From NCBI GenBank assembly GCA_009840525.1, contig VXNP01000005.1, forward strand, positions 1 to 64,000: a stretch of 64,000 bases of DNA, read 5' to 3'. The notes under the pieces were generated by a model. The model worked only from the letters and a program-made list of their open reading frames with translations, made no database searches and was not told the DNA's origin. How positions within the stretch are numbered: the stretch's first letter is position 1; every line of letters begins with the position of its first letter. The DNA is from Gammaproteobacteria bacterium (GTDB taxonomy: Bacteria; Gemmatimonadota; Gemmatimonadetes; Longimicrobiales; Gaopeijiaceae). Of this stretch, positions 1 to 64,000 are shown piece by piece. Position numbers and translations under genes: made by a program.

Positions 1-110
1 GACCGCGATCTCGGTCCGAGCCGGTGACGAACGGGAAATCTGGCGCGGACGGCCTCCCGCAGCGAACTTCCGTTCGCGCAGATCGTGCAGTCCATCACGC
101 GAGGAATCGA

Positions 111-1268
111 ATGATGGCACGCACGAAACGAAGTCGGCGCTCATATGGCGCCGGCGAATGGGGCCGCAACCGGGTCCGGGTGTTTCCCGACCCGAAGACC
201 GGCATCTTCCAGATCGAGTGGCGAAAGAACGGGCGCAGGCTCACCAGATCGCTGAAGCATCGCGACTGGAGCCGGGCGAAACGGCAGGCGGACGAGTTCG
301 CTGCCGGGTTCGCGAAGCCGGAGCCGAACGGCAAGAAGGAGGCCGAGCCGCTCACCCTGGAGAGGCTGTTTGACATTTACGGTGAAGAGGTGACGCCCAC
401 CAAGGGCGAAAACAAGCGGCGTCACGACAGGGCCGCAATGCGGATGTTCCTCGGGTTTTTCGGCAGGGACCGAAACCCCGGAACGCTTTCGCGGCGTGAC
501 TGGGACCGCTTCATCCGAGCGCGGCGCGCGGGGCAGGTCGGCCTGAGCGGAGCGCCGGTGTCGAATCGCACCATCGCATACGACCTGAAGCTCCTGGTCG
601 CGGTCTTCAACTGGGCCTCGAAATCGAGGGACGAGCAGGGCCGCTTGCTGTTGGAAGCGAGTCCGCTGAGAGGCCTGAAGACACCCACGGAGAAGAACCC
701 GACACGGGTGATCCTTTCCGAGGACGAGTACCAGGCGCTTCTGCGGGTGTCACGCGACGTCGACTGGCGGTTCCGCATCGCCCTCGTGCTGGCGCACGAG
801 ACGGGACACCGGATCGGTGCCATCCGTCACCTGCAGTGGTCGGACATCGACCTTGAGGCCGGAACGGTGCGGTGGCGCGCGGAACACGAGAAGACCGGAT
901 ACGAGCACACCACGCCGGTGACTGCCGAAGCGGTTGCCGTCTTGGCAGAGGCACGAAAGAAGACCCTTGGGAGCGGGGACGCTCCGGTCCTGCCCGCGCC
1001 TAGGAATCGTTCGAAGTGCGTGAGTGCCGAGCGGGTACGCATCTGGTGGCACAAAGGCCAGAGGCTTGCGGGGCTGGAACCGAAGCGTGGCCGGGGTTGG
1101 CACTCGCTGAGGCGCAAGTTCGCTTCAGATCTCATGAATCAGCCGCTCAAGGTGCTCTGCCAACTCGGTGGCTGGAAGACGCCCCACACGGTTCTTGAGT
1201 GCTACCAGAGGGCCGACGAGGGACAGCTCCGGACGGCGCTGGACAACCGGCGCAGGGTTCCCGGCTGA
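111..1268 (+). CDS. Tyrosine-type site-specific recombinase (phage-type integrase)
   Basis: A 385-aa integrase catalysing strand exchange through a covalent phosphotyrosine. The C-terminal catalytic domain has the full set of active-site residues in the usual order: Arg234 in GHRIGA, Lys261 in HEKTGY, His331 and Arg334 in WHSLRR, Trp355 in LGGWKTPHT and Tyr365 in ECYQ. The middle (about residues 80-175) matches a SAM-like core-binding region, and the N-terminus is very basic. I chose ATG 111 because GAGGA at 101-105 lies just upstream; an in-frame start at 24 is possible but lacks such a site. It lies at the left edge, convergent with the DUF222 gene, and could mark the end of an integrated element whose other boundary is outside the window. 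No attachment site was identified with confidence. Confidence 0.9.
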   Translation: MMARTKRSRRSYGAGEWGRNRVRVFPDPKTGIFQIEWRKNGRRLTRSLKHRDWSRAKRQADEFAAGFAKPEPNGKKEAEPLTLERLFDIYGEEVTPTKGENKRRHDRAAMRMFLGFFGRDRNPGTLSRRDWDRFIRARRAGQVGLSGAPVSNRTIAYDLKLLVAVFNWASKSRDEQGRLLLEASPLRGLKTPTEKNPTRVILSEDEYQALLRVSRDVDWRFRIALVLAHETGHRIGAIRHLQWSDIDLEAGTVRWRAEHEKTGYEHTTPVTAEAVAVLAEARKKTLGSGDAPVLPAPRNRSKCVSAERVRIWWHKGQRLAGLEPKRGRGWHSLRRKFASDLMNQPLKVLCQLGGWKTPHTVLECYQRADEGQLRTALDNRRRVPG

Positions 1269-1274
1269 GATCCG

Positions 1275-1299
1275 AATTGGCGGGAGTCAATTGGCGAGA
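1275..1299. repeat. Short direct repeat between convergent genes
   Basis: AATTGGCGGGA (1275-1285) is repeated as AATTGGCGAGA (1289-1299) with a 14-bp period. It lies immediately after the integrase stop and across the last codons of the convergent DUF222 gene. It could be part of a recombination site, but that is only positional inference. Confidence 0.4.
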
Positions 1300-2774
1300 A
1301 TTCGGCCAACCGGAATCGTAAGATCAATCCCCGCAACAGGATGCGAAACGACACGCGCCCGCCGGCAGAGCAGCAGCGTATTTCGGAGGCTCGTTTCGCC
1401 CCCGTCGGCCCAGTGCTTCACGTGATGCGCCTCCGTGAACGTGCAGCCACACCCCGGAAAGCGGCATCCCCGATCCCGCTCCTCCAGCGCCCGCCGGATG
1501 TGCGGTGGAATGGTGCGCGTCCGGCGGCCAACGCTCAGCATCGAGCCGTCCTTCGCGTGGACCATGGCGACCACTGCGGCGTCGCACGCCATGCGCCGCG
1601 ACGTCTCCGCGGAAACGCGAATCCCGTCCAGATCCGAGCGCCCGGGCTCGCCCTCCGCCGCGAGCGTCGCCGCGTCGCAATGGACCATGACCTGGTAGCG
1701 CTCGGTCCGGGTGCCGGACCCGACGCGGGCTGACGTGTTCGCCGCATTCTCCGCATTGGCGCCCGGCGTTTCCGCGGGCACTCCCCGCAGGGCTGCATTG
1801 GATTCGGTGGTCTGAGCACCATCCAGTTCATCGAGGTCGCCACCCACCTCGTCCACATCGCCTTCCGGTTCGCGGCGCTCGCCACCTCCGAATCCCGCAG
1901 CCAGCGCTCGCTCCGCCAGTAGCCCCACCGCATCCGCCCGGCGCTGCTTCGGCTCGGGGCGCGCATCGCCAGGCTCGCAACTGACACCCCTGGCAGTTCC
2001 CGCCCCGTCTCGGACATCGCGCCTGTGACTGCCGGAGCCGGCTCCCTCCTCGCGCCGGAACAGCGCATCCGACGCCGCCTCCACCGCCCGCATTAGCACG
2101 GCCCCGACCTCCGGCTCGAGCCGGCCCTTCACCACGTACATCCCGTCGCCGTCCACGAAGACCGAGAAGGTGCGGCTGCGGCGCCGGGCCTGCTCGGCGG
2201 TCAACTCCGCGTCGCGCGACAGCTTTTTCAACATGCGCACGGTCCGCTCCAGCTTTGCCGCCGAGCCCGCGCGCGCGAACTCGAGCAGCTCCGCCTCGCG
2301 CTCGGGAGTCGCAACCCGGGTGAGCGCCCGCACCTTGGCGTAGGAGATGGTCCCGTGTTTCAGAGCGTCCGCGGTTTGAGGCAGGCGCTCGAGCGCGCGG
2401 GCGATCCGGACCCGTTCGCGGGCCGTGCCGATCTTCGTGCCGATCCTCCAGGCCAGCCATTCGGCGCAGGAGGAGTAGCCGCCGTCCTTCCACCCGCCCC
2501 GGCGGTCGAACTCGGCGATGAGGGTCATCATGCGCGCCTCGGCGGAGTTGATGCGGGCCGCCAGTTCGGCGATGCGCTCGCCCAGCCTGCGGAGTTCGTC
2601 GTCGTCACCATCGCCCGCGGCGCGATTCGGGGCGTTCTCGGGACCGGAGGGCGGGGGGTCGGCGTCGAGTCGAACACCCGTCGGCTCCCGCACCATCGCG
2701 GGTCCCGGGAAGGACCTCCGGCGAGTGTCGTAGAGAGCATTTGCAGATGCGATCATCATTCCTCCCAACATCAT
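1287..2774 (-). CDS. DUF222 / HNH endonuclease-domain protein, C-terminus abnormal
   Basis: Family of DUF222 proteins carrying a C-terminal HNH nuclease, many of which are multicopy in actinobacterial and related genomes. The N-terminal helical part includes a segment typical of DUF222 (GGWKDGGYSSCAEWLAWR). A variable acidic linker follows. The HNH segment has CRFPGCGCTFTEAHHVKHW and a Leu-rich LLLCRR. After LLCRR the family normally has His-His and a further His; here it reads ARVVSHPVAG and the protein ends within about 20 residues, so the last catalytic or metal His may be missing. The start is uncertain: TTG 2783, ATG 2774, or the ATG pair just after GGGAGGA near 2759. It converges on the integrase with only 18 bp between the stops. 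Confidence 0.8.
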   Translation of the reverse strand: MMLGGMMIASANALYDTRRRSFPGPAMVREPTGVRLDADPPPSGPENAPNRAAGDGDDDELRRLGERIAELAARINSAEARMMTLIAEFDRRGGWKDGGYSSCAEWLAWRIGTKIGTARERVRIARALERLPQTADALKHGTISYAKVRALTRVATPEREAELLEFARAGSAAKLERTVRMLKKLSRDAELTAEQARRRSRTFSVFVDGDGMYVVKGRLEPEVGAVLMRAVEAASDALFRREEGAGSGSHRRDVRDGAGTARGVSCEPGDARPEPKQRRADAVGLLAERALAAGFGGGERREPEGDVDEVGGDLDELDGAQTTESNAALRGVPAETPGANAENAANTSARVGSGTRTERYQVMVHCDAATLAAEGEPGRSDLDGIRVSAETSRRMACDAAVVAMVHAKDGSMLSVGRRTRTIPPHIRRALEERDRGCRFPGCGCTFTEAHHVKHWADGGETSLRNTLLLCRRARVVSHPVAGIDLTIPVGRILAN

Positions 2775-2775
2775 C

Positions 2776-2797
2776 TTGTACAATGACTTACGTACAA
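2776..2797. repeat. Inverted repeat at the DUF222 promoter/start
   Basis: TTGTAC (2776-2781) and GTACAA (2792-2797) are perfect inverted arms around 10 bp, and TTGTACAA at 2776-2783 is itself palindromic. On the minus strand the right part overlaps an AT-rich TATATT tract that could be a -10 element. The position suggests an operator for the DUF222 gene, but no regulator can be named. Confidence 0.35.
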
Positions 2798-2969
2798 ATA
2801 TAACGCCACTGAAATCGGCTTCTCAGGATGCCCTGTAGTGGCCGAAACGGGGTTGGGAGATCTTCGGGGGAGGCTGCCGCCTGCGAGAGGCGTCAGCGAG
2901 CCCGCCAGCGCCTCTGACGGGCTGGAAGACGCGGGGTCTCGGAGTTCGCCGGATCACGGGCCCAGAATC

Positions 2970-3113
2970 CGTCAATGGCAGAATGGGACACGCAGATGTG
3001 AATTTGGGACGCGGCGCGGGCGGGCAGCCGACGCTCAGCGAACTACCCACCAAAGAGCACGAGCGACCGCCCGTCAATGGCAGGATGGGACACGCACATG
3101 TGAATTGGGGACG
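2970..3113. repeat. 42-bp imperfect direct repeat, two copies
   Basis: Copy 1 at 2970-3011 and copy 2 at 3072-3113 both begin CGTCAATGGCAG and end GGGACG; 39 of 42 positions agree. The copies start 102 bp apart in the same orientation. Multiple subterminal repeats of this kind are seen at the ends of some insertion sequences such as IS21-type elements, so this may be a leftover IS end. No transposase gene is present nearby, so that identity is only a suggestion. Confidence 0.6.
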
Positions 3114-3245
3114 GCGCCGAGAACCGCGAGTCCGTCGGCAATCGAGTCCGTCGGAGATTCGGTGCTGCACGCGGGTCCGGGATCGGCTGGCCACGACCGG
3201 GCGGCACCAGCGAGGTCGCGGACGTACTCGCGGTCCGGGTCCGAG

Positions 3246-3398
3246 AACCCCGCCCGCGTGCGCCGAGAACAGCCTGCACCGGGGAAGACGGGAACCGAGG
3301 ATTCTGGTGGCCGGGGGCGAGTCGTTGCCGTTCCAGGTTTCCGCGGAAGCGCACGCATGGTGCATGACCATGAGCCCGCATTCGGCGTGGCTTTGCGT
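3246..3398 (-). pseudogene. Fossil fragment of an amidohydrolase related to the 4573-6156 gene
   Basis: On the minus strand this segment reads TQSHAECGLMVMHH and, about 30 residues later, RLFSAHAGGV. The intact amidohydrolase at 4573-6156 has NQSRAEYEFMVMHH and RLFAAHARYV in the same order. The DNA also matches: about 36 bases beginning TGGTGCATGACCATGA are shared almost unchanged with the region near 5241. The spacing between the two blocks is about 11 residues longer than in the intact gene, and no start or catalytic HxH part remains. It is best read as a decayed partial duplicate, or the remains of a related gene. Confidence 0.55.
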
Positions 3399-3571
3399 GA
3401 GTGCGCTCCCGATTGCCGAACCGATGCCGCAGGCCCGTGCGCGAAGCAGCCTCGCCCCGATAGATTCCCCGAGACCGTCATCGCGGGTGAGCCGCGGCAG
3501 GTACGGTCCGGGTAGCCCAACTTGGGCCCGCACGCACCACCCTTCATCACACGATTTGCGGAGGACTTCCA

Positions 3572-4465
3572 ATGACCACACGAAAGCAGGCGAGCGATTT
3601 CCCCCAGGAGGTGCTGGCCCTCTTCGATGGGTACGTGCACGGGTTCATTCAGCGCCGGGACTTCCTGGAGGGGGCCGGGAAGGTGCTGGGCGGCGGCGCG
3701 GCCGCCCTGGCGGTCCTCGAGGCGCTTCGGCCCAACTACGCGTGGGCGCGGCAGGTGGAGCCGGAGGATGCCCGGATACAGCAGGAGTACGTCACCTATC
3801 CTTCGCCGAGCGGCTCGGGGATGATGCGCGGCTACATGGCCACGCCCGCCGGCGCGACGGTAGCCAAGCCGGCGGTTCTGGTCATCCACGAGAATCGCGG
3901 ACTCAACCCCTACATCGAAGACGTGGTGCGCAGGTTCGCCGCGGCGGATTTCGTGGCGCTGGGGCCGGATGCGCTCACGCCCCTGGGCGGCTATCCCGGC
4001 AACGACGACGAAGGCCGGGAGATGCAGCGGCAGCTCGACAGGGACGTGATGATGGAGGACTGGGTGGCCGCGTTCCGGTTCCTGCGGGATCACGATGCGA
4101 CCACCGGGCGCGTCGGGGCGGTCGGGTTCTGCTACGGCGGCGGGGTCGTGAATCAGCTCGCGGTCCGGCTTCCGGATCTGGGCGCGGGCGTGCCGTTCTA
4201 CGGGTCGGCGCCGGCCGTTGAGGACGTTCCCTCCATTCAGGCGCCGCTCATGATTCAGCTCGCGGGTCTGGACGAGCGCATCAACGCCGCCTACCCGGCC
4301 TACCAGGAGGCGCTCGAGGCGAACGGAAAGGAGTTCGCGGTCCATGTCTATGAGGGCGCGAACCACGGCTTCCACAACGACACCACGCCACGCTACGACC
4401 AGGACGCCGCCAGCCTCGCGCAGGACCGCACCATCGCGTTCTTCAACGAGCACCTGAGAGGCTGA
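3572..4465 (+). CDS. Dienelactone hydrolase family protein, Tat-exported
   Basis: A 297-aa alpha/beta hydrolase of the dienelactone hydrolase family, predicted to hydrolyse an ester or lactone bond in the periplasm; the substrate is unknown. The nucleophile is Cys187 in GFCYGGG. Asp234 and His265 (in GANHGFHND) complete the triad at family spacing, and IHENRG near residue 106 is the usual oxyanion-side motif. Residues 28-50 carry Arg-Arg-Asp-Phe-Leu followed by a Gly/Ala-rich hydrophobic stretch, a Tat-type signal preceded by an unusually long N-terminal region. GCGGAGGAC before ATG 3572 supports the start. It is followed convergently by the amidohydrolase gene. A second, lipoprotein-type member of the same family lies at 33397-34275. 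Confidence 0.88.
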   Translation: MTTRKQASDFPQEVLALFDGYVHGFIQRRDFLEGAGKVLGGGAAALAVLEALRPNYAWARQVEPEDARIQQEYVTYPSPSGSGMMRGYMATPAGATVAKPAVLVIHENRGLNPYIEDVVRRFAAADFVALGPDALTPLGGYPGNDDEGREMQRQLDRDVMMEDWVAAFRFLRDHDATTGRVGAVGFCYGGGVVNQLAVRLPDLGAGVPFYGSAPAVEDVPSIQAPLMIQLAGLDERINAAYPAYQEALEANGKEFAVHVYEGANHGFHNDTTPRYDQDAASLAQDRTIAFFNEHLRG

Positions 4466-4572
4466 ACGAGACTTCGCCGCTCAGGACGGCGGGGGCGTCG
4501 GGGCTTAGCGTCGCCGGAGTGGAGGGCAGCGCGTCGCCGCGAGCCGCCTGAGCCCGCGCGCCGCACCCGCTC

Positions 4573-6156
4573 TCAGCCGCGCGTAAGCCTCGGCACGTTC
4601 AGCGGGCTGGCCTCCAGCACCTGGCCCCAGATCCTGCGGCCTACCGCGTCGGCTTCGCGCAGGATGGCGTCCGCGTCCATGGTGAGGACCTCGCGGTCGC
4701 GCATGACGAAGCGGCCGTCGACCATCACCGACTCGATGTCGCCTGGGTGGCCGCAGTGGAGCACTGCGGAGATGATGCGCCCTGCCGGCACCAGGTGGGG
4801 CCGCAGCGTGTCGACCACGAGCAGATCGGCCTTCTTTCCGACCTCCAGCGTCCCCAGCGCGTCCGGCTGCTGCACCGCCAGCGCGCCGCCCTGCGTGGCG
4901 TCCGCCAGGATGTCCTCCGGCTGAGGCTGTAGACCGGGAACCTCGTCCCCGTCCCGATTGCGCCGGATTCGCTCGGTGAGCAGAGCGGTGCGCATCACCT
5001 CGAAGACGTCGTTGGTGTTGTTGTCGGTGCCCAGCGCGATTGGGCAGCCGGCCGTGCGCAGCTCCGGAATCGGAGGGCTGATGCCGCGGTTCGCCGCCAT
5101 CCCGGCCTGGTGCGAGATGATGGTGCCCGAGCGGCCCAGAAGCGCGACCTCGTCGTGGTTGACGTACCGCGCGTGCGCCGCAAAGAGGCGCGGACCCAGG
5201 AAGTCGTGGCGGTCCAGATACTCCGTCGGGCGAAGGCCGTGGTGCATGACCATGAACTCGTACTCGGCGCGGCTCTGATTCAGATGGATCGTGTAGCCCA
5301 GGTCGTGGGTCTCGGCGAAGTCGCGCACCGCGCGCAGAAGCTCGGGCGACGAGGTCTCGGTGAGCGACGCCGCCGGGAAGACCGAGATGCGGCCGTCCTC
5401 GGCGCCGTGCCACGTGCTGAACAGGTCGCTGATGCGCTGCATGCCATCGTCGAGGAGCGCCTCGGAGAAGCGAGGCGTCCCGCTGAACGACCGGGCCATC
5501 GAACGGGTGGACACCGGGCCGGGCACGTTCTCGGTGTCGCGGATCCCCTCGGCGAGCACGCAGCGGAGCCCGGAGTCGGCCAGCACCCCGGCCTGACGCT
5601 GTACGTTCCCGGTGAACTCGACGATGGTGGTGGTCCCGGTGGTGATGGCCTCAAGCGCGGCCACCTGCACCATGAGGTTGCCTTCTTCGCCCTGGAGGAG
5701 GCTCGCGGGCGAGACGGCCAGGTTGGCGGTGTTGGGGAAGCCGAAGTCCTCGTTGAAGCCGCGCGCGATGACCGCCCGCATGTGCGCGTGGCAGTTGATG
5801 AGGCCGGGGAAGAGCGCCTTTCCGCGCCCGTCGTACTGCTCGGCCCCGGGGTAGGCGGCGAGGACCTCGTCGGTAGGACCGATGGCCGCGATGAGGTTGC
5901 CCTCGACCGCGAGCGCCACATCGTCTTGGACGGTGTCGGGGTTCGCGACGGTGGTGTTGGTGAATACGACCGTGGCGGCCTGCTGAGACGGTGACCTCGC
6001 GCCGGGCCGCGCCGCCGCGCGCAACGGGTCGCGCTCGAGCAACAAGGCGGCCGTGCCCGCTCCCGCACCGGCCAGCCACTCGCGGCGGGTCAGATGGCCG
6101 GGGCCGCGGGATGCGGGTGTTGTCGGGACCGGGTTCTCGCTATGGGATGTCGCCAT
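4573..6156 (-). CDS. Tat-exported amidohydrolase (TrzA/AtzA-like, SAH-deaminase superfamily)
   Basis: A 527-aa metal-dependent amidohydrolase of the deaminase/chlorohydrolase type. An N-terminal Tat signal (LTRREWLAG around residues 22-30) implies export, unusual for deaminases of this fold. The metal site is visible as His123-x-His125 in NCHAHM, His291 in IHLNQS, His328 in AAHARYV and Asp378 in GTDNNTND. The Glu that usually follows the third His in cytosolic deaminases (HxxE) is not obvious, so hydrolysis rather than deamination, or an altered substrate, is possible. The C-terminal part forms the usual beta sandwich with KADLLVVD. The gene stands alone, convergent with the dienelactone hydrolase; a fossil of a relative lies at 3246-3398. 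Confidence 0.85.
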   Translation of the reverse strand: MATSHSENPVPTTPASRGPGHLTRREWLAGAGAGTAALLLERDPLRAAARPGARSPSQQAATVVFTNTTVANPDTVQDDVALAVEGNLIAAIGPTDEVLAAYPGAEQYDGRGKALFPGLINCHAHMRAVIARGFNEDFGFPNTANLAVSPASLLQGEEGNLMVQVAALEAITTGTTTIVEFTGNVQRQAGVLADSGLRCVLAEGIRDTENVPGPVSTRSMARSFSGTPRFSEALLDDGMQRISDLFSTWHGAEDGRISVFPAASLTETSSPELLRAVRDFAETHDLGYTIHLNQSRAEYEFMVMHHGLRPTEYLDRHDFLGPRLFAAHARYVNHDEVALLGRSGTIISHQAGMAANRGISPPIPELRTAGCPIALGTDNNTNDVFEVMRTALLTERIRRNRDGDEVPGLQPQPEDILADATQGGALAVQQPDALGTLEVGKKADLLVVDTLRPHLVPAGRIISAVLHCGHPGDIESVMVDGRFVMRDREVLTMDADAILREADAVGRRIWGQVLEASPLNVPRLTRG

Positions 6157-6275
6157 GATCGTGCCTTTACTGGTGTCTACTGGTGATATGGTGACGATTT
6201 CACTGTTGATATACTTGATGAACCGGCCGGTGAGGACGAGGTGGACGAAAAACCGGCCCCGCCGTCCATCCCGAT

Positions 6276-7526
6276 CTAGCGATTCGTGACCTCCGCGGTC
6301 GAGATGCTCCCCCCGGGGGGCAGGCCGCTCGGCACCCGCGCCGGGATCGTGCGGTCGAAGTCGGGGTCGGTCAGGGCTTCCAGGAAGGCGATGATGTCCT
6401 CCTGCTGCTGCACCGTCATGTCGTCCACTCCGCGAAACCGTCCCGAGAGCCTGCCGGGCGTGGCCAGAGCTTCATCCCTGCGGTCATCGTCGCCGCGCCG
6501 CCTGCGCCGGTTGGAGACGTTGGGATTCTCGGAGCGCCCGCGGTCGTAGAATTCGAGGACTTCCTCCAGCGTCCCGATCATGCCGTTATGCATGTAGGGC
6601 GGGGTGACGGCGACGTTGCGGAGGGTCGGAGTGCGGAAGCGGAAGCGCCCGTCGCCCGCGTCCGGCTCGGCCAGAAGCGGGTTCTCGGCCACCCCCTCGG
6701 CGTGCATGTTGAAGTCGGAGAGCATCGGGCCCCGGTGACAATCCGAGCAATCGGCCTCGTTGAACTCGTCGAGGCCCCGTCGCTGCTGTGTGGTGAGCGC
6801 GTCCTCGTCCCCCGCCAGGAACCGGTCGAAGGGGCTGTTGCCCGCGATCAGCGTGCGCTCGAAGGCGGCGATCGCCTGCGCAACCTGCGTGGCATCGATG
6901 GAGGTCTCCTCACCGTACACCTCCCGGAACAGGCTCACGTACTCGGGAATCGCGCGCAGCCGGGCCACGACCGAGTCGACCGCGACCTCCTCGGGGTAGG
7001 TATCGCCCCGCATCTCCTCGCGGATCGTGAGCGGGAGCAGCGCCTGCGTCTCCAGGCTCCGCGCCCGCCGGTCCCAGAACATGGGCGCTCGCTCGGAATT
7101 GACGGTCTCGAGGTCCGCCGGGAGGGGTGTGAAGCGCGGTCCGCGGCGCCGCCTGCGCTGCCTGTCCAGCCCGTTGTACGCGACGTTGAGCAGCGTGGGC
7201 GAGTTGCGCTGTGCCACGGGAATCACGCCGCCGCCAAGGTCTACCCGGTCGGGCCCCAGGCCCACGGCTCCCGGACCCAGCGACAGCGCCCGCCCATCGG
7301 CGTATGCGAAGTCGGGGTGGTGACAGGTGGCGCACGACACGTCCATGGGGCCCGAGAGGACAGGATCCCAGAAGAGCAGCCGTCCGAGTTCCTCCTGCGG
7401 GGTGCCGGGCGAAGGGGATGTCGAGGCGGTGGTCAGGACGGCGGCCACCGCGAGTGCCAGGAAGAAGCTGAGGGCGATGGGCCTCCGTTGGCGCCGAGAG
7501 GGTCGAGGGAAACGGGACCAGTTCAT
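6276..7526 (-). CDS. Di-haem cytochrome c peroxidase / MauG family protein
   Basis: A 416-aa periplasmic protein of the bacterial di-haem peroxidase/MauG family, which reduces hydrogen peroxide or oxidises protein or small-molecule substrates. Two c-type haem sites are present: Cys65-x-x-Cys68-His69 (CATCHH) and Cys260-x-x-Cys263-His264 (CSDCHR). Residues 17-37 form a signal sequence after a basic start. FRTPTLRNV and TPPYMHNG near residues 305-325 are typical of the second haem domain. An Arg-rich insert (around 121-131) and another near residue 345 are lineage-specific. GGAGGATCC before ATG 7526 fixes the start; an upstream in-frame extension to 7571 lacks a binding site. It may be co-transcribed after the DUF5916 gene but the gap is large. 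Confidence 0.9.
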   Translation of the reverse strand: MNWSRFPRPSRRQRRPIALSFFLALAVAAVLTTASTSPSPGTPQEELGRLLFWDPVLSGPMDVSCATCHHPDFAYADGRALSLGPGAVGLGPDRVDLGGGVIPVAQRNSPTLLNVAYNGLDRQRRRRRGPRFTPLPADLETVNSERAPMFWDRRARSLETQALLPLTIREEMRGDTYPEEVAVDSVVARLRAIPEYVSLFREVYGEETSIDATQVAQAIAAFERTLIAGNSPFDRFLAGDEDALTTQQRRGLDEFNEADCSDCHRGPMLSDFNMHAEGVAENPLLAEPDAGDGRFRFRTPTLRNVAVTPPYMHNGMIGTLEEVLEFYDRGRSENPNVSNRRRRRGDDDRRDEALATPGRLSGRFRGVDDMTVQQQEDIIAFLEALTDPDFDRTIPARVPSGLPPGGSISTAEVTNR

Positions 7527-7717
7527 GGGATCCTCCAGCCGGGGAGCGCGCGCTCCAGATCCTGCAGACACTCACATACTATCAGGACACGCTCTGTCAC
7601 GGACACGCTCGCAGCCTGCGTCCAGGGCCCGCGCCCCGGGCCATCGCCGGAATCGTGAATTGCATGGCGTCTGCCTTCCGCCTTGGCAGTTGCACCCGGA
7701 GGAAGTGGGCCCTCCCT

Positions 7718-10054
7718 CTATCTCCGGAACAGATAGCTCAGCTTCATGAAGAACCGGTCCTCGCCCCGGGCCATGCGCCGGAAACGGAACGCTTCGGGCT
7801 CGTCCAGCGCGGCGCCGTAACCGAGGAACACGACCGTGCCGGGGGTCGGGCGGTACGAGAGCAGAACATCTCCCGTGAACTGGTTGTCCTCCGTGGCGCG
7901 CGAGCGCATCCAGCCGCCCGTATCCGGGTCGAAGAGGAAGATGGGCTCCTCGGTGTCGCCGGTCCGGAGCGCATCCCGCTTGAAGGAATCGTACTGGCCC
8001 ACCAGGCGCACGAAGAGGAAGCGCGAGATCTGGTACTCGAGCGAGAGCCGGGGAATCCGCTGGATCGACATGTTGGACCCGTCGGAGCGGCGGTCGAGCG
8101 TGAGCTGGTTGTAGAGGAAGTTCAGGCGGAACTGGTCTGTGGGACGCCAGTTGACGGTCGCGTTGGGGCGGAACAGCCACACGCCCCGCGCCTCGGCGAA
8201 GCCCACGTCCTGCCACACGTTTACGCCGACCCGGGCCGAGAACGTCGAGAACTCGGGCGTGGTGACGTTCGTGATCCATCCGCGCACGTCGGTGATGCGG
8301 TCCGGGGCGTCCCAGAACACCGTGTCCGCGCCCGCCGGCCCCGGCCGAACCACCCCGTAGTCGGTGTACCACTCGGGCTTGAACGCGTAGCTCTCCCATC
8401 CGTGGCTCACCCGCATCGACCATCCGCCGCGCAGCTGGAAGGTGCTCGACAGGAAGGTCTTGGTCTCCTCGGGCGCGTCGCTTCCGAAGCCGTGGTATCC
8501 CCACCATCCCATCGTGCTGAACCCGGGAGTCCAGCGCTCGATGAGGGCGCCCGGCCTGCCGTAGAAGTTCACGCTGTTGCTGGTGCGCGTGTGGATCACG
8601 CCGGGGCGGTTGACGAAGCCGGCCTGGGTCTCGAAGTCGGGATGTATGCCGTTGATGCGATAGTCGAGCACCAGCCGGCGGCCGGTGCGCTGAAAGACCG
8701 CCTCCCAGATGGGCGCCTCGGTCGTCGTGCCTCCTGACCGGGTGAAGCTCGCGCCTCCCTGCAGGGACATCGTGTAGACGCCCCCGAAGACCAGGCGGGT
8801 GTCGGCGGCGGCCACCCGGTTGAAGTCGCCTCCCACCACGCGGTCCGTGTACACCATCCCGACCGTGGACTGCACGCCGACGTCGCGCTGCAGCCTGAGC
8901 GCGTTGAACATGGGGTTCGAGTCCACGCCCGTGCTGCCGGGGACGGCCCCGTCGAGGCCCGAAAGCAGGCCGATGTTCATCCCGGCCACCTTCCCGGTCA
9001 GCTTGACGCCCGTCACCGGATTCTGCAGCCGGCGCGTGTAGATGAGCCGGTTCGGAGCGTCGAAGCGATCGATGCCCTCCAGGAAGAAGGGCCGCTTCTC
9101 CGGGAAGAAGAGGGCGAAGCGCTCGTTGCTCGACACCTGCCCGACATCCGCCTCGACGTGTGAGAAGTCGGGGTTCACGGTGGCGTCCAGGGTGAGGTTG
9201 GCGCTCACGCCCCAGCGCAGGTTGCCCCCCATCTCCGTGTCCGAGCCGTAACTCCAGGCGTCGCCCCCGTCGGGCGCGCCGTTCAGCGCCGCCGTCACCG
9301 CGGGCGTGAAGTCGACCACCATGCCGCGGGTGAGGTCGCGCAGATCCACCAGCCGCCCCGACTGGGCGAGGAAGGAGGCGGCGCCCCGCCGCGCGGGCGT
9401 CCAGGTGTCGGTGTACCCGGAGTGCTGCACCTTGCGGATGACGTTGATGCCCCAGCTCTGGACGTCGGAAGCCTGGTAGCTGATGCTCTCGAAGGGGATG
9501 TGGATCTCGACCTCGTAGCCGTAGTCGGTGAGCCGCCCGCGGGAGTCGAAGATGTAGTCCGGCGTCAGGTTGGTTTCGCTCACCTCGACGCCCCGGCTGG
9601 CCCGCCCCTGTTCCCCCTCGGTGCGGTTGCCGTCCTGCTGGATGCCGAACGGGTTGACGCCGAAGAGGAAGGCCTGGCGCCGGTCGTCGAAGGTGTCGAG
9701 GAGGAGCTGGACGTAGTCGTCGCCCTCGATCCGGTCCCGGTCGGCGAGGGTGGCGTTGACCGATCCCGAGGCGTCGAAGGCCTTGATGCCGAAGTAGATG
9801 CCGGTCGGGGAGTACCAGACGAGGACCCGGGTGGTGTCGGCGGCCGGCCTCTGGTCCACGGGCTCGTACTGGGAGAAGCCGGTGAGCACCGAGGCTTCGC
9901 GCCACGCGGGCTCGTCCAGAAACCCGTCGATGTCCGCGGCCTGCTCCAGACGGGGGACGGAGACCTCGGTCTCGCCCGCAATCCCGGCATACGCCGCCTG
10001 CGCTTCCTGCACGGCCGGCGCCGCTCCGAGCACGCTCAAGAGAATGGGCAGCAT
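7718..10054 (-). CDS. DUF5916 outer-membrane protein with CBM9-like N-terminal domain
   Basis: A 778-aa protein (from ATG 10054) with a short signal peptide ending around QEAQA. Residues about 25-210 match a carbohydrate-binding family-9-like sandwich (IDGFLDEPAWREA, then the hydrophobic and acidic pattern around residues 70-115). The rest matches DUF5916, ending in alternating beta strands and a terminal Phe-Arg-Arg, as expected of an outer-membrane barrel. Members commonly sit next to transport or peptidase genes in Bacteroidetes and Gemmatimonadota, but the biochemical role is unknown. The start is uncertain because no clear Shine-Dalgarno was found; the open frame extends to 10129, but that extension is basic and unlike a signal peptide. 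Confidence 0.82.
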   Translation of the reverse strand: MLPILLSVLGAAPAVQEAQAAYAGIAGETEVSVPRLEQAADIDGFLDEPAWREASVLTGFSQYEPVDQRPAADTTRVLVWYSPTGIYFGIKAFDASGSVNATLADRDRIEGDDYVQLLLDTFDDRRQAFLFGVNPFGIQQDGNRTEGEQGRASRGVEVSETNLTPDYIFDSRGRLTDYGYEVEIHIPFESISYQASDVQSWGINVIRKVQHSGYTDTWTPARRGAASFLAQSGRLVDLRDLTRGMVVDFTPAVTAALNGAPDGGDAWSYGSDTEMGGNLRWGVSANLTLDATVNPDFSHVEADVGQVSSNERFALFFPEKRPFFLEGIDRFDAPNRLIYTRRLQNPVTGVKLTGKVAGMNIGLLSGLDGAVPGSTGVDSNPMFNALRLQRDVGVQSTVGMVYTDRVVGGDFNRVAAADTRLVFGGVYTMSLQGGASFTRSGGTTTEAPIWEAVFQRTGRRLVLDYRINGIHPDFETQAGFVNRPGVIHTRTSNSVNFYGRPGALIERWTPGFSTMGWWGYHGFGSDAPEETKTFLSSTFQLRGGWSMRVSHGWESYAFKPEWYTDYGVVRPGPAGADTVFWDAPDRITDVRGWITNVTTPEFSTFSARVGVNVWQDVGFAEARGVWLFRPNATVNWRPTDQFRLNFLYNQLTLDRRSDGSNMSIQRIPRLSLEYQISRFLFVRLVGQYDSFKRDALRTGDTEEPIFLFDPDTGGWMRSRATEDNQFTGDVLLSYRPTPGTVVFLGYGAALDEPEAFRFRRMARGEDRFFMKLSYLFRR

Positions 10055-10262
10055 CGCGTTCCCGGCTGGGGTGAAGAGCGCATCCCGACGCGCTCTCCGA
10101 CAAGTATAGCGCGCACCGCGGGGGAGCACGACATGCGCTGCGCGCTTGACGCAGGGACCTCGTTAAGCCCATAATGGGGGTTTTCCGAGGTTTTCCGGGG
10201 CTCGACCCGGCTGGCCCTCCCAGCCGCTTCAGGTCGGTCTCGCCAGCAGTAAGGAGGGCTCC

Positions 10263-10856
10263 ATGTCAGGTGTGCGGAGACTTTTCCTCGCAGGGCTTGC
10301 GGGCATGCTCGCCGCTCTACCGGTGAACGCGCAGGAACCCGTCAGCAGCTTCTCCCTCGGTGCCCATGGCGGACTCATCAACGATCCCGCGGGTTACGAT
10401 GCCGACCGCATCGTGTCGTACGGGATGGGCGTCCGCTTCGGCGCAACCGCCAACCTTCAGCTCTACGAGCGCATCTCGGTCCGCGGAGACGTGAGCCTCA
10501 CGTCGAAGTCCGGAACGGACACCAGCGGGGGCATCAACGAGTCGGTCGACCTCGGCCGCCAGTTCTACGGCGCCGGCGTCGAAGTTCTGCTCATGACCGG
10601 CGGAAGCATGGAGCCGTACGTCCATGCCGGCGGCGGGCTGGTCGTCGTCGACCGCCAGGGCCAGGAACTCAACAGCTATGCGTACGACGTGACCGAGTTT
10701 ACGGGCGTCGTGGGCGGGGGCGTGAGGCTCCTGCTCGAATCCAACGCGTTCGTGTTCGCGGACGTCACCACCTGGACCTACCAGAACCACATCGTGGACG
10801 AGTCCAACATGGACACCTCGTTCAGCGTGGGATTCGGCTACCGCTGGGGCGGGTAG
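10263..10856 (+). CDS. Small outer-membrane beta-barrel protein
   Basis: A 197-aa secreted protein with a clear signal peptide (residues 1-23, ending VNAQE) and a body of alternating hydrophobic/polar strands rich in Gly and aromatic residues, finishing SVGFGYRWGG, a typical C-terminal barrel strand. It resembles the OmpX/OmpW-like porin-family proteins of about 200 residues. AAGGAGGG upstream of ATG 10263 supports the start. It lies 38 bp before a SusC gene in the same direction, so it is probably the first gene of that operon and could be an accessory of the uptake complex; that role is inference. Confidence 0.75.
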   Translation: MSGVRRLFLAGLAGMLAALPVNAQEPVSSFSLGAHGGLINDPAGYDADRIVSYGMGVRFGATANLQLYERISVRGDVSLTSKSGTDTSGGINESVDLGRQFYGAGVEVLLMTGGSMEPYVHAGGGLVVVDRQGQELNSYAYDVTEFTGVVGGGVRLLLESNAFVFADVTTWTYQNHIVDESNMDTSFSVGFGYRWGG

Positions 10857-10894
10857 CCGGGAGCAAGCGGCAGTAATCTGTAAGGAGGTCAACC

Positions 10895-13800
10895 ATGAAG
10901 CAGAACAAGGTATGGACAGTGCCGCTCGCGCTCCTGGCGCTGGCGCTCCTCACGGTTCCCTCGCTCCTCCGGGCGCAGACCGGGAGCGTCACCGGCGTGA
11001 TCACCGACGCGGGCACGCTTGCGCCGCTCGACGCCGTACAGGTGTCGATCGTGGGCCAGGGAATCGGCGTCGCCACCAACGCGGAAGGCCGCTACCTCAT
11101 CCCCGGCGTGCCGGTGGGGGAGGTGACGATTCAGGCCGGGCGCCTGGGCTACGCGACCCAGACAGTGGTCGTCACGGTTACCGCCGATGCGGCGGCCGTG
11201 GCCGACTTCGCGCTCGAGAGCGAGGCCCTGCTGCTCGAGGAAGTGGTGGTTACGGCCCTCGGCATCACCCGCGAGGAACGAAGCCTGGGATACTCGGTCC
11301 AGGGCATCGACGGCGATGAGCTCGTCGAGGTGCGCGACAACAACATCATCAGCAACCTGGCAGGCAAGGTGGCCGGGCTGGTGGTGACCCCTCCCGCCGT
11401 CCTGGGCGGGACCTCGAAGATGATCCTGCGGGGGGTCGCCTCCATCTCCGGCAACAACGAGCCGCTGATCGTGGTGGACGGCGTGCCCATCGACAACAGC
11501 CGGCGCGAGACGGCCGCCAACGGCGGCACCCGGGGCGCGGTCGTCCGCAACCGCAGCGGCATCGACTACGGCAACATGGCGCAGGACATCGATCCCTCGA
11601 ACATCGAGTCGATCACGGTGCTCCGGGGCGCAAACGCGGCCGCGCTGTACGGGTCGCGCGCGTCCAACGGGGTCGTGGAGATCGTGACCAAGTCGGGGCG
11701 GGGCTCGATCGGCACCACCACCATCACGGCGAGCAGCAACTTCGTGGTCGAATCGCCGCTGCGCATGGTCAAGTACCAGAACATTTACGGCGGCGGCGCC
11801 ACCGACGACGGCTACAACTGGGTCGACGGGCGGGGCGGCGGCGAGAACGACGGCGTGGACGAGAGCTGGGGCCCGCCCCTCGACGGGCGCCTCTACCCCC
11901 AGTGGTGGTCGAACGGGGTCCCGCAGCCCTGGCTGCCCTCCCCCATGAACGTGAGGGAGTACTTCCAGACCGGTAACAACCTCACGACCAACTTCGCCAT
12001 CTCCCACGCCACCGAGCGCTCCAACGTGCGCTTCTCCGCGCTGCGCATGGACGCGACCGGCATGGCCCCGCGGAACGACCTGGAGCGCACTCAGCTGGCG
12101 TTGAACGCCGGGGTGGACGTGACCGAGCGATTCGACCTCGACGGCTCGTTCCAGTACACGCAGACGCAGGGACACAACCGCCCGGCGCCCGGGAACGGTT
12201 CCTACTACGCCATCCACATCTTCAACTGGTTCCAGCGCCAGGTCGACGCCAAGCGCATGCAGCGTGCCAACGCCGAGTGGGATCCGGCTTCCGGCGTCCT
12301 CACCCCGAACTGGAATCACAACTATCACGACAACGTCTACTGGGTCCAGCACTACCGGAACAACGACGACCGGCGCAACCGCGTCATCGGCCAGGTCACC
12401 GGCAACTACAAGCTGGCGGGGGAGTGGCTGAACGCGCGCGTGCGACTGGGAACGGACTGGTTCGAGCAGTCCAACAAGGAGGTCTACCCCTTCTACTCCC
12501 AGGACACCCCCGAGGGGGGCTTCGTGGAGGCCGCTTCGTTCCATCAGGAGACCAACGTGGAGGCGCTGGTCACCGCGAACCGGCAGCTGACCACCGACTT
12601 CTCGCTCAACGTCAGTGGCGGAGCCAACATGCGGCGCAACGACTTCGACCTGCAGGAGGCGGGAAGCCGCAAGCTCAACGTTCCGGACATCTACAACGTG
12701 AGCAACTCGGCGGCACCACCGCTGCTGAACTACGTGATCCAGAAGAAGCACGTCAACAGCCTCTACGGCCTGTTCACCGTCGGCTACCGGGACTTCGCCT
12801 TCATCGACGTGACGGCCCGCAACGACTGGTCCTCGACGCTTCCCGAGGACAATCTCTCGTACTTCTATCCGTCCTACTCGGGGAGCCTGGTATTCACCGA
12901 CGCCCTGCAGATCGACTCCGACTTCCTCTCCTACGGGAAGCTCCGGGCAAGCTGGGCGAAGGTCGGAAACGACGCGGATCCGTACCAGCTCACCTCGGTC
13001 TACTCCGAGGTCGACAAGTTCGGCAACATCCCCGGATACACAACCAGCAACACCATCCCCAACGCCCATCTGAGGCCTGAGGAGACCCGTTCCTGGGAGA
13101 TCGGCGCGGACCTGCGCTTCTGGTTCGACCGAGCTGCGCTCGACCTCACCTACTACAACTCGACCACCCGGGATCAGATCCTCGCCGTGGACGTGTCGGA
13201 AGCCAGCGGCTACAACCGCCAGGTCCTGAACGCGGGCTCGGTGCGCAACAAGGGCTTCGAGGCGTTGCTGACGGTCGACCTGCTGAACCAGCCCCGCGGG
13301 CTGGCCTGGGACATGTCGTTCAACTTCGGAAAGAACGACTCCGAGGTGCTTGAACTCGCCCCCGGCCTCGAGTCGATCGTGATCGGGCGGGCCGGCGGCA
13401 TCCGGGGCGCGGTTGAGGCCCGACCCGGCCACCCGTACGGGGTGTTCTTCGGTCCGGTGTGGAGGCGGGACGCCGCCGGCAACATCATCGTCGGCAGCAA
13501 CGGACTTCCCATCCGGGGTTCGTCCGAGATCATCGGCTCCTACCAGCCTGACTGGATCGGCGGCGTGCGCAGCACGCTGTCCTACGGCTCCTTCACCGTC
13601 AGCGCTCAAGTCGACACGCGCCGGGGCGGGCAGATCTTCTGTGGCTCCTGCCGCCTGGGCTACCGCACCGGCGTGTTGTACGAGAGCGCCAACCCGACCC
13701 CCAGGGACTGGGATCCGGACCGGAATACCGGCCGCGGCCCCGTCGTCTTCCCCGGGGTGACCGAGAACGGGTCGGCGAACACGGTGGCGGTGTCACCGCG

Positions 13801-14104
13801 GACGCTGGGCACGCGCCTCGACGACGTCGACACCGAGTGGCTCTTCGACAACAACTACACCAAGCTGCGCGAGGTGGCGATCGCCTTCGATCTGCCCCCC
13901 GCGTATCTGGACGCGCTCCCGGTATCGCAGGCGCGCATCACCTTCGTGGGCCGCAACCTCTGGCTGTGGACCGGGATCCCGCACATCGATCCGGAGACCG
14001 CAGCCATCGAGGGCAGCACCACCGAAGCGAATCTCGCCGGCATCGAAGACAAGCAGTTCCCGACGCCGCGGACCTTCGGAATCAACATCTCCGTCGTGCA
14101 TTGA
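10895..14104 (+). CDS. SusC/RagA family TonB-linked outer-membrane receptor
   Basis: A 1069-aa TonB-dependent transporter. It has a signal peptide (residues 1-27), a carboxypeptidase-like regulatory domain (about 28-110, with GSVTGVITDAGTLAPLDAV), a TonB-box-like segment (EEVVVTALG), a plug domain (about 120-245, including VDGVPIDNS and VLRGANAAALYGSRASNG) and a long 22-strand-type barrel to the end. AGGAGG before ATG 10895 fixes the start. The partner SusD gene follows within 71 bp, so the two form an import pair for an oligomeric nutrient, energised by a TonB such as that at 57614-58495. The substrate cannot be deduced; no glycoside hydrolase genes flank it. Confidence 0.93.
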   Translation: MKQNKVWTVPLALLALALLTVPSLLRAQTGSVTGVITDAGTLAPLDAVQVSIVGQGIGVATNAEGRYLIPGVPVGEVTIQAGRLGYATQTVVVTVTADAAAVADFALESEALLLEEVVVTALGITREERSLGYSVQGIDGDELVEVRDNNIISNLAGKVAGLVVTPPAVLGGTSKMILRGVASISGNNEPLIVVDGVPIDNSRRETAANGGTRGAVVRNRSGIDYGNMAQDIDPSNIESITVLRGANAAALYGSRASNGVVEIVTKSGRGSIGTTTITASSNFVVESPLRMVKYQNIYGGGATDDGYNWVDGRGGGENDGVDESWGPPLDGRLYPQWWSNGVPQPWLPSPMNVREYFQTGNNLTTNFAISHATERSNVRFSALRMDATGMAPRNDLERTQLALNAGVDVTERFDLDGSFQYTQTQGHNRPAPGNGSYYAIHIFNWFQRQVDAKRMQRANAEWDPASGVLTPNWNHNYHDNVYWVQHYRNNDDRRNRVIGQVTGNYKLAGEWLNARVRLGTDWFEQSNKEVYPFYSQDTPEGGFVEAASFHQETNVEALVTANRQLTTDFSLNVSGGANMRRNDFDLQEAGSRKLNVPDIYNVSNSAAPPLLNYVIQKKHVNSLYGLFTVGYRDFAFIDVTARNDWSSTLPEDNLSYFYPSYSGSLVFTDALQIDSDFLSYGKLRASWAKVGNDADPYQLTSVYSEVDKFGNIPGYTTSNTIPNAHLRPEETRSWEIGADLRFWFDRAALDLTYYNSTTRDQILAVDVSEASGYNRQVLNAGSVRNKGFEALLTVDLLNQPRGLAWDMSFNFGKNDSEVLELAPGLESIVIGRAGGIRGAVEARPGHPYGVFFGPVWRRDAAGNIIVGSNGLPIRGSSEIIGSYQPDWIGGVRSTLSYGSFTVSAQVDTRRGGQIFCGSCRLGYRTGVLYESANPTPRDWDPDRNTGRGPVVFPGVTENGSANTVAVSPRTLGTRLDDVDTEWLFDNNYTKLREVAIAFDLPPAYLDALPVSQARITFVGRNLWLWTGIPHIDPETAAIEGSTTEANLAGIEDKQFPTPRTFGINISVVH

Positions 14105-14174
14105 GGTGATGAACATGCTTCGACAGGAGAAACCGATGATGCCGAAGACATCTGATTCGAGCGGGAGACCGAGA

Positions 14175-15644
14175 ATGAATACGAAGAGAAGGACAAATCG
14201 CGGCCTCGCGGCCGGTTTGATCGTGGCAATGGGCCTGGGCGTCTCCGGTTGCACGGAGGATTTCACCGGGATCAACACCAACCCCAACGCACCCACCGAC
14301 GTGGGCGTTCAGTACCTGCTGCCCGCAGGCATCGTGAACGCCGTGACCTCCCTGCTGGGAACCGGCTTCGACCGGGGCACGGCCTCGGTCTGGGTGCAGC
14401 ACTACGCCCGCCTCCAGTACGGCTCGATCGATCGCTACGAGATCGACGGCAGCTTCTCGGACGGGCTCTGGGCCGGCCTCTACACGGGGGCCATCGTGGA
14501 CTTCGACGCGGTCGTCCAGAAGGCCGCCGAGAGAGGCAACGCGAACCAGGAGGCGGTCGGCCGAATCCTGCGGGCGTGGATGTTCCACAACATGGTGGAC
14601 CTGTGGGGCAATATCCCCTACAGCGAGGCGCTGGGCGGGCTCGCCCAGAGCAATATCACGCCCGTGTACGATGACGCCCAGACCATCTACAGCTCGCTGC
14701 TGGCCGAGCTGTCCGCCGCCAGTTCCCAGATCGCGCCCATGAACGGGCTCTTCCCGGACGTGTTCCGGGGAACGGTCGGAAACCCGGACTTGATCTTCGA
14801 AGGCGACATGTACAAGTGGCAGCGCTTCGCGAACTCGCTGCGGCTGCGCATGGCGATGCGCATCCAGAGCGCGTCCGAGGCCTCGAGCGCAATCTCGGCG
14901 GGCGTCTTCGCAAGCAGCGATGACGAGGCCAAGCTGGTGTGGCTGGGTTCTCCGCCCAATGAGAACCCGATGGCGCCCGCCTTCATCGCCCGTCCCGGCG
15001 ACTTCCGCATCAGCGCGGCGATGGTCGACGCGCTCATCGAGCACAACGACCCCAGGCTCTCCATCTACGCCGATCCCGCGAGGGAAACGGGTGAGTTCCG
15101 AGGCATGCCAAACGGCATGGACGACAGCCACGGGATCGAGTTCGAGCAGGTGTCGCGTGTCGGCAAGTGGTTCCTGCGGCCCAGCACGCCGACGTGGATC
15201 CAGTCCTACGCCGAGGTGGCGCTGCTTCAGGCGGAGGCTGCGGTGAGAGGGTATGCCGGTGGCGATGCCGCGGCTCTCTACGAGGCCGGGGTGCGCGCGT
15301 CAATGGAGACGTACGACGTCTCATCGGACGACATCGACGCCTATCTGGCGCAGCCGTTGGTGGCGTTCGCTTCGGACATGGACACCCAGTTGCAGCAGAT
15401 CGCCCAGCAGATGTGGTTCGCGCTGTACGACCAGGGCCCGGAGGCGTGGGCCTACTTCAGGCGCGCCGACCACCCCGGTTTGGAGGCGGGTCCCGACAAC
15501 CTGAACAACAACCTCATCCCGGTCCGCCTGCCCTATCCGCAGAGCGAGGAGTCGGTGAACAACGCCAACCTTTCGGCCGCGCAGTCGGCGCAGGGGCTGG
15601 GACCGGAGCCCTGGAACACGCGGTTGTTCTGGGATCCGAGCTGA
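14175..15644 (+). CDS. SusD/RagB-type (SusD_2) nutrient-binding outer-membrane lipoprotein
   Basis: A 489-aa lipoprotein with a type II signal peptide whose lipobox is LGVSGC, followed by EDFTGINTNPNAPT, the hallmark opening of the SusD_2-type (SusD-like 2) subfamily. The middle is TPR-like and helical (ILRAWMFHNMVDLWGNIPYS). The C-terminal part carries EVALLQAEAA and a final LPYPQSE segment typical of the family. ATG 14175 is preferred because it gives a standard signal peptide and is preceded by GGGAGACC; upstream in-frame ATGs at 14106 and 14136 give a long polar leader. It is the lid or binding partner of the SusC just upstream, and is followed by a bidirectional terminator. Confidence 0.92.
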   Translation: MNTKRRTNRGLAAGLIVAMGLGVSGCTEDFTGINTNPNAPTDVGVQYLLPAGIVNAVTSLLGTGFDRGTASVWVQHYARLQYGSIDRYEIDGSFSDGLWAGLYTGAIVDFDAVVQKAAERGNANQEAVGRILRAWMFHNMVDLWGNIPYSEALGGLAQSNITPVYDDAQTIYSSLLAELSAASSQIAPMNGLFPDVFRGTVGNPDLIFEGDMYKWQRFANSLRLRMAMRIQSASEASSAISAGVFASSDDEAKLVWLGSPPNENPMAPAFIARPGDFRISAAMVDALIEHNDPRLSIYADPARETGEFRGMPNGMDDSHGIEFEQVSRVGKWFLRPSTPTWIQSYAEVALLQAEAAVRGYAGGDAAALYEAGVRASMETYDVSSDDIDAYLAQPLVAFASDMDTQLQQIAQQMWFALYDQGPEAWAYFRRADHPGLEAGPDNLNNNLIPVRLPYPQSEESVNNANLSAAQSAQGLGPEPWNTRLFWDPS

Positions 15645-15697
15645 GCCGAGTCGCCAGGGTCTGACGCCCGACTCGGGTCGGGCTCCGCGGCGAGGAG

Positions 15698-15733
15698 AAA
15701 CCGGTCGGCGCCTGGAATGGGCCGGCCGGTTTC
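15698..15733. terminator. Hairpin terminator between convergent genes
   Basis: GAAACCGG (15698-15705) pairs perfectly with CCGGTTTC (15726-15733), and further GC pairs lie inside. The flanking A and T runs would give a short U tract in either direction. It lies between the ends of the SusD gene and the convergent DUF3179 gene, so it probably serves both. Confidence 0.6.
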
Positions 15734-15737
15734 GCGT

Positions 15738-16883
15738 TCAGGACACCCGCAGCGGGCCCGACAGCACGTCGGTGTTGGGGTGGAAGGTCGCCCAGGCAAA
15801 CCAGAAGGCGATGTAGGCGTCCGGGACCTGGGCGAGGGCCGCGCCCTCCAAGGGTCCCGTGACCGCACGGCCCTCAATGCTCCACCTGCTGCCCGTCTGC
15901 ACGTCGAAGAACCCGCCGTCCCGCACCTCGAAGGTGAGGTCCCGGCCGCCGGACCTCGGGTGGTAGGCCACGGCCGCCTGGGCCCGGCTGGACCAGAACA
16001 CCACTACCGGCCGCGTGCCCTGCACGTCGTCGTGCACCACCACCAGATCGCCCCGGCTCTCGAGCACGATGAACGGGAACGCCATCCCGAAGCCGTTTTC
16101 GCGCGGAATGCCCAGGACGCGCTCCTTGGGGGGGCGGCGGGTGTCGAACTCGGCGTGCGGGAACAGGGTCTGGGGGTTGTCGACCACCTCGTAGTCGCCG
16201 TAGGGATAGTTCTCGTAGTCCCGGCCGCGCGGCTGCAGGCCCGAGACCACCAGGGTCTCGGGATGCAGGTCCTTCCACGTCCTCCAGCGCATTTCGATCG
16301 CGGGCAGCGGCTCGAGGCGTTGCCCGTCCAGCGGTCCGCACCGCGCACCCTGCATCATCTGCGGGAAGAGCGACTCTCCGACCCCGTCGGGACGGCGGTT
16401 GAACATCATCAGGTTGTTGTGGAAGAGGAGACCCGAGACGCCGAGGTCGGCGCCGTCGATGGAAGAGCGGTCGAAGACCATGCTCGATCCGGTGAGAGGA
16501 CAGTAGGTGACCGCGAACGGGCGCCCGAAGTCGTCGAAGTTCACGATCTCGTGCCACCAGAGGATGTTGTGCGGGACCGCGATGAACCGTCCGTCCGCCT
16601 CGATCCCGATCACCCGGTCGACTTCGCGGACATAGGTGGCTTCGGCGTGCTCGCTGGAGACCAGCGACGGGTTCACGAGCGCCGGGATGCCGTCCCGGCC
16701 CACGCCTCCGGAGACGATGAACTCCTGGGGAATGCTGCAGAAGGAGTCGTCTGGCAAGGACGGTGCAACGCCACCCTCGTCGACGAATGGCGAGGTCGTC
16801 TCGACGAGGTTGCACGCGCTCAGGATGCCCGCGATGGCCCAGAAGACGGCCCGTCCCGTCCGTCCCGGCGACAAGCGGCTCAT
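15738..16883 (-). CDS. DUF3179 domain-containing lipoprotein
   Basis: A 381-aa DUF3179 protein. The signal peptide ends in a plausible lipobox (ILSAC near residue 24), so the mature protein is probably membrane-anchored. The family core is clear: WWHEIVNF, then TYCPLTGSSMVFDR with the invariant Cys, then GVSGLLFHNNLMMFNR and ESLFPQ. The function of DUF3179 is not established; the conserved Cys and aromatic residues suggest a binding or redox role. Its ATG overlaps the stop of the upstream plug lipoprotein gene (ATGA at 16880-16883), implying translational coupling. It ends just before a shared terminator. Confidence 0.85.
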   Translation of the reverse strand: MSRLSPGRTGRAVFWAIAGILSACNLVETTSPFVDEGGVAPSLPDDSFCSIPQEFIVSGGVGRDGIPALVNPSLVSSEHAEATYVREVDRVIGIEADGRFIAVPHNILWWHEIVNFDDFGRPFAVTYCPLTGSSMVFDRSSIDGADLGVSGLLFHNNLMMFNRRPDGVGESLFPQMMQGARCGPLDGQRLEPLPAIEMRWRTWKDLHPETLVVSGLQPRGRDYENYPYGDYEVVDNPQTLFPHAEFDTRRPPKERVLGIPRENGFGMAFPFIVLESRGDLVVVHDDVQGTRPVVVFWSSRAQAAVAYHPRSGGRDLTFEVRDGGFFDVQTGSRWSIEGRAVTGPLEGAALAQVPDAYIAFWFAWATFHPNTDVLSGPLRVS

Positions 16884-17263
16884 CGCCTCAGCGAGATGAT
16901 CTCGATGATGCCTCGGGGATACCCCATCCCGTACCGGCTCGCCGCCCTGCCGGGATCCAGGTAGTGAATCTCCTGGATGTCCCGCACCTGATACGCGTTC
17001 AGGACGTTGATGTCACCGATTCGCGTCCCGTCCATGAAGACCGTCGGGGTTACGGGCGTCGCATTCGCGAGGCCCACGGTCTGGCCCCGGGCCCGCAGCC
17101 ACTGGGGATGCAGCGCGCGGATGACGTCGTGCGCCGTGATCGCCTGCGACTCTTCGATCTGCGCGCGGGTGATGAGGTTTCGGGAGCCGCCCGGGCCACT
17201 GCCGGTGGATGCGCAGCCCTGGAAGGAAAGGGCGAAGAGGAGGGAGAGGACGAGATACCGCAT
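16880..17263 (-). CDS. Small barrel-less TonB-plug domain lipoprotein
   Basis: A 127-aa protein with a lipoprotein signal (LSFQGC) followed by about 100 residues that match only the plug domain of TonB receptors: ITAHDVIRALHPQWL, then PTVFMDGTRIGDI, then a closing IIEIISLRR strand. There is no beta barrel. GGAGGACCGC before ATG 17263 sets the start, rejecting the longer open frame to 17341. It is translationally coupled to the DUF3179 lipoprotein. A free plug anchored in a membrane could act as a decoy, assembly factor or protein-binding module; the function is unknown. Similar barrel-less proteins are at 40312-41118 and 60492-61202. Confidence 0.75.
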   Translation of the reverse strand: MRYLVLSLLFALSFQGCASTGSGPGGSRNLITRAQIEESQAITAHDVIRALHPQWLRARGQTVGLANATPVTPTVFMDGTRIGDINVLNAYQVRDIQEIHYLDPGRAASRYGMGYPRGIIEIISLRR

Positions 17264-17441
17264 GCGGTCCTCCATGACGAGGGAAGCTTCCTCAACGTAG
17301 CACGGGAGGGGGATGCGAGGCGATACGCCATGCGATGCCACATGGTGCTGTCACCTTCGGGTTCGACCGGCTTGCCTCCGCATCCTGCCGCAGCGTAATC
17401 TCACAATTGCAAGTCGGCTTTCCCCGCGGCAGGAGGTGAAC

Positions 17442-18929
17442 ATGCGCGGATCGACTTCAGCCCGACCGGGAATCCGGGCACGCCGCGTCCTCGGCGTCCC
17501 GCTTCTCCTCTTGTCTGCGTCCCTCTTGCTCCTTCCCGTGCTCGCGGCTCCGCCCGCCGAGGCCCAGCATCGAGACGGGGAAGGGGTCATCACCATGGCG
17601 ATGGTTGGGGACCTCATCATCACGAGGGCGCTGATGCCCTATCGGGAACCCGAATTCCTGCGGCTGCGGGAGCTGATCGGCGGGGCCACCGTGGGGTTCG
17701 GCAACATGGAGATGCTGCTGCACGAGTACGGCCCCGACATCATTCCCTCGGCCCAGAGCGGCGGCACGTACATGGCCGGGCATCCGGACCTGGCCAGGGA
17801 TCTGGCGTGGATGGGACTGGACATGCTGGGGCTCGCCAACAACCACACCATGGACTGGGGCGCGGGCGGGATGCGCTCGACCCAGCGCGCCCTCGCCGCG
17901 GCAGGGATCAAGGTTGCGGGCTCGGGCGACAATCTGGCGCTCGCCAGGGCGCCTGCCTACCTGGAAACGATGGATGGCCGGGTGGCGCTCATCGCCGTGT
18001 CATCGAGCTTCTCCGAGCACATGAGAGCCGGCCACCAGCGTCCGGACATGCGCGGGCGGCCGGGCCTCGCGCCGATGCGCTTCGAGACCACGTACACGGT
18101 GCCGCGCGACGTGTACGAGAGCCTGGACGAAGCGCGCGCGCAGGTAGGGGGCATCGAGGGCAACTTCGAGCCCGGCGACGGCTACCGCACCATCACGACC
18201 CCGCACGAGGGCGATCTGGAGGAGCTGCTGGCGACGGTCCGCGACGCGCGCCGGCAGGCCAACTGGGTGGTGGTAACCAGCCACACGCACCAGGGCGGCG
18301 GCAACAACTTCATCCCCAGCCGCGCCGGAGACCAGCCGGGTTGCCTTGGCCTCTATCAGGACGAGTGCAACGAGAGCAGCTACGTGCCCGCGGACGCGCT
18401 GGTGACCTTCGCCCGCGCCACCATCGATGCCGGGGCCGATGCCTTCTACGCGCACGGTCCGCACGTGCTGCGAGGCATCGAGATCTATCAGGAAAAGCCG
18501 ATCTTCTATTCCCTGGACGACTTCCTGTTCCAGAACGAGACCCCGCCGTTCCAGCCCTGGGACAACTATGCCCGCTATGACGTGGATGAGTTCAGGGGTC
18601 TGCCGTCCGACTTCTACGATGGCAGGGAAGTGGCCTCAGGGGGCGGACGTCCCGCCGCGGACTACTGGTGGGACGGCGTCGTGGCGGTTTCGGACTTTCG
18701 CGACGGAGAGCTGTACGAGATCCGGCTGGTGCCGACGGTATTGGGCTATGGGCTGCCGCGCCCGCAGCGTGGCCGGCCGGTGGCCGCCTCGGGCGAGGAC
18801 GCGCAACGGATCCTGACGCTCCTCGCCGCGCTCTCGGACCCGTTCGGCACGGAAATCGAGGTTGTCGGGGATGAGGGAGTGATCCGCGGACCGGGGGCGT
18901 TGAGGACGGACAGTTCGGGTCGGCGGTAG
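17442..18929 (+). CDS. CapA family protein (poly-gamma-glutamate system-like metallophosphoesterase)
   Basis: A 495-aa exported protein of the CapA family, which adopts a calcineurin-like fold. The signal peptide covers about residues 1-42 (Leu-rich core, ending PPAEAQH). Family motifs are MVGDLIITR, GFGNMEMLL, GLANNHTMDWG and FYAHGPHVLRGIEIY; the last carries the His residues expected at the metal site. AGGAGGTGA at 17431-17439 fixes ATG 17442. CapA in Bacillus helps polyglutamate capsule export, but isolated relatives like this one have no known substrate. It is divergent from the plug lipoprotein gene and convergent with the D-aminoacylase remnant. Confidence 0.85.
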   Translation: MRGSTSARPGIRARRVLGVPLLLLSASLLLLPVLAAPPAEAQHRDGEGVITMAMVGDLIITRALMPYREPEFLRLRELIGGATVGFGNMEMLLHEYGPDIIPSAQSGGTYMAGHPDLARDLAWMGLDMLGLANNHTMDWGAGGMRSTQRALAAAGIKVAGSGDNLALARAPAYLETMDGRVALIAVSSSFSEHMRAGHQRPDMRGRPGLAPMRFETTYTVPRDVYESLDEARAQVGGIEGNFEPGDGYRTITTPHEGDLEELLATVRDARRQANWVVVTSHTHQGGGNNFIPSRAGDQPGCLGLYQDECNESSYVPADALVTFARATIDAGADAFYAHGPHVLRGIEIYQEKPIFYSLDDFLFQNETPPFQPWDNYARYDVDEFRGLPSDFYDGREVASGGGRPAADYWWDGVVAVSDFRDGELYEIRLVPTVLGYGLPRPQRGRPVAASGEDAQRILTLLAALSDPFGTEIEVVGDEGVIRGPGALRTDSSGRR

Positions 18930-18933
18930 CGCC

Positions 18934-20646
18934 TCAGTCGGTCGCGGGCGGCCTCCTGCCCTCGGTGGGCGTGATCACGATTCCGGGGAGCATCCCCGTC
19001 GGCGCGCCCTCGTCCACGACGAAGCTGCCGTTGACGAGTACGTAGTCGATTCCGGTCGCGTACTGGTGCGGGTCGGTGAAGGTGGCCATGTCGCGGATCT
19101 GCTCGAGGTCGAGGACGACCACGTCGGCCACGAAGCCTTCCCGCACCTAGCCCCGGTTACGGAGCCCCAGGATCTGGGCGGGCAGCGTGGTCATGGAGCG
19201 GATGGCGTTCTCGACGGACAGGACGCCGCGGTCGAGCGCGTACTCCCGGATCTTGCGTGGGAAGGTGCCATAGTAGCGGGCGTGGATGGCGGGCCCGTCT
19301 TCGGGGAGCGAGATGCCGCCGTCGGAGGCAGTTGCCACCCACGGCTGCGCGGAGAAGTTCTCGATGTCCTCCTCGGAGAAGGAGAAGCTGCGCAGGCGTC
19401 CTCCGCCACGCCGGTCACTCATGCCCTCCAGCTGGAGCTGGATGGCGGCTTCGACGGTTGAGATCCCGCGCTCGCCCGCGATCTCGGCGACGCTCTTGCC
19501 GATGAGCGCGCGGTCCGGGTAGTCGAAGACCACGATGTTCTCGGCACCGCCCCGGAACTCCGTCTCGTAGGCGATGTCCTGCCTGAGCATCCGGGCGCGC
19601 TCGGGATCGGCCAGGGTCGCGCGCAGGGCTTCCGCGTAGTCGGGTGCTGCGCCCGGACCACCGCCCGGCGGCTCATCGTCCGCGCCCACGGCCCATTCCG
19701 GAATCAGGCTCACGTTGCCGTCGCTTCCGCTGGTCGAGTACGGGTACTGGTCCGCGAAGATGGCGACGCCCCGGTCCCGGGCCCGGCGGATGGCCGCGAT
19801 GATGGCGCCGCTCGAACCCCAGTAGTTGGCCCCCCTGGCCTTGATATGGGTCGCCACCACCGTGGCCCCGGTGCGCTCGCCGATCTCGATCGTCTCCTGG
19901 ATGGAGTTGAGCATGGTGGGAGGCCCGGGCTCGTCCTGACTCGGCCTCCACCACATGGGCGAGGTGCCGCTGCTGCGTTCATGCTCGATGAAGACGCCGT
20001 CGTACGGCACGATCTCCTCCACTACGGCGACGACCTCGTCGGTATTGCTCCAGCGGCCGGGCACGTACTCGAGCCCCGCGGACAGCCCGAACGCTCCCGC
20101 TTCCATCCCCGCGCGCGCGAGGTCCCGCATGCGCTGCACTTCCTCGGGCGTCGCGAGGCGCTGGAAGTCGTTGCCCATCGCCTCCGCGCGAATCGAATTG
20201 TGGCCCACCATGAGGATCGCGTTGGGACCGATGCGCAGGTCCTGCAGCAGCGACCTCTGCGCACCGATGTCCACGGGGCTGCGGCCGTCCTGGTTGACGA
20301 CGACGGTGGTCACGCCCTGGGTGACCAGGTTGGCGGCGGCGCGGCGGCGCTCGTCCGGCGCCGCAAGACCTGGGGCGCCGTGCGAATGAAGATCGATGAA
20401 CCCGGGCGCCACCACTTTGCCCCGGGCATCGATGACCCGCTCGGCGGGGGCGTCGGCCAGGTCGCCCACGGCGGCGATCATCCCGTCCCGGATACCGACA
20501 TCCGCGTAGATCCACGGGTTGCCGGTGCCGTCCAGGACCCGGGCACCCGTAATGAGCACGTCGAACGAAGCGGGTTCCTGCGCATGTCCGCGCGCGGCGA
20601 GCGCGAAGAGCGAGAGCACGAAGAGGCCAGTCAGCAAGCGACGCAT
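18934..20646 (-). pseudogene. N-acyl-D-amino-acid deacylase (D-aminoacylase) family, interrupted by in-frame amber codon
   Basis: An exported amidohydrolase of the D-aminoacylase/dihydroorotase-like family. From ATG 20646 (GGAGGAAACC upstream) it has a signal peptide ending GHAQE and the metal motif His87-Ser-His89 in DLHSHG. The Cys found in classical D-aminoacylases (NCG) is replaced by NQDG. The frame meets TAG at 19147-19149 (codon 500), then continues in the same frame for 70 more residues that are plainly the missing C-terminus (VREGFVADVVVLD, DPHQYATGIDYVLVNG). One base change, for example from TTG, explains it. It is either a recent nonsense mutation, an assembly error, or rare readthrough. 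It is last in an operon behind the HupE/UreJ gene, 17 bp away. Confidence 0.85.
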
Positions 20647-20663
20647 GGTTTCCTCCGATATCG

Positions 20664-21746
20664 TTACGCGCCCCATAGCGCTGGAAGGCGATCCAGGAAC
20701 CAGAACGTGGCGAAGGCGCCAAGGGCATACCCGAGGGCAGGCTCGACTCGCTGTACGGCGAAGCGTTTTGCCCGCCCGGCGATCTTCGCCAGCGCGATCA
20801 GCGCCACGACGAACGCGAGCTGCCCCGCCTCGACGCCCAGGTTGAAGAACAGGAGCGCCAGCGGAACGTCGCTGGACCGGAGCCCGATCTCGCCGAGAGC
20901 GCCGGCGAACCCCAGCCCGTGCAGCAGCCCGAAAACGAAGGCAACCAGCCACGGATACCGGTGCACGAGGCTCTTCTGGCCCTGGCGCCCGACCACGATC
21001 TCGCGGGCCAGCAGCACGATGGAGAGGGCGATCGCCGCTTCGACCGGTGCGCGATCCACGGGCACGTAGCCGAGCACCGCCAGCCCCAGCGTGATGCTGT
21101 GCGCCAGGGTGAAGGAGGTGATGGTCTTGACCAGCGACCAGAATCCCCCAACGAGCAGGAGCAGTCCCAGCACGAAGAGCAGGTGATCGATCCCGAAGAG
21201 GATGTGCTCCCCCCCGAGAATGAAGTACGTGCCCGCGAGCCGCCCGGTCGTGCCGCCCCCGGCGCGCAGATCCGCCAGCCGGATGGGGACCGAGCGGCCA
21301 TCGCCGCGGAAGTATGCCGACGCCTGGGAGCCGTCGCTCCAGCGCACGAGCGCGACCACGCCGGCCAGTGACCAGGGCAGCTCCAGGGCATCGTCGAAGG
21401 TCAGTTCCGAGGCGCACTCGAACGCGAAGCCCGCGCTCACGAGCACGCCCGCGGCCTCCGGGCCAATCGGCGTGCAGCGCTCCGGCAGCACCCCGCGCAG
21501 GTCAAGGATGGGCGACACCTGGGTATCGACGATGGAGAACAGGTACCGCGCGTCGCCGATCTGGTCCAGGTAGACGCGGGCGACCGAGGTGACGTCCACG
21601 TCGTGGGTGGGGAGGGGGGCGGGGGAAGTGGCCGCAGCAGAGCGTGGCGCGGTCGTCCGCGTGAAGTCCGCCTCATAGCCCGGCGCTGGTGTCGAGGACG
21701 CGACGATGAGCGCAAGGACCGCCGCGAGGCCAACGGCTTTCGTCAT
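20664..21746 (-). CDS. HupE/UreJ family membrane protein
   Basis: A 360-aa protein with a signal peptide, an extracytoplasmic domain of about 165 residues, then a C-terminal membrane domain of about six helices. The membrane part has the HupE/UreJ-2 signature: GGEHILFGIDHLLFVLGLLL, TSFTLAHSITLGLA and FGLLHGLGFAGAL, with conserved His residues that may bind a transition metal. Classical HupE/UreJ proteins move nickel, but this subfamily is not near hydrogenase or urease genes here, so the cargo is unknown. Its ATG overlaps the stop of the PPIase gene by 4 bp (ATGA), so the two are translationally coupled, a pairing seen in other genomes. Confidence 0.85.
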   Translation of the reverse strand: MTKAVGLAAVLALIVASSTPAPGYEADFTRTTAPRSAAATSPAPLPTHDVDVTSVARVYLDQIGDARYLFSIVDTQVSPILDLRGVLPERCTPIGPEAAGVLVSAGFAFECASELTFDDALELPWSLAGVVALVRWSDGSQASAYFRGDGRSVPIRLADLRAGGGTTGRLAGTYFILGGEHILFGIDHLLFVLGLLLLVGGFWSLVKTITSFTLAHSITLGLAVLGYVPVDRAPVEAAIALSIVLLAREIVVGRQGQKSLVHRYPWLVAFVFGLLHGLGFAGALGEIGLRSSDVPLALLFFNLGVEAGQLAFVVALIALAKIAGRAKRFAVQRVEPALGYALGAFATFWFLDRLPALWGA

Positions 21747-22573
21747 CGTCCCTCCGGCTCGTCGATGACGATGTTGTAGCGCTCGCGCAGCCCCCCGACC
21801 GCCTGGTCGAGCCGCGCGGCTTCCTGATCGGCGACCCAGTCGAGACGTACTCTCTCGCGCACGCTTTCGAGGGGCGGAAGCTCTGGAGTGGCGCGCTCGA
21901 CGATCCGGAACCAGTGCTGGCCGCGAACCGTCTCGTGAGGCCCGATCCAGCCTTCGGTGTTCGCACTGAGGATGAGTTCGGCCGTCACGGGCCCGAACAG
22001 CCTCCTCAGGTCGCCGTCGGTCACTTGGCGCAACACGGACGCTCGCACGTCGGTATTGTCGGCGAGCTCCTGGGCGGAAACGCCGGCCTGCAGCTGCTCC
22101 ACCAGGTCTCCAGCCGCCGTCGATCCCGCGGCGATGACGACTTCCTCGATGCTGAGCGTCGGCTCGGGCGTGTAGCTCGTCCGGTTCGCGTCGTAGAAGT
22201 CCCTGAGCTCGTCTTCCGTGGGCTGGATGACATCCCCGCTCAGGACGTGAAGCATCTTCTGCACCAGGATGTCGTCGATCCGGCGATCGGCTTCGAGCCC
22301 CATGTCGAGGGCTTCGCGCACGAGGACCTGCTCGTCGATGTACGCCTCCTCGACGAGCTGCCGCTCCTCCGGGCTAAGCGGAGCGCCACGCAGCGCTTCC
22401 AGTTCCGCGATCCGGACCTCGATCTGCACGCGATCGATCGTGATGACGTTGCCGCGCCACGACTCGAGCGCCGCGTTCGCGCCGAACAGCACTGCCGCCA
22501 GCAGCACGAAGTGGGATGTCGGCTCGCGCAGGATGCGGCGGAAGAGGGGCGTTGCGGATATCGGTTCAGCCAT
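21743..22573 (-). CDS. Peptidyl-prolyl cis-trans isomerase-like protein (parvulin/PpiC-SurA type), membrane-anchored
   Basis: A 276-aa protein with one N-terminal membrane anchor (residues about 19-38, HFVLLAAVLFGANAAL). A helical SurA/PpiD-like chaperone segment follows (EAYIDEQVLVREALDMGL, then DILVQKMLHVLSG), and then a rotamase-like C-terminal domain (PTLSIEEVVIAA onwards). It probably works on the outer face of the inner membrane as a folding helper for the neighbouring HupE/UreJ protein. GAGGTGG precedes the ATG pair; 22573 gives better spacing than 22579. An upstream in-frame extension to 22702 is not credible. First gene of the three-gene operon with HupE/UreJ and D-aminoacylase. Confidence 0.8.
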   Translation of the reverse strand: MAEPISATPLFRRILREPTSHFVLLAAVLFGANAALESWRGNVITIDRVQIEVRIAELEALRGAPLSPEERQLVEEAYIDEQVLVREALDMGLEADRRIDDILVQKMLHVLSGDVIQPTEDELRDFYDANRTSYTPEPTLSIEEVVIAAGSTAAGDLVEQLQAGVSAQELADNTDVRASVLRQVTDGDLRRLFGPVTAELILSANTEGWIGPHETVRGQHWFRIVERATPELPPLESVRERVRLDWVADQEAARLDQAVGGLRERYNIVIDEPEGR

Positions 22574-22726
22574 GCGCATCCACCTCGCCGGCCGCGTGCA
22601 TCGAGGCCGGCAGCATGCCAACGGGGATGCGGACAAGTTACGGCGGTGGGGATGGGGTGGACAAACCGAAGTGGCCGCGGAGGCTGCTGGTGGCGAGCCC
22701 AAGCCTCAGATGATCCACGCGCGGGG

Positions 22727-22754
22727 TTGCATGTCTGCCCCGTTGGGCTACGAT
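22727..22754 (+). promoter_or_regulatory. Possible sigma-70-type promoter of the accessory cassette
   Basis: TTGCAT (22727-22732) and TACGAT (22749-22754) are separated by 16 bp, about 30 bp before the small XRE-type gene. The match is moderate and unverified. Confidence 0.35.
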
Positions 22755-22782
22755 GCGTCAGCCGACAAGGAAGGGAGAGGCG

Positions 22783-22953
22783 ATGAGCACGTTCGGAGAA
22801 GACTTGATCCAGTCCCTCAACGAAGCCCTCGCCCATGCGAAGGGCGAAGGCCCCGCCATTGTTCACGCTCCGGTAGCCCCACGCGAGGCACGGAAGCAGG
22901 ACCGAGCCGCGGGGAACCGTCAAGAGTCTCGGTCGCAGCGGGATGAGGCCTAG
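22783..22953 (+). pseudogene. Truncated XRE/HigA-type regulator fragment
   Basis: A 56-aa product starting MSTFGEDLIQSLNEALAH and continuing KGEGPAIVHAPVAPREAR. This is the characteristic N-terminal leader of a family of XRE-type antitoxin/regulators in which a helix-turn-helix of about 55 residues follows directly. Here the HTH is absent; the frame continues with about 23 unrelated polar residues and stops, and I do not find the HTH in the other frames downstream. GGGAGAGGCG precedes the ATG. No toxin gene is adjacent. It is most likely a decayed regulator at the left edge of the accessory cassette, although a short expressed peptide is possible. Confidence 0.6.
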
Positions 22954-23025
22954 ACGCATAGATTTCCGCGATTACGGTCATCCCAGCCGCTGGAGACTTC
23001 CGCCAGGCGGACCGAGGACTCAGCC

Positions 23026-23967
23026 TTGAACGCATACGCTGCCGTCACAGACAAGAACTGGTTCGACCATCTCAAGCGCCTTTCCCGACGCGAACAGGTG
23101 GACGAAGTCAACTTCTGGACACCGAAGCCTTGGCGTGGTCGTTTCCGCGTGCTTACTCAAAGCCAGCCGTTGTTGTTCAAACTGAAGAGCCCGCACAACG
23201 TGATCGCTGGCGGCGGGTTCTTCGAGCACTACACGGAACTCCCGATCGGCTTGGCTTGGCAGGCATTCGGGGAGAAGAACGGTGCTCCGGGCCTTGACGC
23301 GGTTCGGAAGCGCACCGCTCATCTCCGCAGAGATCGTCCACGGTCCTCGAACTACATGATCGGCTGTATCCTGCTGGCCGGGCCCTTCTTCTGGGATGAG
23401 AGGGACTGGTTCCGCCAGCCCACCGATTGGGCTTCAAGCATTCAGCGAGGGAAGGGATACGACTTGCGGACCGGGATCGGGCGCGAGCTATGGAGGCAGG
23501 TGACCGATCGCCTCCACGGCAGCATCGTGGCAGAACCGAAGCCCGAGCGCTGGCAGGATCTTCCGGGAGGCTATTCCGATCCCACGCCCGTGAGACACCG
23601 AGTCGGCCAGGGGATCTTCCGAAGTGTTGTTACCGACGTATACGAGCGCCAATGCGCGGTAACGCGGGAGAAGGCGCTTCCGGCTCTCGACGCGGCGCAC
23701 ATCCAGCCGTTCAGCGAGGTCCCGGAGAACTACGTCCAGAACGGGATGCTGCTGCGGTCCGATGTACACCGGCTCTTCGACGCGGGTTACGTAACCGTCA
23801 CGATGGACCACCGCTTCGAAGTCAGCAAGCACATCCACACGGACTTCGATGACGGCGAGAACTACTACAAGCTGCACGGAAAGGGGCTGTGGGTGCCTAC
23901 CCGTGCCGAGCACCGGCCAAGGCGCGAGCACCTGGAGTGGCACAACGAGAATCGGTTCCGGGGGTGA
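23026..23967 (+). CDS. HNH endonuclease (HNH_2 type), restriction-like
   Basis: A 313-aa protein with an N-terminal region of about 190 residues (FWTPKPWRGRFRVL, GGGFFEHYTELPIGLAWQAFG) and a C-terminal HNH_2 nuclease domain: CAVTREKALPALDAAHIQPF, NGMLLRSDVHRLFD, then a YVTVTMDHRFEVS strand. The His of AAHI and the Asn and His of NGMLLRSDVH match the HNH pattern. Relatives are annotated as restriction endonuclease-like and are frequent in defence islands, but the target is unknown. The start is TTG 23026, supported by GAGGA at 23014-23018; no ATG is suitably placed. It is 36 bp upstream of the winged-helix gene, so these two are probably co-transcribed. Confidence 0.8.
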   Translation: MNAYAAVTDKNWFDHLKRLSRREQVDEVNFWTPKPWRGRFRVLTQSQPLLFKLKSPHNVIAGGGFFEHYTELPIGLAWQAFGEKNGAPGLDAVRKRTAHLRRDRPRSSNYMIGCILLAGPFFWDERDWFRQPTDWASSIQRGKGYDLRTGIGRELWRQVTDRLHGSIVAEPKPERWQDLPGGYSDPTPVRHRVGQGIFRSVVTDVYERQCAVTREKALPALDAAHIQPFSEVPENYVQNGMLLRSDVHRLFDAGYVTVTMDHRFEVSKHIHTDFDDGENYYKLHGKGLWVPTRAEHRPRREHLEWHNENRFRG

Positions 23968-24003
23968 GCTGAGGAACTCGCAAACGACATCCATGGCATT
24001 GAC

Positions 24004-24657
24004 ATGAACCCGAACGACAACATTCGCGAGCAGATCCTGCAGTATTTCTATGATCGCAACGCTGCCGCAACGAGCAGGACCGGAAAGAAGGGCTCCGCGG
24101 CCAAGATCAGCGACGTCAAGCGGGAGTTGAAACAACGCCACGCGCTGAAACAGCCGCAGGTCATGTCCAACCTCACGTACCTCATTGACAACGGCTGGGT
24201 CAAGACCTTCGATATCACGAAGACGGTCAACGTTGGCCGTGGAACGGTTCCATCGACGACAACGTTCTACGAGATCACCGCAAGGGGAATCGACCGGATC
24301 GAAGGGGGTTCACAGTTTGAGCCTCGCCCGCGCTATGCCGGTATAAGCATCACGGCAACGGGGCGCAACATCATCACTCTCGGAGACGGAAACGTCTTGA
24401 ACACCGAATACACCGACCTTCATCGAGCGCTGGATGACCTGAAAGCGGCCATCACGTCCAACAGCACCCTCGACGAATTCCAGAAACTCGGTTGCGCCGT
24501 CGATGTTGAGAGCATTAAGGACCAGTTGGCCAAACCCGAGCCAAGTCGCGCGGTCATCAAGCAACTGTGGAGCGCCCTTGAAAACCTGGCAACGGTCGAA
24601 GGACTTGCCGCCGCCGTAGGACGAGCTTCTGAGCTCCTTGCGCCGCTCTTGGTATGA
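24004..24657 (+). CDS. Uncharacterised winged-helix protein
   Basis: A 217-aa protein I cannot assign to a named family. Residues about 30-100 look like a winged helix: an alternating helical segment (ISDVKRELKQRHALKQPQV), then a recognition-like helix (SNLTYLIDNGWVK), then a wing hairpin around the FYEITARGIDRI strand. A short repetitive beta motif follows (ISITATGRNIITLGDGNVL) and then a helical C-terminal domain of about 90 residues (LHRALDDLKAAI, LGCAVDVESIKDQL, IKQLWSALENLATV). The layout suggests a DNA-binding or sensor protein with a helical output or oligomerisation domain. It lies between the HNH nuclease and the Gp37/Gp68-TcmP pair, and its base composition is less GC-rich than the surrounding chromosome. 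Confidence 0.7.
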   Translation: MNPNDNIREQILQYFYDRNAAATSRTGKKGSAAKISDVKRELKQRHALKQPQVMSNLTYLIDNGWVKTFDITKTVNVGRGTVPSTTTFYEITARGIDRIEGGSQFEPRPRYAGISITATGRNIITLGDGNVLNTEYTDLHRALDDLKAAITSNSTLDEFQKLGCAVDVESIKDQLAKPEPSRAVIKQLWSALENLATVEGLAAAVGRASELLAPLLV

Positions 24658-24783
24658 GAGTGGCATCACCTGCAGAACCGTACAAGGACGGTAAGCGCGA
24701 GATGGCTCGGGTTCCGGCTCGTGCCCAGTGGCACAAACGTGGCGCCAGATTGAGGGCTGCTCGAAGGGACGGGTGCGGGAGGG

Positions 24784-24810
24784 TTGTGTTCGGGGTTTGT
24801 TCGGTATAGA
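24784..24810 (+). promoter_or_regulatory. Possible promoter before the Gp37/Gp68-TcmP pair
   Basis: TTGTGT (24784-24789) and TATAGA (24805-24810) with a 15-bp gap lie in a T-rich stretch about 50 bp upstream of ATG 24859. The spacing is shorter than ideal. It is the only AT-rich element in the 200-bp gap. Confidence 0.3.
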
Positions 24811-24858
24811 TTCGGTTGTTCTTCTTCGCAACGGAAGCGGACCGGAGGGTTGCACCAC

Positions 24859-25650
24859 ATGGGGGAACGAAGCCAGATCGAGTGGACGGATGCCACTTGG
24901 AATCCCACAACGGGATGCACCAAGATCAGCACAGGATGTGACCACTGCTATGCGGAACGCCTAGCCCAAGGGCGGCTCCGAGCCAGGTATCTAGCTCGGT
25001 TGCCCGTCGTAACTACTAAAGCCCACAACAGTGACCCGTTTGCGGTCCGAATCTGGCCAGACAGGCTTTGGCAGCCAGCACGTTGGCGCCAGCCACGGAT
25101 GGTGTTCGTCAACTCCATGTCAGACCTGTTTCACAAGGACATCCCACAACCATTCGTTCGGCGCATTTTCGAAGTCATGCTTGAGGCTGATCATCACATC
25201 TATCAGGTGCTCACAAAGCGACCGGCTCGAGCGGCTCGTTTCTGGGAATCCAACCGGCATCGCCTTCGGCGCAACACGATCCCCTCTCATATCTGGATTG
25301 GGACCTCCGTCGAGAATCAGGATGTTGAGTATCGCGTCCGCCACCTCGTAGCGCTGCCAGCGGAGACGCGCTTCCTGTCTTGTGAGCCACTACTAGGTGC
25401 GCTAGAACTTGATCTCCGGGGAATTCACTGGGTGATCGCGGGAGGTGAGAGTGGACCTGAATTCAGACCGATGAAGGCCGAGTGGGCTGAGTCGATTCGG
25501 GATCAGTGCCAACGCGAAGATGTCCCCTTCTTCTTCAAGCAGTGGGGTGGAAGGACCCCGAAGGCAGGTGGGAGAGAACTCCACGGTCGTACCTGGAACG
25601 AGTATCCGATGCGTATCGGTGAGCTCGGAAGGAGCCGGGCTGTTGGATAA
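24859..25650 (+). CDS. Phage Gp37/Gp68 family protein (DUF5131), three-Cys-motif protein
   Basis: A 263-aa protein of the Gp37/Gp68 (DUF5131) family. It opens QIEWTDATWNPTTGC and has three clustered cysteines, Cys20, Cys27 and Cys30, in GCTKISTGCDHCYA. This is the three-Cys motif reminiscent of the iron-sulfur-binding CxxxCxxC of radical SAM proteins, but with different spacing. Later motifs are MVFVNSMSDLFH, YQVLTKRPARA, HIWIGTSVEN, FLSCEPLLG and WVIAGGESGP, all family-typical. The enzymatic activity is not established. GGAGGG at 24844-24849 supports ATG 24859. Its last 8 bases overlap the start of TcmP, the known partner family, so the two are made together. Such genes occur in phages, plasmids and accessory islands. 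Confidence 0.9.
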   Translation: MGERSQIEWTDATWNPTTGCTKISTGCDHCYAERLAQGRLRARYLARLPVVTTKAHNSDPFAVRIWPDRLWQPARWRQPRMVFVNSMSDLFHKDIPQPFVRRIFEVMLEADHHIYQVLTKRPARAARFWESNRHRLRRNTIPSHIWIGTSVENQDVEYRVRHLVALPAETRFLSCEPLLGALELDLRGIHWVIAGGESGPEFRPMKAEWAESIRDQCQREDVPFFFKQWGGRTPKAGGRELHGRTWNEYPMRIGELGRSRAVG

Positions 25651-26803
25651 GAGGAAAGATGCCGACGAGAGGTATTGGCCGGACTACGATGGCTTGCAGG
25701 CTGTCAAGCACCGCATTCTTGCAAGCTATCTCGATGCTTGGTTTCCAATCCTTTCGTCCTATCGGGGCCAACTCCTCTACTTGGACTGCCATGCAGGGAG
25801 AGGAAGGCATGGCACAGGCGACCGCGGATCTCCGATACTCGTTCTCGAGCAGCTACGTGACCATAGGCTTCACGCCCAGATTCTGGAGCGAGTCCAAGTA
25901 GCTTGTCACTTTTTCGAGATAAGTCAGTCAAACGCTGATCGACTGCGCCAGGAGATTGCTGAACTCGATGGCCTGCACCCAAGAATACAGGTGCACGTCC
26001 ATCCGACCGACTACGAAGTTGCTGTATCGGGGGCTCTCGACAAGCTAGAAAGGAGCGGCATGCACTTGCCGCCATCTTTCGCATTCATTGATCCCTACGG
26101 CTTCAAGCTCTCGATGCAATTCATGAACCGAGTACTGAGAGCTGGGAAAACCGAAGCCCTAGTCAACTTCATGTACAGATATGTGGACATGGCCCTGCAC
26201 CGTCCGGACAAGGCGGATATTCTCGACAGGCTATTCGGCACGAGCGCGTGGCGTCACCTGCCCTCGATTACCGACTCCCAGAAGCGCTTCGACGCTACTG
26301 TCAAGCTGTTTTCGGATCAATTAGATGCTGAGCATGTCTCCTGGGTTGTCATGCGAGGTGCTTCCGGCACGCCCAAGTACGTGTTGTTCCATGCCACCAA
26401 CAGCCTCAGGGGACGCCAAGTTATGAAGCAGACGATGTGGCGAGTATTACCGGACGGCAGTTTCACGGCGTACGAACGCGACCGGCCCGACCAAGGCGTC
26501 CTCATCTCGGCAACGGAAACGCCCGACCGTCAGGTAGCACTTCTCCTTGAAGAGCGGTTTGGCGGAAAAACTGTACGATTGGTCGAGGATATCTATCCGA
26601 TTGTTGACGCCTCGCCGCTTCGGCGGGTCCATATCCACCCGATTCTTCGTGAAGCTATTCGCCAGGGCACCGTGCGGAACCTAGATCAACCCGGAAAGTT
26701 CACCATTTCCCGGAATCCACGTTTGGAGATTCCCCGCACGCTTGCCGACTCTCTCGACGAACCAACGCAGCTTGGGCAGGCTAGCCTGTTTCCGAACCTC
26801 TAG
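25643..26803 (+). CDS. tcmP: Three-Cys-motif partner protein TcmP
   Basis: A 386-aa protein of the TcmP family, named for its regular adjacency to the three-Cys Gp37/Gp68 protein, as here. Residues 44-58 carry LLYLDCHAGRGRHGTG, like the glycine-rich motif I of SAM-dependent methyltransferases, and FAFIDPYGFK (about 146-155) resembles the catalytic DPPY/DPYG region. That fold assignment is inference. A C-terminal region of about 80 residues looks like a winged helix (FTISRNPRLEIPRT). The chosen TTG 25643 is preceded by GGAAGGAG (25627-25634) at 8 bp and overlaps the upstream gene; the open frame extends back to 25520 but that part antisense-mirrors nothing useful. The base composition is lower in GC than the flanking genes. 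Confidence 0.85.
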   Translation: MDKRKDADERYWPDYDGLQAVKHRILASYLDAWFPILSSYRGQLLYLDCHAGRGRHGTGDRGSPILVLEQLRDHRLHAQILERVQVACHFFEISQSNADRLRQEIAELDGLHPRIQVHVHPTDYEVAVSGALDKLERSGMHLPPSFAFIDPYGFKLSMQFMNRVLRAGKTEALVNFMYRYVDMALHRPDKADILDRLFGTSAWRHLPSITDSQKRFDATVKLFSDQLDAEHVSWVVMRGASGTPKYVLFHATNSLRGRQVMKQTMWRVLPDGSFTAYERDRPDQGVLISATETPDRQVALLLEERFGGKTVRLVEDIYPIVDASPLRRVHIHPILREAIRQGTVRNLDQPGKFTISRNPRLEIPRTLADSLDEPTQLGQASLFPNL

Positions 26804-26825
26804 GGCTACCCTGGGCACCTCTCGC

Positions 26826-29800
26826 TCACGTAATCACCCTCCCAATCCTCTGCTGCAGCATCCGGTTAAAGTTCTCTAGATCCTCCGCCAGCACCTCCTG
26901 AAGCGCCTCTTCCACGTCCCCCAACTGCACCCTCAGCACCTGGGACACCTCCGTGTGCTGGTCCGTCGGCCGGAAGTCCGCCGTGGCCACCGCCCCCTGC
27001 AGGTAACGCAGCCGCCCCACGATCTTCGACGGCCAGCGCACGCCGTCGCTCCCCGTGTCGATCAGCTGGATCAGGTCGTGCTCCACCTCTATGAGGGCCG
27101 CGTCCAGCGCTTCCCCGGCCTCGATCAGATCCTCGGCGCCATCTTCCTCCTCCAGCACCGGCCGCAGGTCGTGGATCTGGCGGCGTAGCAACTCGATGCG
27201 GTTCACCATGTCCGCGGCGCGGTTGCGGTCGGCCATGATCTCCTGCACCAGTTCGGTCTGCGCCGCGATGTCGGCGAGCGTTCCTTCCGAGTTGGGGTCC
27301 TTCAGCACGGTCAGGGGCTGACTTCCCATCTCTTCATCATCAATGAGCAGAGTCACCGTGTACGTGCCCGGCGGCTGTAGCGGCCCGCCGCCGCCCCCGA
27401 ACCCCATCCCGCCCACGCGGTAGCCCTCGTCCGGCATCGGGAACCAGTCCGAGTAGAGCGGCTTGGTGCGCAGGCGGATCTCGGTCGGGCCGTCGCCGGT
27501 CAGGTCCCACCACACGCGGTTGAAGCCCGCGTTGCTGGTGCCGTCCAGGGTCGTGACCTCCTCGCCGGCGCTGTCGTCGATGCGCAGTTGCACCGTGCCG
27601 GCGCCCTCGCCCAGCCAGTAGGTCAGCGGGGCCTCGCCCACCGGGTTCTCGCCGTCGGACCAGTCGTCCAGCATGGTCGCGGGCTCGGTCACGGGGCGGA
27701 AGCGGTAGGCGTCGCGCGGCTCGAACAGGTGGGCGGCCGACGCCGCCACTTCATCGGTCAACTGCTGCACCGGCCCCAGGTCGTCCAGGATCCAGTAGCC
27801 GCGCCCGTACGTCCCGATCACCAGGTCGTTGAAGTGCTCCTGCTGGAAGATCCCGTAGTACGGTGTCGGCGGCAGGCCCGGCATGAAGCGCTGCCAACTG
27901 TCGCCGTCGTCATAGCTGATGTAGAGTGAGCTCTCGGTGCCCAGATAGAGCAGGCCCGGGCGCACCGCGTCCTCCAGCAGATACCGTGTATAGTCGACCG
28001 GATAGTTGTCGACGCCATCGGCAATCGCGGTCCAGCTCTCGCCGAAGTCGTCGGTGCGGTACGCACGCGCCTCGAAATCGCCCACCTGGTGGTGCTCGAT
28101 GGTGATGTAGGCGCGGGCCGCGTCCCAGCGCGAGGCGTCGATGCTTCGCACGACACCGTCGGGGGGCAGATCGGGGATGTTTTGGGTCACTTCCGTCCAG
28201 GTGGCGCCATTGTTGCGGCTCACGTGCATAAGTCCGTCGTTGGTGCCCGCCCACAGGACGCCCGCCTCCACCGGCGACTCGTCGAAGGCGTAGATCACGC
28301 AGCAGAACTCCACGCCGATGTTGTCCGGGGTCAGCCCTCCGGAGATGGTCTGGCGGGACTTGTCGTTGGTGGACAGGTCCGGGCTGATCACCTCCCAGCT
28401 CTGCCCGTTGTTGCGGGTGCGGTGCACGTGCTGGCTTGTGACGTAGATGGTGTTGGGATCGTGCGGCGAAAGGAGCAGCGGGAAGGTCCACTGGAAGCGG
28501 AAGCGCATGTCCTCCGCCGGCCATCCCAATGTGGACATGGGCCAGACCTCGACGTCCCGGAACTGTCCCCTGGCGACATCATGGCGCACCACGATCCCGC
28601 CCGCGGCGCCGGCCCCGGATGCGCTCGACCACACGATGTTGGGATCGCGCGGGTCGGGGGTCGCGAATCCGCTCTCGCCTCCGCCCACGCCGCGCCACTC
28701 GCCGCGCGGGATGCGCCCGTTCGAGAAGAGCCCGCCCATGCGCGAGTTGGATGGGCCCCGGAATGAAGGACCGTCCTGGCGGTTGCCGAGCACGTTGTAG
28801 GGGATCGCGTTGTCGGCGGTCACGTGGTACATCTGCGCGATGGGCAGTTGCACCCGGAACCAGGAGCGTCCGCGGTTCTCGCTCACCGAAAACCCTCCGT
28901 CGTGCGCGACCGCGATCCGGTCCGCGTTCAGCGGGTCGCTCCAGATGTCGTGGTGGTCCCAGCCGGGCGCGTCCCCGGCGAAGAGGAAGTTGGTGGTCTC
29001 GTGGGTCTCGCCGCCGTTCCGGCTCACGCTGTAGCTGGACGACAGGAAGTAGACCTCGTCGCGGTCGTCGGGCGCCACGCCGCAGCGCGTGTAATAGGCC
29101 TGGCGCGTGGCGAGGTCATGGCTGTATGAGGCAAGGTGCCAGCTGTCACCCCCGTCGCTCGTGCTCCAGAGTTCGCCCGAGTCGGTATCCTCGCCGTCGA
29201 TGGGCACCCCGTCTCCCGTCTCGATGAGGGCGTAGATGCGGTCGGAATCGGACGCCGACATGCAGAGCCCGATCTTGCCGATGCGGCGCGTGGGGAGGCC
29301 GTTGCCCTCGATCTCGCGCCAGGTGTCGCCCCCGTCCATGGTCACGTGGATGCCGCTCGCGGGGCCCCCGCTGTCCCGCTTCCAGGTCTTGAGGTCCAGG
29401 TCCCACATACTGGCCACGATCTTCCGCGGGTTGTTCGGGTCCATCACCATTTCGTATGCGCCCGCCCCCGGGTCGACGAACAGCACCCGCTCCCAGCTCT
29501 CGCCCCCGTCGAGGGTGCGGTATACGCCCCGATCCTCGGACGGCTGGTACGCGTGCCCGAGCGCGGCGACGTAGACGATGTCCGGATCGGCGGGGTGGAT
29601 GAGGATGCGGCCGACCCGCCCCGTCCCTTCCAGCCCCATGTGCGCCCAGGAGTCACCACCGTCGGTGGACTTCCACATGCCGTTGCCGATGGAGACGTTC
29701 GACCGGATGGACGACTCGCCCGTCCCCGCCCACACGATGGCGTGGTCGCTGGGCGCCACCGCGAGAGCGCCGATGGAGTGCACGGGCTGGTCGTCGAACA

Positions 29801-30107
29801 CCGGCTCCCAGTTGAGGCCGGCGTCCTCCGTGCGCCAGATGCCGCCGCTGGCCGCCCCCGCGAAGTAGATGTTCCGGTTGCCGGGCACCCCCACCACCGA
29901 TGCGAGCCGGTTGCCCACCGGGCCGATGTGGCGGAAGCGGAGGCCGCTCAGATGCTCCTCCGGGACTTCTTGGGCGAAGAGCGGGACGGCCGGGAGCGCG
30001 AAGCCCGCGGCCAGCGCGAGGCTTGCAAACAGCGCCAACCGAGCGGTGGCGGTGGCCGCGATCATGCGGAAAGCGGCCATGGATGCGGTCTTACGGGATA
30101 CGATCAT
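26826..30107 (-). CDS. BNR/sortilin-type beta-propeller protein (WD40/YVTN/BNR repeat), exported
   Basis: A 1093-aa exported protein with a signal peptide ending VPLFAQE. Residues about 40-730 contain many BNR/Asp-box-like repeats (WKSTDGGDSW, YRTLDGGESWERV, WSTSDGGDSW, MHVSRNNGATW, YRTDDFGESW), typical of the ten-bladed sortilin/VPS10 propeller family often labelled glycosyl hydrolase in genomes. After about residue 870 comes an immunoglobulin-like strand region (GGGGPLQPPGTYTVTL) and a helical C-terminal domain of about 160 residues. No catalytic residues are recognisable, so a binding role is as likely as hydrolysis. AGGAACC before ATG 30107 supports the start. A pair of palindromes at 30150-30220 lies directly upstream and may control it. 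Confidence 0.85.
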   Translation of the reverse strand: MIVSRKTASMAAFRMIAATATARLALFASLALAAGFALPAVPLFAQEVPEEHLSGLRFRHIGPVGNRLASVVGVPGNRNIYFAGAASGGIWRTEDAGLNWEPVFDDQPVHSIGALAVAPSDHAIVWAGTGESSIRSNVSIGNGMWKSTDGGDSWAHMGLEGTGRVGRILIHPADPDIVYVAALGHAYQPSEDRGVYRTLDGGESWERVLFVDPGAGAYEMVMDPNNPRKIVASMWDLDLKTWKRDSGGPASGIHVTMDGGDTWREIEGNGLPTRRIGKIGLCMSASDSDRIYALIETGDGVPIDGEDTDSGELWSTSDGGDSWHLASYSHDLATRQAYYTRCGVAPDDRDEVYFLSSSYSVSRNGGETHETTNFLFAGDAPGWDHHDIWSDPLNADRIAVAHDGGFSVSENRGRSWFRVQLPIAQMYHVTADNAIPYNVLGNRQDGPSFRGPSNSRMGGLFSNGRIPRGEWRGVGGGESGFATPDPRDPNIVWSSASGAGAAGGIVVRHDVARGQFRDVEVWPMSTLGWPAEDMRFRFQWTFPLLLSPHDPNTIYVTSQHVHRTRNNGQSWEVISPDLSTNDKSRQTISGGLTPDNIGVEFCCVIYAFDESPVEAGVLWAGTNDGLMHVSRNNGATWTEVTQNIPDLPPDGVVRSIDASRWDAARAYITIEHHQVGDFEARAYRTDDFGESWTAIADGVDNYPVDYTRYLLEDAVRPGLLYLGTESSLYISYDDGDSWQRFMPGLPPTPYYGIFQQEHFNDLVIGTYGRGYWILDDLGPVQQLTDEVAASAAHLFEPRDAYRFRPVTEPATMLDDWSDGENPVGEAPLTYWLGEGAGTVQLRIDDSAGEEVTTLDGTSNAGFNRVWWDLTGDGPTEIRLRTKPLYSDWFPMPDEGYRVGGMGFGGGGGPLQPPGTYTVTLLIDDEEMGSQPLTVLKDPNSEGTLADIAAQTELVQEIMADRNRAADMVNRIELLRRQIHDLRPVLEEEDGAEDLIEAGEALDAALIEVEHDLIQLIDTGSDGVRWPSKIVGRLRYLQGAVATADFRPTDQHTEVSQVLRVQLGDVEEALQEVLAEDLENFNRMLQQRIGRVIT

Positions 30108-30149
30108 GGTTCCTGGCTCCACCGGGTTGGAAGCACCGAGATTTCGAAA

Positions 30150-30220
30150 GTCTGCCAAAATGTCAGAGAAGGAAGGCTCCTGAGCCTGCTATCGACGAAA
30201 AGTCTGCCAAAATGGCAGAC
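30150..30220. promoter_or_regulatory. Paired palindromic operator-like sites
   Basis: GTCTGCCA-AAA-TGGCAGAC at 30202-30220 is a perfect 19-bp palindrome with 8-bp arms. A second copy at 30150-30168 (GTCTGCCA-AAA-TGTCAGAG) differs at two positions of the right arm. Their starts are 52 bp apart, about five helical turns, so proteins bound at both would face the same side. They lie between the end of the creatininase-family gene and the start of the BNR protein gene, so they probably regulate the latter; a terminator role for the perfect copy, just past the creatininase stop, is an alternative. Confidence 0.6.
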
Positions 30221-30221
30221 T

Positions 30222-31083
30222 TCACCCGCCCCGAGTCGCCATCAGCACCCTGTGAATCGCCTCCACGGTCGCATCGGTGCGGAACTCGATCAGCCGCCTG
30301 CCGTGCTGGATGGTCCGCTCGGCAGGCAGGATGCTGATGCCGTTGATCGACGCCTTGTCGGCTGCGATCCGCTGCTGGAGGCGCACATGCTGCGGGTCGT
30401 CGTTCATGATGATCGACGTGATGTAGTAGTCGTCGTGGAGACCCTCCAGCCGGGGATCCTCGTCAATGCCGAGAACTTCACGCTGATAGGTCAGCACGTC
30501 GCCGTAGTTGTAGTACTCGCGGATGTGGGCGATCACGATATCCTCGCCCGCCCATCTTTGCGAGAGCTCCATGACCACGGCGGCCATGCCCCGCTGGTTT
30601 CCCCCCGCTGTCGCCCAGCATGAAGATGCGCGTGAATCCCTGGGCCTTGAGGCTGACCGCCATGTCGCGCAGCACCGCCTGGTAGGTCTCCTGCGAGAAG
30701 CGGATTCCGCCGGGCGAGCTGGCGGTCTCGGGGTTGCCGGGCTCGATGGTGACGATGGGCGCTACCAGGGTGTTGCCGAGCCGGCGCGCGATCGCGTCAC
30801 CCATGACCCGCAGCACGTGGTTGTGCTTGCCGGTGGTGAGGTAGGGCCCGTTCTCCTCGATGCCGCCGGTCAGAATGAGGGCGGTATTGGTGCCCTCGCG
30901 CAGCGCGTCCCGGACCTCGAGCATGGTCAATTCTTCGATCCAGATGTTGTCGAGAGCCGCGATGGGGCGCTCGAACTCCATCATGTCCTGCATGTTCTCG
31001 CCCTGGGCGGCAGCCTCCCCGGCACTGGCCGCGAAGGAGACGGTGACGGCGAGAGCAAATGTGGTCATTGATGATGTTCTCAT
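30222..31083 (-). pseudogene. Creatininase family protein, frameshifted
   Basis: An exported protein of the creatininase (creatinine amidohydrolase-like) family, from ATG 31083 with GGAGG upstream and a signal peptide ending EAAAQG. Frame one runs through TGGIEENGPYLTTGKHNHVL (the metal-site region, in a variant common to exported relatives) to MLGDSGG. The continuation, beginning GMAAVVMELSQRW, is in the next frame. The break lies at a run of six C on the plus strand (30601-30606): with five, GDSGGNQRGMAAVV would read through. It is either a one-base insertion, an assembly error at the homopolymer, or slippage at G6A3. No other lesion is visible, so the protein may be intact in vivo. Confidence 0.8.
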
Positions 31084-31318
31084 TACGAGCCTCCAGACGG
31101 GCGGAACAACGGCTACGGGACGTGTCATGACCATGCGCGCGCGGAAGCGTACCGGCAAGCCCGGGCCGCCCGCGCGGTCGAAGTCGCCTCCGTCGTCCCA
31201 TTCCGCCATTCGTCCGCCGGCCATGGACTGCCAGATTGCGAATCGCCCATTGCTCGCCGATCTCGCCTTGGGCCGCGTTCTGGCAATTGCGGCAGCAAGC
31301 GACAACATTAGGGAGACC

Positions 31319-31915
31319 ATGATCGCCTTCGACACCCTCAGCGCCGCCACCAGACTGCGGCAGGAAGCGGGCTTCAGCGAGGATCAGGCTCGCGTGCTCG
31401 TGGACACCTTCGCGCAGTGTGTGGACGAGAGCCTGGCCACCAAGCGCCATGTAAAGGCAACCGAAGAGGTGCTGCGTCGTGAAATGCAGCGGTTGGAGGC
31501 GTCGCTGCGCGGGGATCTGGCGTCGCTGCGCGGGGACCTGGCGTCGCTGCGCGGGGACTTGGAGCAGACCGAGGCGTCCCTGCGGGCGGAGATCACCGGG
31601 GTTCGCGGGGACCTGGAGCAGACCGAGGCGTCCTTGCGGGCGGAGATCACCGGGGTTCGCGGGGACCTGGAGAAGACCGAGGCGTCCCTGCGGGCGGAGA
31701 TCACCGGGGTTCGCGGGGACCTGGAGAAGACCGAAGCGGCGCTCCGGGGGGATATGGAGCAGATGGAGAAGTCGCTCCGGAAGGACATGCAGCGGATGGA
31801 GGAGTCCCTGCGATCCGACATGCGCGCGCTCGAACACCGCATGACGATCAAGCTGGGTGGCATCGTGAGCTTGGCGCTGGGAATCCTCGTCGCGCTGGAG
31901 GCGCTGGTCTTTTGA
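31319..31915 (+). CDS. DUF1640-like coiled-coil protein with C-terminal membrane helix
   Basis: A 198-aa protein: an N-terminal head (MIAFDTLSAATRLRQEAGFS, then QARVLVDTFAQC), a long heptad-rich coiled coil, and one C-terminal transmembrane helix (GGIVSLALGILVALEALVF). This matches the DUF1640/CCDC90-type layout. The coiled coil contains DNA-level tandem repeats: three 7-residue units (ASLRGDL) and three 18-residue units (EASLRAEITGVRGDLEQT and variants). GGGAG shortly before ATG 31319 is a plausible binding site. The function of bacterial members is unknown. Its stop overlaps the TTG start of the aldolase gene. It diverges from the creatininase-family gene across about 235 bp. Confidence 0.75.
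   Translation: MIAFDTLSAATRLRQEAGFSEDQARVLVDTFAQCVDESLATKRHVKATEEVLRREMQRLEASLRGDLASLRGDLASLRGDLEQTEASLRAEITGVRGDLEQTEASLRAEITGVRGDLEKTEASLRAEITGVRGDLEKTEAALRGDMEQMEKSLRKDMQRMEESLRSDMRALEHRMTIKLGGIVSLALGILVALEALVF
31499..31723 (+). repeat. In-frame tandem repeats inside the coiled-coil gene
   Basis: Three 21-bp units at 31499-31561 are followed by three 54-bp units at 31562-31615, 31616-31669 and 31670-31723, nearly identical in DNA, and then a diverging partial unit. All lengths are multiples of three, and of seven or eighteen residues, so copy-number change would lengthen or shorten the coiled coil without a frameshift. Confidence 0.9.
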
Positions 31916-32712
31916 TTGTCGGCACGGATCCTGTTGCGCCGGCATCGTCGGCACCGGAGATGGGCTCGGCGGCGCAGGCGGACCTCGACGAGATCGCGAT
32001 CCGCCGAACGCGCGTCGACTTCGCCGCGGTGCATCGCATAGTGGTGCACGAGAACATGCACGAAGGCACCTGGAACCACTTCAGCTGTAGGGTCCCGGGC
32101 AGACCCGGACACCTGCTCATCACGCCGGGGCAGACGCATTTCTCCCGCGTGACGGCGAGCAGCCTCGTCGAGGTGGACCCGGAGGGCACGCCGTTCGGCA
32201 GGGAAGGGCGGCTCAACGTGAGCGCGTGGGCGATCCACGCTCCCATCCAGCGCGCGCGGCCCGACATCGTGTGCGCGCTGCACGTGCATGGGCCGTACAG
32301 CACCGCGCTTGCCTCTATCGACGGGTGGAGGTTCGATGAGCGCGGAAGCCAGAACGCGGGCGTATTCTTCGGGAACTGCGCCTACTTCGGATACGAGGGG
32401 CTGGTCACCGAATCCGACGAGGGCGAGCGCATGGCCGAGGCACTCGGCGACAAGCGGGTGCTCTTTCTCGCGAACCACGGAGTGCTCGTCGTCGGGGACA
32501 CCATCGAGAAGACGATGCTCTGGCTCTATCAGCTGGAGCGGGCCTGCATGAACGAACTGCTCGTGCTGCAGGCGGGCCGCAAGATTCGCCCGATCCCGAT
32601 CGCGGCCGCGAAACACAACGCCGATCTATCCATCGAGTCCTGGGGCGAAGCCGGGTATCTCGAAGGAATGAAGGAAGTTCTGGACGCGGAGGGCCAGGAC
32701 TACGCCGAGTGA
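31912..32712 (+). CDS. Class II aldolase/adducin family protein
   Basis: A 266-aa cytosolic protein of the class II aldolase/adducin family (fuculose-phosphate aldolase-like), which cleaves or epimerises sugar-type substrates with a divalent metal. The zinc site is visible as HVHGP (residues about 123-127) and the third His in LANHGVLV near residue 190. FSCRVPG and LLITPGQTHF near residues 58-78 match the phosphate or substrate-binding region. The start is uncertain: TTG 31912 overlaps the previous stop and has GGAGG about 10 bp upstream, while ATG 31960 would give a shorter protein. The neighbours give no clue to the substrate. Confidence 0.85.
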   Translation: MIVGTDPVAPASSAPEMGSAAQADLDEIAIRRTRVDFAAVHRIVVHENMHEGTWNHFSCRVPGRPGHLLITPGQTHFSRVTASSLVEVDPEGTPFGREGRLNVSAWAIHAPIQRARPDIVCALHVHGPYSTALASIDGWRFDERGSQNAGVFFGNCAYFGYEGLVTESDEGERMAEALGDKRVLFLANHGVLVVGDTIEKTMLWLYQLERACMNELLVLQAGRKIRPIPIAAAKHNADLSIESWGEAGYLEGMKEVLDAEGQDYAE

Positions 32713-32749
32713 TTCGACGGGACCGCGGTCAACGCGCTAGTTTGTGCAC

Positions 32750-33319
32750 ATGCCCTACGACATGCGTCGCATCGTTCTCGTCGTGGTCCTGACCGCGGTC
32801 GCGGTACCCGCCGCCGCTCAGGAACCCATCGTCGACGGCTTCCGGGGACACCCCTGGGGCAGCCGGGTCGAGGACATCCCCGAGCTTGCCGGCAACGAGC
32901 AGGTGGGCGAGCGCGAAGGGCTTCGCATCTACTCGACGGAAGCCCGGCTTCTGGGCCGCCAGGCCCTCGCCGGCTACTACTTCCATCCCGATACGGGGGA
33001 GCTGGTCGAAGGCGCCTACGTGATGGTGATGCCGCTCGAGAGCTGCCAGACCATCTGGGATCTCCTGAGCCGCGATATCCAGCGCACCTATCCCGGCCTC
33101 GAGCGGCAGGGCGAGCTGCCGTCACGCAGGAACGCGCCCCGGCCCGTCTACGAGTCCGACTGCGAGTACTTCGTCTACAACTATCATCGGGAGGAATGGC
33201 GCATGGGGTTCGGAAACCCGGAGCCTCCGTATGACGAAGTTCGCATGTGGATTCGCGTGAACGAACGAACGCCGCGGCTTCACGTGGAGTACAGGGGAGA
33301 GCGCGCCGAGCCCCGATAA
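32750..33319 (+). CDS. Secreted protein of unknown function
   Basis: A 189-aa protein with a clear signal peptide (MRRIVLVVVLTAVAVPAAAQ). The mature part begins VDGFRGHPWGSRVEDIPE, a motif seen in small exported proteins of unknown role, and has two Cys (in ESCQT and SDCEYF) that could form a disulfide. Its body is a mixed alpha/beta domain rich in Tyr and Trp. I do not recognise a named family. The start could be GTG 32744, ATG 32750 or ATG 32762; none has a strong ribosome-binding site. It lies in a run of same-strand genes that includes a dienelactone hydrolase and the M16 peptidase. Confidence 0.6.
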   Translation: MPYDMRRIVLVVVLTAVAVPAAAQEPIVDGFRGHPWGSRVEDIPELAGNEQVGEREGLRIYSTEARLLGRQALAGYYFHPDTGELVEGAYVMVMPLESCQTIWDLLSRDIQRTYPGLERQGELPSRRNAPRPVYESDCEYFVYNYHREEWRMGFGNPEPPYDEVRMWIRVNERTPRLHVEYRGERAEPR

Positions 33320-33396
33320 CGTCGCCGACGGCTGCGCCTTACCGTGGTTTCGATTCCTGCCGGCCGTGCCCGCAGTCATATCCACAGGGAGGGAAA

Positions 33397-34275
33397 ATGA
33401 ACTCCGTCACGCTCCATCCGTCACGCGTCCTCAGCTTCAGCCTCCTTTTCTCACTCCTTGCCTGCGCGCCCGGGTCGGACGGCGGCGAGGGCTCCGGCAG
33501 CGGCGGCATGGAAGTCCGCATCGAAATGGGCTCCGCGGATGATGCCGGGCTCCCGGCCGCGATCCTCGGCACGGCGCCCGCGCCGCGCGGGCAGGACGTG
33601 CACTATCTCGCGGGGGACGAGGCAACACGCGGGTACCTGGCGGTGCCCGAAGGGGAGGGCCCCTTTCCGGCGCTGGTTCTGATTCATGAGTGGAACGGGC
33701 TGGTGGACCGGGTCCGGCAGGTCGCCGACGCCATGGCCGACGAGGGGTACGTGGCGCTCGCCGCGGATCTCTTCCAGGGCCGGACCGGCTCCAGTCCCGA
33801 AGAGAACATGGCGCTGATCGCGGAGGCGAACGCCGATCCGGACGCCGTCATCGCCAACCTGAACGAGGCGGTGAGTTTCCTGCGCGCGCGTGACGACGTA
33901 ACCGGAGCCATCGGCACCATGGGGTGGTGTTTCGGCGGCGGCATCGCGCTCAGTTACGCGCTGGGGGGCGAGCATCACGACGCCACCGCGATCTTCTACG
34001 GGCGGCTGGTCACCGATCCGGAGGTGCTGGCGGCGATCGACCACGAGGTGTACGGCACCTTCGCGGAGATGGACACCGGCCCCCCGCCCGACCAGGTGAA
34101 CCAGTTCGTGGACGCGCTGCGTGCCCAGGGCATCGAGAACGACGTGCACATCTACGACGCGGTCAACCATGGCTTCTGGCTGCGCGTGGACGGCGATCCC
34201 GATCTGCGCACGGCTCCCGCGCAGGATGCATGGGACCGGCTCAAGGCCTACTTCGAGCGTACGCTCGCGGGCTGA
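33397..34275 (+). CDS. Dienelactone hydrolase family lipoprotein
   Basis: A 292-aa dienelactone hydrolase-family protein with a lipoprotein signal (FSLLACA, Cys23), a Gly/Ser-rich linker, then the hydrolase domain. The triad is Cys178 (GWCFGGG), Asp226 (AEMDTGP) and His258 (VNHGFW); IHEWNG near residue 96 is the family entry motif. It is likely to act on esters or lactones at the outer or inner membrane face. AGGGAGGG before ATG 33397 fixes the start and rejects the longer frame from 33247. Only 12 bp separate it from the M16 peptidase gene, so the two are probably one operon. Confidence 0.88.
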   Translation: MNSVTLHPSRVLSFSLLFSLLACAPGSDGGEGSGSGGMEVRIEMGSADDAGLPAAILGTAPAPRGQDVHYLAGDEATRGYLAVPEGEGPFPALVLIHEWNGLVDRVRQVADAMADEGYVALAADLFQGRTGSSPEENMALIAEANADPDAVIANLNEAVSFLRARDDVTGAIGTMGWCFGGGIALSYALGGEHHDATAIFYGRLVTDPEVLAAIDHEVYGTFAEMDTGPPPDQVNQFVDALRAQGIENDVHIYDAVNHGFWLRVDGDPDLRTAPAQDAWDRLKAYFERTLAG

Positions 34276-34287
34276 CTCCAAGCCAGG

Positions 34288-36528
34288 ATGGCACGTCCGC
34301 ACAGGAGTCCCGGCCTCGTCCTCGGCCTGGCGCTGGCCGTGCTGCTTGCCGCGGGGCGAGGCGCGGGCCAGGAGACAGGCTCCAACCCCTTCGCCGGCTT
34401 CGAGACCCACTTCCTCTCCAACGGCGTCAAGGTCTGGTTCAAGCAGCTTCCCGGCGCGCCCAACGTCTCAGTGAGCGTGGGGGTGCCGGTGGGTTCCGAC
34501 GCGGATCCGCCGGGCAAGGAGCAGCTCGCCCACTTCACCGAGCACATGCTCTTCTCCGACCACGACGGCCGCACCGAGCAGGAGATCAAGGACGCGGTGG
34601 AAGGGATCGGCGGGCGCCGCAACGGCTTCACCTACCGCGACCGCACCTGGTATTACGTGACCATCGGCCAGGAGCACGGGCTGTTCGCCATCGAGTGGCT
34701 GGCCGGCATCCTCTCCCCGCACGAGATGGACCCGGCCGTGGTGGACCGCGGGCGGCAGCCGGTCGAGAACGAGATACGAGCCCGCCCGCGCGAGCTCTTC
34801 GATCACCTCGTGGCCGCGCTCAACCCGGGGTGGCTCGCGTTCCCCGACTTCTGGGAGCGCGAGTTCGGCATCGAACGGCTGCGCGCCCCCTTCCCGGACA
34901 TGTGGCGGAGCCTGCAGGGCATCACCCCGGAGGATCTGCGCGGCTTCTACGACCAGTACTACTCGCCCGCGGTCATGACCGTCACGATCGTCGGCGACCT
35001 CGACCGGGGCGACGCGCTCGAACGCGCCCGGCGCACCTTCGGGTCGATCCCCGCGCGGCCGGCGGAGCGGTGGGCGACCACAGCCGAGGACCCAGGGCGC
35101 GGGCGGTCCACGTACCGGTGGGGATTCCAGTCGACGGCCGGCTACCAGTCGCGCCACAAGCTCTTCTACGCCAGCTCCGAGGAGCTGCTGACGGCGATGT
35201 TCGTCCGCGACCTGCTCAACCGCCGGCTCAACCAGCGCCTGCGCTACGGCGAGCGCAAGGCCGTGTACGGCGCGAGCGCCAACCTGGTGATGCGCGGGCC
35301 GGCGGCGTATCTGCAGGTGAGCAGCCGCATCGACGAAGACGACTTCGACTTCGCCAGCGCGATCATCGAAGAAGAGATCGAATACCTGCGTTCGGGCTCG
35401 CTCGGCACGGCCGAGTTCGAAGCGGATCGTGCCGCCGTGATCGAACGGCTGCGCGCCGCAAATCAGACCGCGGACGCCCTGAACGCCTGGACCCGCCAGG
35501 TCTTCTACGACCCGGCCACCTTCACCGACTTCCCCGACGTCCTCTCTTTCTACCAGAATCTGAGCCAGAGCCAGGTCGCGTCTTTTTCCGCGCGCGCCTT
35601 CGACGCGTCTCGCCAGGTCCTGTCGGTGTCGCGACCGCAGCCGGTCAGCCAGGGGATGGCCGTGCTGGCGGTGGCTGTTCTGGTCTGGATCACGCTGAGG
35701 TTGGTCGCGTGGGCGCTGACCAGGCCCGTCCGGATGAAGGACATCCGCTACGTCGCTCATTTCCGGCTGCCGGTGGTGCTGCGAACCGCGTACGCGCTCG
35801 GGTTGATCGCGGTCACGCTCGCTCTGGGACGCATCGCCGCGGTAGGGATCGGCCTGGGGTTGGACCGCTGGCTCCTGCCCGTCGATGACTACGTGATCCA
35901 GCATGCCGGCATCGGCGGCGTCTTCGTCATCCTGCTCGCCGGCTCCGCGGTCCTGGCGGCGTGGCCCCCGCGCAAGCTGCTCATCTTCGAGGACCACATC
36001 CGCATCAAGTCGCGCGCCTGGCGCTCGCGCATTCTCAAGGCCCACGACATCGAGGAGATTGCGCTGGAGCGCGGCCTCGGCGCGTGGCTGAGCCGCGGGA
36101 TCCTGCGGAGCCCTCCGCTCGCGTTCGGACTAGTCGGCCCCGGCATCCACCTGCGTCCCGTCAAGGGACGAAGCTACTTCTTCCGCAGCCGGGACACGAC
36201 CGAACTGGCGGAGGTGCTGGGTTCGTGGTTGGGGAGGCCAATCTCGCAGCAGCCACTGAAGAAGCGCAGGCGGTCGAGGAAGGCCGAGGAGGCGGCGACA
36301 GGAAATCAGGCCGTGCCCGAGGCCACGGCGCCGAGGCCGGCACCGGTAGCAACGCCATCCCGAGCCACGCCCACCGTCACGGCACCCGGCGTCAAATCCA
36401 GGTCAGTCGCCCGCGGCTCCGCGCCCCCTCCTCCTCCCGGTCCCGCCGACCCCGAGGAGGACATCGACTTCGACAGCATCGGCCTCACGGAAGAGGAGAT
36501 GCGGGAGCTGCTCGGAGAGGACGGGTGA
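34288..36528 (+). CDS. M16 family metallopeptidase fused to membrane and PH-like segments
   Basis: A 746-aa protein. After a signal-type N-terminus, residues about 40-450 are an M16 (pitrilysin/insulinase) peptidase: His82-x-x-Glu85-His86 (HFTEH) is the inverted zinc motif and Glu160 or Glu162 in PVENEI the third ligand. GERKAVYGASANL and a second M16 C-type half follow. Unlike normal M16 proteins it continues: a membrane helix near 457-475, two more near 498-525 and 541-560, a PH-like domain near 565-650 (LLIFEDHIRIKSRAWRSR), then a basic Pro/Thr-rich stretch and an acidic tail ending EEEMRELLGEDG. The peptidase would sit in the periplasm and the PH-like domain in the cytosol or membrane interface. 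Confidence 0.85.
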   Translation: MARPHRSPGLVLGLALAVLLAAGRGAGQETGSNPFAGFETHFLSNGVKVWFKQLPGAPNVSVSVGVPVGSDADPPGKEQLAHFTEHMLFSDHDGRTEQEIKDAVEGIGGRRNGFTYRDRTWYYVTIGQEHGLFAIEWLAGILSPHEMDPAVVDRGRQPVENEIRARPRELFDHLVAALNPGWLAFPDFWEREFGIERLRAPFPDMWRSLQGITPEDLRGFYDQYYSPAVMTVTIVGDLDRGDALERARRTFGSIPARPAERWATTAEDPGRGRSTYRWGFQSTAGYQSRHKLFYASSEELLTAMFVRDLLNRRLNQRLRYGERKAVYGASANLVMRGPAAYLQVSSRIDEDDFDFASAIIEEEIEYLRSGSLGTAEFEADRAAVIERLRAANQTADALNAWTRQVFYDPATFTDFPDVLSFYQNLSQSQVASFSARAFDASRQVLSVSRPQPVSQGMAVLAVAVLVWITLRLVAWALTRPVRMKDIRYVAHFRLPVVLRTAYALGLIAVTLALGRIAAVGIGLGLDRWLLPVDDYVIQHAGIGGVFVILLAGSAVLAAWPPRKLLIFEDHIRIKSRAWRSRILKAHDIEEIALERGLGAWLSRGILRSPPLAFGLVGPGIHLRPVKGRSYFFRSRDTTELAEVLGSWLGRPISQQPLKKRRRSRKAEEAATGNQAVPEATAPRPAPVATPSRATPTVTAPGVKSRSVARGSAPPPPPGPADPEEDIDFDSIGLTEEEMRELLGEDG

Positions 36529-36556
36529 GCCGCAGATATCGCCGGGGCGATCCCCT

Positions 36557-37216
36557 TCAGCCGATCTCTGCCAGCGCCGCCATCACGTCCTCGTTGCTGG
36601 GACGGATGCGGTAGTCGACCTCGATGAACTTCCAGCGCACGACGCCCTCCATGTCGATGACGTAGACGGCGGGGTGCGGGACCGGGCGCCGGCTGTCGGC
36701 GTTGAACAGGCCGTAGCGGTCGATCACGGCGTGGTCCGGATCGGCGAGGATGTGGTAGTCGAGGGTGCGGCCCTGTTCGGCGGCCACCCGGTCGATCATC
36801 ATCTGCTGTTCCGGGCGTTCATCCACGGAAATGGCGAGGATCTCCGCGTCCGCTTCCTGGTCGGCGTCCAGCAGTTCACTCAGCTCCCCGAGCTGACCGG
36901 CGCACCACGGTCACCAGTGGCCGCGGTAGAAGGCGAGGATGACGTTCTGCCGTCCACGGAAGTCCGAGAGGGTGATCACGTCGCCCGAGTAGGCGAGGAG
37001 CGAGAAGTCGGGGGCGGCATCGCCGACCGCCACTCGGCCGGTGTCCTGGCCGGGCAGGTCGCGGCTATCGGCGGGGCCCAGGTCGGCCGTTTGGCCGGCG
37101 GTTTCGGGGGCGCTCTCAGGCGAAGTCGGCGCGGCGCCCTGGCGGCCGGCCAGCAGGTAGTAGCCGCCCAGGAGCACCACGGCTGTTGCGATCGCGATTC
37201 CGGTGCGTCGCGTCAT
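36557..37216 (-). CDS. AhpC/TSA-type redoxin, candidate selenoprotein with in-frame TGA (UxxC)
   Basis: A membrane-anchored or exported redoxin of 219 aa if TGA is read. From ATG 37216 (GGAGG six bp upstream) it has one N-terminal helix, a Pro/Ala linker, then the redoxin opening GDAAPDFSLLAYSGD and VILAFYRGHW. The next codon is TGA (36911-36913), followed in the same frame by PWCAGQLGELSELL and a complete thioredoxin-fold remainder to a normal stop at 36557. Relatives have Cys at this position (GHWCPxC), so TGA replaces the first, catalytic Cys of a CxxC, giving UxxC. A hairpin suited to a bacterial SECIS begins 14 nt after TGA. Sec insertion is inference; a Cys-to-stop mutation is the alternative. 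It follows the MBL-fold hydrolase gene by about 90 bp. Confidence 0.75.
36880..36896 (-). promoter_or_regulatory. bSECIS-like hairpin downstream of the in-frame TGA
   Basis: On the minus-strand RNA, UCAGCUC (36896-36890), loop GGG, and GAGCUGA (36886-36880) form a perfect 7-bp stem. Two more pairs are possible beyond one mismatch. The stem begins 14 nt and the G-containing apical loop about 21 nt after the UGA, inside the range expected for SelB-binding bacterial SECIS elements. Confidence 0.6.
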
Positions 37217-37304
37217 CATCTTCCTCCGGGGGATGGGTTTCGGCGCGCGGCCCAGGCGGGTGACGTGGCGTCGCCCAGGCCTGACGTTACGTGAGGGTTG
37301 AGCC

Positions 37305-38210
37305 TCAACTGCCCGCGAGACTGACGTAGACGCCGCGCACGAAGCGCTCGGGATTCTCGCCCCAGGTGGCGTCCAGATCGGAGGTGGGGGCCGCGGCCAC
37401 CACTTCGTCCTCTGTCATCCCGTCGGCGATCATGCCGCTCACCCGCTCGCGCACCGTCGACAGCATGTCGCGATAGGCTTGCAGCGAACTCCGGTCGGTG
37501 ATCTCGCCGTGTCCGGGGATGATGGTCGTCTCGCCCGTCGTGTGCCCGAGCACGTAGTCGGCGATGGCGATTACCCCGTCGACGTTTCCGCCGCTGTCCA
37601 CATCGATGAACGGATAGCGCCAGTTGAAGAAGGTGTCCCCCATGTGCACGGCGTCGGCGCCCGAGAAGAACACGAGGGCGTCGCCGTCGGTATGCGCGTT
37701 GGACATGTGATTGACGCGGATGTCCTCGCCGTTCCAGTGGAAGGTGACCCGGTCGTTGAAGGTCACCACCGGCAGCCCCTCCGGCGCGACCTGCTGGGAG
37801 CGCCCGACCAGGTCGGCGAACTCGGCGGGGTTGAGGCGGCGGTACACGTTCTCGTGCGCGACGATCAGGGCGCCCTCGCGGCCCAGGTTCTCGTTGCCGC
37901 CGGTGTGATCGCCGTGCCAGTGCGTGTTCAGCACCCAGCGCACGGGCTGGTCGGTGACCTCCGCCACAGCGGCGAGGATCTTCTCGGTGAGCGGGGCGAA
38001 CTGGTCGTCGACCAGGAACGCCCCGTCCTCGCCCACCGACAGACCGATGTTGCCGCCCGCACCGAAGAGAACGTAGAGCCCCTCGGCGACCTGTTCGGTG
38101 CGAATCTCGATCGGGGAGAAATCCTGCTGGGCTGCGGCCTGCGGCGGGGCAAGCGCCAGCGCGGCGACCACGACCGGCATCGCGCGCGGCAAGCGCGCCC
38201 CGGCCCTCAT
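37305..38210 (-). CDS. Metallo-beta-lactamase-fold hydrolase, exported
   Basis: A 301-aa protein with a signal peptide ending AAAQQD and an MBL-fold domain. The metal-binding motif is THWHGDHTGG, with further ligands in HMGDTFF and IIPGHGEI. The region resembles zinc-dependent periplasmic hydrolases rather than clinical beta-lactamases, and the C-terminal helix (RDMLSTVRERVSGMIADG) is family-typical. Its ATG 38210 overlaps the stop of a small membrane protein gene (ATGA), implying coupling; no separate Shine-Dalgarno is seen. An earlier long open frame to 38537 is not credible. It precedes the redoxin gene on the same strand. Confidence 0.85.
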   Translation of the reverse strand: MRAGARLPRAMPVVVAALALAPPQAAAQQDFSPIEIRTEQVAEGLYVLFGAGGNIGLSVGEDGAFLVDDQFAPLTEKILAAVAEVTDQPVRWVLNTHWHGDHTGGNENLGREGALIVAHENVYRRLNPAEFADLVGRSQQVAPEGLPVVTFNDRVTFHWNGEDIRVNHMSNAHTDGDALVFFSGADAVHMGDTFFNWRYPFIDVDSGGNVDGVIAIADYVLGHTTGETTIIPGHGEITDRSSLQAYRDMLSTVRERVSGMIADGMTEDEVVAAAPTSDLDATWGENPERFVRGVYVSLAGS

Positions 38211-38377
38211 TGGCAGACTTTCCGTCCGGTGAGGAAGACCACCGCGGCACCCACCAGAGCGACCCCCACCGACGCCGCGTTGGAACTGACGACGAACCAG
38301 ATCACCCCGTAGGCCATCACGAAGGTGGCGACCAGCAGGACGTAGAAAACGAGGGGATTGTGACGGGCAGCGGCCAT
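38207..38377 (-). CDS. Small two-helix membrane protein
   Basis: A 56-aa protein with two hydrophobic helices (PLVFYVLLVATFVMAYGVIW and VGVALVGAAVVFL) and a short basic end. It is translationally coupled to the MBL-fold hydrolase gene by a 4-bp ATGA overlap, and GAGAGATC lies upstream of ATG 38377. I do not recognise a named family. It may anchor or assist the hydrolase or be a simple membrane component; that is inference. Confidence 0.6.
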   Translation of the reverse strand: MAAARHNPLVFYVLLVATFVMAYGVIWFVVSSNAASVGVALVGAAVVFLTGRKVCQ

Positions 38378-38578
38378 CGATTGATCTCTCGGCTGGGAGT
38401 GCGCGGACAGCACCCCTCCGGACGCACCGGACGGGGTTTCCAAGGTCGAATCTGCCCAGCCCCGAATGGTGTGTCAACGATGGCGGAGACGCCCTCGGGA
38501 GCCCGGACGGTTGTCCGAGCCGGGAACTCATCCGCATTCTCCTTCTGCAGGGTGGGCAGCACGAACAGCGGGACTCGC

Positions 38579-39463
38579 ATGGCGTTTGAGATCAGGCTTC
38601 AGCGGGACGTTGCCGCGGAAATCCGCCGCGTGGCGCGGGAGGAGGTTGACCGGGCCATGGCGGCACTCGGCGGAGCCCGCGAGGGGCGCTTCAAGGGGGT
38701 TCATGACGCGCGCAAGCGCTTCAAGGCGATTCGCGCACTGCTTCGGTTGGTGGCGGGCCGGCTGGGGCCGACCTTCCGCCGGGAGAACCGCTGGTATCGC
38801 AATGCCGCCCGGCAGCTGGCGGCGGTGCGCGAAGTTCAGGCGAGTCTGGAGACGCTGGACCGCCTGACAGGCGCGGAGGATACGACCCTGCGCCGGAAAC
38901 TGGAGGCCCGCTACTCGGTTCGGCGCGGGCTCCAGTTCAGCGACACCAATGTGCTGGCGGTGCTGATCGAAGGCCTGGCGGAAGCCCGGGAGCGGATCGC
39001 GGGATGGCCGCTGGCAGGAGAGGGGTTCGAAGTCATCGAGACGGGCCTGCGCGCGACCTATCGACGGGGGCGCAGGGGCCTCCCCAGAGCGGTCCGAGGC
39101 GCGTCCGCAACCGCTCTCCATGAGTGGCGCAAGGATGTCAAGTACCATCGTCACCACCTGGAGCTGCTGGTCGGGCTTTGGCCCGATGTCCTGGCGGGCG
39201 CAGCCGGGATGGCGCGCAGGCTGGGCGATGTGCTAGGCGATCACCACGATCTGCACCAGTTTCGCGCCCTGCTCTCGAGGTCGCCCGGACTCGCGGGGAG
39301 CGAGCACGAGCGTGAGTCGGTGCTGGCGGCGGCGGAACTCCGGGCGGGCGAGCTGGAGACACGCGCCATCGCGGTCGGCGGGCTGGTCTACGCAGAGAAG
39401 CCGGGCCGCTTCATCGTACGGGTGGGTGCCTATTGGGATGCCCGCGCCGGGGGCCGGGCCTGA
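38579..39463 (+). CDS. CHAD domain-containing protein
   Basis: A 294-aa, Arg- and His-rich alpha-helical protein of the CHAD (conserved histidine alpha-helical domain) family, known to bind polyphosphate. Typical elements are VHDARKRFKAIRALLRLV with the conserved His and Lys/Arg, HEWRKDVKYHRHHLELL, and RLGDVLGDHHDLHQF. There is no fused CYTH phosphatase domain, so it is the solitary CHAD type. ATG 38579 is chosen because the protein then begins with the domain; the upstream part of the frame is low-quality. It diverges from the small membrane protein gene across about 200 bp and precedes the DUF2461 gene. Confidence 0.9.
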   Translation: MAFEIRLQRDVAAEIRRVAREEVDRAMAALGGAREGRFKGVHDARKRFKAIRALLRLVAGRLGPTFRRENRWYRNAARQLAAVREVQASLETLDRLTGAEDTTLRRKLEARYSVRRGLQFSDTNVLAVLIEGLAEARERIAGWPLAGEGFEVIETGLRATYRRGRRGLPRAVRGASATALHEWRKDVKYHRHHLELLVGLWPDVLAGAAGMARRLGDVLGDHHDLHQFRALLSRSPGLAGSEHERESVLAAAELRAGELETRAIAVGGLVYAEKPGRFIVRVGAYWDARAGGRA

Positions 39464-39572
39464 TCGGACACCCACTCCGCGGGCCGGTCCTGATCGGGCA
39501 CTGACCCGACCGGCGAGTCCGCGGTGTTAGCTTGGGGTGCCCGCATCCCATCGCCTGCAGCCCGCCACGCCC

Positions 39573-40259
39573 ATGAACCGCGCCTATTTCACGCCCGCGA
39601 CCTTCGATTTCCTCACCGAACTCGCCGCAAACAACAATCGCGACTGGTTCGCGGCGAACAAGCCGCGCTATGAGGGCGATGTGAAGGCGCCGGCCCTCCG
39701 GTTCATCTCCGACTTCGGACCCCACCTCGCGCGTATCGGCCCCCGCTTTCGCGCGGATCCCCGGGCCAACGGCGGCTCCCTGTTCCGCATCTATCGGGAC
39801 ACGCGCTTCTCCAGGGACAAGAGCCCGTACAAGACCCACACCGGCATCCACTTCCGGCACGAGGCGGCGAAGGACGCGCACGCCCCCGGCTTCTACCTGC
39901 ATCTGGAGCCGGACACCGTCTTCGTGGGCTGCGGCATCTGGCGGCCCGGCGGTCCCGCCCTGCGGAAGATCCGGGAGGCGATCGACGAAGACCCGGATGC
40001 GTGGCTGCGGGCCTCCCGGGACGAGGGCTTTCGGGCGTCGTTCGAGCTTGAGGGCGATTCCCTGATCCGCGCCCCCAAGGGCTTCAGCGTGGACCATCCG
40101 CTCATCGTGGATCTCCGGCGCAAGGACTTCATAGGGGTCGCGCATCTCAGCGAGCAAGCGGTCGCCTCGGACGGGTTTCTGGAGAGGTTCGCCGGACTTT
40201 GCCGGGATGCCGTGCCGTTCCAGCGCTGGCTGTGCGGTGCGCTCGGGGTGGGGTACTGA
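39573..40259 (+). CDS. DUF2461 domain-containing protein
   Basis: A 228-aa cytosolic protein of the DUF2461 family. It starts YFTPATFDFLTELAANNNRDWFAANK, has LFRIYRDTRFSRDKSPYKTH with the conserved Arg, Asp, Lys residues, GFYLHLEP and VGCGIWRP, and closes with the family RLR-like region. Length agrees with the family, about 220-230. The function is not established. ATG 39573 is preferred over 39537 because homologues begin at this point. Codon use is like the surrounding chromosome. Confidence 0.9.
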   Translation: MNRAYFTPATFDFLTELAANNNRDWFAANKPRYEGDVKAPALRFISDFGPHLARIGPRFRADPRANGGSLFRIYRDTRFSRDKSPYKTHTGIHFRHEAAKDAHAPGFYLHLEPDTVFVGCGIWRPGGPALRKIREAIDEDPDAWLRASRDEGFRASFELEGDSLIRAPKGFSVDHPLIVDLRRKDFIGVAHLSEQAVASDGFLERFAGLCRDAVPFQRWLCGALGVGY

Positions 40260-40311
40260 GGCGGCGGGTCGCGCGGGAAGCTTTTTGGCCTGGCGTGGGT
40301 ACCGATAGAAG

Positions 40312-41118
40312 ATGGATCCAGCCGCAGAGAACGCTATGGTGGAAAAAGCGCGTTTGGTGAAGCGTCCCCTCCACGCTACACGAAAACTCATCCCTGGTGT
40401 GTACGCGCTGGTGGCTGTTCTTGCGGTGACCGAAGGCGCCGCCGGGCTTCAGGAATCCGGTTCGGTGATGGGCCTGGTGTTGGATGAGGAAGGCCTCGCG
40501 CCCGTGCCCGGTGCCCTGGTGGCTCTTCCGGAATTCGCCCACCATCGCACTCGCACGGACGCCGACGGGTGGTTCCGGCTCCTCAACGTTCCCGCCGGGG
40601 AAGTCGTGGTGCGCGTCGAGGGAGACGGGTTCATCACCCTCGTCGAAACAGTGGAGATCACTCCGTTGGAGGAGTCGCTGATCCACTTCCATGTCCACCG
40701 CGTCTCGGTCGTGCTCGATCAACTGCTGGTGGAGGTCCCGCGACGCGACGATCCTGGACGCGGGCACTCGGAAGCGCAGGTCAGCGGAACCGGTGCGAGT
40801 TCACGCACTGCTGCCGACCTCCTGCTGACGGGCGTTCCGGGCGTCGCGGCCCAGCAGCCCCAGGGGGGAGTCGGGACCGGAGTCAGGATTCGGCTCAGAG
40901 GCGTGACCTCGTTCGTTCTGAGCGAGGAACCACAGATCTTCCTCGACGGCGTCAGGATCGACGCCGGCGGACAGGACCGGGCAATGTTGACGCTCGATCA
41001 GATCCCGGCCACGTCCGTGATACGGATCCGGGTGCTGCGCGGACCCGCATCGACATCGCGGTACCCGGGCGCCGCGGCGGGCGTGATCCTCGTTGAGACG
41101 ATGAGCCGGGGCGGTTAG
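40312..41118 (+). CDS. Barrel-less carboxypeptidase-regulatory plus TonB-plug protein
   Basis: A 268-aa protein with an N-terminal signal or anchor (VYALVAVLAVTEGAAGLQE). A carboxypeptidase-like regulatory domain follows (about 48-125: GSVMGLVLDEEGLAPVPGAL, RTDADGWFRLLNVPAGEV), then a TonB-plug domain (about 150-265: ADLLLTGVPGVAAQQPQGG, IFLDGVRIDAG, IRVLRGPASTSRYPGAAAG) ending exactly where a receptor barrel would begin. It therefore has the periplasmic half of a SusC without the channel. The start may be ATG 40312 or ATG 40336. It is convergent with the SusD gene at 41191-42522 across a strong hairpin. Confidence 0.75.
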   Translation: MDPAAENAMVEKARLVKRPLHATRKLIPGVYALVAVLAVTEGAAGLQESGSVMGLVLDEEGLAPVPGALVALPEFAHHRTRTDADGWFRLLNVPAGEVVVRVEGDGFITLVETVEITPLEESLIHFHVHRVSVVLDQLLVEVPRRDDPGRGHSEAQVSGTGASSRTAADLLLTGVPGVAAQQPQGGVGTGVRIRLRGVTSFVLSEEPQIFLDGVRIDAGGQDRAMLTLDQIPATSVIRIRVLRGPASTSRYPGAAAGVILVETMSRGG

Positions 41119-41131
41119 GCGAGAGAACTCC

Positions 41132-41179
41132 GCGGAAGCCTCCGACCCCCCACAACGGGAGGCCGGAGTAAGCTTCCGC
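41132..41179. terminator. Long hairpin between convergent genes
   Basis: GCGGAAGC (41132-41139) pairs perfectly with GCTTCCGC (41172-41179), and inner CTCCG/CGGAG-type pairing extends the stem. It lies between the plug-protein stop and the end of the convergent SusD gene. No clear U tract is seen, so it may act as an mRNA stabiliser as well as a terminator. Confidence 0.6.
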
Positions 41180-41190
41180 AGGATGCAGGA

Positions 41191-42522
41191 TCAGCTTCCC
41201 ACCTGCTCGTTCTGAGCGATTGGGAAGCAAGTTGTGGTGCCGTAGACCTGACCGTACTGGTCGACCCCGTTCGGATGATCGGAGCCGGGTTCACCGAGAT
41301 ACGGGATGTTGAATTGGGTACCCCGCCACCGCAGATGGTCCCTCTGGCGATGACCGCCTTCGACGAAGAATTCCCGACGGCGCTCCTCGATGACTTGCCG
41401 GATGACGTCGTCCTGGGTAGGCACGTCTTCCGCGGTGATCGGAGGAATCCCGGCAGCGGTGTGGAAATCATCCATGATGCTGATCGCCGTGGCCAGGTCC
41501 CCGGTCAGGGCCGAGGCCTCGGCAATGATCATGCGGGCCTCACGCGACGAAGCGATGATGACGTCCTGGGCCGCGCCCGCGGGGAAACTCTCGGGCGTCT
41601 TGTTGTGGCGCCAGACGATGGTGGCGTTGTCGTGGCCGATGAGCCCGGTTTCCATGACCGTCACCCGGGGGTCGGGCACGCCCTTCCACCGCACGTCACG
41701 GTAGCTCGGGGCGACGGTCGACTGCTGGTTGGTATCGAGCTCGTTCGTGTTCGCCATCGAGTTCTCGCGCCGATTTTCTCCATACTCCCGAGTTGCGTAG
41801 AAATCGAGGTCGGGATCGTTCACGATAGACTGCGCGTCGGCGATGGCGTTGGAATACTGTTCCAGGTTGAGGTACGCCCGGGCGCGTCCAATCCGCGCCG
41901 CCTGCACAAGTTCCTGACCCCGCCTCGTCCCCAACTGCCCGGCGATGCTCAGGGCCTCCGTAAACTGATCCACGGCGATCTCCAGGAGCTGTTCCGGAGT
42001 CCGGACCACGCCGTCTCCGTTGAGCGGCGTTCCGCAGAAGCCCTCGCCGAAGACCACGTATATGAAGCCCCCGTACGTCCGCATCTCGGCCAGATATTGG
42101 CTCCGGTTCAGGACGTCAGCGTCGGCAAAGGTCTGAAGCCGGTCAAAATGGCTTTCGAGCATGACCCTCGCCCGATGGAGCCGGCCGAAGACGTTGACCT
42201 GATACCGTGGCTCATTAGCCGGGATATCCCGGATCTGCAGTCGCCGTCCGGTGAAGTTTCCGGAAGACTGGATGTACTCGTCCGAATGTTTGGCCGCGAA
42301 GTCTACGTACTCATCCCACGCCCACTCGAAGTCACCGATGGCGGATACCCGCATGGTACCGGCCAAACTGGGATCCTCGATGTCCTCGGCCGTGACGTTA
42401 CCCGGAAGATCCACCTCGAGGAGCTCGGCGGTGTCGCACCCCGCCACCCCAAGGGCCACCGAAAGCGCCACAACGCCGGGCAGCCTCCGCCACCACGGCA
42501 CCATCTCGATCACTCTATTCAT
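41191..42522 (-). CDS. SusD/RagB family nutrient-binding outer-membrane lipoprotein
   Basis: A 443-aa lipoprotein with lipobox LGVAGC and then EVDLPGNVTAEDIEDPS, the typical opening of the RagB/SusD family. A helical TPR-like core follows (RTYGGFIYVVFGEGFCG, GRARAYLNLEQYSNAI), and the C-terminal segment RQVIEERRREFFVEGGHRQ is the family signature before the last helix. GAGGGACC upstream supports ATG 42522. It is the partner of the SusC gene 68 bp upstream and last in the DUF1028-SusC-SusD operon. Confidence 0.92.
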   Translation of the reverse strand: MNRVIEMVPWWRRLPGVVALSVALGVAGCDTAELLEVDLPGNVTAEDIEDPSLAGTMRVSAIGDFEWAWDEYVDFAAKHSDEYIQSSGNFTGRRLQIRDIPANEPRYQVNVFGRLHRARVMLESHFDRLQTFADADVLNRSQYLAEMRTYGGFIYVVFGEGFCGTPLNGDGVVRTPEQLLEIAVDQFTEALSIAGQLGTRRGQELVQAARIGRARAYLNLEQYSNAIADAQSIVNDPDLDFYATREYGENRRENSMANTNELDTNQQSTVAPSYRDVRWKGVPDPRVTVMETGLIGHDNATIVWRHNKTPESFPAGAAQDVIIASSREARMIIAEASALTGDLATAISIMDDFHTAAGIPPITAEDVPTQDDVIRQVIEERRREFFVEGGHRQRDHLRWRGTQFNIPYLGEPGSDHPNGVDQYGQVYGTTTCFPIAQNEQVGS

Positions 42523-42590
42523 GACAGGTCCCTCTGTGGTTTCGTCTGAAATCAACAATCCGTTTCTGGATCCCTCCGCCTGCGCGCGCA

Positions 42591-45500
42591 TCACCAGGTC
42601 ACCCGCACGGTCGCCAGGAAACGTTTGAACATCGGGAAACCGTCCTGCGTATAGGCTGAGATTCCTCCGGGGTCGGTATTCCTTGCGCCGGTGTCCCGAA
42701 TCTCCGAATCGACGATGGAGTGCCCAAAGGCTTCGCTCTGCGCTCTCCATATCCTCCAGAGGTTCTGACCGGAGAGCGTCAGATTGAGCCGGGAGGCACC
42801 GAGTCTCGCGGCCATTTCACCTGAAAAACTGTGACTCAGCGACACGCTGCGCATGGTGAGCTGGGAGGCGTCGAAGATCCCCGACGGGTTGACTTCCCCG
42901 ATCTCGTCGTAGCCGAGGAAGATCGGGTCGGTCTTCTCGTTGATCGCCCTTGTGTTCCGGAAGAAAAGGTGGGAGCCCGCCGTGATCCCGTCCACCATGG
43001 TGTGCCCGCCCACGTATTGCAGGTCGACGTAAAAGCGTGTGTTGTCCAGGAACGACACGGTCGCGTTGAAAGCCATTTCGCGTGTTGGAACCGTCGAGCC
43101 CCTGTAGACCTCGGGTGCGGTCTCTCCGCTGGTGCACGGCACAGGAGGACCTCCTCCCCGGGTGATTCGGGTGCCCGGCGCTGCGATCGGACCGCTTTCG
43201 CACATCACGTTCGTCGCGCGGGCCTGCAAGCCTGTGCCCACGATGTCGGACGACACCACCACAGGCAGGAAAATGGACCCAAGCGGGAAGCCCACTGCGT
43301 GGCGCTGGCCCGTCCACCCGGTTGTAAAGTTCCGCCCGAACACCGGAATCGGGTCCAATCCCCCCAGATCGAGCACCTCATTCCTGTTCGTGTGGAGCGC
43401 CAGGCCGAACTCGACCCCCACGGTCGAACCCTGGTATGCATCCACGTTGAGCCCGAGTTCGAATCCCGTGTTCTGAATCTCTCCGATATTCCTGAGCTGG
43501 GAGCCGGGAAAGCCGGTCGAGGGCTTGACCGGAACGCTGATCAGGGCATTCGTCCGCCTTTGGTCGTAGTAGGTAAACTCGAGACCGACTCGGTCGTTGA
43601 AGAGTCCGGCGTCGAAGCCGATCTCGGTCTCCACGCCAACCTCGGGTTGCACGTCGGAGTTTCCGATCGTCAAGGGAGTCACGCCGCCCGCGCCCTGGTA
43701 TCCCGGCTCCGGATTGTAGAGCCTCACCGCTGCGAACTGATCGGGCTGCTGTCCGGCTTTCCCCCAGGCTGTCCGGAGCCGCAGCGAGTTGATCCAGTCC
43801 ACACCCTCCAGCGCAGACTCCTCCGAGACAACCCAACTCGCGCTCAGCTTCGGATAGACTACGAAGTCGTAGTCCGCCCCGAAGGCGGAGTTGTCGTCCC
43901 CTCGGAGAGCACCGGTCAGGAAGATTCGGTTCTGCCAGGACATCTGCTCCTGAACATACATCCCGATGGTCTTGTTGCTGGAAAAGCCATCGGACGTCTC
44001 TCGGGTTTCTCCCGCGGAGATCGTCTCGAGACTGGGCACCGCGAAGCGTGAGCCACGCCCCGCGAGCCACTCCGAGGACCGCTCGTAGTACTGGGCACCG
44101 GACGACGTCGCCAGCGAGAACCCGGCTACAGGCTCGTAGGTCAACGTACCGGAGTAGTCGAAGCTGAAATTGTCGGTATTGCGAAATTCGAGCCTCTTGT
44201 CGCCCTGACGGCCGCTGATGCCAACCCGCCCCGACGAATGGCGATTGAGCCGGAAACCGTTCGTCTCGGCCTGGTCCAGTCCCACGACCAACCGGTGGGT
44301 GAGCCACTCAAATGGGCGATGCGTGGCCGTTAGCGTATAGATGCTGCGATAGACTTTCTGCCCGGAATCGAGCAACTCGTCGTACAGGTCCGGCAGATAC
44401 GCGATATAGCCGCGGAAAGCACCATCCAGCGCGTTGGGCGTCCCTGTACCGATCTCGCATCCACCGCCAGGGCAGGACCAGTGGAACCCTGTGACACGCG
44501 CGGGCTGGCGCCCCGTCGTGGTATGCAGTTCGGAGCGAATTCCCCCGAAGCCGAAGTCCACCGTCAGGTCCTCGCGGGGCAGCCAGTTGAGGTTCGCACG
44601 TGCGTCCAGCCTGTTGTTGGTATTGTTTGGGACGGGTCCTTCATCAAAGTCCCAGCCCAGCGTGAAATGATACCGGACCGCGTCGGTGCCTCCCGAGACG
44701 GTACCGACGCTTCCAAGAGGCATGCCGACCTGGAAGTGCTCCATGCCGTGGACCTCGTAGTCGCGCTTGAAGACGTTCACTTCCACGATCTCACCGGGAG
44801 TGCACGGATCCGTCCCGCGGCCAGTGCAGGTGTAGAAACTTCCCGGCCAGTGCTCCTTGGGATCCCGGTACCAGTTCTGCCCGACCTTCGACGTCAGAGT
44901 GAAAACGGGGGCGCCCCGAGCGCCTCGCTTTGTGATGATGTTGATGACCCCATTCGACGCCTCCGTCCCGTAGAGCGTAGCCGCCGCCGGACCCTTGATG
45001 ATCTCGATGGACTCGATGAGTTCCGGGCTGATGTCGTTCAGCCGCGTGGACGGACTCTGCGTGCCCACGCCAAGGGACCCTTCGGCCCCGGGACCGCCGC
45101 TGTTCACCCGGACACCGTCGATGTAGATGAGTGGCTGCCCTGAGAGGACCATGGATCCGGCTCCCCGGATGCGTATGTTGTTGCCGCCGCCGACGTGACC
45201 GCCGCCGTAGGCCACGTTCACGCCCGGAACGGCGCCCCCCAGCATGGTCTCGAAGTTGTCCCGGGGAGCGATCACCTGCGTTTCGGCCACCGGGAGGGAT
45301 CCGACCGTGGTCCCGAGGGAACGGGCCTGCTGCTCCCCTGCCGTCCCGGTAACCACGATCTCATCGAGGTTGATGGCCGTTTCGACCAGAAGGAAGTTCA
45401 CCTCCGCCGGGGTGTCGGCCGTGACGGCGACCGCCTGTTCCACGGTGCGGCGTCCGATCAGCGCCGCCGTCAGGACGACGTCCCCAACCGGGACGTTCAG

Positions 45501-45752
45501 GAGAATGAACCTGCCGTCGTTGTTCGTGGCCCCATTGATGTCTGTGCCTTGTACCTGGATCTCGACGCCGCTCAGGGGGACCAGGGTGTTCGCGTCCGAG
45601 ACCAGACCGGTTACGGTTGCGGTGTTCTGCGCCGCCGCGATGCCGGGCACCAGCAGGGTCAGACACGCCACCAGTGTCGGCATACATCGTGCGGATCTCC
45701 TCAGAGCCGTCCAGTTGGCGCCTACGCTTTGCAGACAGAATTCGAGCATCAT
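42591..45752 (-). CDS. SusC/RagA family TonB-linked outer-membrane receptor
   Basis: A 1053-aa receptor: signal peptide ending PGIAAAQ, carboxypeptidase-like regulatory domain (ATVTGLVSDANTLVPLSGVE), TonB-box-like LDEIVVTGTAG, plug domain (LIYIDGVRVNSGG, IEIIKGPAAATLYGTEASNG) and a large barrel ending FKRFLATVRVTW. GAGGAGGTC precedes the ATG pair at 45752, so the longer frame to 45824 is rejected. It forms an import pair with the downstream SusD and is 80 bp downstream of a DUF1028 gene. The plug end has a Cys-containing extracellular segment (FYTCTGRGTDPCTPGE) that may form a disulfide near the ligand pocket. The SusC at 61509 has a similar Cys pair. Confidence 0.93.
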   Translation of the reverse strand: MMLEFCLQSVGANWTALRRSARCMPTLVACLTLLVPGIAAAQNTATVTGLVSDANTLVPLSGVEIQVQGTDINGATNNDGRFILLNVPVGDVVLTAALIGRRTVEQAVAVTADTPAEVNFLLVETAINLDEIVVTGTAGEQQARSLGTTVGSLPVAETQVIAPRDNFETMLGGAVPGVNVAYGGGHVGGGNNIRIRGAGSMVLSGQPLIYIDGVRVNSGGPGAEGSLGVGTQSPSTRLNDISPELIESIEIIKGPAAATLYGTEASNGVINIITKRGARGAPVFTLTSKVGQNWYRDPKEHWPGSFYTCTGRGTDPCTPGEIVEVNVFKRDYEVHGMEHFQVGMPLGSVGTVSGGTDAVRYHFTLGWDFDEGPVPNNTNNRLDARANLNWLPREDLTVDFGFGGIRSELHTTTGRQPARVTGFHWSCPGGGCEIGTGTPNALDGAFRGYIAYLPDLYDELLDSGQKVYRSIYTLTATHRPFEWLTHRLVVGLDQAETNGFRLNRHSSGRVGISGRQGDKRLEFRNTDNFSFDYSGTLTYEPVAGFSLATSSGAQYYERSSEWLAGRGSRFAVPSLETISAGETRETSDGFSSNKTIGMYVQEQMSWQNRIFLTGALRGDDNSAFGADYDFVVYPKLSASWVVSEESALEGVDWINSLRLRTAWGKAGQQPDQFAAVRLYNPEPGYQGAGGVTPLTIGNSDVQPEVGVETEIGFDAGLFNDRVGLEFTYYDQRRTNALISVPVKPSTGFPGSQLRNIGEIQNTGFELGLNVDAYQGSTVGVEFGLALHTNRNEVLDLGGLDPIPVFGRNFTTGWTGQRHAVGFPLGSIFLPVVVSSDIVGTGLQARATNVMCESGPIAAPGTRITRGGGPPVPCTSGETAPEVYRGSTVPTREMAFNATVSFLDNTRFYVDLQYVGGHTMVDGITAGSHLFFRNTRAINEKTDPIFLGYDEIGEVNPSGIFDASQLTMRSVSLSHSFSGEMAARLGASRLNLTLSGQNLWRIWRAQSEAFGHSIVDSEIRDTGARNTDPGGISAYTQDGFPMFKRFLATVRVTW

Positions 45753-45832
45753 GACCTCCTCGCACATGGCGATCTTAAGGGAGACTTGAAGCGGGCAGGA
45801 TCGCCCGCGGCGACGTTGCACCATCTATCCAT

Positions 45833-46858
45833 CTAACGAGCACCTGCACCGGGATCACCGGCCCCGATCAGGCGCCGAAAATCCGGGCGCTCGTGGAGAG
45901 TCTCGAAGTTTCGGTCGCGGGGCAGGGTGCGCTTGCGACCGGGGTTCAGCTCGACTGCGCGGCGGAGCGACTCCAGCGCATCCGTGTCCCGTCCCATGCG
46001 GGCCTGCACGGCGGCCAGTGCCACCCACGCGTTGTCGTTTTCCGGCGACTTGTCGCGCGCGGCGGTGGCAGTGGCCAGGGCTTCGTCCAGGTTGCCCTGC
46101 GCCATGCTCGCATTGGCGTTGCGCACCATCTGACCGGACCGGAAGAGGTTCAGCACGCGCCGCAGTTCTTGGAGCGGCCGGGGATGGTCGTCGACCCGGA
46201 TGTCCACCACGCGGTCGCTGAACCCGCCGCTTCCCGCACGCGGGGCCACCACCAGGATGGCGCCCGACTGCTTGCCGCGTGCGTCTCCGCCCGCGGCCTC
46301 GGCGGCGTCGAGTGCGTCCATGAGTCGTTCCGCCAACGGGCCGGTGGACGCTTCGAAGGAAGCCGCCATGGCGTCGACCACTTCGGGACCGACCAGAATG
46401 TTGCCTTGCGCGCAATAGTCCCGGCCGCACCGGTGGCCCTTCCAGTCGCTGGCGCCGGTGCCGCTCCAGGCCGCCGTGCGGCCCTCCATGTCCAGAATCG
46501 CAACCTGCCGACGGTCACGGCCTTCGTCGCTCGCCACCATCATGTCGAGCGCCTCCTGCGGGCTGTAGCCGCGCTCGATCAGGTCGACGCCGATCGCGCC
46601 GTACATGGGGTTGGCGGACGCCTGATGCGCGATTACCGCAACGCCGCCCTTTGCGTGCATCGCCCGGTTTCCGGCCGCGAAGGCCTTGGACTGGACGCCC
46701 ATGCCGAGTTCACCTGTGCCCGGGTCGCGAGCGATGATGGAGTAGGTTGCCAGATAGTCGGGATCTTCTTCCTGCGCGGCCACGGCCTCCGGCGTCGAGG
46801 GTGGCAGCAGGGTCACCACCACGAGGGCCGTGGGGAAGAGAAGGGTGCCGGCCTTCAT
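45833..46858 (-). CDS. DUF1028 (Ntn-hydrolase-like) protein with TPR-like tail
   Basis: A 341-aa exported protein with a signal peptide ending AVAAQ and a DUF1028 domain (about 35-240) beginning TYSIIARDPGTGELGMGVQSK, the conserved Ntn-hydrolase-like start, followed by GVAVIAHQASANPMYG and QGNILVGPEVVDAM. The C-terminal part (about 240-330) is TPR-like (ASMAQGNLDEALATATAARD, then AWVALAAVQARMGRDTDALE). GGAGGTCC before ATG 46858 supports the start. The family is thought to be an amidase- or peptidase-like hydrolase, not proven. Its position before a SusC-SusD pair suggests it processes, or senses, an imported amide or peptide. Confidence 0.85.
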   Translation of the reverse strand: MKAGTLLFPTALVVVTLLPPSTPEAVAAQEEDPDYLATYSIIARDPGTGELGMGVQSKAFAAGNRAMHAKGGVAVIAHQASANPMYGAIGVDLIERGYSPQEALDMMVASDEGRDRRQVAILDMEGRTAAWSGTGASDWKGHRCGRDYCAQGNILVGPEVVDAMAASFEASTGPLAERLMDALDAAEAAGGDARGKQSGAILVVAPRAGSGGFSDRVVDIRVDDHPRPLQELRRVLNLFRSGQMVRNANASMAQGNLDEALATATAARDKSPENDNAWVALAAVQARMGRDTDALESLRRAVELNPGRKRTLPRDRNFETLHERPDFRRLIGAGDPGAGAR

Positions 46859-46980
46859 GGCGGACCTCCAGGGTCGAGAGTGGCTCGGGTACCGCGATTC
46901 ACGCTCTGCGCGAGCGGTCAGGTGCATCCCGAGAACGATCGGGAGTCCCTTGAGGACGGGCCGGTACCAGGAGCGCACCG

Positions 46981-47095
46981 GTAGACGCCCATGAGGGACG
47001 CCGACTCCGGCTTGCCGGCCGAGGACGGGTGGCTGGTGCCCGCTGTCAGGGTGAGGGGGAAGGCGACTGCGCGTAGACGTTGACGAACGACCAGC
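46981..47095 (-). pseudogene. Fossil fragment of a TIGR02206-type membrane protein gene
   Basis: On the minus strand this reads AVAFPLTLTAGTS, then GKPESASLMG. The intact gene at 47216-47926 has AVIFAFNLLVGTN, then EKPESASLMD at the same spacing. The DNA also matches (for example the bases around GACGCCGACTCCGG at 46997-47010 against GACGCGGACTCCGG near 47326). Only this internal part is recognisable. It is a decayed partial duplication lying in the 350-bp gap between the DUF1028 and TIGR02206 genes; no other gene is seen in the gap. Confidence 0.6.
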
Positions 47096-47215
47096 AGCCG
47101 GGCACCGGGAGGGCCACCATCGTCACCAGGTGGCACAGATCAGATTAGCGCTGCTGGCCACCAACGGAAAGGGGAGACCAGGCTCGACGCCGCGGCTCGC
47201 GGCGCCGAATGGCCC

Positions 47216-47926
47216 TCAGGCTCTGCGCAGGCGCGCGAAGGGCAGGTACATCCCGACGACGATGACCAGCAGGAGCCCCTCGAGTACCAGCAGGTACCAC
47301 GGCCATTCCGGGAAGATGTCCATGAGCGACGCGGACTCCGGTTTCTCCACAATGTACAGGTAGTTCGTGCCCACGAGCAGGTTGAAGGCGAAGATGACCG
47401 CCGCGTAGACATGGACGAGCGCCAGGGTCCACAGGGTCGAGCGAAGGCTCGGTGCGTACTCCTCCACAAGGATCACCCAGAGCCCGGCGACCACTATGGT
47501 GGCGTGCGAGATCATCGTGGCCACGAAGCGCACATGGGGAAACCCATACGGGCTGTCGGGCTGGAGAACTCCCTGGATCGCTCCCGCGATCCCCAGATAG
47601 TACATGAGCGGGCGGGTCCAGGGCCGGTCCGTCCAGAGCCCGTAGATACTCACCCACACCATCGCGCCGCACAGGTGCAGGGGGAGGCGCTCCGCGACTG
47701 CCCACTCCCCGTGGAATACGTGCCAGACGTGTCCTTCCACGAAGGTGACGAGGAGCAGTGCCATCATGCCCCGCCTGATCCGTCGCCGGGTCTCTTCGCT
47801 TCCCGACTGCCCGAGGCGGAGTGCCACATATCCGACGACGGCCAGCATGGCCAGGGAGAGCAAGTGTGCGCCCCCGAAGATCACGAACGGGTTTACCGGG
47901 TCGCCGGCGGAAAAGAAGGAATCCAG
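47216..47926 (-). CDS. TIGR02206 family integral membrane protein
   Basis: A 236-aa membrane protein with about seven helices, of the TIGR02206 family. Its order of motifs is SFFSAGDPVNPFVIFGGAHL near the start, GMMALLLVTFVEGHVWHV, RLPLHLCGAMVWVSIYGLW, LQPDSPYGFPHVRF, SHATIVVAGLW and VYAAVIFAFNLLVGTNYLYI, ending in a helix and a basic tail. The function is unknown. The start is unclear: homologues begin near residue 1 of this call, but the codon is CTG 47926 with GGGGAGG about 8 bp upstream; the frame remains open to 48154 with non-membrane sequence. A decayed partial duplicate lies just downstream. Confidence 0.75.
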   Translation of the reverse strand: MDSFFSAGDPVNPFVIFGGAHLLSLAMLAVVGYVALRLGQSGSEETRRRIRRGMMALLLVTFVEGHVWHVFHGEWAVAERLPLHLCGAMVWVSIYGLWTDRPWTRPLMYYLGIAGAIQGVLQPDSPYGFPHVRFVATMISHATIVVAGLWVILVEEYAPSLRSTLWTLALVHVYAAVIFAFNLLVGTNYLYIVEKPESASLMDIFPEWPWYLLVLEGLLLVIVVGMYLPFARLRRA

Positions 47927-48171
47927 GACGCCTGCCTCCCCACAGTTCGTGCCTTCGCGGAGACCGGGAGAAGCCCGGAGCGGAAGGCTCAGACTAGCCT
48001 TCGGCGACGGGCCGGGAAAGGGAGTTGAGGCTCCCTCTCTCCTCCATTGGCCGGCTGCGACGCGGCGGTGCTCGCCTATCCACTCGCCTTGTTGCCCCCG
48101 CAGCCGGTTCGTATCGTGAATCTCTCGATGGTTCGGCCGATGGTCGGTCTCCACATCCTTCCAGCGGAGTC

Positions 48172-49686
48172 ATGAAGATGCTGCACCGCCTTGTCCCGTC
48201 TTTCGCCCTCCTTGCGCTCCTCGCCGCCGGCTGCGCCCCGGCCGCCGACGCACCCGAACCGGCCGCCGAGGATCCGCAGGCGCAACTTCTCGCGCGCGCT
48301 GCCGAGCTCGAACTTCCTGGCGAGTACGCGCTGCCGCCGGGAGACCCGGTGGTGCATTCGACTGCGGGGTTCGCGAAGATCCTGTGCTCCAACGTCTTCC
48401 TCTCCGGGCTGGATCCGGACTTCGCCGCCGAGCACACCGGCTTCTTCACCGCGCTGCGCCAACATCGCGGCGCTGTGACCGACCGGGTGGTGGACTACGA
48501 GAACCAGCGCGTGCACCTCACCCTGCCGGACGGCACCGTGCGCTCGGCCAAGCTGCACGGCGACCAGGGATGCCTCGCCCTCCCCATCGGCGAGGAGGAG
48601 CCGTACTACGAGTCGGTCGAGGTGGTGTCGACCCTCCCGGACGCCGAGACCACGCCCTGGCCGCTGGGCGAGCTGCTTTCGGACGAGCCGTTTCCGGCCG
48701 ACGTGGACATGGACAAGGTCGCGCAGGCGGTGGATGCGGCCTTCGCGCCCCCCGAGGCGCTCACTGCGGCCTTCGTGGTGACCCACCGGGGCCGTCTGCT
48801 GGCGGAGCGCTACCGGGAGGGCATCGATCACACCACTCCCCTGGAGAGCTGGTCCATGAACAAGAGCCTCACCGGCACGCTCATGGGCATCCTGATCCAG
48901 AAGGGGGTCTACGACCTCTGGCAATCCGCGCCGATACCCGAGTGGCAGGGCGAAGGCGACCCGCGCCAGGCCATCCGCATCGGCGACATCATGCGCATGT
49001 CATCCGGGCTGCGCTGCCGCAACCTGGGCGATCCCGGCGACGACCCGGACATCGGGTACCCCGACCACCTGTACCTCTATACGGGCACCGTCAACTCGTT
49101 CGAGTGGGCTGCCGGCAAGGATCAGCAGTGGGAGCCCGACACGGTGGGACGGTACCGGAACTGCGACCCCGTACTCACCAACTACCTGGTCCGCCTGGGC
49201 GTCGAGGGCGAGCTGGGCGAGAACTACCACCAGTTCCCGCAGCGGCATCTCTTCGACAAGCTGGGGATGCGCAACTTCATCGCCATGACCGATCCCTACG
49301 GCAACTTCCTCCTCCAGGGCTACGGCTTCGGCAGCGGACGCGACTGGGCCCGGCTCGGCAACCTGTACCTGCAGGACGGCGTCGTGAACGGCGAGCGCAT
49401 TCTCCCCGAGGGATACGTGGAGTACGCATCCACGCTCGCCCCCGCCTGGGTGGCCGACGGGCGCCCCGTCTACGGAGGCGCCTTCTTCTGGGTGAACGGC
49501 GACGGCAGCCGCCCCATCCCGACGAGCGCCTTCCGCATGGCGGGCGCCGGAGGCCAGAGCACGATCATCATCCCCACGCACGACATGGTGGTGGTGCGCA
49601 TCGGGCACTACAGCGGCGGCGGACCGGGGGGCCGGGCGCTCAACGACGCGCTGAGCCTGCTGATGGAGGCGGTGCCGGCGAACTGA
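48172..49686 (+). CDS. Beta-lactamase-family serine hydrolase lipoprotein
   Basis: A 504-aa protein with lipobox LLAAGC (Cys21), an extra N-terminal domain of about 160 residues, then a class C beta-lactamase/PBP-like hydrolase. The catalytic motif is Ser228-Met-Asn-Lys231 in SWSMNKSLTG. YRNCDP near residue 330 stands at the YxN position, and a GGAFFWVNGDG/GGQSTIIIP region matches the C-terminal KTG area of these esterases or peptidases. It is likely a membrane-bound esterase, amidase or D-peptidase; the substrate is unknown. ATG 48172 gives the lipoprotein signal and is preceded by AGCGGAG. It is divergent from the TIGR02206 gene. Confidence 0.85.
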   Translation: MKMLHRLVPSFALLALLAAGCAPAADAPEPAAEDPQAQLLARAAELELPGEYALPPGDPVVHSTAGFAKILCSNVFLSGLDPDFAAEHTGFFTALRQHRGAVTDRVVDYENQRVHLTLPDGTVRSAKLHGDQGCLALPIGEEEPYYESVEVVSTLPDAETTPWPLGELLSDEPFPADVDMDKVAQAVDAAFAPPEALTAAFVVTHRGRLLAERYREGIDHTTPLESWSMNKSLTGTLMGILIQKGVYDLWQSAPIPEWQGEGDPRQAIRIGDIMRMSSGLRCRNLGDPGDDPDIGYPDHLYLYTGTVNSFEWAAGKDQQWEPDTVGRYRNCDPVLTNYLVRLGVEGELGENYHQFPQRHLFDKLGMRNFIAMTDPYGNFLLQGYGFGSGRDWARLGNLYLQDGVVNGERILPEGYVEYASTLAPAWVADGRPVYGGAFFWVNGDGSRPIPTSAFRMAGAGGQSTIIIPTHDMVVVRIGHYSGGGPGGRALNDALSLLMEAVPAN

Positions 49687-49802
49687 GGCGGGGTCAGGCG
49701 AAGGCGCACCCCCTTCCGTCCGGGAAGCTGCGCGCGCCGGTGGCAGCAGCCAGGACGACCGCCGCCACCCGCGACGCGACCGCGCCAGCGCCGGTTGCCG
49801 AC

Positions 49803-50021
49803 CTATCTGGTCCCGCAGAAGATGAACCAGTACAGCGGCCAGCACCAGATCCAGTTGCCGTTGGAGTCGCGATCCGGACGCCCATCGACGATCTCCTGTT
49901 CGACGGGTTCGTCGTGATAGAAGTGCTGCGCGGATGCAGGTCCGGTTGGCAGGGCGAGGGCGGCCACGAGGGCCAGCGCGGCCGTCGTGAGGAGTCTCGA
50001 GGTCTTGCGTCGAGTGATCAT
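49803..50021 (-). CDS. Small secreted peptide, aromatic-rich
   Basis: A 72-aa product with a clear signal peptide (about residues 1-31, ending PASAQ) and a mature peptide of about 41 residues: an acidic segment (HFYHDEPVEQEIVDG) followed by a strongly aromatic end with two Cys (WIWCWPLYWFIFCGTR). CGGAGA lies upstream of ATG 50021; the longer frame to 50096 is rejected. I do not recognise the family. The Trp/Tyr/Phe-rich tail with paired Cys could insert in a membrane, bind a ligand or form a disulfide loop. It is convergent with the serine hydrolase gene. Confidence 0.55.
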   Translation of the reverse strand: MITRRKTSRLLTTAALALVAALALPTGPASAQHFYHDEPVEQEIVDGRPDRDSNGNWIWCWPLYWFIFCGTR

Positions 50022-50399
50022 GTCCACAGTCTCCGGGTTGGGGGCGGGCTCTCGGCGGACGTGAATCGGCGGCCCGCAGCCACCGACCGACCGCACGTCG
50101 TTGGCTTGAGATCCCCTTCATGGAGCATTCCGAACCCGGACTCCCGGGCGAGTCCATGGCTGACCGGGACGTCTCTACCGCGTGCTCGACCCCGCGGATC
50201 GAGACGGGCCCGGACAACGTCCAGGGCCGATCACCCGGCCAGCGCGCACCGACTCTCGCCTTCAGCGACCCGATGGGGTATTCTGGAGCGGTCCGGACCA
50301 AGGAGGGAACGAAGGTTCATCCGGAGCCCGCGACGACGATAAACCCTTGAAACCACGACATATCCGGTAACCGGAGCGAAAGCGACAGGAGCGAGACGG
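50022..50399. other. Intergenic region with a palindrome upstream of the MOSC gene
   Basis: About 380 bases with no convincing gene; open frames here are short and compositionally poor. TCCGGT-A-ACCGGA at 50363-50375 is a perfect palindrome about 25 bp before the MOSC start and could be an operator. AAGGAGGGAACGAAGG near 50300 resembles a ribosome-binding site but no good reading frame follows it. Confidence 0.5.
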
Positions 50400-50840
50400 A
50401 TGAGCGGAAGACTCGAGGCGATCTGGCTGAAGCGGCAGCGTGGGGGCGAGATGAGCGCCGTCTCGGAGGCCACCGCAGAAGCGGGGGGCGGACTTGCCGG
50501 GGATGCGAACTACGGACGCGCCCGGCGCCAGGTCACGTTGATAGAGAAAGAAGTCTTCGACACGCTCAACGACGAGCTAGGCACGTCGGTCGACCCGGCT
50601 CTCAGGCGCGCGAACCTGATGGTGAGCGGCGTGAGCCTGGCCGACACGCGCGACCGCCGGATCCGTATCGGCGGCTGCGTGCTTCAGGTGCGCGGGGAGA
50701 CCCGGCCCTGCACGATCATGGAGGAACAACTCACCGGCTTGCGGGACGCTCTCGATCCCGACTGGCGAGGCGGAGTCTTCTGCACGGTGCTGAGCGACGC
50801 CCGCATCCAGGTGGGGGACGCGGTGAGCTGGGAAGATTAG
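50400..50840 (+). CDS. MOSC domain-containing protein
   Basis: A 146-aa single-domain MOSC protein (molybdenum cofactor sulfurase C-terminal-like). It has GLAGDANYGRARRQVTLIEKE, then the conserved VRGETRPCTIME with the Cys expected to carry sulfur or bind the cofactor, then DWRGGVFCTVLSDARIQVGD. Size matches stand-alone MOSC proteins, which may transfer sulfur or bind Moco; YiiM-like relatives reduce N-hydroxylated compounds. GGAGCGAGACGG precedes ATG 50400. It is convergent with the ankyrin protein gene. Confidence 0.9.
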   Translation: MSGRLEAIWLKRQRGGEMSAVSEATAEAGGGLAGDANYGRARRQVTLIEKEVFDTLNDELGTSVDPALRRANLMVSGVSLADTRDRRIRIGGCVLQVRGETRPCTIMEEQLTGLRDALDPDWRGGVFCTVLSDARIQVGDAVSWED

Positions 50841-50849
50841 CTTCCGGGC

Positions 50850-52814
50850 CTACCGCCTATTCCCTCCTGGAGGAGGCGGTGGCGGCACCACCGTCTCGGT
50901 CGTCTGCGGAATCCCCTTCTCCTTCCACGGGTCGTGGACCCCGAGTCCCTCGCAGAAGTCGCCCGTGTCGAGGAAGTGGGTGTGCTCGCACTCCCGGCTC
51001 GAGCCAAGGCTGACCAGCAGCTCCTCGGTTTCCGGATAGGCGACGCGCACGAAGAAGCCGGAGCGACCGCCGCGCGCCATGTCCGCCGCGGACTGACCCA
51101 GCCGGGTAATGGCGGTCACGTCCGCTCCCTGCTCAACGAGGTACATGATGAGCTCGTTGTCGCCACGGGCCGCGGCGTAATGGATCGGCCGGTACAGCCA
51201 CGAGTCCGCCAGGTTCACGTCCGCCCCGTGCTCGTCGACCAGGTACTTGACGGCATTGAGGAAGTTGTCGGGGACGCTGCGCACGCTGAACGCGCCCAGC
51301 CCCTGCCAGCCGCCACCGGCGGCCGCGTGAATGGGATAGGCGTTGAACTCACCCTCGGGGATCCAGGGCAGACCTGAGTCTTCCTGCTGGCGCCCGTCCT
51401 GCTGGCGGCGCTCCCGCATGCCAACCGCCGGCCAACGGGTTGGGATGTCGGGATCGGCACCGTGGGCGGCCAGCATCTTCATCGCCTCGATGTCCTGCGC
51501 GAAGGCGGCCCGGTAGAACGGCGTGGCGCCCTCCAGGTTGATGCCCATCTTGGTGAGCCCGAACTCCCAGTACCACAGGTGCGTGTTGAGTTGGACGTTC
51601 GGGTCCGCGCCGGCGTCCAGAAGCGCCTGCAGCAGCTCCAGGTACTCGGTCTGCTCGTTGTCGTGTGCGCGCGGCTGCGGGTAGTTGGACTTGGGCGCCC
51701 AGTGGGTCTGCAGGACGGCGAACAGCGGGGAGATGCCGTCGGTGTCGGCGGCCCGGTCAGGGTCGGCGCCGCGCTCGACCAGCTCCATGGCCAGGTCGAA
51801 CTGGCCGTTGAGGATGGTCATAAGAAGCGGGCTGGTGCCGTCGCCACTGACCTGGTCGAGGTCGGCCCCGCCGTCCAGCAGGGCGAGCCCTGCTTCGACG
51901 TGCCCCTCGCGCGCGGCGTGCAGCAGAGCGGTCATGCCGCCGGTCATGCCGACCAGCGTCTCCCGGTAGGGGGGGCGCGCGAGCGGCGGGCCGCCCGGGT
52001 AGTCCGCCCGATGCTGGATGAGATCGTCGGGGTCGAAGTCCCGCTGCGAGTGGTCGGCGCGCAGGAACGCCCGCTGGGCGGCGATCGCCTCCTGCACCTG
52101 CGCGGGGGTCAATTCGGGTTCCGTGCCGGGTTCGGCCTCGAAGCGAAGCCCCTCGATTCGGTCGCGCAGGAGCTGGCTGGCCTCGCGGTCGATGGCCACG
52201 TTGCGCAGCACGTCCACCACCCTCGTGGCCAGGTTCGGGTCCGCCCCGTGCTTCACGAGCACCTGAATGGTCGGCGTCCGGTTGTAGGCGGCCGCGAACA
52301 TCAGCGGGGTCTGGCCGACGGAGCCCTCGCGTGCGTTCACGTCGGCCCCGTGCTCCAGTAGTGCGGCAGCGGCTTCCTCGCCGTCCATCACCCGCGCGGC
52401 CAGGTGAAGCGGGGTGGTTGCGCTGTTGCTGGTCGCCAGTGTCGCATCTGCGCCCTTCTCAAGCAGCGCCCGCACCACCGCGCCGTGCCCGCCCTGGCTG
52501 GCCAGGTGGAGCGGCGTGTACGCCCCGATGCGCGTGGTCGCGCCGACCTCGGCGCCCGCTCCCAGCAGCACCGACACCACATCGGCGTGTCCCTCTAGCG
52601 CCGCCATGTGCAGCGCGGTCATGCCGTCGCCCCGCGCCAGGTTCGGATCCGCACCTCCGGCGAGTAGCGCCTGCACCGCATCCGCGTCACCCTGCTTCGC
52701 AGCCCCGATCAGCCCGGCATCCTGGGCCTCAACGGAGCTGCCGAGCGAAACCAGCAGGACAGCCGCGCCCAACAGGCCTCTGCGGCATCGCGCCGCCATG
52801 TCAAGGGCCCTCAC
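50850..52814 (-). CDS. Exported ankyrin-repeat protein
   Basis: A 654-aa protein with a signal peptide ending SSVEAQ and at least ten ankyrin repeats in two blocks (about 35-205 and 295-580): GMTALHMAALEGHADVVSVL, YTPLHLASQGGHGAVVRALL, TPLHLAARVMDGEEAAAALL, GTSPLLMTILNGQFDLAMEL, RPIHYAAARGDNELIMYLVE. A non-repeat helical stretch separates them (residues about 210-290) and the tail is Cys/Pro-rich. GTG 52814 overlaps the stop of the DUF1552 gene by 4 bp and has GGAGG upstream; ATG 52799 is an alternative. Periplasmic ankyrin proteins presumably bind partner proteins. It is third in the DUF1592-DUF1552 operon. Confidence 0.85.
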   Translation of the reverse strand: MRALDMAARCRRGLLGAAVLLVSLGSSVEAQDAGLIGAAKQGDADAVQALLAGGADPNLARGDGMTALHMAALEGHADVVSVLLGAGAEVGATTRIGAYTPLHLASQGGHGAVVRALLEKGADATLATSNSATTPLHLAARVMDGEEAAAALLEHGADVNAREGSVGQTPLMFAAAYNRTPTIQVLVKHGADPNLATRVVDVLRNVAIDREASQLLRDRIEGLRFEAEPGTEPELTPAQVQEAIAAQRAFLRADHSQRDFDPDDLIQHRADYPGGPPLARPPYRETLVGMTGGMTALLHAAREGHVEAGLALLDGGADLDQVSGDGTSPLLMTILNGQFDLAMELVERGADPDRAADTDGISPLFAVLQTHWAPKSNYPQPRAHDNEQTEYLELLQALLDAGADPNVQLNTHLWYWEFGLTKMGINLEGATPFYRAAFAQDIEAMKMLAAHGADPDIPTRWPAVGMRERRQQDGRQQEDSGLPWIPEGEFNAYPIHAAAGGGWQGLGAFSVRSVPDNFLNAVKYLVDEHGADVNLADSWLYRPIHYAAARGDNELIMYLVEQGADVTAITRLGQSAADMARGGRSGFFVRVAYPETEELLVSLGSSRECEHTHFLDTGDFCEGLGVHDPWKEKGIPQTTETVVPPPPPPGGNRR

Positions 52815-54241
52815 GAACCCGCCTCCCGGAGCGCGTCGGCGATGCCGCCTCTCGGGAACGTCAGCGGGAACGCGCTCACGCTGTCGCCGAACGCCCGCAT
52901 GTCATCGTGTCCGATGCCCTGCATCAGGCTCACGAACGCGTCGGCCATCGGTGTACCCTTGGGCGCGCGCAGGTGCAGGTTGCCTTCCAGGGCGCCGTTG
53001 GCGTGCCCCATCAGGATGAGCGGGCAGCGGCGGTGGTTGTGCAGGTTCGGATCGCCCATCGACGAGCCCCAGACGATCGCGGTCTTGTCCAGCAGCGAAG
53101 CGTCGCCCTCCATCGTGTTCTTCATCTTCTCCAGGAAGTAGCCCATCAGGCTCAGCCTGTGCGTGTTGATGAGGTTGAAGTCCATGATGTCGGCGGGGAC
53201 GTTGCCGTGGTGCGAAGCCCCGTGGATCGACTTGTTGGTGCCGCTCAGCGGGAAGGTCCGGTTCGACTGATCGAAGCCGATCTTGAAGGTGATGACCCGG
53301 GTCATGTCCGTCTGCAGCGCGAGCAACTGGAGGTCGAACATGATCTCCATGTGCTCTTCCCAGGAATCCGGGACTCCGGAGGGAGCCTCCGGCATCGCCC
53401 GCTCGTCGCCGCTGGTGTTGCGCTCCTCGACCAGTTCGATGCGGCGCTCCAACTCGCGGATGTGGGTCAGGTATTCGTCCATCGCACGGCGGTCGACCGC
53501 CCCCAGGTCTCTCTTCAGGCGCGCCACCTCGGCGGCGATCCAGTCGATGACGCTGCGGTCGGTGCGGCGGCGGGCGGCGCGGTCGGCGGCGGAGTCACCC
53601 GCGCCGAAGAGCTGCTCGAAGACCGCCCGCGGCTCGCGAATGGCCGGAAGCGGCTGGGTGGGAGAGGCCCACGCCACGGAGGTCGTGTAGGCGCAGTGGT
53701 AGTTGTAGGCGCATCCGCCCCCACGGTCGATCGACTCGGTGGTGAGCTCGAGCGAGGGGAGCGCGGTGTCCTGCCCGAACCGCCGGGCGTGCAACTGGTC
53801 CAGCGAAGTCCCGAGATAGACGTCCGAGCCCTGGGTCTGCTTGGGATGGGCCTGGGTCAGGAATACGGCCGTCGTGCGGTCGTGGTCGCCGCCGATCTCC
53901 TCGGCGCGGTACGCCTCCGCCATGCGCGAGTCGGTGTTGCTGATCACCGTCAGGTACTCGCGGTAGGCCTCGAGCGGCTTGAGCTGGCTGGTCGCCACGA
54001 ACTCGAAGTCGCGGCCGACCTTCTCGGGCGCGAACAGGAACTGCTGGTCGCCCCAGTCGCTCCCGCCCGCGCACCCCATCGACTCCTCGATGCCTACGAA
54101 GCGCGTGAAGTCGGTGGCGGCGCGGTCGCGCCACAGCCGGCCCGCGGGGACCATTGCATCAAGCAGGGGCAGGGCGACCGTCGTGCCCATCCCGCGAAGG
54201 AAGGTACGGCGAGAAAGGTGCTTTCCCGTGATGAAGTTCAT
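52811..54241 (-). CDS. DUF1552 domain-containing protein, Tat-exported
   Basis: A 476-aa DUF1552 protein with a Tat signal (SRRTFLRGMGTTVALPLLDA at residues about 10-29). Typical family parts are FVGIEESMGCAGG, PSLELTTESIDRGGGCAYNY, WASPTQPLPAIREPRAVFEQLFG and the C-terminal KTAIVWGSSMGDPNLHNHR with paired His residues. The fold is related to alkaline phosphatase/sulfatase-type DUF1501 proteins, so a metal-dependent esterase is possible but unproven. Only 6 bp separate it from the DUF1592 gene upstream, and its stop overlaps the ankyrin gene start. DUF1552 and DUF1592 proteins are regularly paired in Planctomycetes, Acidobacteria and related phyla. Confidence 0.9.
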   Translation of the reverse strand: MNFITGKHLSRRTFLRGMGTTVALPLLDAMVPAGRLWRDRAATDFTRFVGIEESMGCAGGSDWGDQQFLFAPEKVGRDFEFVATSQLKPLEAYREYLTVISNTDSRMAEAYRAEEIGGDHDRTTAVFLTQAHPKQTQGSDVYLGTSLDQLHARRFGQDTALPSLELTTESIDRGGGCAYNYHCAYTTSVAWASPTQPLPAIREPRAVFEQLFGAGDSAADRAARRRTDRSVIDWIAAEVARLKRDLGAVDRRAMDEYLTHIRELERRIELVEERNTSGDERAMPEAPSGVPDSWEEHMEIMFDLQLLALQTDMTRVITFKIGFDQSNRTFPLSGTNKSIHGASHHGNVPADIMDFNLINTHRLSLMGYFLEKMKNTMEGDASLLDKTAIVWGSSMGDPNLHNHRRCPLILMGHANGALEGNLHLRAPKGTPMADAFVSLMQGIGHDDMRAFGDSVSAFPLTFPRGGIADALREAGS

Positions 54242-54247
54242 GGTCGC

Positions 54248-56677
54248 TTACACTCCCTGGTTGGCTTCGGTGTCTGCGGTCGCCTCGGTTCGTCTCATCC
54301 GGAACGGATCGCTCTTCACGACCCCCAGGACGAAGGCGGACATTCTGTATCCCTCGGCCTCCGCGTCGTTCGCGATGGCTCGAATGGTCGGTTGATCGAA
54401 GTACTCCACGGGGCGGCCGATCGCGTACGCCATCAGATGCGCCGTGAAGTTGCGCACGAGCGGGACCGGACGCTTGAGGATGACCTGGGTCAGTTCCGCC
54501 GGCGTGGTGATGGGTGTTCCGTCGTAGAAGTCGCCGCGCGTGTCCAGCGCCACCATGTTCTCGCGGATGCGCCAGCGGCCCGTCACGTCGTAGTTGTCGA
54601 GCGCGAGGCCGATGGGATCCATGAAGCGGTGGCAGGCGTTGCAGGTCGGATTGGCGCGGTGCCGCTCCATCCGCTCGCGGGTGGTAAGGCGGCGGCCGTC
54701 CGCCGTTCCCTCGGTTTGGTCGAAGGCGGGAACGTTGGGCGGAGGATGCGGTGGAGGCGTACCCATCAGGACCTCCATGACCCACTTGCCGCGCAGAACC
54801 GGAGAGGTGCGCGCCGACATCGAGGTCAGCAGAAGCACGCTTCCGTGGCCGAGGATGCCGCGGCGCTTGTCGTCGGGATACGTGACCAGCCGGAAGTCGC
54901 TTCCGGTGACGCCTTCGATCCCGTAGTGTCGGGCCACGCGCTCGTTCAGGAACGTGTAGTCGGCGCTGAAGAACTCCAGGAAGTTGCGGTCTTCCTGCAC
55001 GAGATGGTTGAAGAAGAGTTCGGTCTCCCGCACCAGGTCGTCGCTCAGTTGACCCGTGAAATCCGGGTACAGGTAAGGTTCCGGGTTGTTCTTGGCGGCG
55101 TCCTGCAGGCGTAGCCACTGATGAGCGAAGCGCGTTCCCAGCGCCTCGGAGCGGGGATCGGCGAGCATGCGCCGCACCTGCGCTTCGAGCACGGCGTCGT
55201 CGGAGAGCCGTCCGGCCGCCGCGACGTCAAGCAGCTCCTGGTCCGGTGCCGAAGCCCAGATCAGGAACGAGAGCCGGGAGGCCAGATCCAGGTCGCTCAG
55301 GTAGTAGTTCTCGCCCTCGCCGGCGCCGGATGGCTCGCGTTCCAGTCGGAACACGAACGAGGGGCTCGCGAGCAGTGCCTGAAGCGCGGTGCGCACGCCG
55401 ATCTCGAACCCGCCGTCGGCGGATCCCTGGTCGTAGAACGCCATCAGCCCCAGCATGTCCTCGTTGGTGACGGGACGCCGATAGGCCTGTTCCGCAAGTC
55501 TCGCGACGATGGACTCCGCGCACGGACGCTCATCCGCCGCGGACGACGGACGGCACGAAAAGACCCTGTCCCGGGTCGGCGTGTCTGACACGCCGGTCAC
55601 GGTGGTGGGCCCGGTGATCATCAGATTGGAGAGGTGCGGGAGCGCCGTGATGCCGTAGTTGGCCCATTGCTGGGCGTCCTCGCCGCCCACGAACGACCAG
55701 TCGAACGGGCTGAAGCGGTCGTCGTAGGGACCGTCCATGCGCCGCACGAAGGCTGCCGCCACCTGGCGCTGGCCCGCGCGCACGAAAACGGGATCGGTGC
55801 CGAGCGGCACGCCGCGCTCGCCGTTGTGCGGGATAGGGATGACCGCCACGCCCTCGCCGTCGATCGAGATGTCGAGGTCCTCGAAGCCGGTGCCCTGTCC
55901 GAACAGGGTCTCCACCGTCAGGACGTATTCGCCGTCGGCGGGGAAGTCGTGGGTGACCACCATCCCGCCGCGGGTGCCGAACGGGGTTCCCTCGATGTGA
56001 TCCCAGGCGTGCTGCGAGACCTCGATCGGGTTGGTGTACTTCGACGAGGAGGAAACCGCGTCGGGGTTGCCCACGGCGAGGCGGCTGACTTCGGTGGCGG
56101 CGCGCATGTACGCAGCCAGGAGGGTCGTCGAAAGCCCCTGCGCCGCGGACAGGTTGTCGAAGCTGCCGAGCAGAACGTCGGCGGGGAGCCAGCGGCCGGC
56201 GTCGATCTCGAGATCAAGCATGTCGCGGATGACCCGCTCATACTCCGCACGGCTCAGACGCTGGAACCGTCGGGATCCGGGATTGGGGCGGAAGGCCGCG
56301 GCTTCGTCGACCAGCTGTTCCAGAGTTTCCACAAGCACCTGGAGGGTGTCGCCCGACGGACGCGGCATCCCCGGGGGCGGCATCATGCCCGCGCGCAGCT
56401 TGCGGATCATGCGTTCGGCAGTTTCCGCCCGCTCCGGAGCACGCTCCACTTCGAATCCCTGGAACGAGACGTTGCCCGTGAGCAGCGCGTCGTTGTGGCA
56501 GACCTGGCAATACTGCGTCACCACCCGCGTGAGGACAGGAGACTCGACCGACGGCGCGTGAGTTGCGGACGGGGCCCGCGCCAGATCGGGTGGGGACTCC
56601 GCGCGGGGAAGAGAATGCGGACCGCCGAGCAGGGCCAGCGCCACACCCAGAGACGTGCCGACGACGAGTGTTCTCAT
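54248..56677 (-). CDS. DUF1592/DUF1587-type cytochrome c-like protein, exported
   Basis: An 809-aa exported protein of the DUF1587-DUF1592-DUF1588-DUF1585 group (planctomycete-type). It has a signal peptide, a haem-binding site Cys57-x-x-Cys60-His61 (YCQVCHND), LRAGMMPPPGMPRPSGD and FQRLSRAEYERVIRDMLDL (DUF1587), a DUF1592 region (VARLAEQAYRRPVTNEDMLG), DUF1588 (RRGILGHGSVLLLTSMSART) with a second CxxCH (TCNACHRFMDPIGLALDNYD), and DUF1585 at the end. Two CxxCH sites imply covalent haem and electron transfer, but no activity is established. GGCGGAGGCA before ATG 56677 sets the start. It heads the operon with DUF1552 and the ankyrin protein. Confidence 0.92.
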   Translation of the reverse strand: MRTLVVGTSLGVALALLGGPHSLPRAESPPDLARAPSATHAPSVESPVLTRVVTQYCQVCHNDALLTGNVSFQGFEVERAPERAETAERMIRKLRAGMMPPPGMPRPSGDTLQVLVETLEQLVDEAAAFRPNPGSRRFQRLSRAEYERVIRDMLDLEIDAGRWLPADVLLGSFDNLSAAQGLSTTLLAAYMRAATEVSRLAVGNPDAVSSSSKYTNPIEVSQHAWDHIEGTPFGTRGGMVVTHDFPADGEYVLTVETLFGQGTGFEDLDISIDGEGVAVIPIPHNGERGVPLGTDPVFVRAGQRQVAAAFVRRMDGPYDDRFSPFDWSFVGGEDAQQWANYGITALPHLSNLMITGPTTVTGVSDTPTRDRVFSCRPSSAADERPCAESIVARLAEQAYRRPVTNEDMLGLMAFYDQGSADGGFEIGVRTALQALLASPSFVFRLEREPSGAGEGENYYLSDLDLASRLSFLIWASAPDQELLDVAAAGRLSDDAVLEAQVRRMLADPRSEALGTRFAHQWLRLQDAAKNNPEPYLYPDFTGQLSDDLVRETELFFNHLVQEDRNFLEFFSADYTFLNERVARHYGIEGVTGSDFRLVTYPDDKRRGILGHGSVLLLTSMSARTSPVLRGKWVMEVLMGTPPPHPPPNVPAFDQTEGTADGRRLTTRERMERHRANPTCNACHRFMDPIGLALDNYDVTGRWRIRENMVALDTRGDFYDGTPITTPAELTQVILKRPVPLVRNFTAHLMAYAIGRPVEYFDQPTIRAIANDAEAEGYRMSAFVLGVVKSDPFRMRRTEATADTEANQGV

Positions 56678-56779
56678 TGCCTCCGCCTGAACCAAAGGGG
56701 ACTCGCCTCGTCGCGACGAGACACTCCGCACCAGCCTTCAGTATAGGATGGATAAGCGGGAGCCGCAAAGAGTTGTGGA

Positions 56780-57535
56780 TCAGTTCGGGCGGCTGGCTGC
56801 GACCCGGAGTCCGGGGCACAGAGCGTGCAACCGATCGAGGTCGGCGGGGCCCACGGCCGGGCTCGTGTGGTCGTCGCCCCGGGGTGCGGGTCCGCCCCAC
56901 ATCAGCGACCCTGCGTCCGGCACGTGTCCAAGGCCCAGGGCATGCCCAAGTTCATGTGCCGCGACCCGTCGAAGGTCTTCCAGATCGGCGAAGCGGTGGA
57001 TGCGGATCTCGCGGCTGACGGTGACGCCGCCGCCGTCGCGGACAACCGCCTCGCGGTAGACGGCAGCCTCCGCGGTGTCGGGAGGCAGGAGCGCCGCGAG
57101 TTCGCGGGCGCGAGCCTCGAAATCGGCGGGCTCCAGGGACTCGCGCGAGCGCTCCAGCTCCGCCTCCAGCCGCCTGCGCTCGTCCGTGCGCGCCTGGCGC
57201 TGGTCGTAGATCAGGCGGATGGGCATGCCGGCCTCCGGCTCGCGCAGGAAGAGCGGCCGGCCGACCGCCGTTTCCCAGAGCGCGGCAGCCTCGCTCAGCA
57301 CCGTTGCCACGGTCAGGGCGTCGAGCCCGAACTCCTCGTCCAGCCGGGCGATTCGCCATGGGAGGGGGACCTGGCACGGCATCGACGACCCCTCGGTCGG
57401 GAGTTCGATCCCGTCCGGTTCGGCCGGAAGCGGAGCCGGGGTGTGCGCCGCAGGCTCCGGTCGAGTCGACGACAACCAGAGCATGAAGGCGCACACGGTC
57501 AGGATAGCCGCCAGCCAGGGCAGGGGAATCTTCAT
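56780..57535 (-). CDS. Matrixin-type (metzincin) zinc protease, membrane-anchored or secreted
   Basis: A 251-aa protein with an N-terminal hydrophobic anchor (PWLAAILTVCAFMLWLSS), a Pro-rich linker, and a short protease domain. The zinc motif is His194-Glu195-x-x-His198-x(5)-His204 (AAHELGHALGLGH), followed by the metzincin Met-turn at Met212 (AGSLMWGG). An Arg/Glu-rich helical insert (about 115-150) precedes the active site. The small size and the lack of extra domains resemble bacterial matrixin-family proteases. Its substrate is unknown. It is divergent from the TonB gene by 78 bp and about 100 bp upstream of the DUF1592 gene on the same strand. Confidence 0.85.
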   Translation of the reverse strand: MKIPLPWLAAILTVCAFMLWLSSTRPEPAAHTPAPLPAEPDGIELPTEGSSMPCQVPLPWRIARLDEEFGLDALTVATVLSEAAALWETAVGRPLFLREPEAGMPIRLIYDQRQARTDERRRLEAELERSRESLEPADFEARARELAALLPPDTAEAAVYREAVVRDGGGVTVSREIRIHRFADLEDLRRVAAHELGHALGLGHVPDAGSLMWGGPAPRGDDHTSPAVGPADLDRLHALCPGLRVAASRPN

Positions 57536-57613
57536 GCGGTTCCGTTCCGGCGCGGTCTCCGGATGACGCGGATCGGGCTTGTCCGTTCCGCACGTCCCTT
57601 CCTAGTGTGACCC

Positions 57614-58495
57614 ATGTTCGCTCCCACCGCCAACGACCGCTTCAAGGCACAGTGGGGCGATCGGCTGGCCTGGTCGATCGTGGTTGCCGTGTCCGTCCAT
57701 GTCGCGGGCTTCGCGTTCTTCCCGGGATGGAGGCTCAGGGATCTGTCGCCGGAGCCCATCTTCGGCGCCCGGGGCACGGAGTGGATCCTCCTCCAGCCTC
57801 CCGGACCCAATTCGGGCCTGGAGGCCATCGCGTTCGCGGCCGTGTCGGGTGCCGGTGAGGATTCGGCTGCCGCCGCAGAGGTTGAAGAGGAGGAGGGACA
57901 AGAGGATTCCGATCTCGCCGGGTTCGCGGACGCGGCCGGCGGGGGCAGCGGGGGCAGCGGGGGCAGTTTCCTGGACCGGCTGCGTGGACGTGCGGCACCC
58001 CGGCCGGTTGTCGTCGAACCGGAACTTGCAGTCGCCGAGGCGGAGGCTCCTGCCGACGCGCAGAGCGAAGGAACCTCCGGCGACGACGCCCTCTCCATCG
58101 GAGGCAGCGCCTCCACGGCGTCGCTGGAGTCGCTGCCGGATCCCGACGAGCTCGATCTCGACCGGCTCTCCGTGCTCGAGCCCGAACTCTCGCTGACCTC
58201 CCTCTCGGCCTGGGTGCTGGTGCGCAATCCCGACGAGGTCATGGAGTTCATGCGCCGTTCCGCGGCGCAGCAAGGGCTGGCCGAGGAGGACTTCATGACG
58301 GTGCGCGTCACCCTCTGGATCGACCGCAGGGGGTCGGTGGAGTGGTCCGAAATCATGGAGTCCAGCGGCGACCGCCGCGTTGACGAAATCGCGCTGGAAC
58401 TCGTCAACGAAGTGATCTCGTTTCGGCCTGCCCGGGAGCAGGGCGTCGCGGTGGCGCGCTCGGCGGTCTTCAGCATCCCCTTCCCGTGGACCTGA
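57614..58495 (+). CDS. TonB-like energy transducer
   Basis: A 293-aa protein with one N-terminal membrane helix (LAWSIVVAVSVHVAGFAFF) followed by a long acidic/Gly-rich periplasmic linker. The C-terminal TonB-like domain (about 215-293) reads DFMTVRVTLWIDRRGSVEWS, SSGDRRVDEIALELVNEVISFRPA and SIPFPW, i.e. the beta-alpha-beta fold of the TonB/AgmX family. Its linker is acidic rather than the Pro/Lys-rich spacer of classical TonB. It probably transmits inner-membrane energy to TonB-dependent receptors; whether it serves the SusC receptors in this window is inference. No exbB/exbD genes are nearby. It overlaps the TPR lipoprotein gene by one base (TGATG). Confidence 0.8.
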   Translation: MFAPTANDRFKAQWGDRLAWSIVVAVSVHVAGFAFFPGWRLRDLSPEPIFGARGTEWILLQPPGPNSGLEAIAFAAVSGAGEDSAAAAEVEEEEGQEDSDLAGFADAAGGGSGGSGGSFLDRLRGRAAPRPVVVEPELAVAEAEAPADAQSEGTSGDDALSIGGSASTASLESLPDPDELDLDRLSVLEPELSLTSLSAWVLVRNPDEVMEFMRRSAAQQGLAEEDFMTVRVTLWIDRRGSVEWSEIMESSGDRRVDEIALELVNEVISFRPAREQGVAVARSAVFSIPFPWT

Positions 58496-59880
58496 TGCGA
58501 CCGCGCCCCGCGGCTGGTGCCCTGCTTGCGGGCATGCTGTTCCTGGGGTGCGCCGTCGGCCCGGGGCCCTCGGGGCCGTTACGGTCGGCCACCGGGATCG
58601 TCTACCCTCCGGGAATACCGCCTGCCGAGACCCGGTTTTCCCAGACCGCGACCCTCTACCTCAACATCAACGGGGAGGAGGAGGCTGCGCTCGCCCAGGC
58701 GCTGGAGGGCATCGAAGCCGATCCGGGCAACTCCATCCACTACTTCCTCGCCGGGGTCGCCGGAGCCAGGCTCGGAGATTACCGCGACGCCCACCGTTGG
58801 TTCGTCGAGGCCGAACGCATCTACCCCGCGTACGAACTGGACATCGAGCCGGAGCGCGAGGCCGCCTGGGCCAGGGCCTTCAACGCGGGGCTGGAGGCCT
58901 ACGCGAGGGATGAGACGGATGCGGCTGCCGAGCATTGGCTCAGGGCCACGGAGATCTACGACCTGCAGCCCGCGGCGCATCGAAACCTGGCCAGCCTGCT
59001 GGTGGAGCTGGGGCGCCGGGACGAAGCCATCCGCGTGTATCAGGATGCGCTGCGCGGCCTGGAAAGACGCCCCGCGACCCGCTTGCTGGAGGAGGCGGAG
59101 ATCCGGGAGCGCGCCGAGCTGCGCGCCGACACCGAGATTCGGCTTGTGCAGCTCCTGCTCGCCGCCGGCCGCTTCGCCGATGTCGAGCCGCTGCTCCAGC
59201 GGCAGTTGGCCCGCGATCCAGCGAGCATCCGGGTGCGGAGCGATCTCGCGAGGACACTCGTGGAACTCGGGCGCGTGGACGAGGCATCCGAGCTATACGC
59301 CTTGCTCCTCACGGACGAGTCGCTGGCCGCGGCCGATCTGTTCAACCTGGGAATCACGCTCTTCCGCTCATCGCGCTACGAGCAGGCCGCGCGGGCGTTC
59401 GAGCTGCTCACGGAGAAGCAGCCCGATTCGCGGGACGCGTGGTTCAACTACGCCAACGCGCTGTTCGCGGGCGAGGCATGGGCGGCGCTCGCCGACGCCG
59501 GCGATCGGCTGCTGGCGGTCGATCCGCTGAGCGAGGCAGCGCATCTCATCACGGCACGGGCCCGGCTGGAAACGGGAGACGAAGCCGGCGCGCGCGCCGG
59601 GGTGGCCCTTTCCGACGCCCTGCCCGTCCACCTCGACGGCCTGAGGCTGCGCGTGACCGACCAGGGTACCCTGGTTCAGGGACGCATCGTGGCGAACGCG
59701 CTGCCGGAAGGCGCGCCGCTGAGGCTGCTTTTCATCTTCTACGACAACGCCGGAGTGCTCGGAGAGAGGATCCTTGAGGCCAGCGCCCCGGCCCCGGACG
59801 CCGACGCGGACTTCCGGGTTTCCATCGAGGGCCGCGCGCTCGGCTATCGCTATGAGTTCGAAACGGCGGGTACGCCGTAG
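58495..59880 (+). CDS. TPR lipoprotein
   Basis: A 461-aa lipoprotein (lipobox LFLGC) made almost wholly of tetratricopeptide repeats, for example EEAALAQALEGIEADPGNSI, AHRNLASLLVELGRRDEAIR, VRSDLARTLVELGRVDEASE and DLFNLGITLFRSSRYEQAAR. A C-terminal beta-sandwich-like segment of about 90 residues follows (LRLRVTDQGTLVQGRIVANA). It likely scaffolds a periplasmic or outer-membrane assembly. ATG 58495 shares its A with the TonB stop codon, so translation is coupled and joint function with the TonB-like protein is likely. GTG 58486 is an alternative start. Confidence 0.85.
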   Translation: MRPRPAAGALLAGMLFLGCAVGPGPSGPLRSATGIVYPPGIPPAETRFSQTATLYLNINGEEEAALAQALEGIEADPGNSIHYFLAGVAGARLGDYRDAHRWFVEAERIYPAYELDIEPEREAAWARAFNAGLEAYARDETDAAAEHWLRATEIYDLQPAAHRNLASLLVELGRRDEAIRVYQDALRGLERRPATRLLEEAEIRERAELRADTEIRLVQLLLAAGRFADVEPLLQRQLARDPASIRVRSDLARTLVELGRVDEASELYALLLTDESLAAADLFNLGITLFRSSRYEQAARAFELLTEKQPDSRDAWFNYANALFAGEAWAALADAGDRLLAVDPLSEAAHLITARARLETGDEAGARAGVALSDALPVHLDGLRLRVTDQGTLVQGRIVANALPEGAPLRLLFIFYDNAGVLGERILEASAPAPDADADFRVSIEGRALGYRYEFETAGTP

Positions 59881-59927
59881 AAAGGTATCGCGCCGCGGCG
59901 GCGGCTCGCTCCGTCCGAACCGAGGAT

Positions 59928-60344
59928 CTACGGCCTGCGGCAGGCCGCCCGAGAGGCGCGCCGGTGGTCGATCGGCTGGACGGTGAGGATGAGCTCGTCG
60001 CCGTCGATGACGTCGATGGGCTCCGAGAGGACGCATCCCTGGGCGAGAAAGTCCATGAGGAAGTACACGCGTCCTGCGAGATTCCACCGGAAGGTGAAGG
60101 TGTCGCGGTTGAGCGCCTCGACCATCCCCAGGCGGTTCTGGTAGGTGTCGCTCCACACGTATATGGTCACGGCGTTGCGGCTCTGGTTGTCGACCTCCAG
60201 GGAGATTCCCTCCACACGGCCGGGAGGCCGCGGCTCACCCCGCGTCGAGGTGCAGGCGGCCAGCGCGGCCACCAGCAATCCGATCGGTAGCACGCTCAGC
60301 CGGCTTGCCGGCGGAGACCACATGCTGCGGGCGCCTCGCGGCAT
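59928..60344 (-). CDS. Small lipoprotein of unknown function
   Basis: A 138-aa protein with a hydrophobic signal and lipobox (AALAAC), then a beta-rich domain: GISLEVDNQSRNAVTIYVWS, GMVEALNRDTFTFRWNLAGR and PIDVIDGDELILTVQP. The pattern resembles small outer-membrane lipoproteins of Gemmatimonadota-type genomes with no assigned role. AAAGGAG lies upstream, but about 12 bp from ATG 60344; TTG 60356 or ATG 60323 are alternatives. It is convergent with the TPR lipoprotein gene and divergent from the plug protein gene. Confidence 0.65.
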   Translation of the reverse strand: MPRGARSMWSPPASRLSVLPIGLLVAALAACTSTRGEPRPPGRVEGISLEVDNQSRNAVTIYVWSDTYQNRLGMVEALNRDTFTFRWNLAGRVYFLMDFLAQGCVLSEPIDVIDGDELILTVQPIDHRRASRAACRRP

Positions 60345-60491
60345 CGGCTCAACCAACTCCTTTCGTTCCCTGTGGCCGCGGGGTCACCAGCCCACGGCCC
60401 GTCTCACCTCGGGACCCGGCACCGGGCGTGAACCTCCCGATGCGCGTATACTTACCTGTAGTGATAGGCCACCTGGACCGATGGAGGTCCG

Positions 60492-61202
60492 ATGAATCTG
60501 CTTTCCGGCCTGCCAACCGAGTTCCTGCCCGTCGTGCGCGCGAAGGCCGGCCTTCTGACCCTGATCCCCGCCGTCCTCTTCGCGCCGGCGTCGACTCTGG
60601 CCCAGAGACCGCTCCACGGGGTGGTCGCAGATCAGGCGACGCTCTCCCTCATCGATTCGGCCCGCGTGACGGTGGTCGGCACCGAGCTTGAGGCGGTCAC
60701 CGGCGGGGACGGCACCTTCTCGTTCGAGGGCGTGCCGCTCGGCGCGCTGGCCGTGCGCATCGAAGCCCCGGGATACCCGGTGGTGGTGGAGCAGGTGGAG
60801 GTGGTGCGCGACGTCGTGCTCTACATGCAGGTCATGATGCCGAGGACCGATGTCGTCCTGGGAGAGCTCGCAATCCCGCCGGCCGGCACGGGCGAAGCCA
60901 GGACCGCCGCCGAGCTCGTGGCCCGCAAGGTTCTGGACATGAACCCGAACTCGGGAAACCTGGGACTGAACACGAATCCGGTGCGCCTGCGCGGCACCGG
61001 CACCTTCGGGCTGAGCGGTGAACCGGCGGTGTTTCTCGACGGGGTGCGGATCGGAACCTTCGGCCCCGCCATGGAGATCCTGAGCCAGATCCCGGCGCGC
61101 GACGTGCGCAACATCCGGGTGCTGCGAGGGGCGGCTTCGGCCTTCCTCCAGGGATCCGCGGACGGTTCCATCCACATCGAGACCCGATCCGGTCCGGGCT
61201 GA
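60492..61202 (+). CDS. Barrel-less carboxypeptidase-regulatory plus TonB-plug protein
   Basis: A 236-aa exported protein: signal-like N-terminus (AGLLTLIPAVLFAPASTLAQ), a carboxypeptidase-like regulatory domain (LHGVVADQATLSLIDSARV, GDGTFSFEGVPLGALAVRIE), then a TonB-plug-like domain (VRLRGTGTFGLSGEPAVFLD, GVRIGTFGP, VRNIRVLRGAASAFLQG) that ends in SIHIETRSGPG with no barrel. Architecture and ending match the protein at 40312-41118. GGAGG before ATG 60492 supports the start. It lies about 300 bp before a full SusC gene on the same strand. A role as a receptor-associated periplasmic factor is inference. Confidence 0.75.
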   Translation: MNLLSGLPTEFLPVVRAKAGLLTLIPAVLFAPASTLAQRPLHGVVADQATLSLIDSARVTVVGTELEAVTGGDGTFSFEGVPLGALAVRIEAPGYPVVVEQVEVVRDVVLYMQVMMPRTDVVLGELAIPPAGTGEARTAAELVARKVLDMNPNSGNLGLNTNPVRLRGTGTFGLSGEPAVFLDGVRIGTFGPAMEILSQIPARDVRNIRVLRGAASAFLQGSADGSIHIETRSGPG

Positions 61203-61508
61203 CTTCGCGCGCCGGATTGGCCGGACCGCCGAACGTAACCCCGTACAACCGCGCCGTTTGACACGCGGAACCCCGCTCCGTATCAGTCAAGCGGGCGATC
61301 AGATTGAGTGATCGCGATTCGCGGACTGCCGGAGGAGATCCGCTGCCGGAGTCGCCGGGGCTGGTAAGCGCTGCCTTCCGCTCGCCCGCAGCGCGTCTCG
61401 CGTGACCCACCTCTCGGAGCGCTCTCCTTGTGCTCCGTCCCCGCCTGGCGCCGCCCCGGGTCCCCTCTCGCCGTGGCGCCCCCAGCCATCCCTCACCCTG
61501 GAGGAGCC
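61203..61508. other. Leader region of the last SusC gene, with an inverted repeat
   Basis: About 300 bases with no credible gene. GCGATCA (61295-61301) and TGATCGC (61309-61315) form a perfect inverted repeat with 7-bp arms and a 7-bp spacer, suitable as an operator or small hairpin. The gene's ribosome-binding site GGAGGAG lies at its end, next to ATG 61509. Confidence 0.5.
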
Positions 61509-64000
61509 ATGCTTCGACGACTTTGTCTTCTTTCCCTGTCCACGGTGGGCTTCCTCGTGCTTGTGCCCGGCGTGCAGGCGCAGCAGGCGACCCTGACGGG
61601 AACGATAACCGACCGGCAGACCGGCGAGCCCCTCGCCGCCGTGCAGGTCTTCATCGCGGAACCCAGCATCGGCGCCCTGACCCAGCAGAACGGGCGCTAT
61701 CTGCTGGCGGGCGTGCCGGCCGGCACGCACGCGGTCACGGCCCAGCGCATCGGTTATACCTCGTCGACCATCGAGGTGACGGTAACCGCCGACGAAACCA
61801 CCCTGCTGGACTTTCAGCTCACCGAGGAGGCGCTCGGGCTCGACGAGATCATCGTGACCGGGACGCCGGGGGGCACGCAGCGGCGCGCGATCGGCAATGC
61901 GGTGGCCACGCTGGAGGCCGCGCAGGTCACCCAGGAGGTGGCGGTGCTCAACATGCAGGACCTGCTGACCGCCCGGACCCCCGGAGTGCAGTTCGCCAGG
62001 GCCGGCGGGAACGTCGGGACGGGGTCGGCGATCGAGGTCCGGGGCACCGGGAGCTTCAATCTGGGCTCCAATCCCCTCATCTACGTGGACGGCGTGCGCG
62101 TGAACAACAACTCGCAGGCCGGGCCCGATCTGGGCAATGAGCGGGAGGTCAACGTCCTCAACGACTTCAATCCCCAGGACATCGAGAGCATCGAGATCAT
62201 CAAGGGGCCGGCGGCAGCGACGCTGTACGGCACCGAGGCTTCCGCCGGCGTGATCCAGATCATCACCAAGCGCGGCGCCGAGGGCGAAGCCCAGTTCGAC
62301 GCCTCGGTGCGCATGGGCACCAACTACCTGCGCAATCCGGCGGCGCGCATCGGCACCAAGTGGACGTGCCAGGGAAGCTTCGACCCGCCCTGCCGGGAGG
62401 GTGAAGGGCTCGTGCCATACAACGCCTACGAGGAGTCCAACGTCCTGATCGACCAGGGAGCCTTCCCGTGGCCGCAGGATGAGCTGTTCCAGAGAGGGCT
62501 CAGCCAGAGCTACAACCTGGGCGTGCGCGGCGGCACCCAGAACTACCGCTACTTCCTCTCCGGGAACTACGACAACGACGAAGGCATCACCTACTACAAC
62601 TGGAACAAGGCGCTGCGGCTGCGCGCCAATGTCGGCGTCGTCTTCTCCGAGAATTTCTCGCTCGACGTCTCCACCGGATATGTGGACGGCAAGACGAGGT
62701 TCCTGTCGCCCGCGGACGGCGACGGCGGCATCTGGGAGGACCTGGCGTGGGGCAACGGCTTCTGCTATCCGCGCATCAACGGGCGCAACGCATGCGCGCG
62801 GTTGATGGGGTTCCAGGAGCATCTCCCCTCGGACGTGGCCAAGCTCGAGGCGACGCGCGAGTTCAGCCGCTTCACCGGAAGCGGCACGCTCAACTTCACG
62901 ACCGGGGACTGGCTCTCGTCACGGGTCGTGGTCGGCCTGGACAAGGGCTGGGACGAGAACAACGTGCTCTGGCCCCTCGAGGTGCAGCTGTCGCCGGTGT
63001 ACGAGGAGACCGCCTCCGGGCTGGTCGTTCTGGAGCGCCCGGTCACCACCAACTTCACGGCGGACTGGTCCGCCACCGCCCGCGTGCCGCTGACCGACGC
63101 CTGGGGCACCGCGACCTCCGTGGGTGCACAGTACTACTTCGAGCGTCTCTCCATGCTCGGCACCACGGGACGTGGATTCGCGTCTCCCTTCTCGCGCACC
63201 GTCAACCAGACCCCGCCCGCGAGCGCCGATCTCAATTTCGACTACATCGAGAACAAGTCCATCGGCTTCTACGTGCAGGAGGAGTTCAGCTACAACGACC
63301 GCCTGTTCCTGACCGGCGCGGTGCGCTTCGACGACAACTCGGCCTTCGGCGCCGAGCTCGAGCCCGAGACCTATCCCAAGGTCTCGGCCACCTGGGTCAT
63401 GTCCGAGGAGAGCTTCTGGAACTTCGACATGGTCAACTCGTTCCGCCTGCGCGGCGCGTGGGGCCAGGCCGGCCGTCAGCCGGACGCTTTCGCCGGCACC
63501 AACCAGTACAGCGTCATCCCCGGGGCCGGCGGAACCACGGCTCTCGACCCCTCCAACCCGGGCAATCCCGCGGTCGGGCCCGAGCGCAGCACCGAGCTGG
63601 AGGTCGGCTTCGACGTCGCCCTGCTTGATGACCGGGTCTCCGCGGAGTTCACCTACTTCGACCAGAAGAACGAGGATGCGCTCCTCGCCGTGGCCCTTCC
63701 GCCCAGCCTCGGCTTCGGCGGAGTCACGCAGCGCAATCTGGGCCGCATCGACAACTGGGGATGGGAGGCTTCGGTCAACACCCGGCTCTACGAGGGGTCG
63801 GGCATCTCCGTCAACCTGGGGCTGAACGGGTCCTACGTCATGAACCGCATCAAGGACCTGGGATCCTTCGCGGGCACCCGCGAGATCCGGATCGGGCTGC
63901 CGTACCCGAACTACTCCGAGCCCAGATACTACGTGATGTCGGCCCAGTTCGACCCCAACGGTCCGGTCCGGAACGCCTACGGCGAGAACGTCAGCGCCAT
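61509..64000 (+). CDS. SusC/RagA family TonB-linked receptor, partial (runs off the window)
   Basis: The first 830 residues of a SusC/RagA receptor; the 3' end is outside the window. It has a signal peptide ending GVQAQQ, a carboxypeptidase-like regulatory domain (ATLTGTITDRQTGEPLAAVQ, RYLLAGVPAGTHAVTAQR), a TonB-box-like LDEIIVTGTPGG, plug (LIYVDGVRVNNNS, IEIIKGPAAATLYGTEASAG) and most of the barrel. WTCQGSFDPPCREGEG is a Cys pair like the one in the SusC at 42591-45752, suggesting those two are closer to each other than to the receptor at 10895. GGAGGAGCC before ATG 61509 fixes the start. A SusD partner may follow beyond 64000. Confidence 0.93.
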   Translation, partial: MLRRLCLLSLSTVGFLVLVPGVQAQQATLTGTITDRQTGEPLAAVQVFIAEPSIGALTQQNGRYLLAGVPAGTHAVTAQRIGYTSSTIEVTVTADETTLLDFQLTEEALGLDEIIVTGTPGGTQRRAIGNAVATLEAAQVTQEVAVLNMQDLLTARTPGVQFARAGGNVGTGSAIEVRGTGSFNLGSNPLIYVDGVRVNNNSQAGPDLGNEREVNVLNDFNPQDIESIEIIKGPAAATLYGTEASAGVIQIITKRGAEGEAQFDASVRMGTNYLRNPAARIGTKWTCQGSFDPPCREGEGLVPYNAYEESNVLIDQGAFPWPQDELFQRGLSQSYNLGVRGGTQNYRYFLSGNYDNDEGITYYNWNKALRLRANVGVVFSENFSLDVSTGYVDGKTRFLSPADGDGGIWEDLAWGNGFCYPRINGRNACARLMGFQEHLPSDVAKLEATREFSRFTGSGTLNFTTGDWLSSRVVVGLDKGWDENNVLWPLEVQLSPVYEETASGLVVLERPVTTNFTADWSATARVPLTDAWGTATSVGAQYYFERLSMLGTTGRGFASPFSRTVNQTPPASADLNFDYIENKSIGFYVQEEFSYNDRLFLTGAVRFDDNSAFGAELEPETYPKVSATWVMSEESFWNFDMVNSFRLRGAWGQAGRQPDAFAGTNQYSVIPGAGGTTALDPSNPGNPAVGPERSTELEVGFDVALLDDRVSAEFTYFDQKNEDALLAVALPPSLGFGGVTQRNLGRIDNWGWEASVNTRLYEGSGISVNLGLNGSYVMNRIKDLGSFAGTREIRIGLPYPNYSEPRYYVMSAQFDPNGPVRNAYGENVSA

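Follow-up and report, generated by a model that had tools for sequence, protein, structure and literature searches.

A TGA-containing redoxin gene from Gemmatimonadota as a very probable Prx-like UxxC selenoprotein gene

The question raised by this locus is whether a TGA that lies within a redoxin gene ends the protein or is decoded as selenocysteine (Sec). The window, by which is meant the whole stretch of 64,000 nucleotides that was analysed, corresponds to contig C58 in an assembly of 3.99 Mb (155 contigs, 98% complete). In the initial annotation it was proposed that the UGA is read as Sec, a proposal that is supported here, as the contrary signs that were looked for, and which are taken up below, did not appear. 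On the sequence evidence the gene is very probably (at about 0.96) a real selenoprotein gene in which codon 102, a UGA, specifies Sec. The sequence bears on the frame, the machinery, the conservation, the constraint at the RNA level and the exchange between Sec and Cys; from these we infer the incorporation of Sec at residue 102, as we do the topology, substrate and reductant of the product.

The reading frame and its conservation

Direct reading of the minus strand returns exactly the coordinates, frame and TGA position that had first been annotated (Table 1). The gene starts at ATG 37216, with an alternative ATG at 37219, and finishes with a TGA stop at 36559-36557. Reading through the internal TGA does join the two redoxin halves, giving one frame of 219 residues that runs ...VILAFYRGHW-U-PWCAGQLGELSELL.... 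In the product a hydrophobic helix at the N-terminus is followed by a linker and then by the AhpC/TSA domain, where PF00578 (AhpC-TSA) matches residues 64-195 (6e-29; 100.9 bits against a gathering cut-off of 26) and PF08534 (Redoxin) likewise matches, at 3.4e-20. The N-termini of the relatives are signal-peptide-like and end in AxAQ-like sites, which together with the modelled helix points to residues 4-24 as a predicted signal anchor, with the redoxin domain outside the cytoplasm.

Table 1. Positions of the redoxin gene, its parts and its upstream neighbour in the window.
Feature	Position	Strand	Details and basis
Redoxin gene, very probably of a selenoprotein	37216-36557	minus	219 aa with Sec102; frame and PF00578
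Shine-Dalgarno GGAGG, upstream of ATG 37216	37223-37227	minus	direct reading
Hydrophobic N-terminal helix, residues 4-24	37145-37207	minus	AlphaFold2 helix, of low confidence there
In-frame TGA, very probably Sec102, first position of U-P-W-C	36913-36911	minus	direct reading and family conservation
Cys105 codon TGC, second redox residue of UxxC	36904-36902	minus	alignment
Putative bSECIS hairpin TCAGCTC-GGG-GAGCTGA	36896-36880	minus	7 bp, 3-nt GGG loop
Exported MBL-fold hydrolase gene, upstream of the redoxin gene	37305-38537	minus	PF00753, E=1.4e-12

The relatives of the gene span 43-95% identity, and the comparison of homologues at residue 102 that had been suggested at the outset returns TGA or TGC exclusively, with TGA in 84 distinct family sequences (the window gene counted) and TGC in three. 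Gemmatimonadota are the source of the TGA-bearing sequences, along with records that bear the labels Acidobacteriota and Deltaproteobacteria. A scan of the contig collection gave 27 clear orthologues at 47-95% identity, mostly from Gemmatimonadota together with one Blastocatellia and three 'Deltaproteobacteria' MAGs, and all 27 carry the TGA. Among 395 sampled Gemmatimonadota genomes 82 have the TGA form and three (G278, G039 and G074) have a full, stop-free orthologue, which reads TGC (Cys) within the motif FYRG[SFY]WCPYC. All three have the genus code g59, and they group as a single clade (support 99).

Could the TGA nevertheless be a true stop, leaving either a pseudogene or a truncated product of 101 residues? 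The codon is a normal terminator in the window genome and the redoxin gene itself ends in one. However, TGA is fixed in the 84 distinct sequences with full-length frames downstream of it, every orthologue that was read out in full keeping such a frame, and the catalytic Cys105 comes after it. Over the 90 codons past the TGA the dN/dS of the window gene against six close relatives (L023, L025, L027-L030) is 0 to 0.14, and the sequence in this part is under purifying selection. The gene, which is free of other inactivating changes, is thus not decayed, in agreement with the impression given in the initial annotation, and termination at codon 102 is very improbable.

A number of the family members deserve mention on their own account. 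The paralogue L047 (VXOC01000117.1; also G239:C308) reads UPFS, having kept the Sec codon and lost the second Cys (UxxS), in a genome that additionally holds a UPYC form (L036); UxxC is otherwise conserved in the family. Three MAG records titled Gammaproteobacteria (L026, L027 and L028) contain genes 94-95% identical to the window gene, and these titles are probably mistaken. G309, a genome from a different genus (g2), has its own copy and, at G309:C12:52929-53585 (L057), a second copy that is 95% identical to that of the window genus and is probably contamination or a recent transfer. Relatives were not found in the viral collection, and a search of plasmids gave distant redoxins only, at best 37% identical.

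Selenocysteine machinery and the hairpin behind the TGA

The search for Sec machinery that had been proposed finds selA (520.5 bits), selD (308.5 bits) and a tRNA-Sec with anticodon UCA (tca; 68.3 bits) in the window genome, together with selB as two pieces at contig ends. The N-terminal part of selB exits the end of C54 (L010), a frame for the SelB C-terminal wing domain enters from the start of C96 (L164), and both of these ends meet a G/C homopolymer; most simply, the pieces would belong to a single selB that the assembly has split. Gene callers would, with selB broken in this way, give a partial SelB for this genome. Within the 64-kb window itself an Rfam scan at gathering thresholds and ARAGORN gave no matches.

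The presence of the machinery follows the form of the gene. Matches to selA are found in 282 of the 395 Gemmatimonadota genomes and in 81 of the 82 with the TGA form, the exception (G334, 90% complete) having a tRNA-Sec. In the three Cys-form genomes a selA match was not found and the best tRNA-Sec-like matches are either below threshold or tRNA-Ser; the borderline matches in G039 and G278 were rejected as tRNA-Ser(tga). Fisher tests by selA give p = 4e-5 for TGA against Cys genomes and p = 1e-12 for TGA against all other genomes, values that are merely indicative as the genomes are related.

The second element is the RNA that follows the codon. The perfect 7-bp stem with a GGG loop that had been noticed 14 nt downstream is exact: it begins exactly 14 nt past the TGA, with 21 nt from the UGA to the loop, which occupies nucleotides 22-24. 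The folding energy is -8.6 kcal/mol for the hairpin alone and -16.0 when the 42 nt that follow the UGA are folded, and a check of the hairpin against the bSECIS constraints printed in PMC13188914 finds agreement (a 3-nt loop that opens with GG, a stem of 7 bp, a spacing of 21 nt and an energy of -8.6 kcal/mol). Taken by itself, the window sequence is not exceptional, since about 4% of its synonymous recodings also form a 7-bp stem and 12% have an MFE as stable or more so; the stem of this single sequence is weak evidence and becomes decisive across the family. The five inner pairs, between model positions 16-20 and 26-30, are kept in 99-100% of 68 distinct 48-nt sequences, in all of which the first loop base is G. 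Moreover, the four conserved stem columns rank 1, 2, 3 and 5 for synonymous constraint among 44 conserved codon columns, their codons being Leu CTG (83/84), Leu CTC (82/84), Glu GAG (77/77) and Gln CAG (84/84), while Leu and Gly codons elsewhere in the same genes vary freely. This ranking argues that the hairpin RNA itself is under selection. In 36 of 84 sequences the codon after the stem columns is AGA, which is rare in the family as a whole (58 AGA among about 1,170 Arg codons) and is plausibly favoured there as its A pairs with the U at the stem's base. The outermost pair switches between U-A and G-C, but just one or two phylogenetically independent pairs of this kind were found, so the case for the hairpin rests on synonymous constraint and covariation is not the main evidence. 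In the Cys forms (n=3) the hairpin has decayed, the stem having one to several mismatches.

In the mechanism that these elements suggest, the tRNA-Sec(UCA) and SelB would decode the UGA at codon 102 under the direction of the hairpin with its loop at 22-24 nt beyond the codon. The alternative that UGA is reassigned or unspecifically suppressed, as Trp, Gly or Cys and without selenium, draws on the three orthologues that carry Cys here, as therefore UGA read as Cys would yield a working protein. Yet UGA serves as a terminator in this genome, the redoxin gene included, a dedicated tRNA-Sec(UCA) with selA, selB and selD is present and co-occurs with the TGA form, and plain suppression would not need a hairpin under synonymous constraint, such that this alternative is scarcely credible. 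An error for TGC or TGT, for which one might point to the draft state of the assembly, is untenable and has a negligible likelihood, because the same TGA recurs, at 94-95% identity, in assemblies made independently by different projects, and also in the single-contig genomes G017, G058 and G070. The dN/dS values, the full-length frames and the independent assemblies together exclude decay and base-call error, and the pseudogene, error and reassignment readings are all effectively excluded.

Active site, family placement and likely activity

The active-site motif is FYRGHW-U-PWC, that is U102-P-W-C105, with Cys105 kept in 13 of 14 aligned family sequences. An AlphaFold2 model from a 14-sequence alignment (mean pLDDT 82.6) has a peroxiredoxin/thioredoxin fold behind helix 4-24, and the solved folds nearest to it are the Mycobacterium tuberculosis AhpE and the PrxQ type (TMt 0.82 for the AhpE type). 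The sequence relatives in the PDB include AhpE, PrxQ/BCP peroxiredoxins and thiol-disulfide oxidoreductases of the ResA type. AhpE (1xxu), the closest solved fold, is a Cys enzyme with TxxC, and Bacillus ResA (1st9) is a Cys enzyme with CxxC. Profile alignment to AhpE pairs Sec102 with the conserved Thr of PxxxTxxC and Cys105 with its peroxidatic Cys; the PxxxTxxC/PxxxTxxU site is absent, its Pro being replaced by Arg98 and its Thr by Sec102. It had been stated that the TGA sits where relatives have their catalytic Cys. On this alignment that is true of the nucleophilic Cys in a CxxC motif of the Trx type and not of the classical peroxidatic Cys, which is the residue that aligns with Cys105.

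How does the protein relate to selenoproteins that are already described? Prx-like selenoproteins of PF00578 with a UxxC motif have been reported from the Sargasso Sea and GOS data (PMC1088965, PMC2398784) and are tabulated in a 2026 review (PMC13188914). By its domain and motif, compared with these descriptions, the redoxin is placed as a new Prx-like UxxC (PF00578) selenoprotein and not as a new kind. With Prx-like 1 / thiol:disulfide oxidoreductase selenoprotein (PMC2398784, PMC13188914) it has in common PF00578, the UxxC Sec and the existence of Cys homologues. Against the published description nothing categorical sets the two apart; the present orthogroup is predicted to be exported or anchored, and it is Sec-dominant in Gemmatimonadota. 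The Redoxin family selenoprotein (PF08534; PMC13188914, PMC9312934), a UxxC redoxin with which PF08534 is also shared, may be this family by a different name. The orthogroup is without an NCBIfam equivalog of its own, the best matches lying far below cut-off.

Two further families can be set aside. PrxU (PF00578, TxxU; NF040737; 47.0 bits) shares superfamily and fold, but has Sec at the peroxidatic Cys of TxxC, whereas in the window redoxin Sec lies three residues earlier and TxxC is missing; a canonical peroxiredoxin or a PrxU was rejected on the lack of the PxxxTxxC/U site. The motif of SelL is UxxU. SelL (NF040769) has the redoxin fold and a Sec-containing Trx-type motif in common with the window redoxin, but was rejected on a score of 38.6 bits, far below the cut-off of 120, and a window motif of UPWC. 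Separately, another AhpC/TSA gene of the window genome, at G000:C131:22899-23294 (-) (loci L106/L163), is also interrupted by a TGA in frame, and its motif FFFRVRTRG-U-TVQMTAYRD (TxxU) makes it a separate selenoprotein candidate of the PrxU type. A member of a distant redoxin subfamily (L095, G103:C10:362731-363180; 35% identity) reads FYRGDW-U-PYC and is likely a further selenoprotein of the phylum.

With regard to activity, a thiol-disulfide oxidoreductase or a peroxidase with a Trx motif seems likeliest from the sequence. An extracytoplasmic thiol-disulfide oxidoreductase is favoured because the classical peroxiredoxin site is lost and the Trx-type UxxC is kept. The product would then be a membrane-anchored, extracytoplasmic redoxin of the AhpC/TSA fold with a Trx-type U-P-W-C active site, in which the Sec102 selenolate would attack a disulfide or peroxide and Cys105 would resolve the intermediate as a Se-S bond, prior to re-reduction by a DsbD/CcdA-type thiol relay in the membrane. 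The window genome encodes two DsbD_TM proteins (DsbD/CcdA-type membrane reductases).

The main rival concerns the activity and not the decoding, namely that the selenoprotein is a true peroxidase, a Sec-peroxiredoxin. This is a credible but less favoured possibility, to which the best structural and sequence neighbours (AhpE and the PrxQ/BCP peroxiredoxins) and the top Pfam family, AhpC-TSA, lend weight. Set against these are the Arg98 and Sec102 substitutions within PxxxTxxC alongside a Trx-type UxxC, the occurrence of ResA among the PDB relatives, the top NCBIfam match to thiol-disulfide oxidoreductase ResA (with a score well below cut-off) and the Cys orthologue of G278, which by eye adjoins DsbD-like and thioredoxin-like genes. 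It is also conceivable, though rather unlikely, that Sec makes the exported Trx-motif redoxin catalytically distinct, with a function so tied to selenium that Cys is seen only where Sec machinery was not found. Such an enzyme might, for instance, be a peroxidase/reductase with Sec at the peroxiredoxin Thr position and Cys105 as a second catalytic centre, and its selenium-tied function would go with the retention of Sec by nearly the whole orthogroup.

Significance and gene neighbourhood

Automatic annotation could truncate the redoxin at residue 101 or take its gene for a pseudogene, a risk that applies equally to the orthologue in 81 other sampled Gemmatimonadota genomes. The use of Sec is, on the selA counts, widespread in this phylum, which receives little attention in the selenoprotein papers searched; in neither of the two reviews of prokaryotic selenoproteins that were searched does the main text mention Gemmatimonadota, and so the breadth of Sec use there may be little documented. 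The genus without detectable Sec machinery, where TGC stands for TGA and the hairpin has decayed, represents a clean natural experiment, and recognition between SelB and SECIS could well be tested on the 15-nt hairpin sequence, which is nearly invariant.

Finally, the MBL-fold gene that had been reported upstream is real. It is present in seven near relatives and absent from the more distant loci examined, and is probably not a functional partner of the redoxin. A conserved operon partner was rejected, as the MBL and M16 neighbours are kept within the genus only and the neighbours at distant loci vary, and hence no partner is claimed. In two distantly related genomes (L087, L085) a DUF547-like frame was seen by eye near the redoxin gene.
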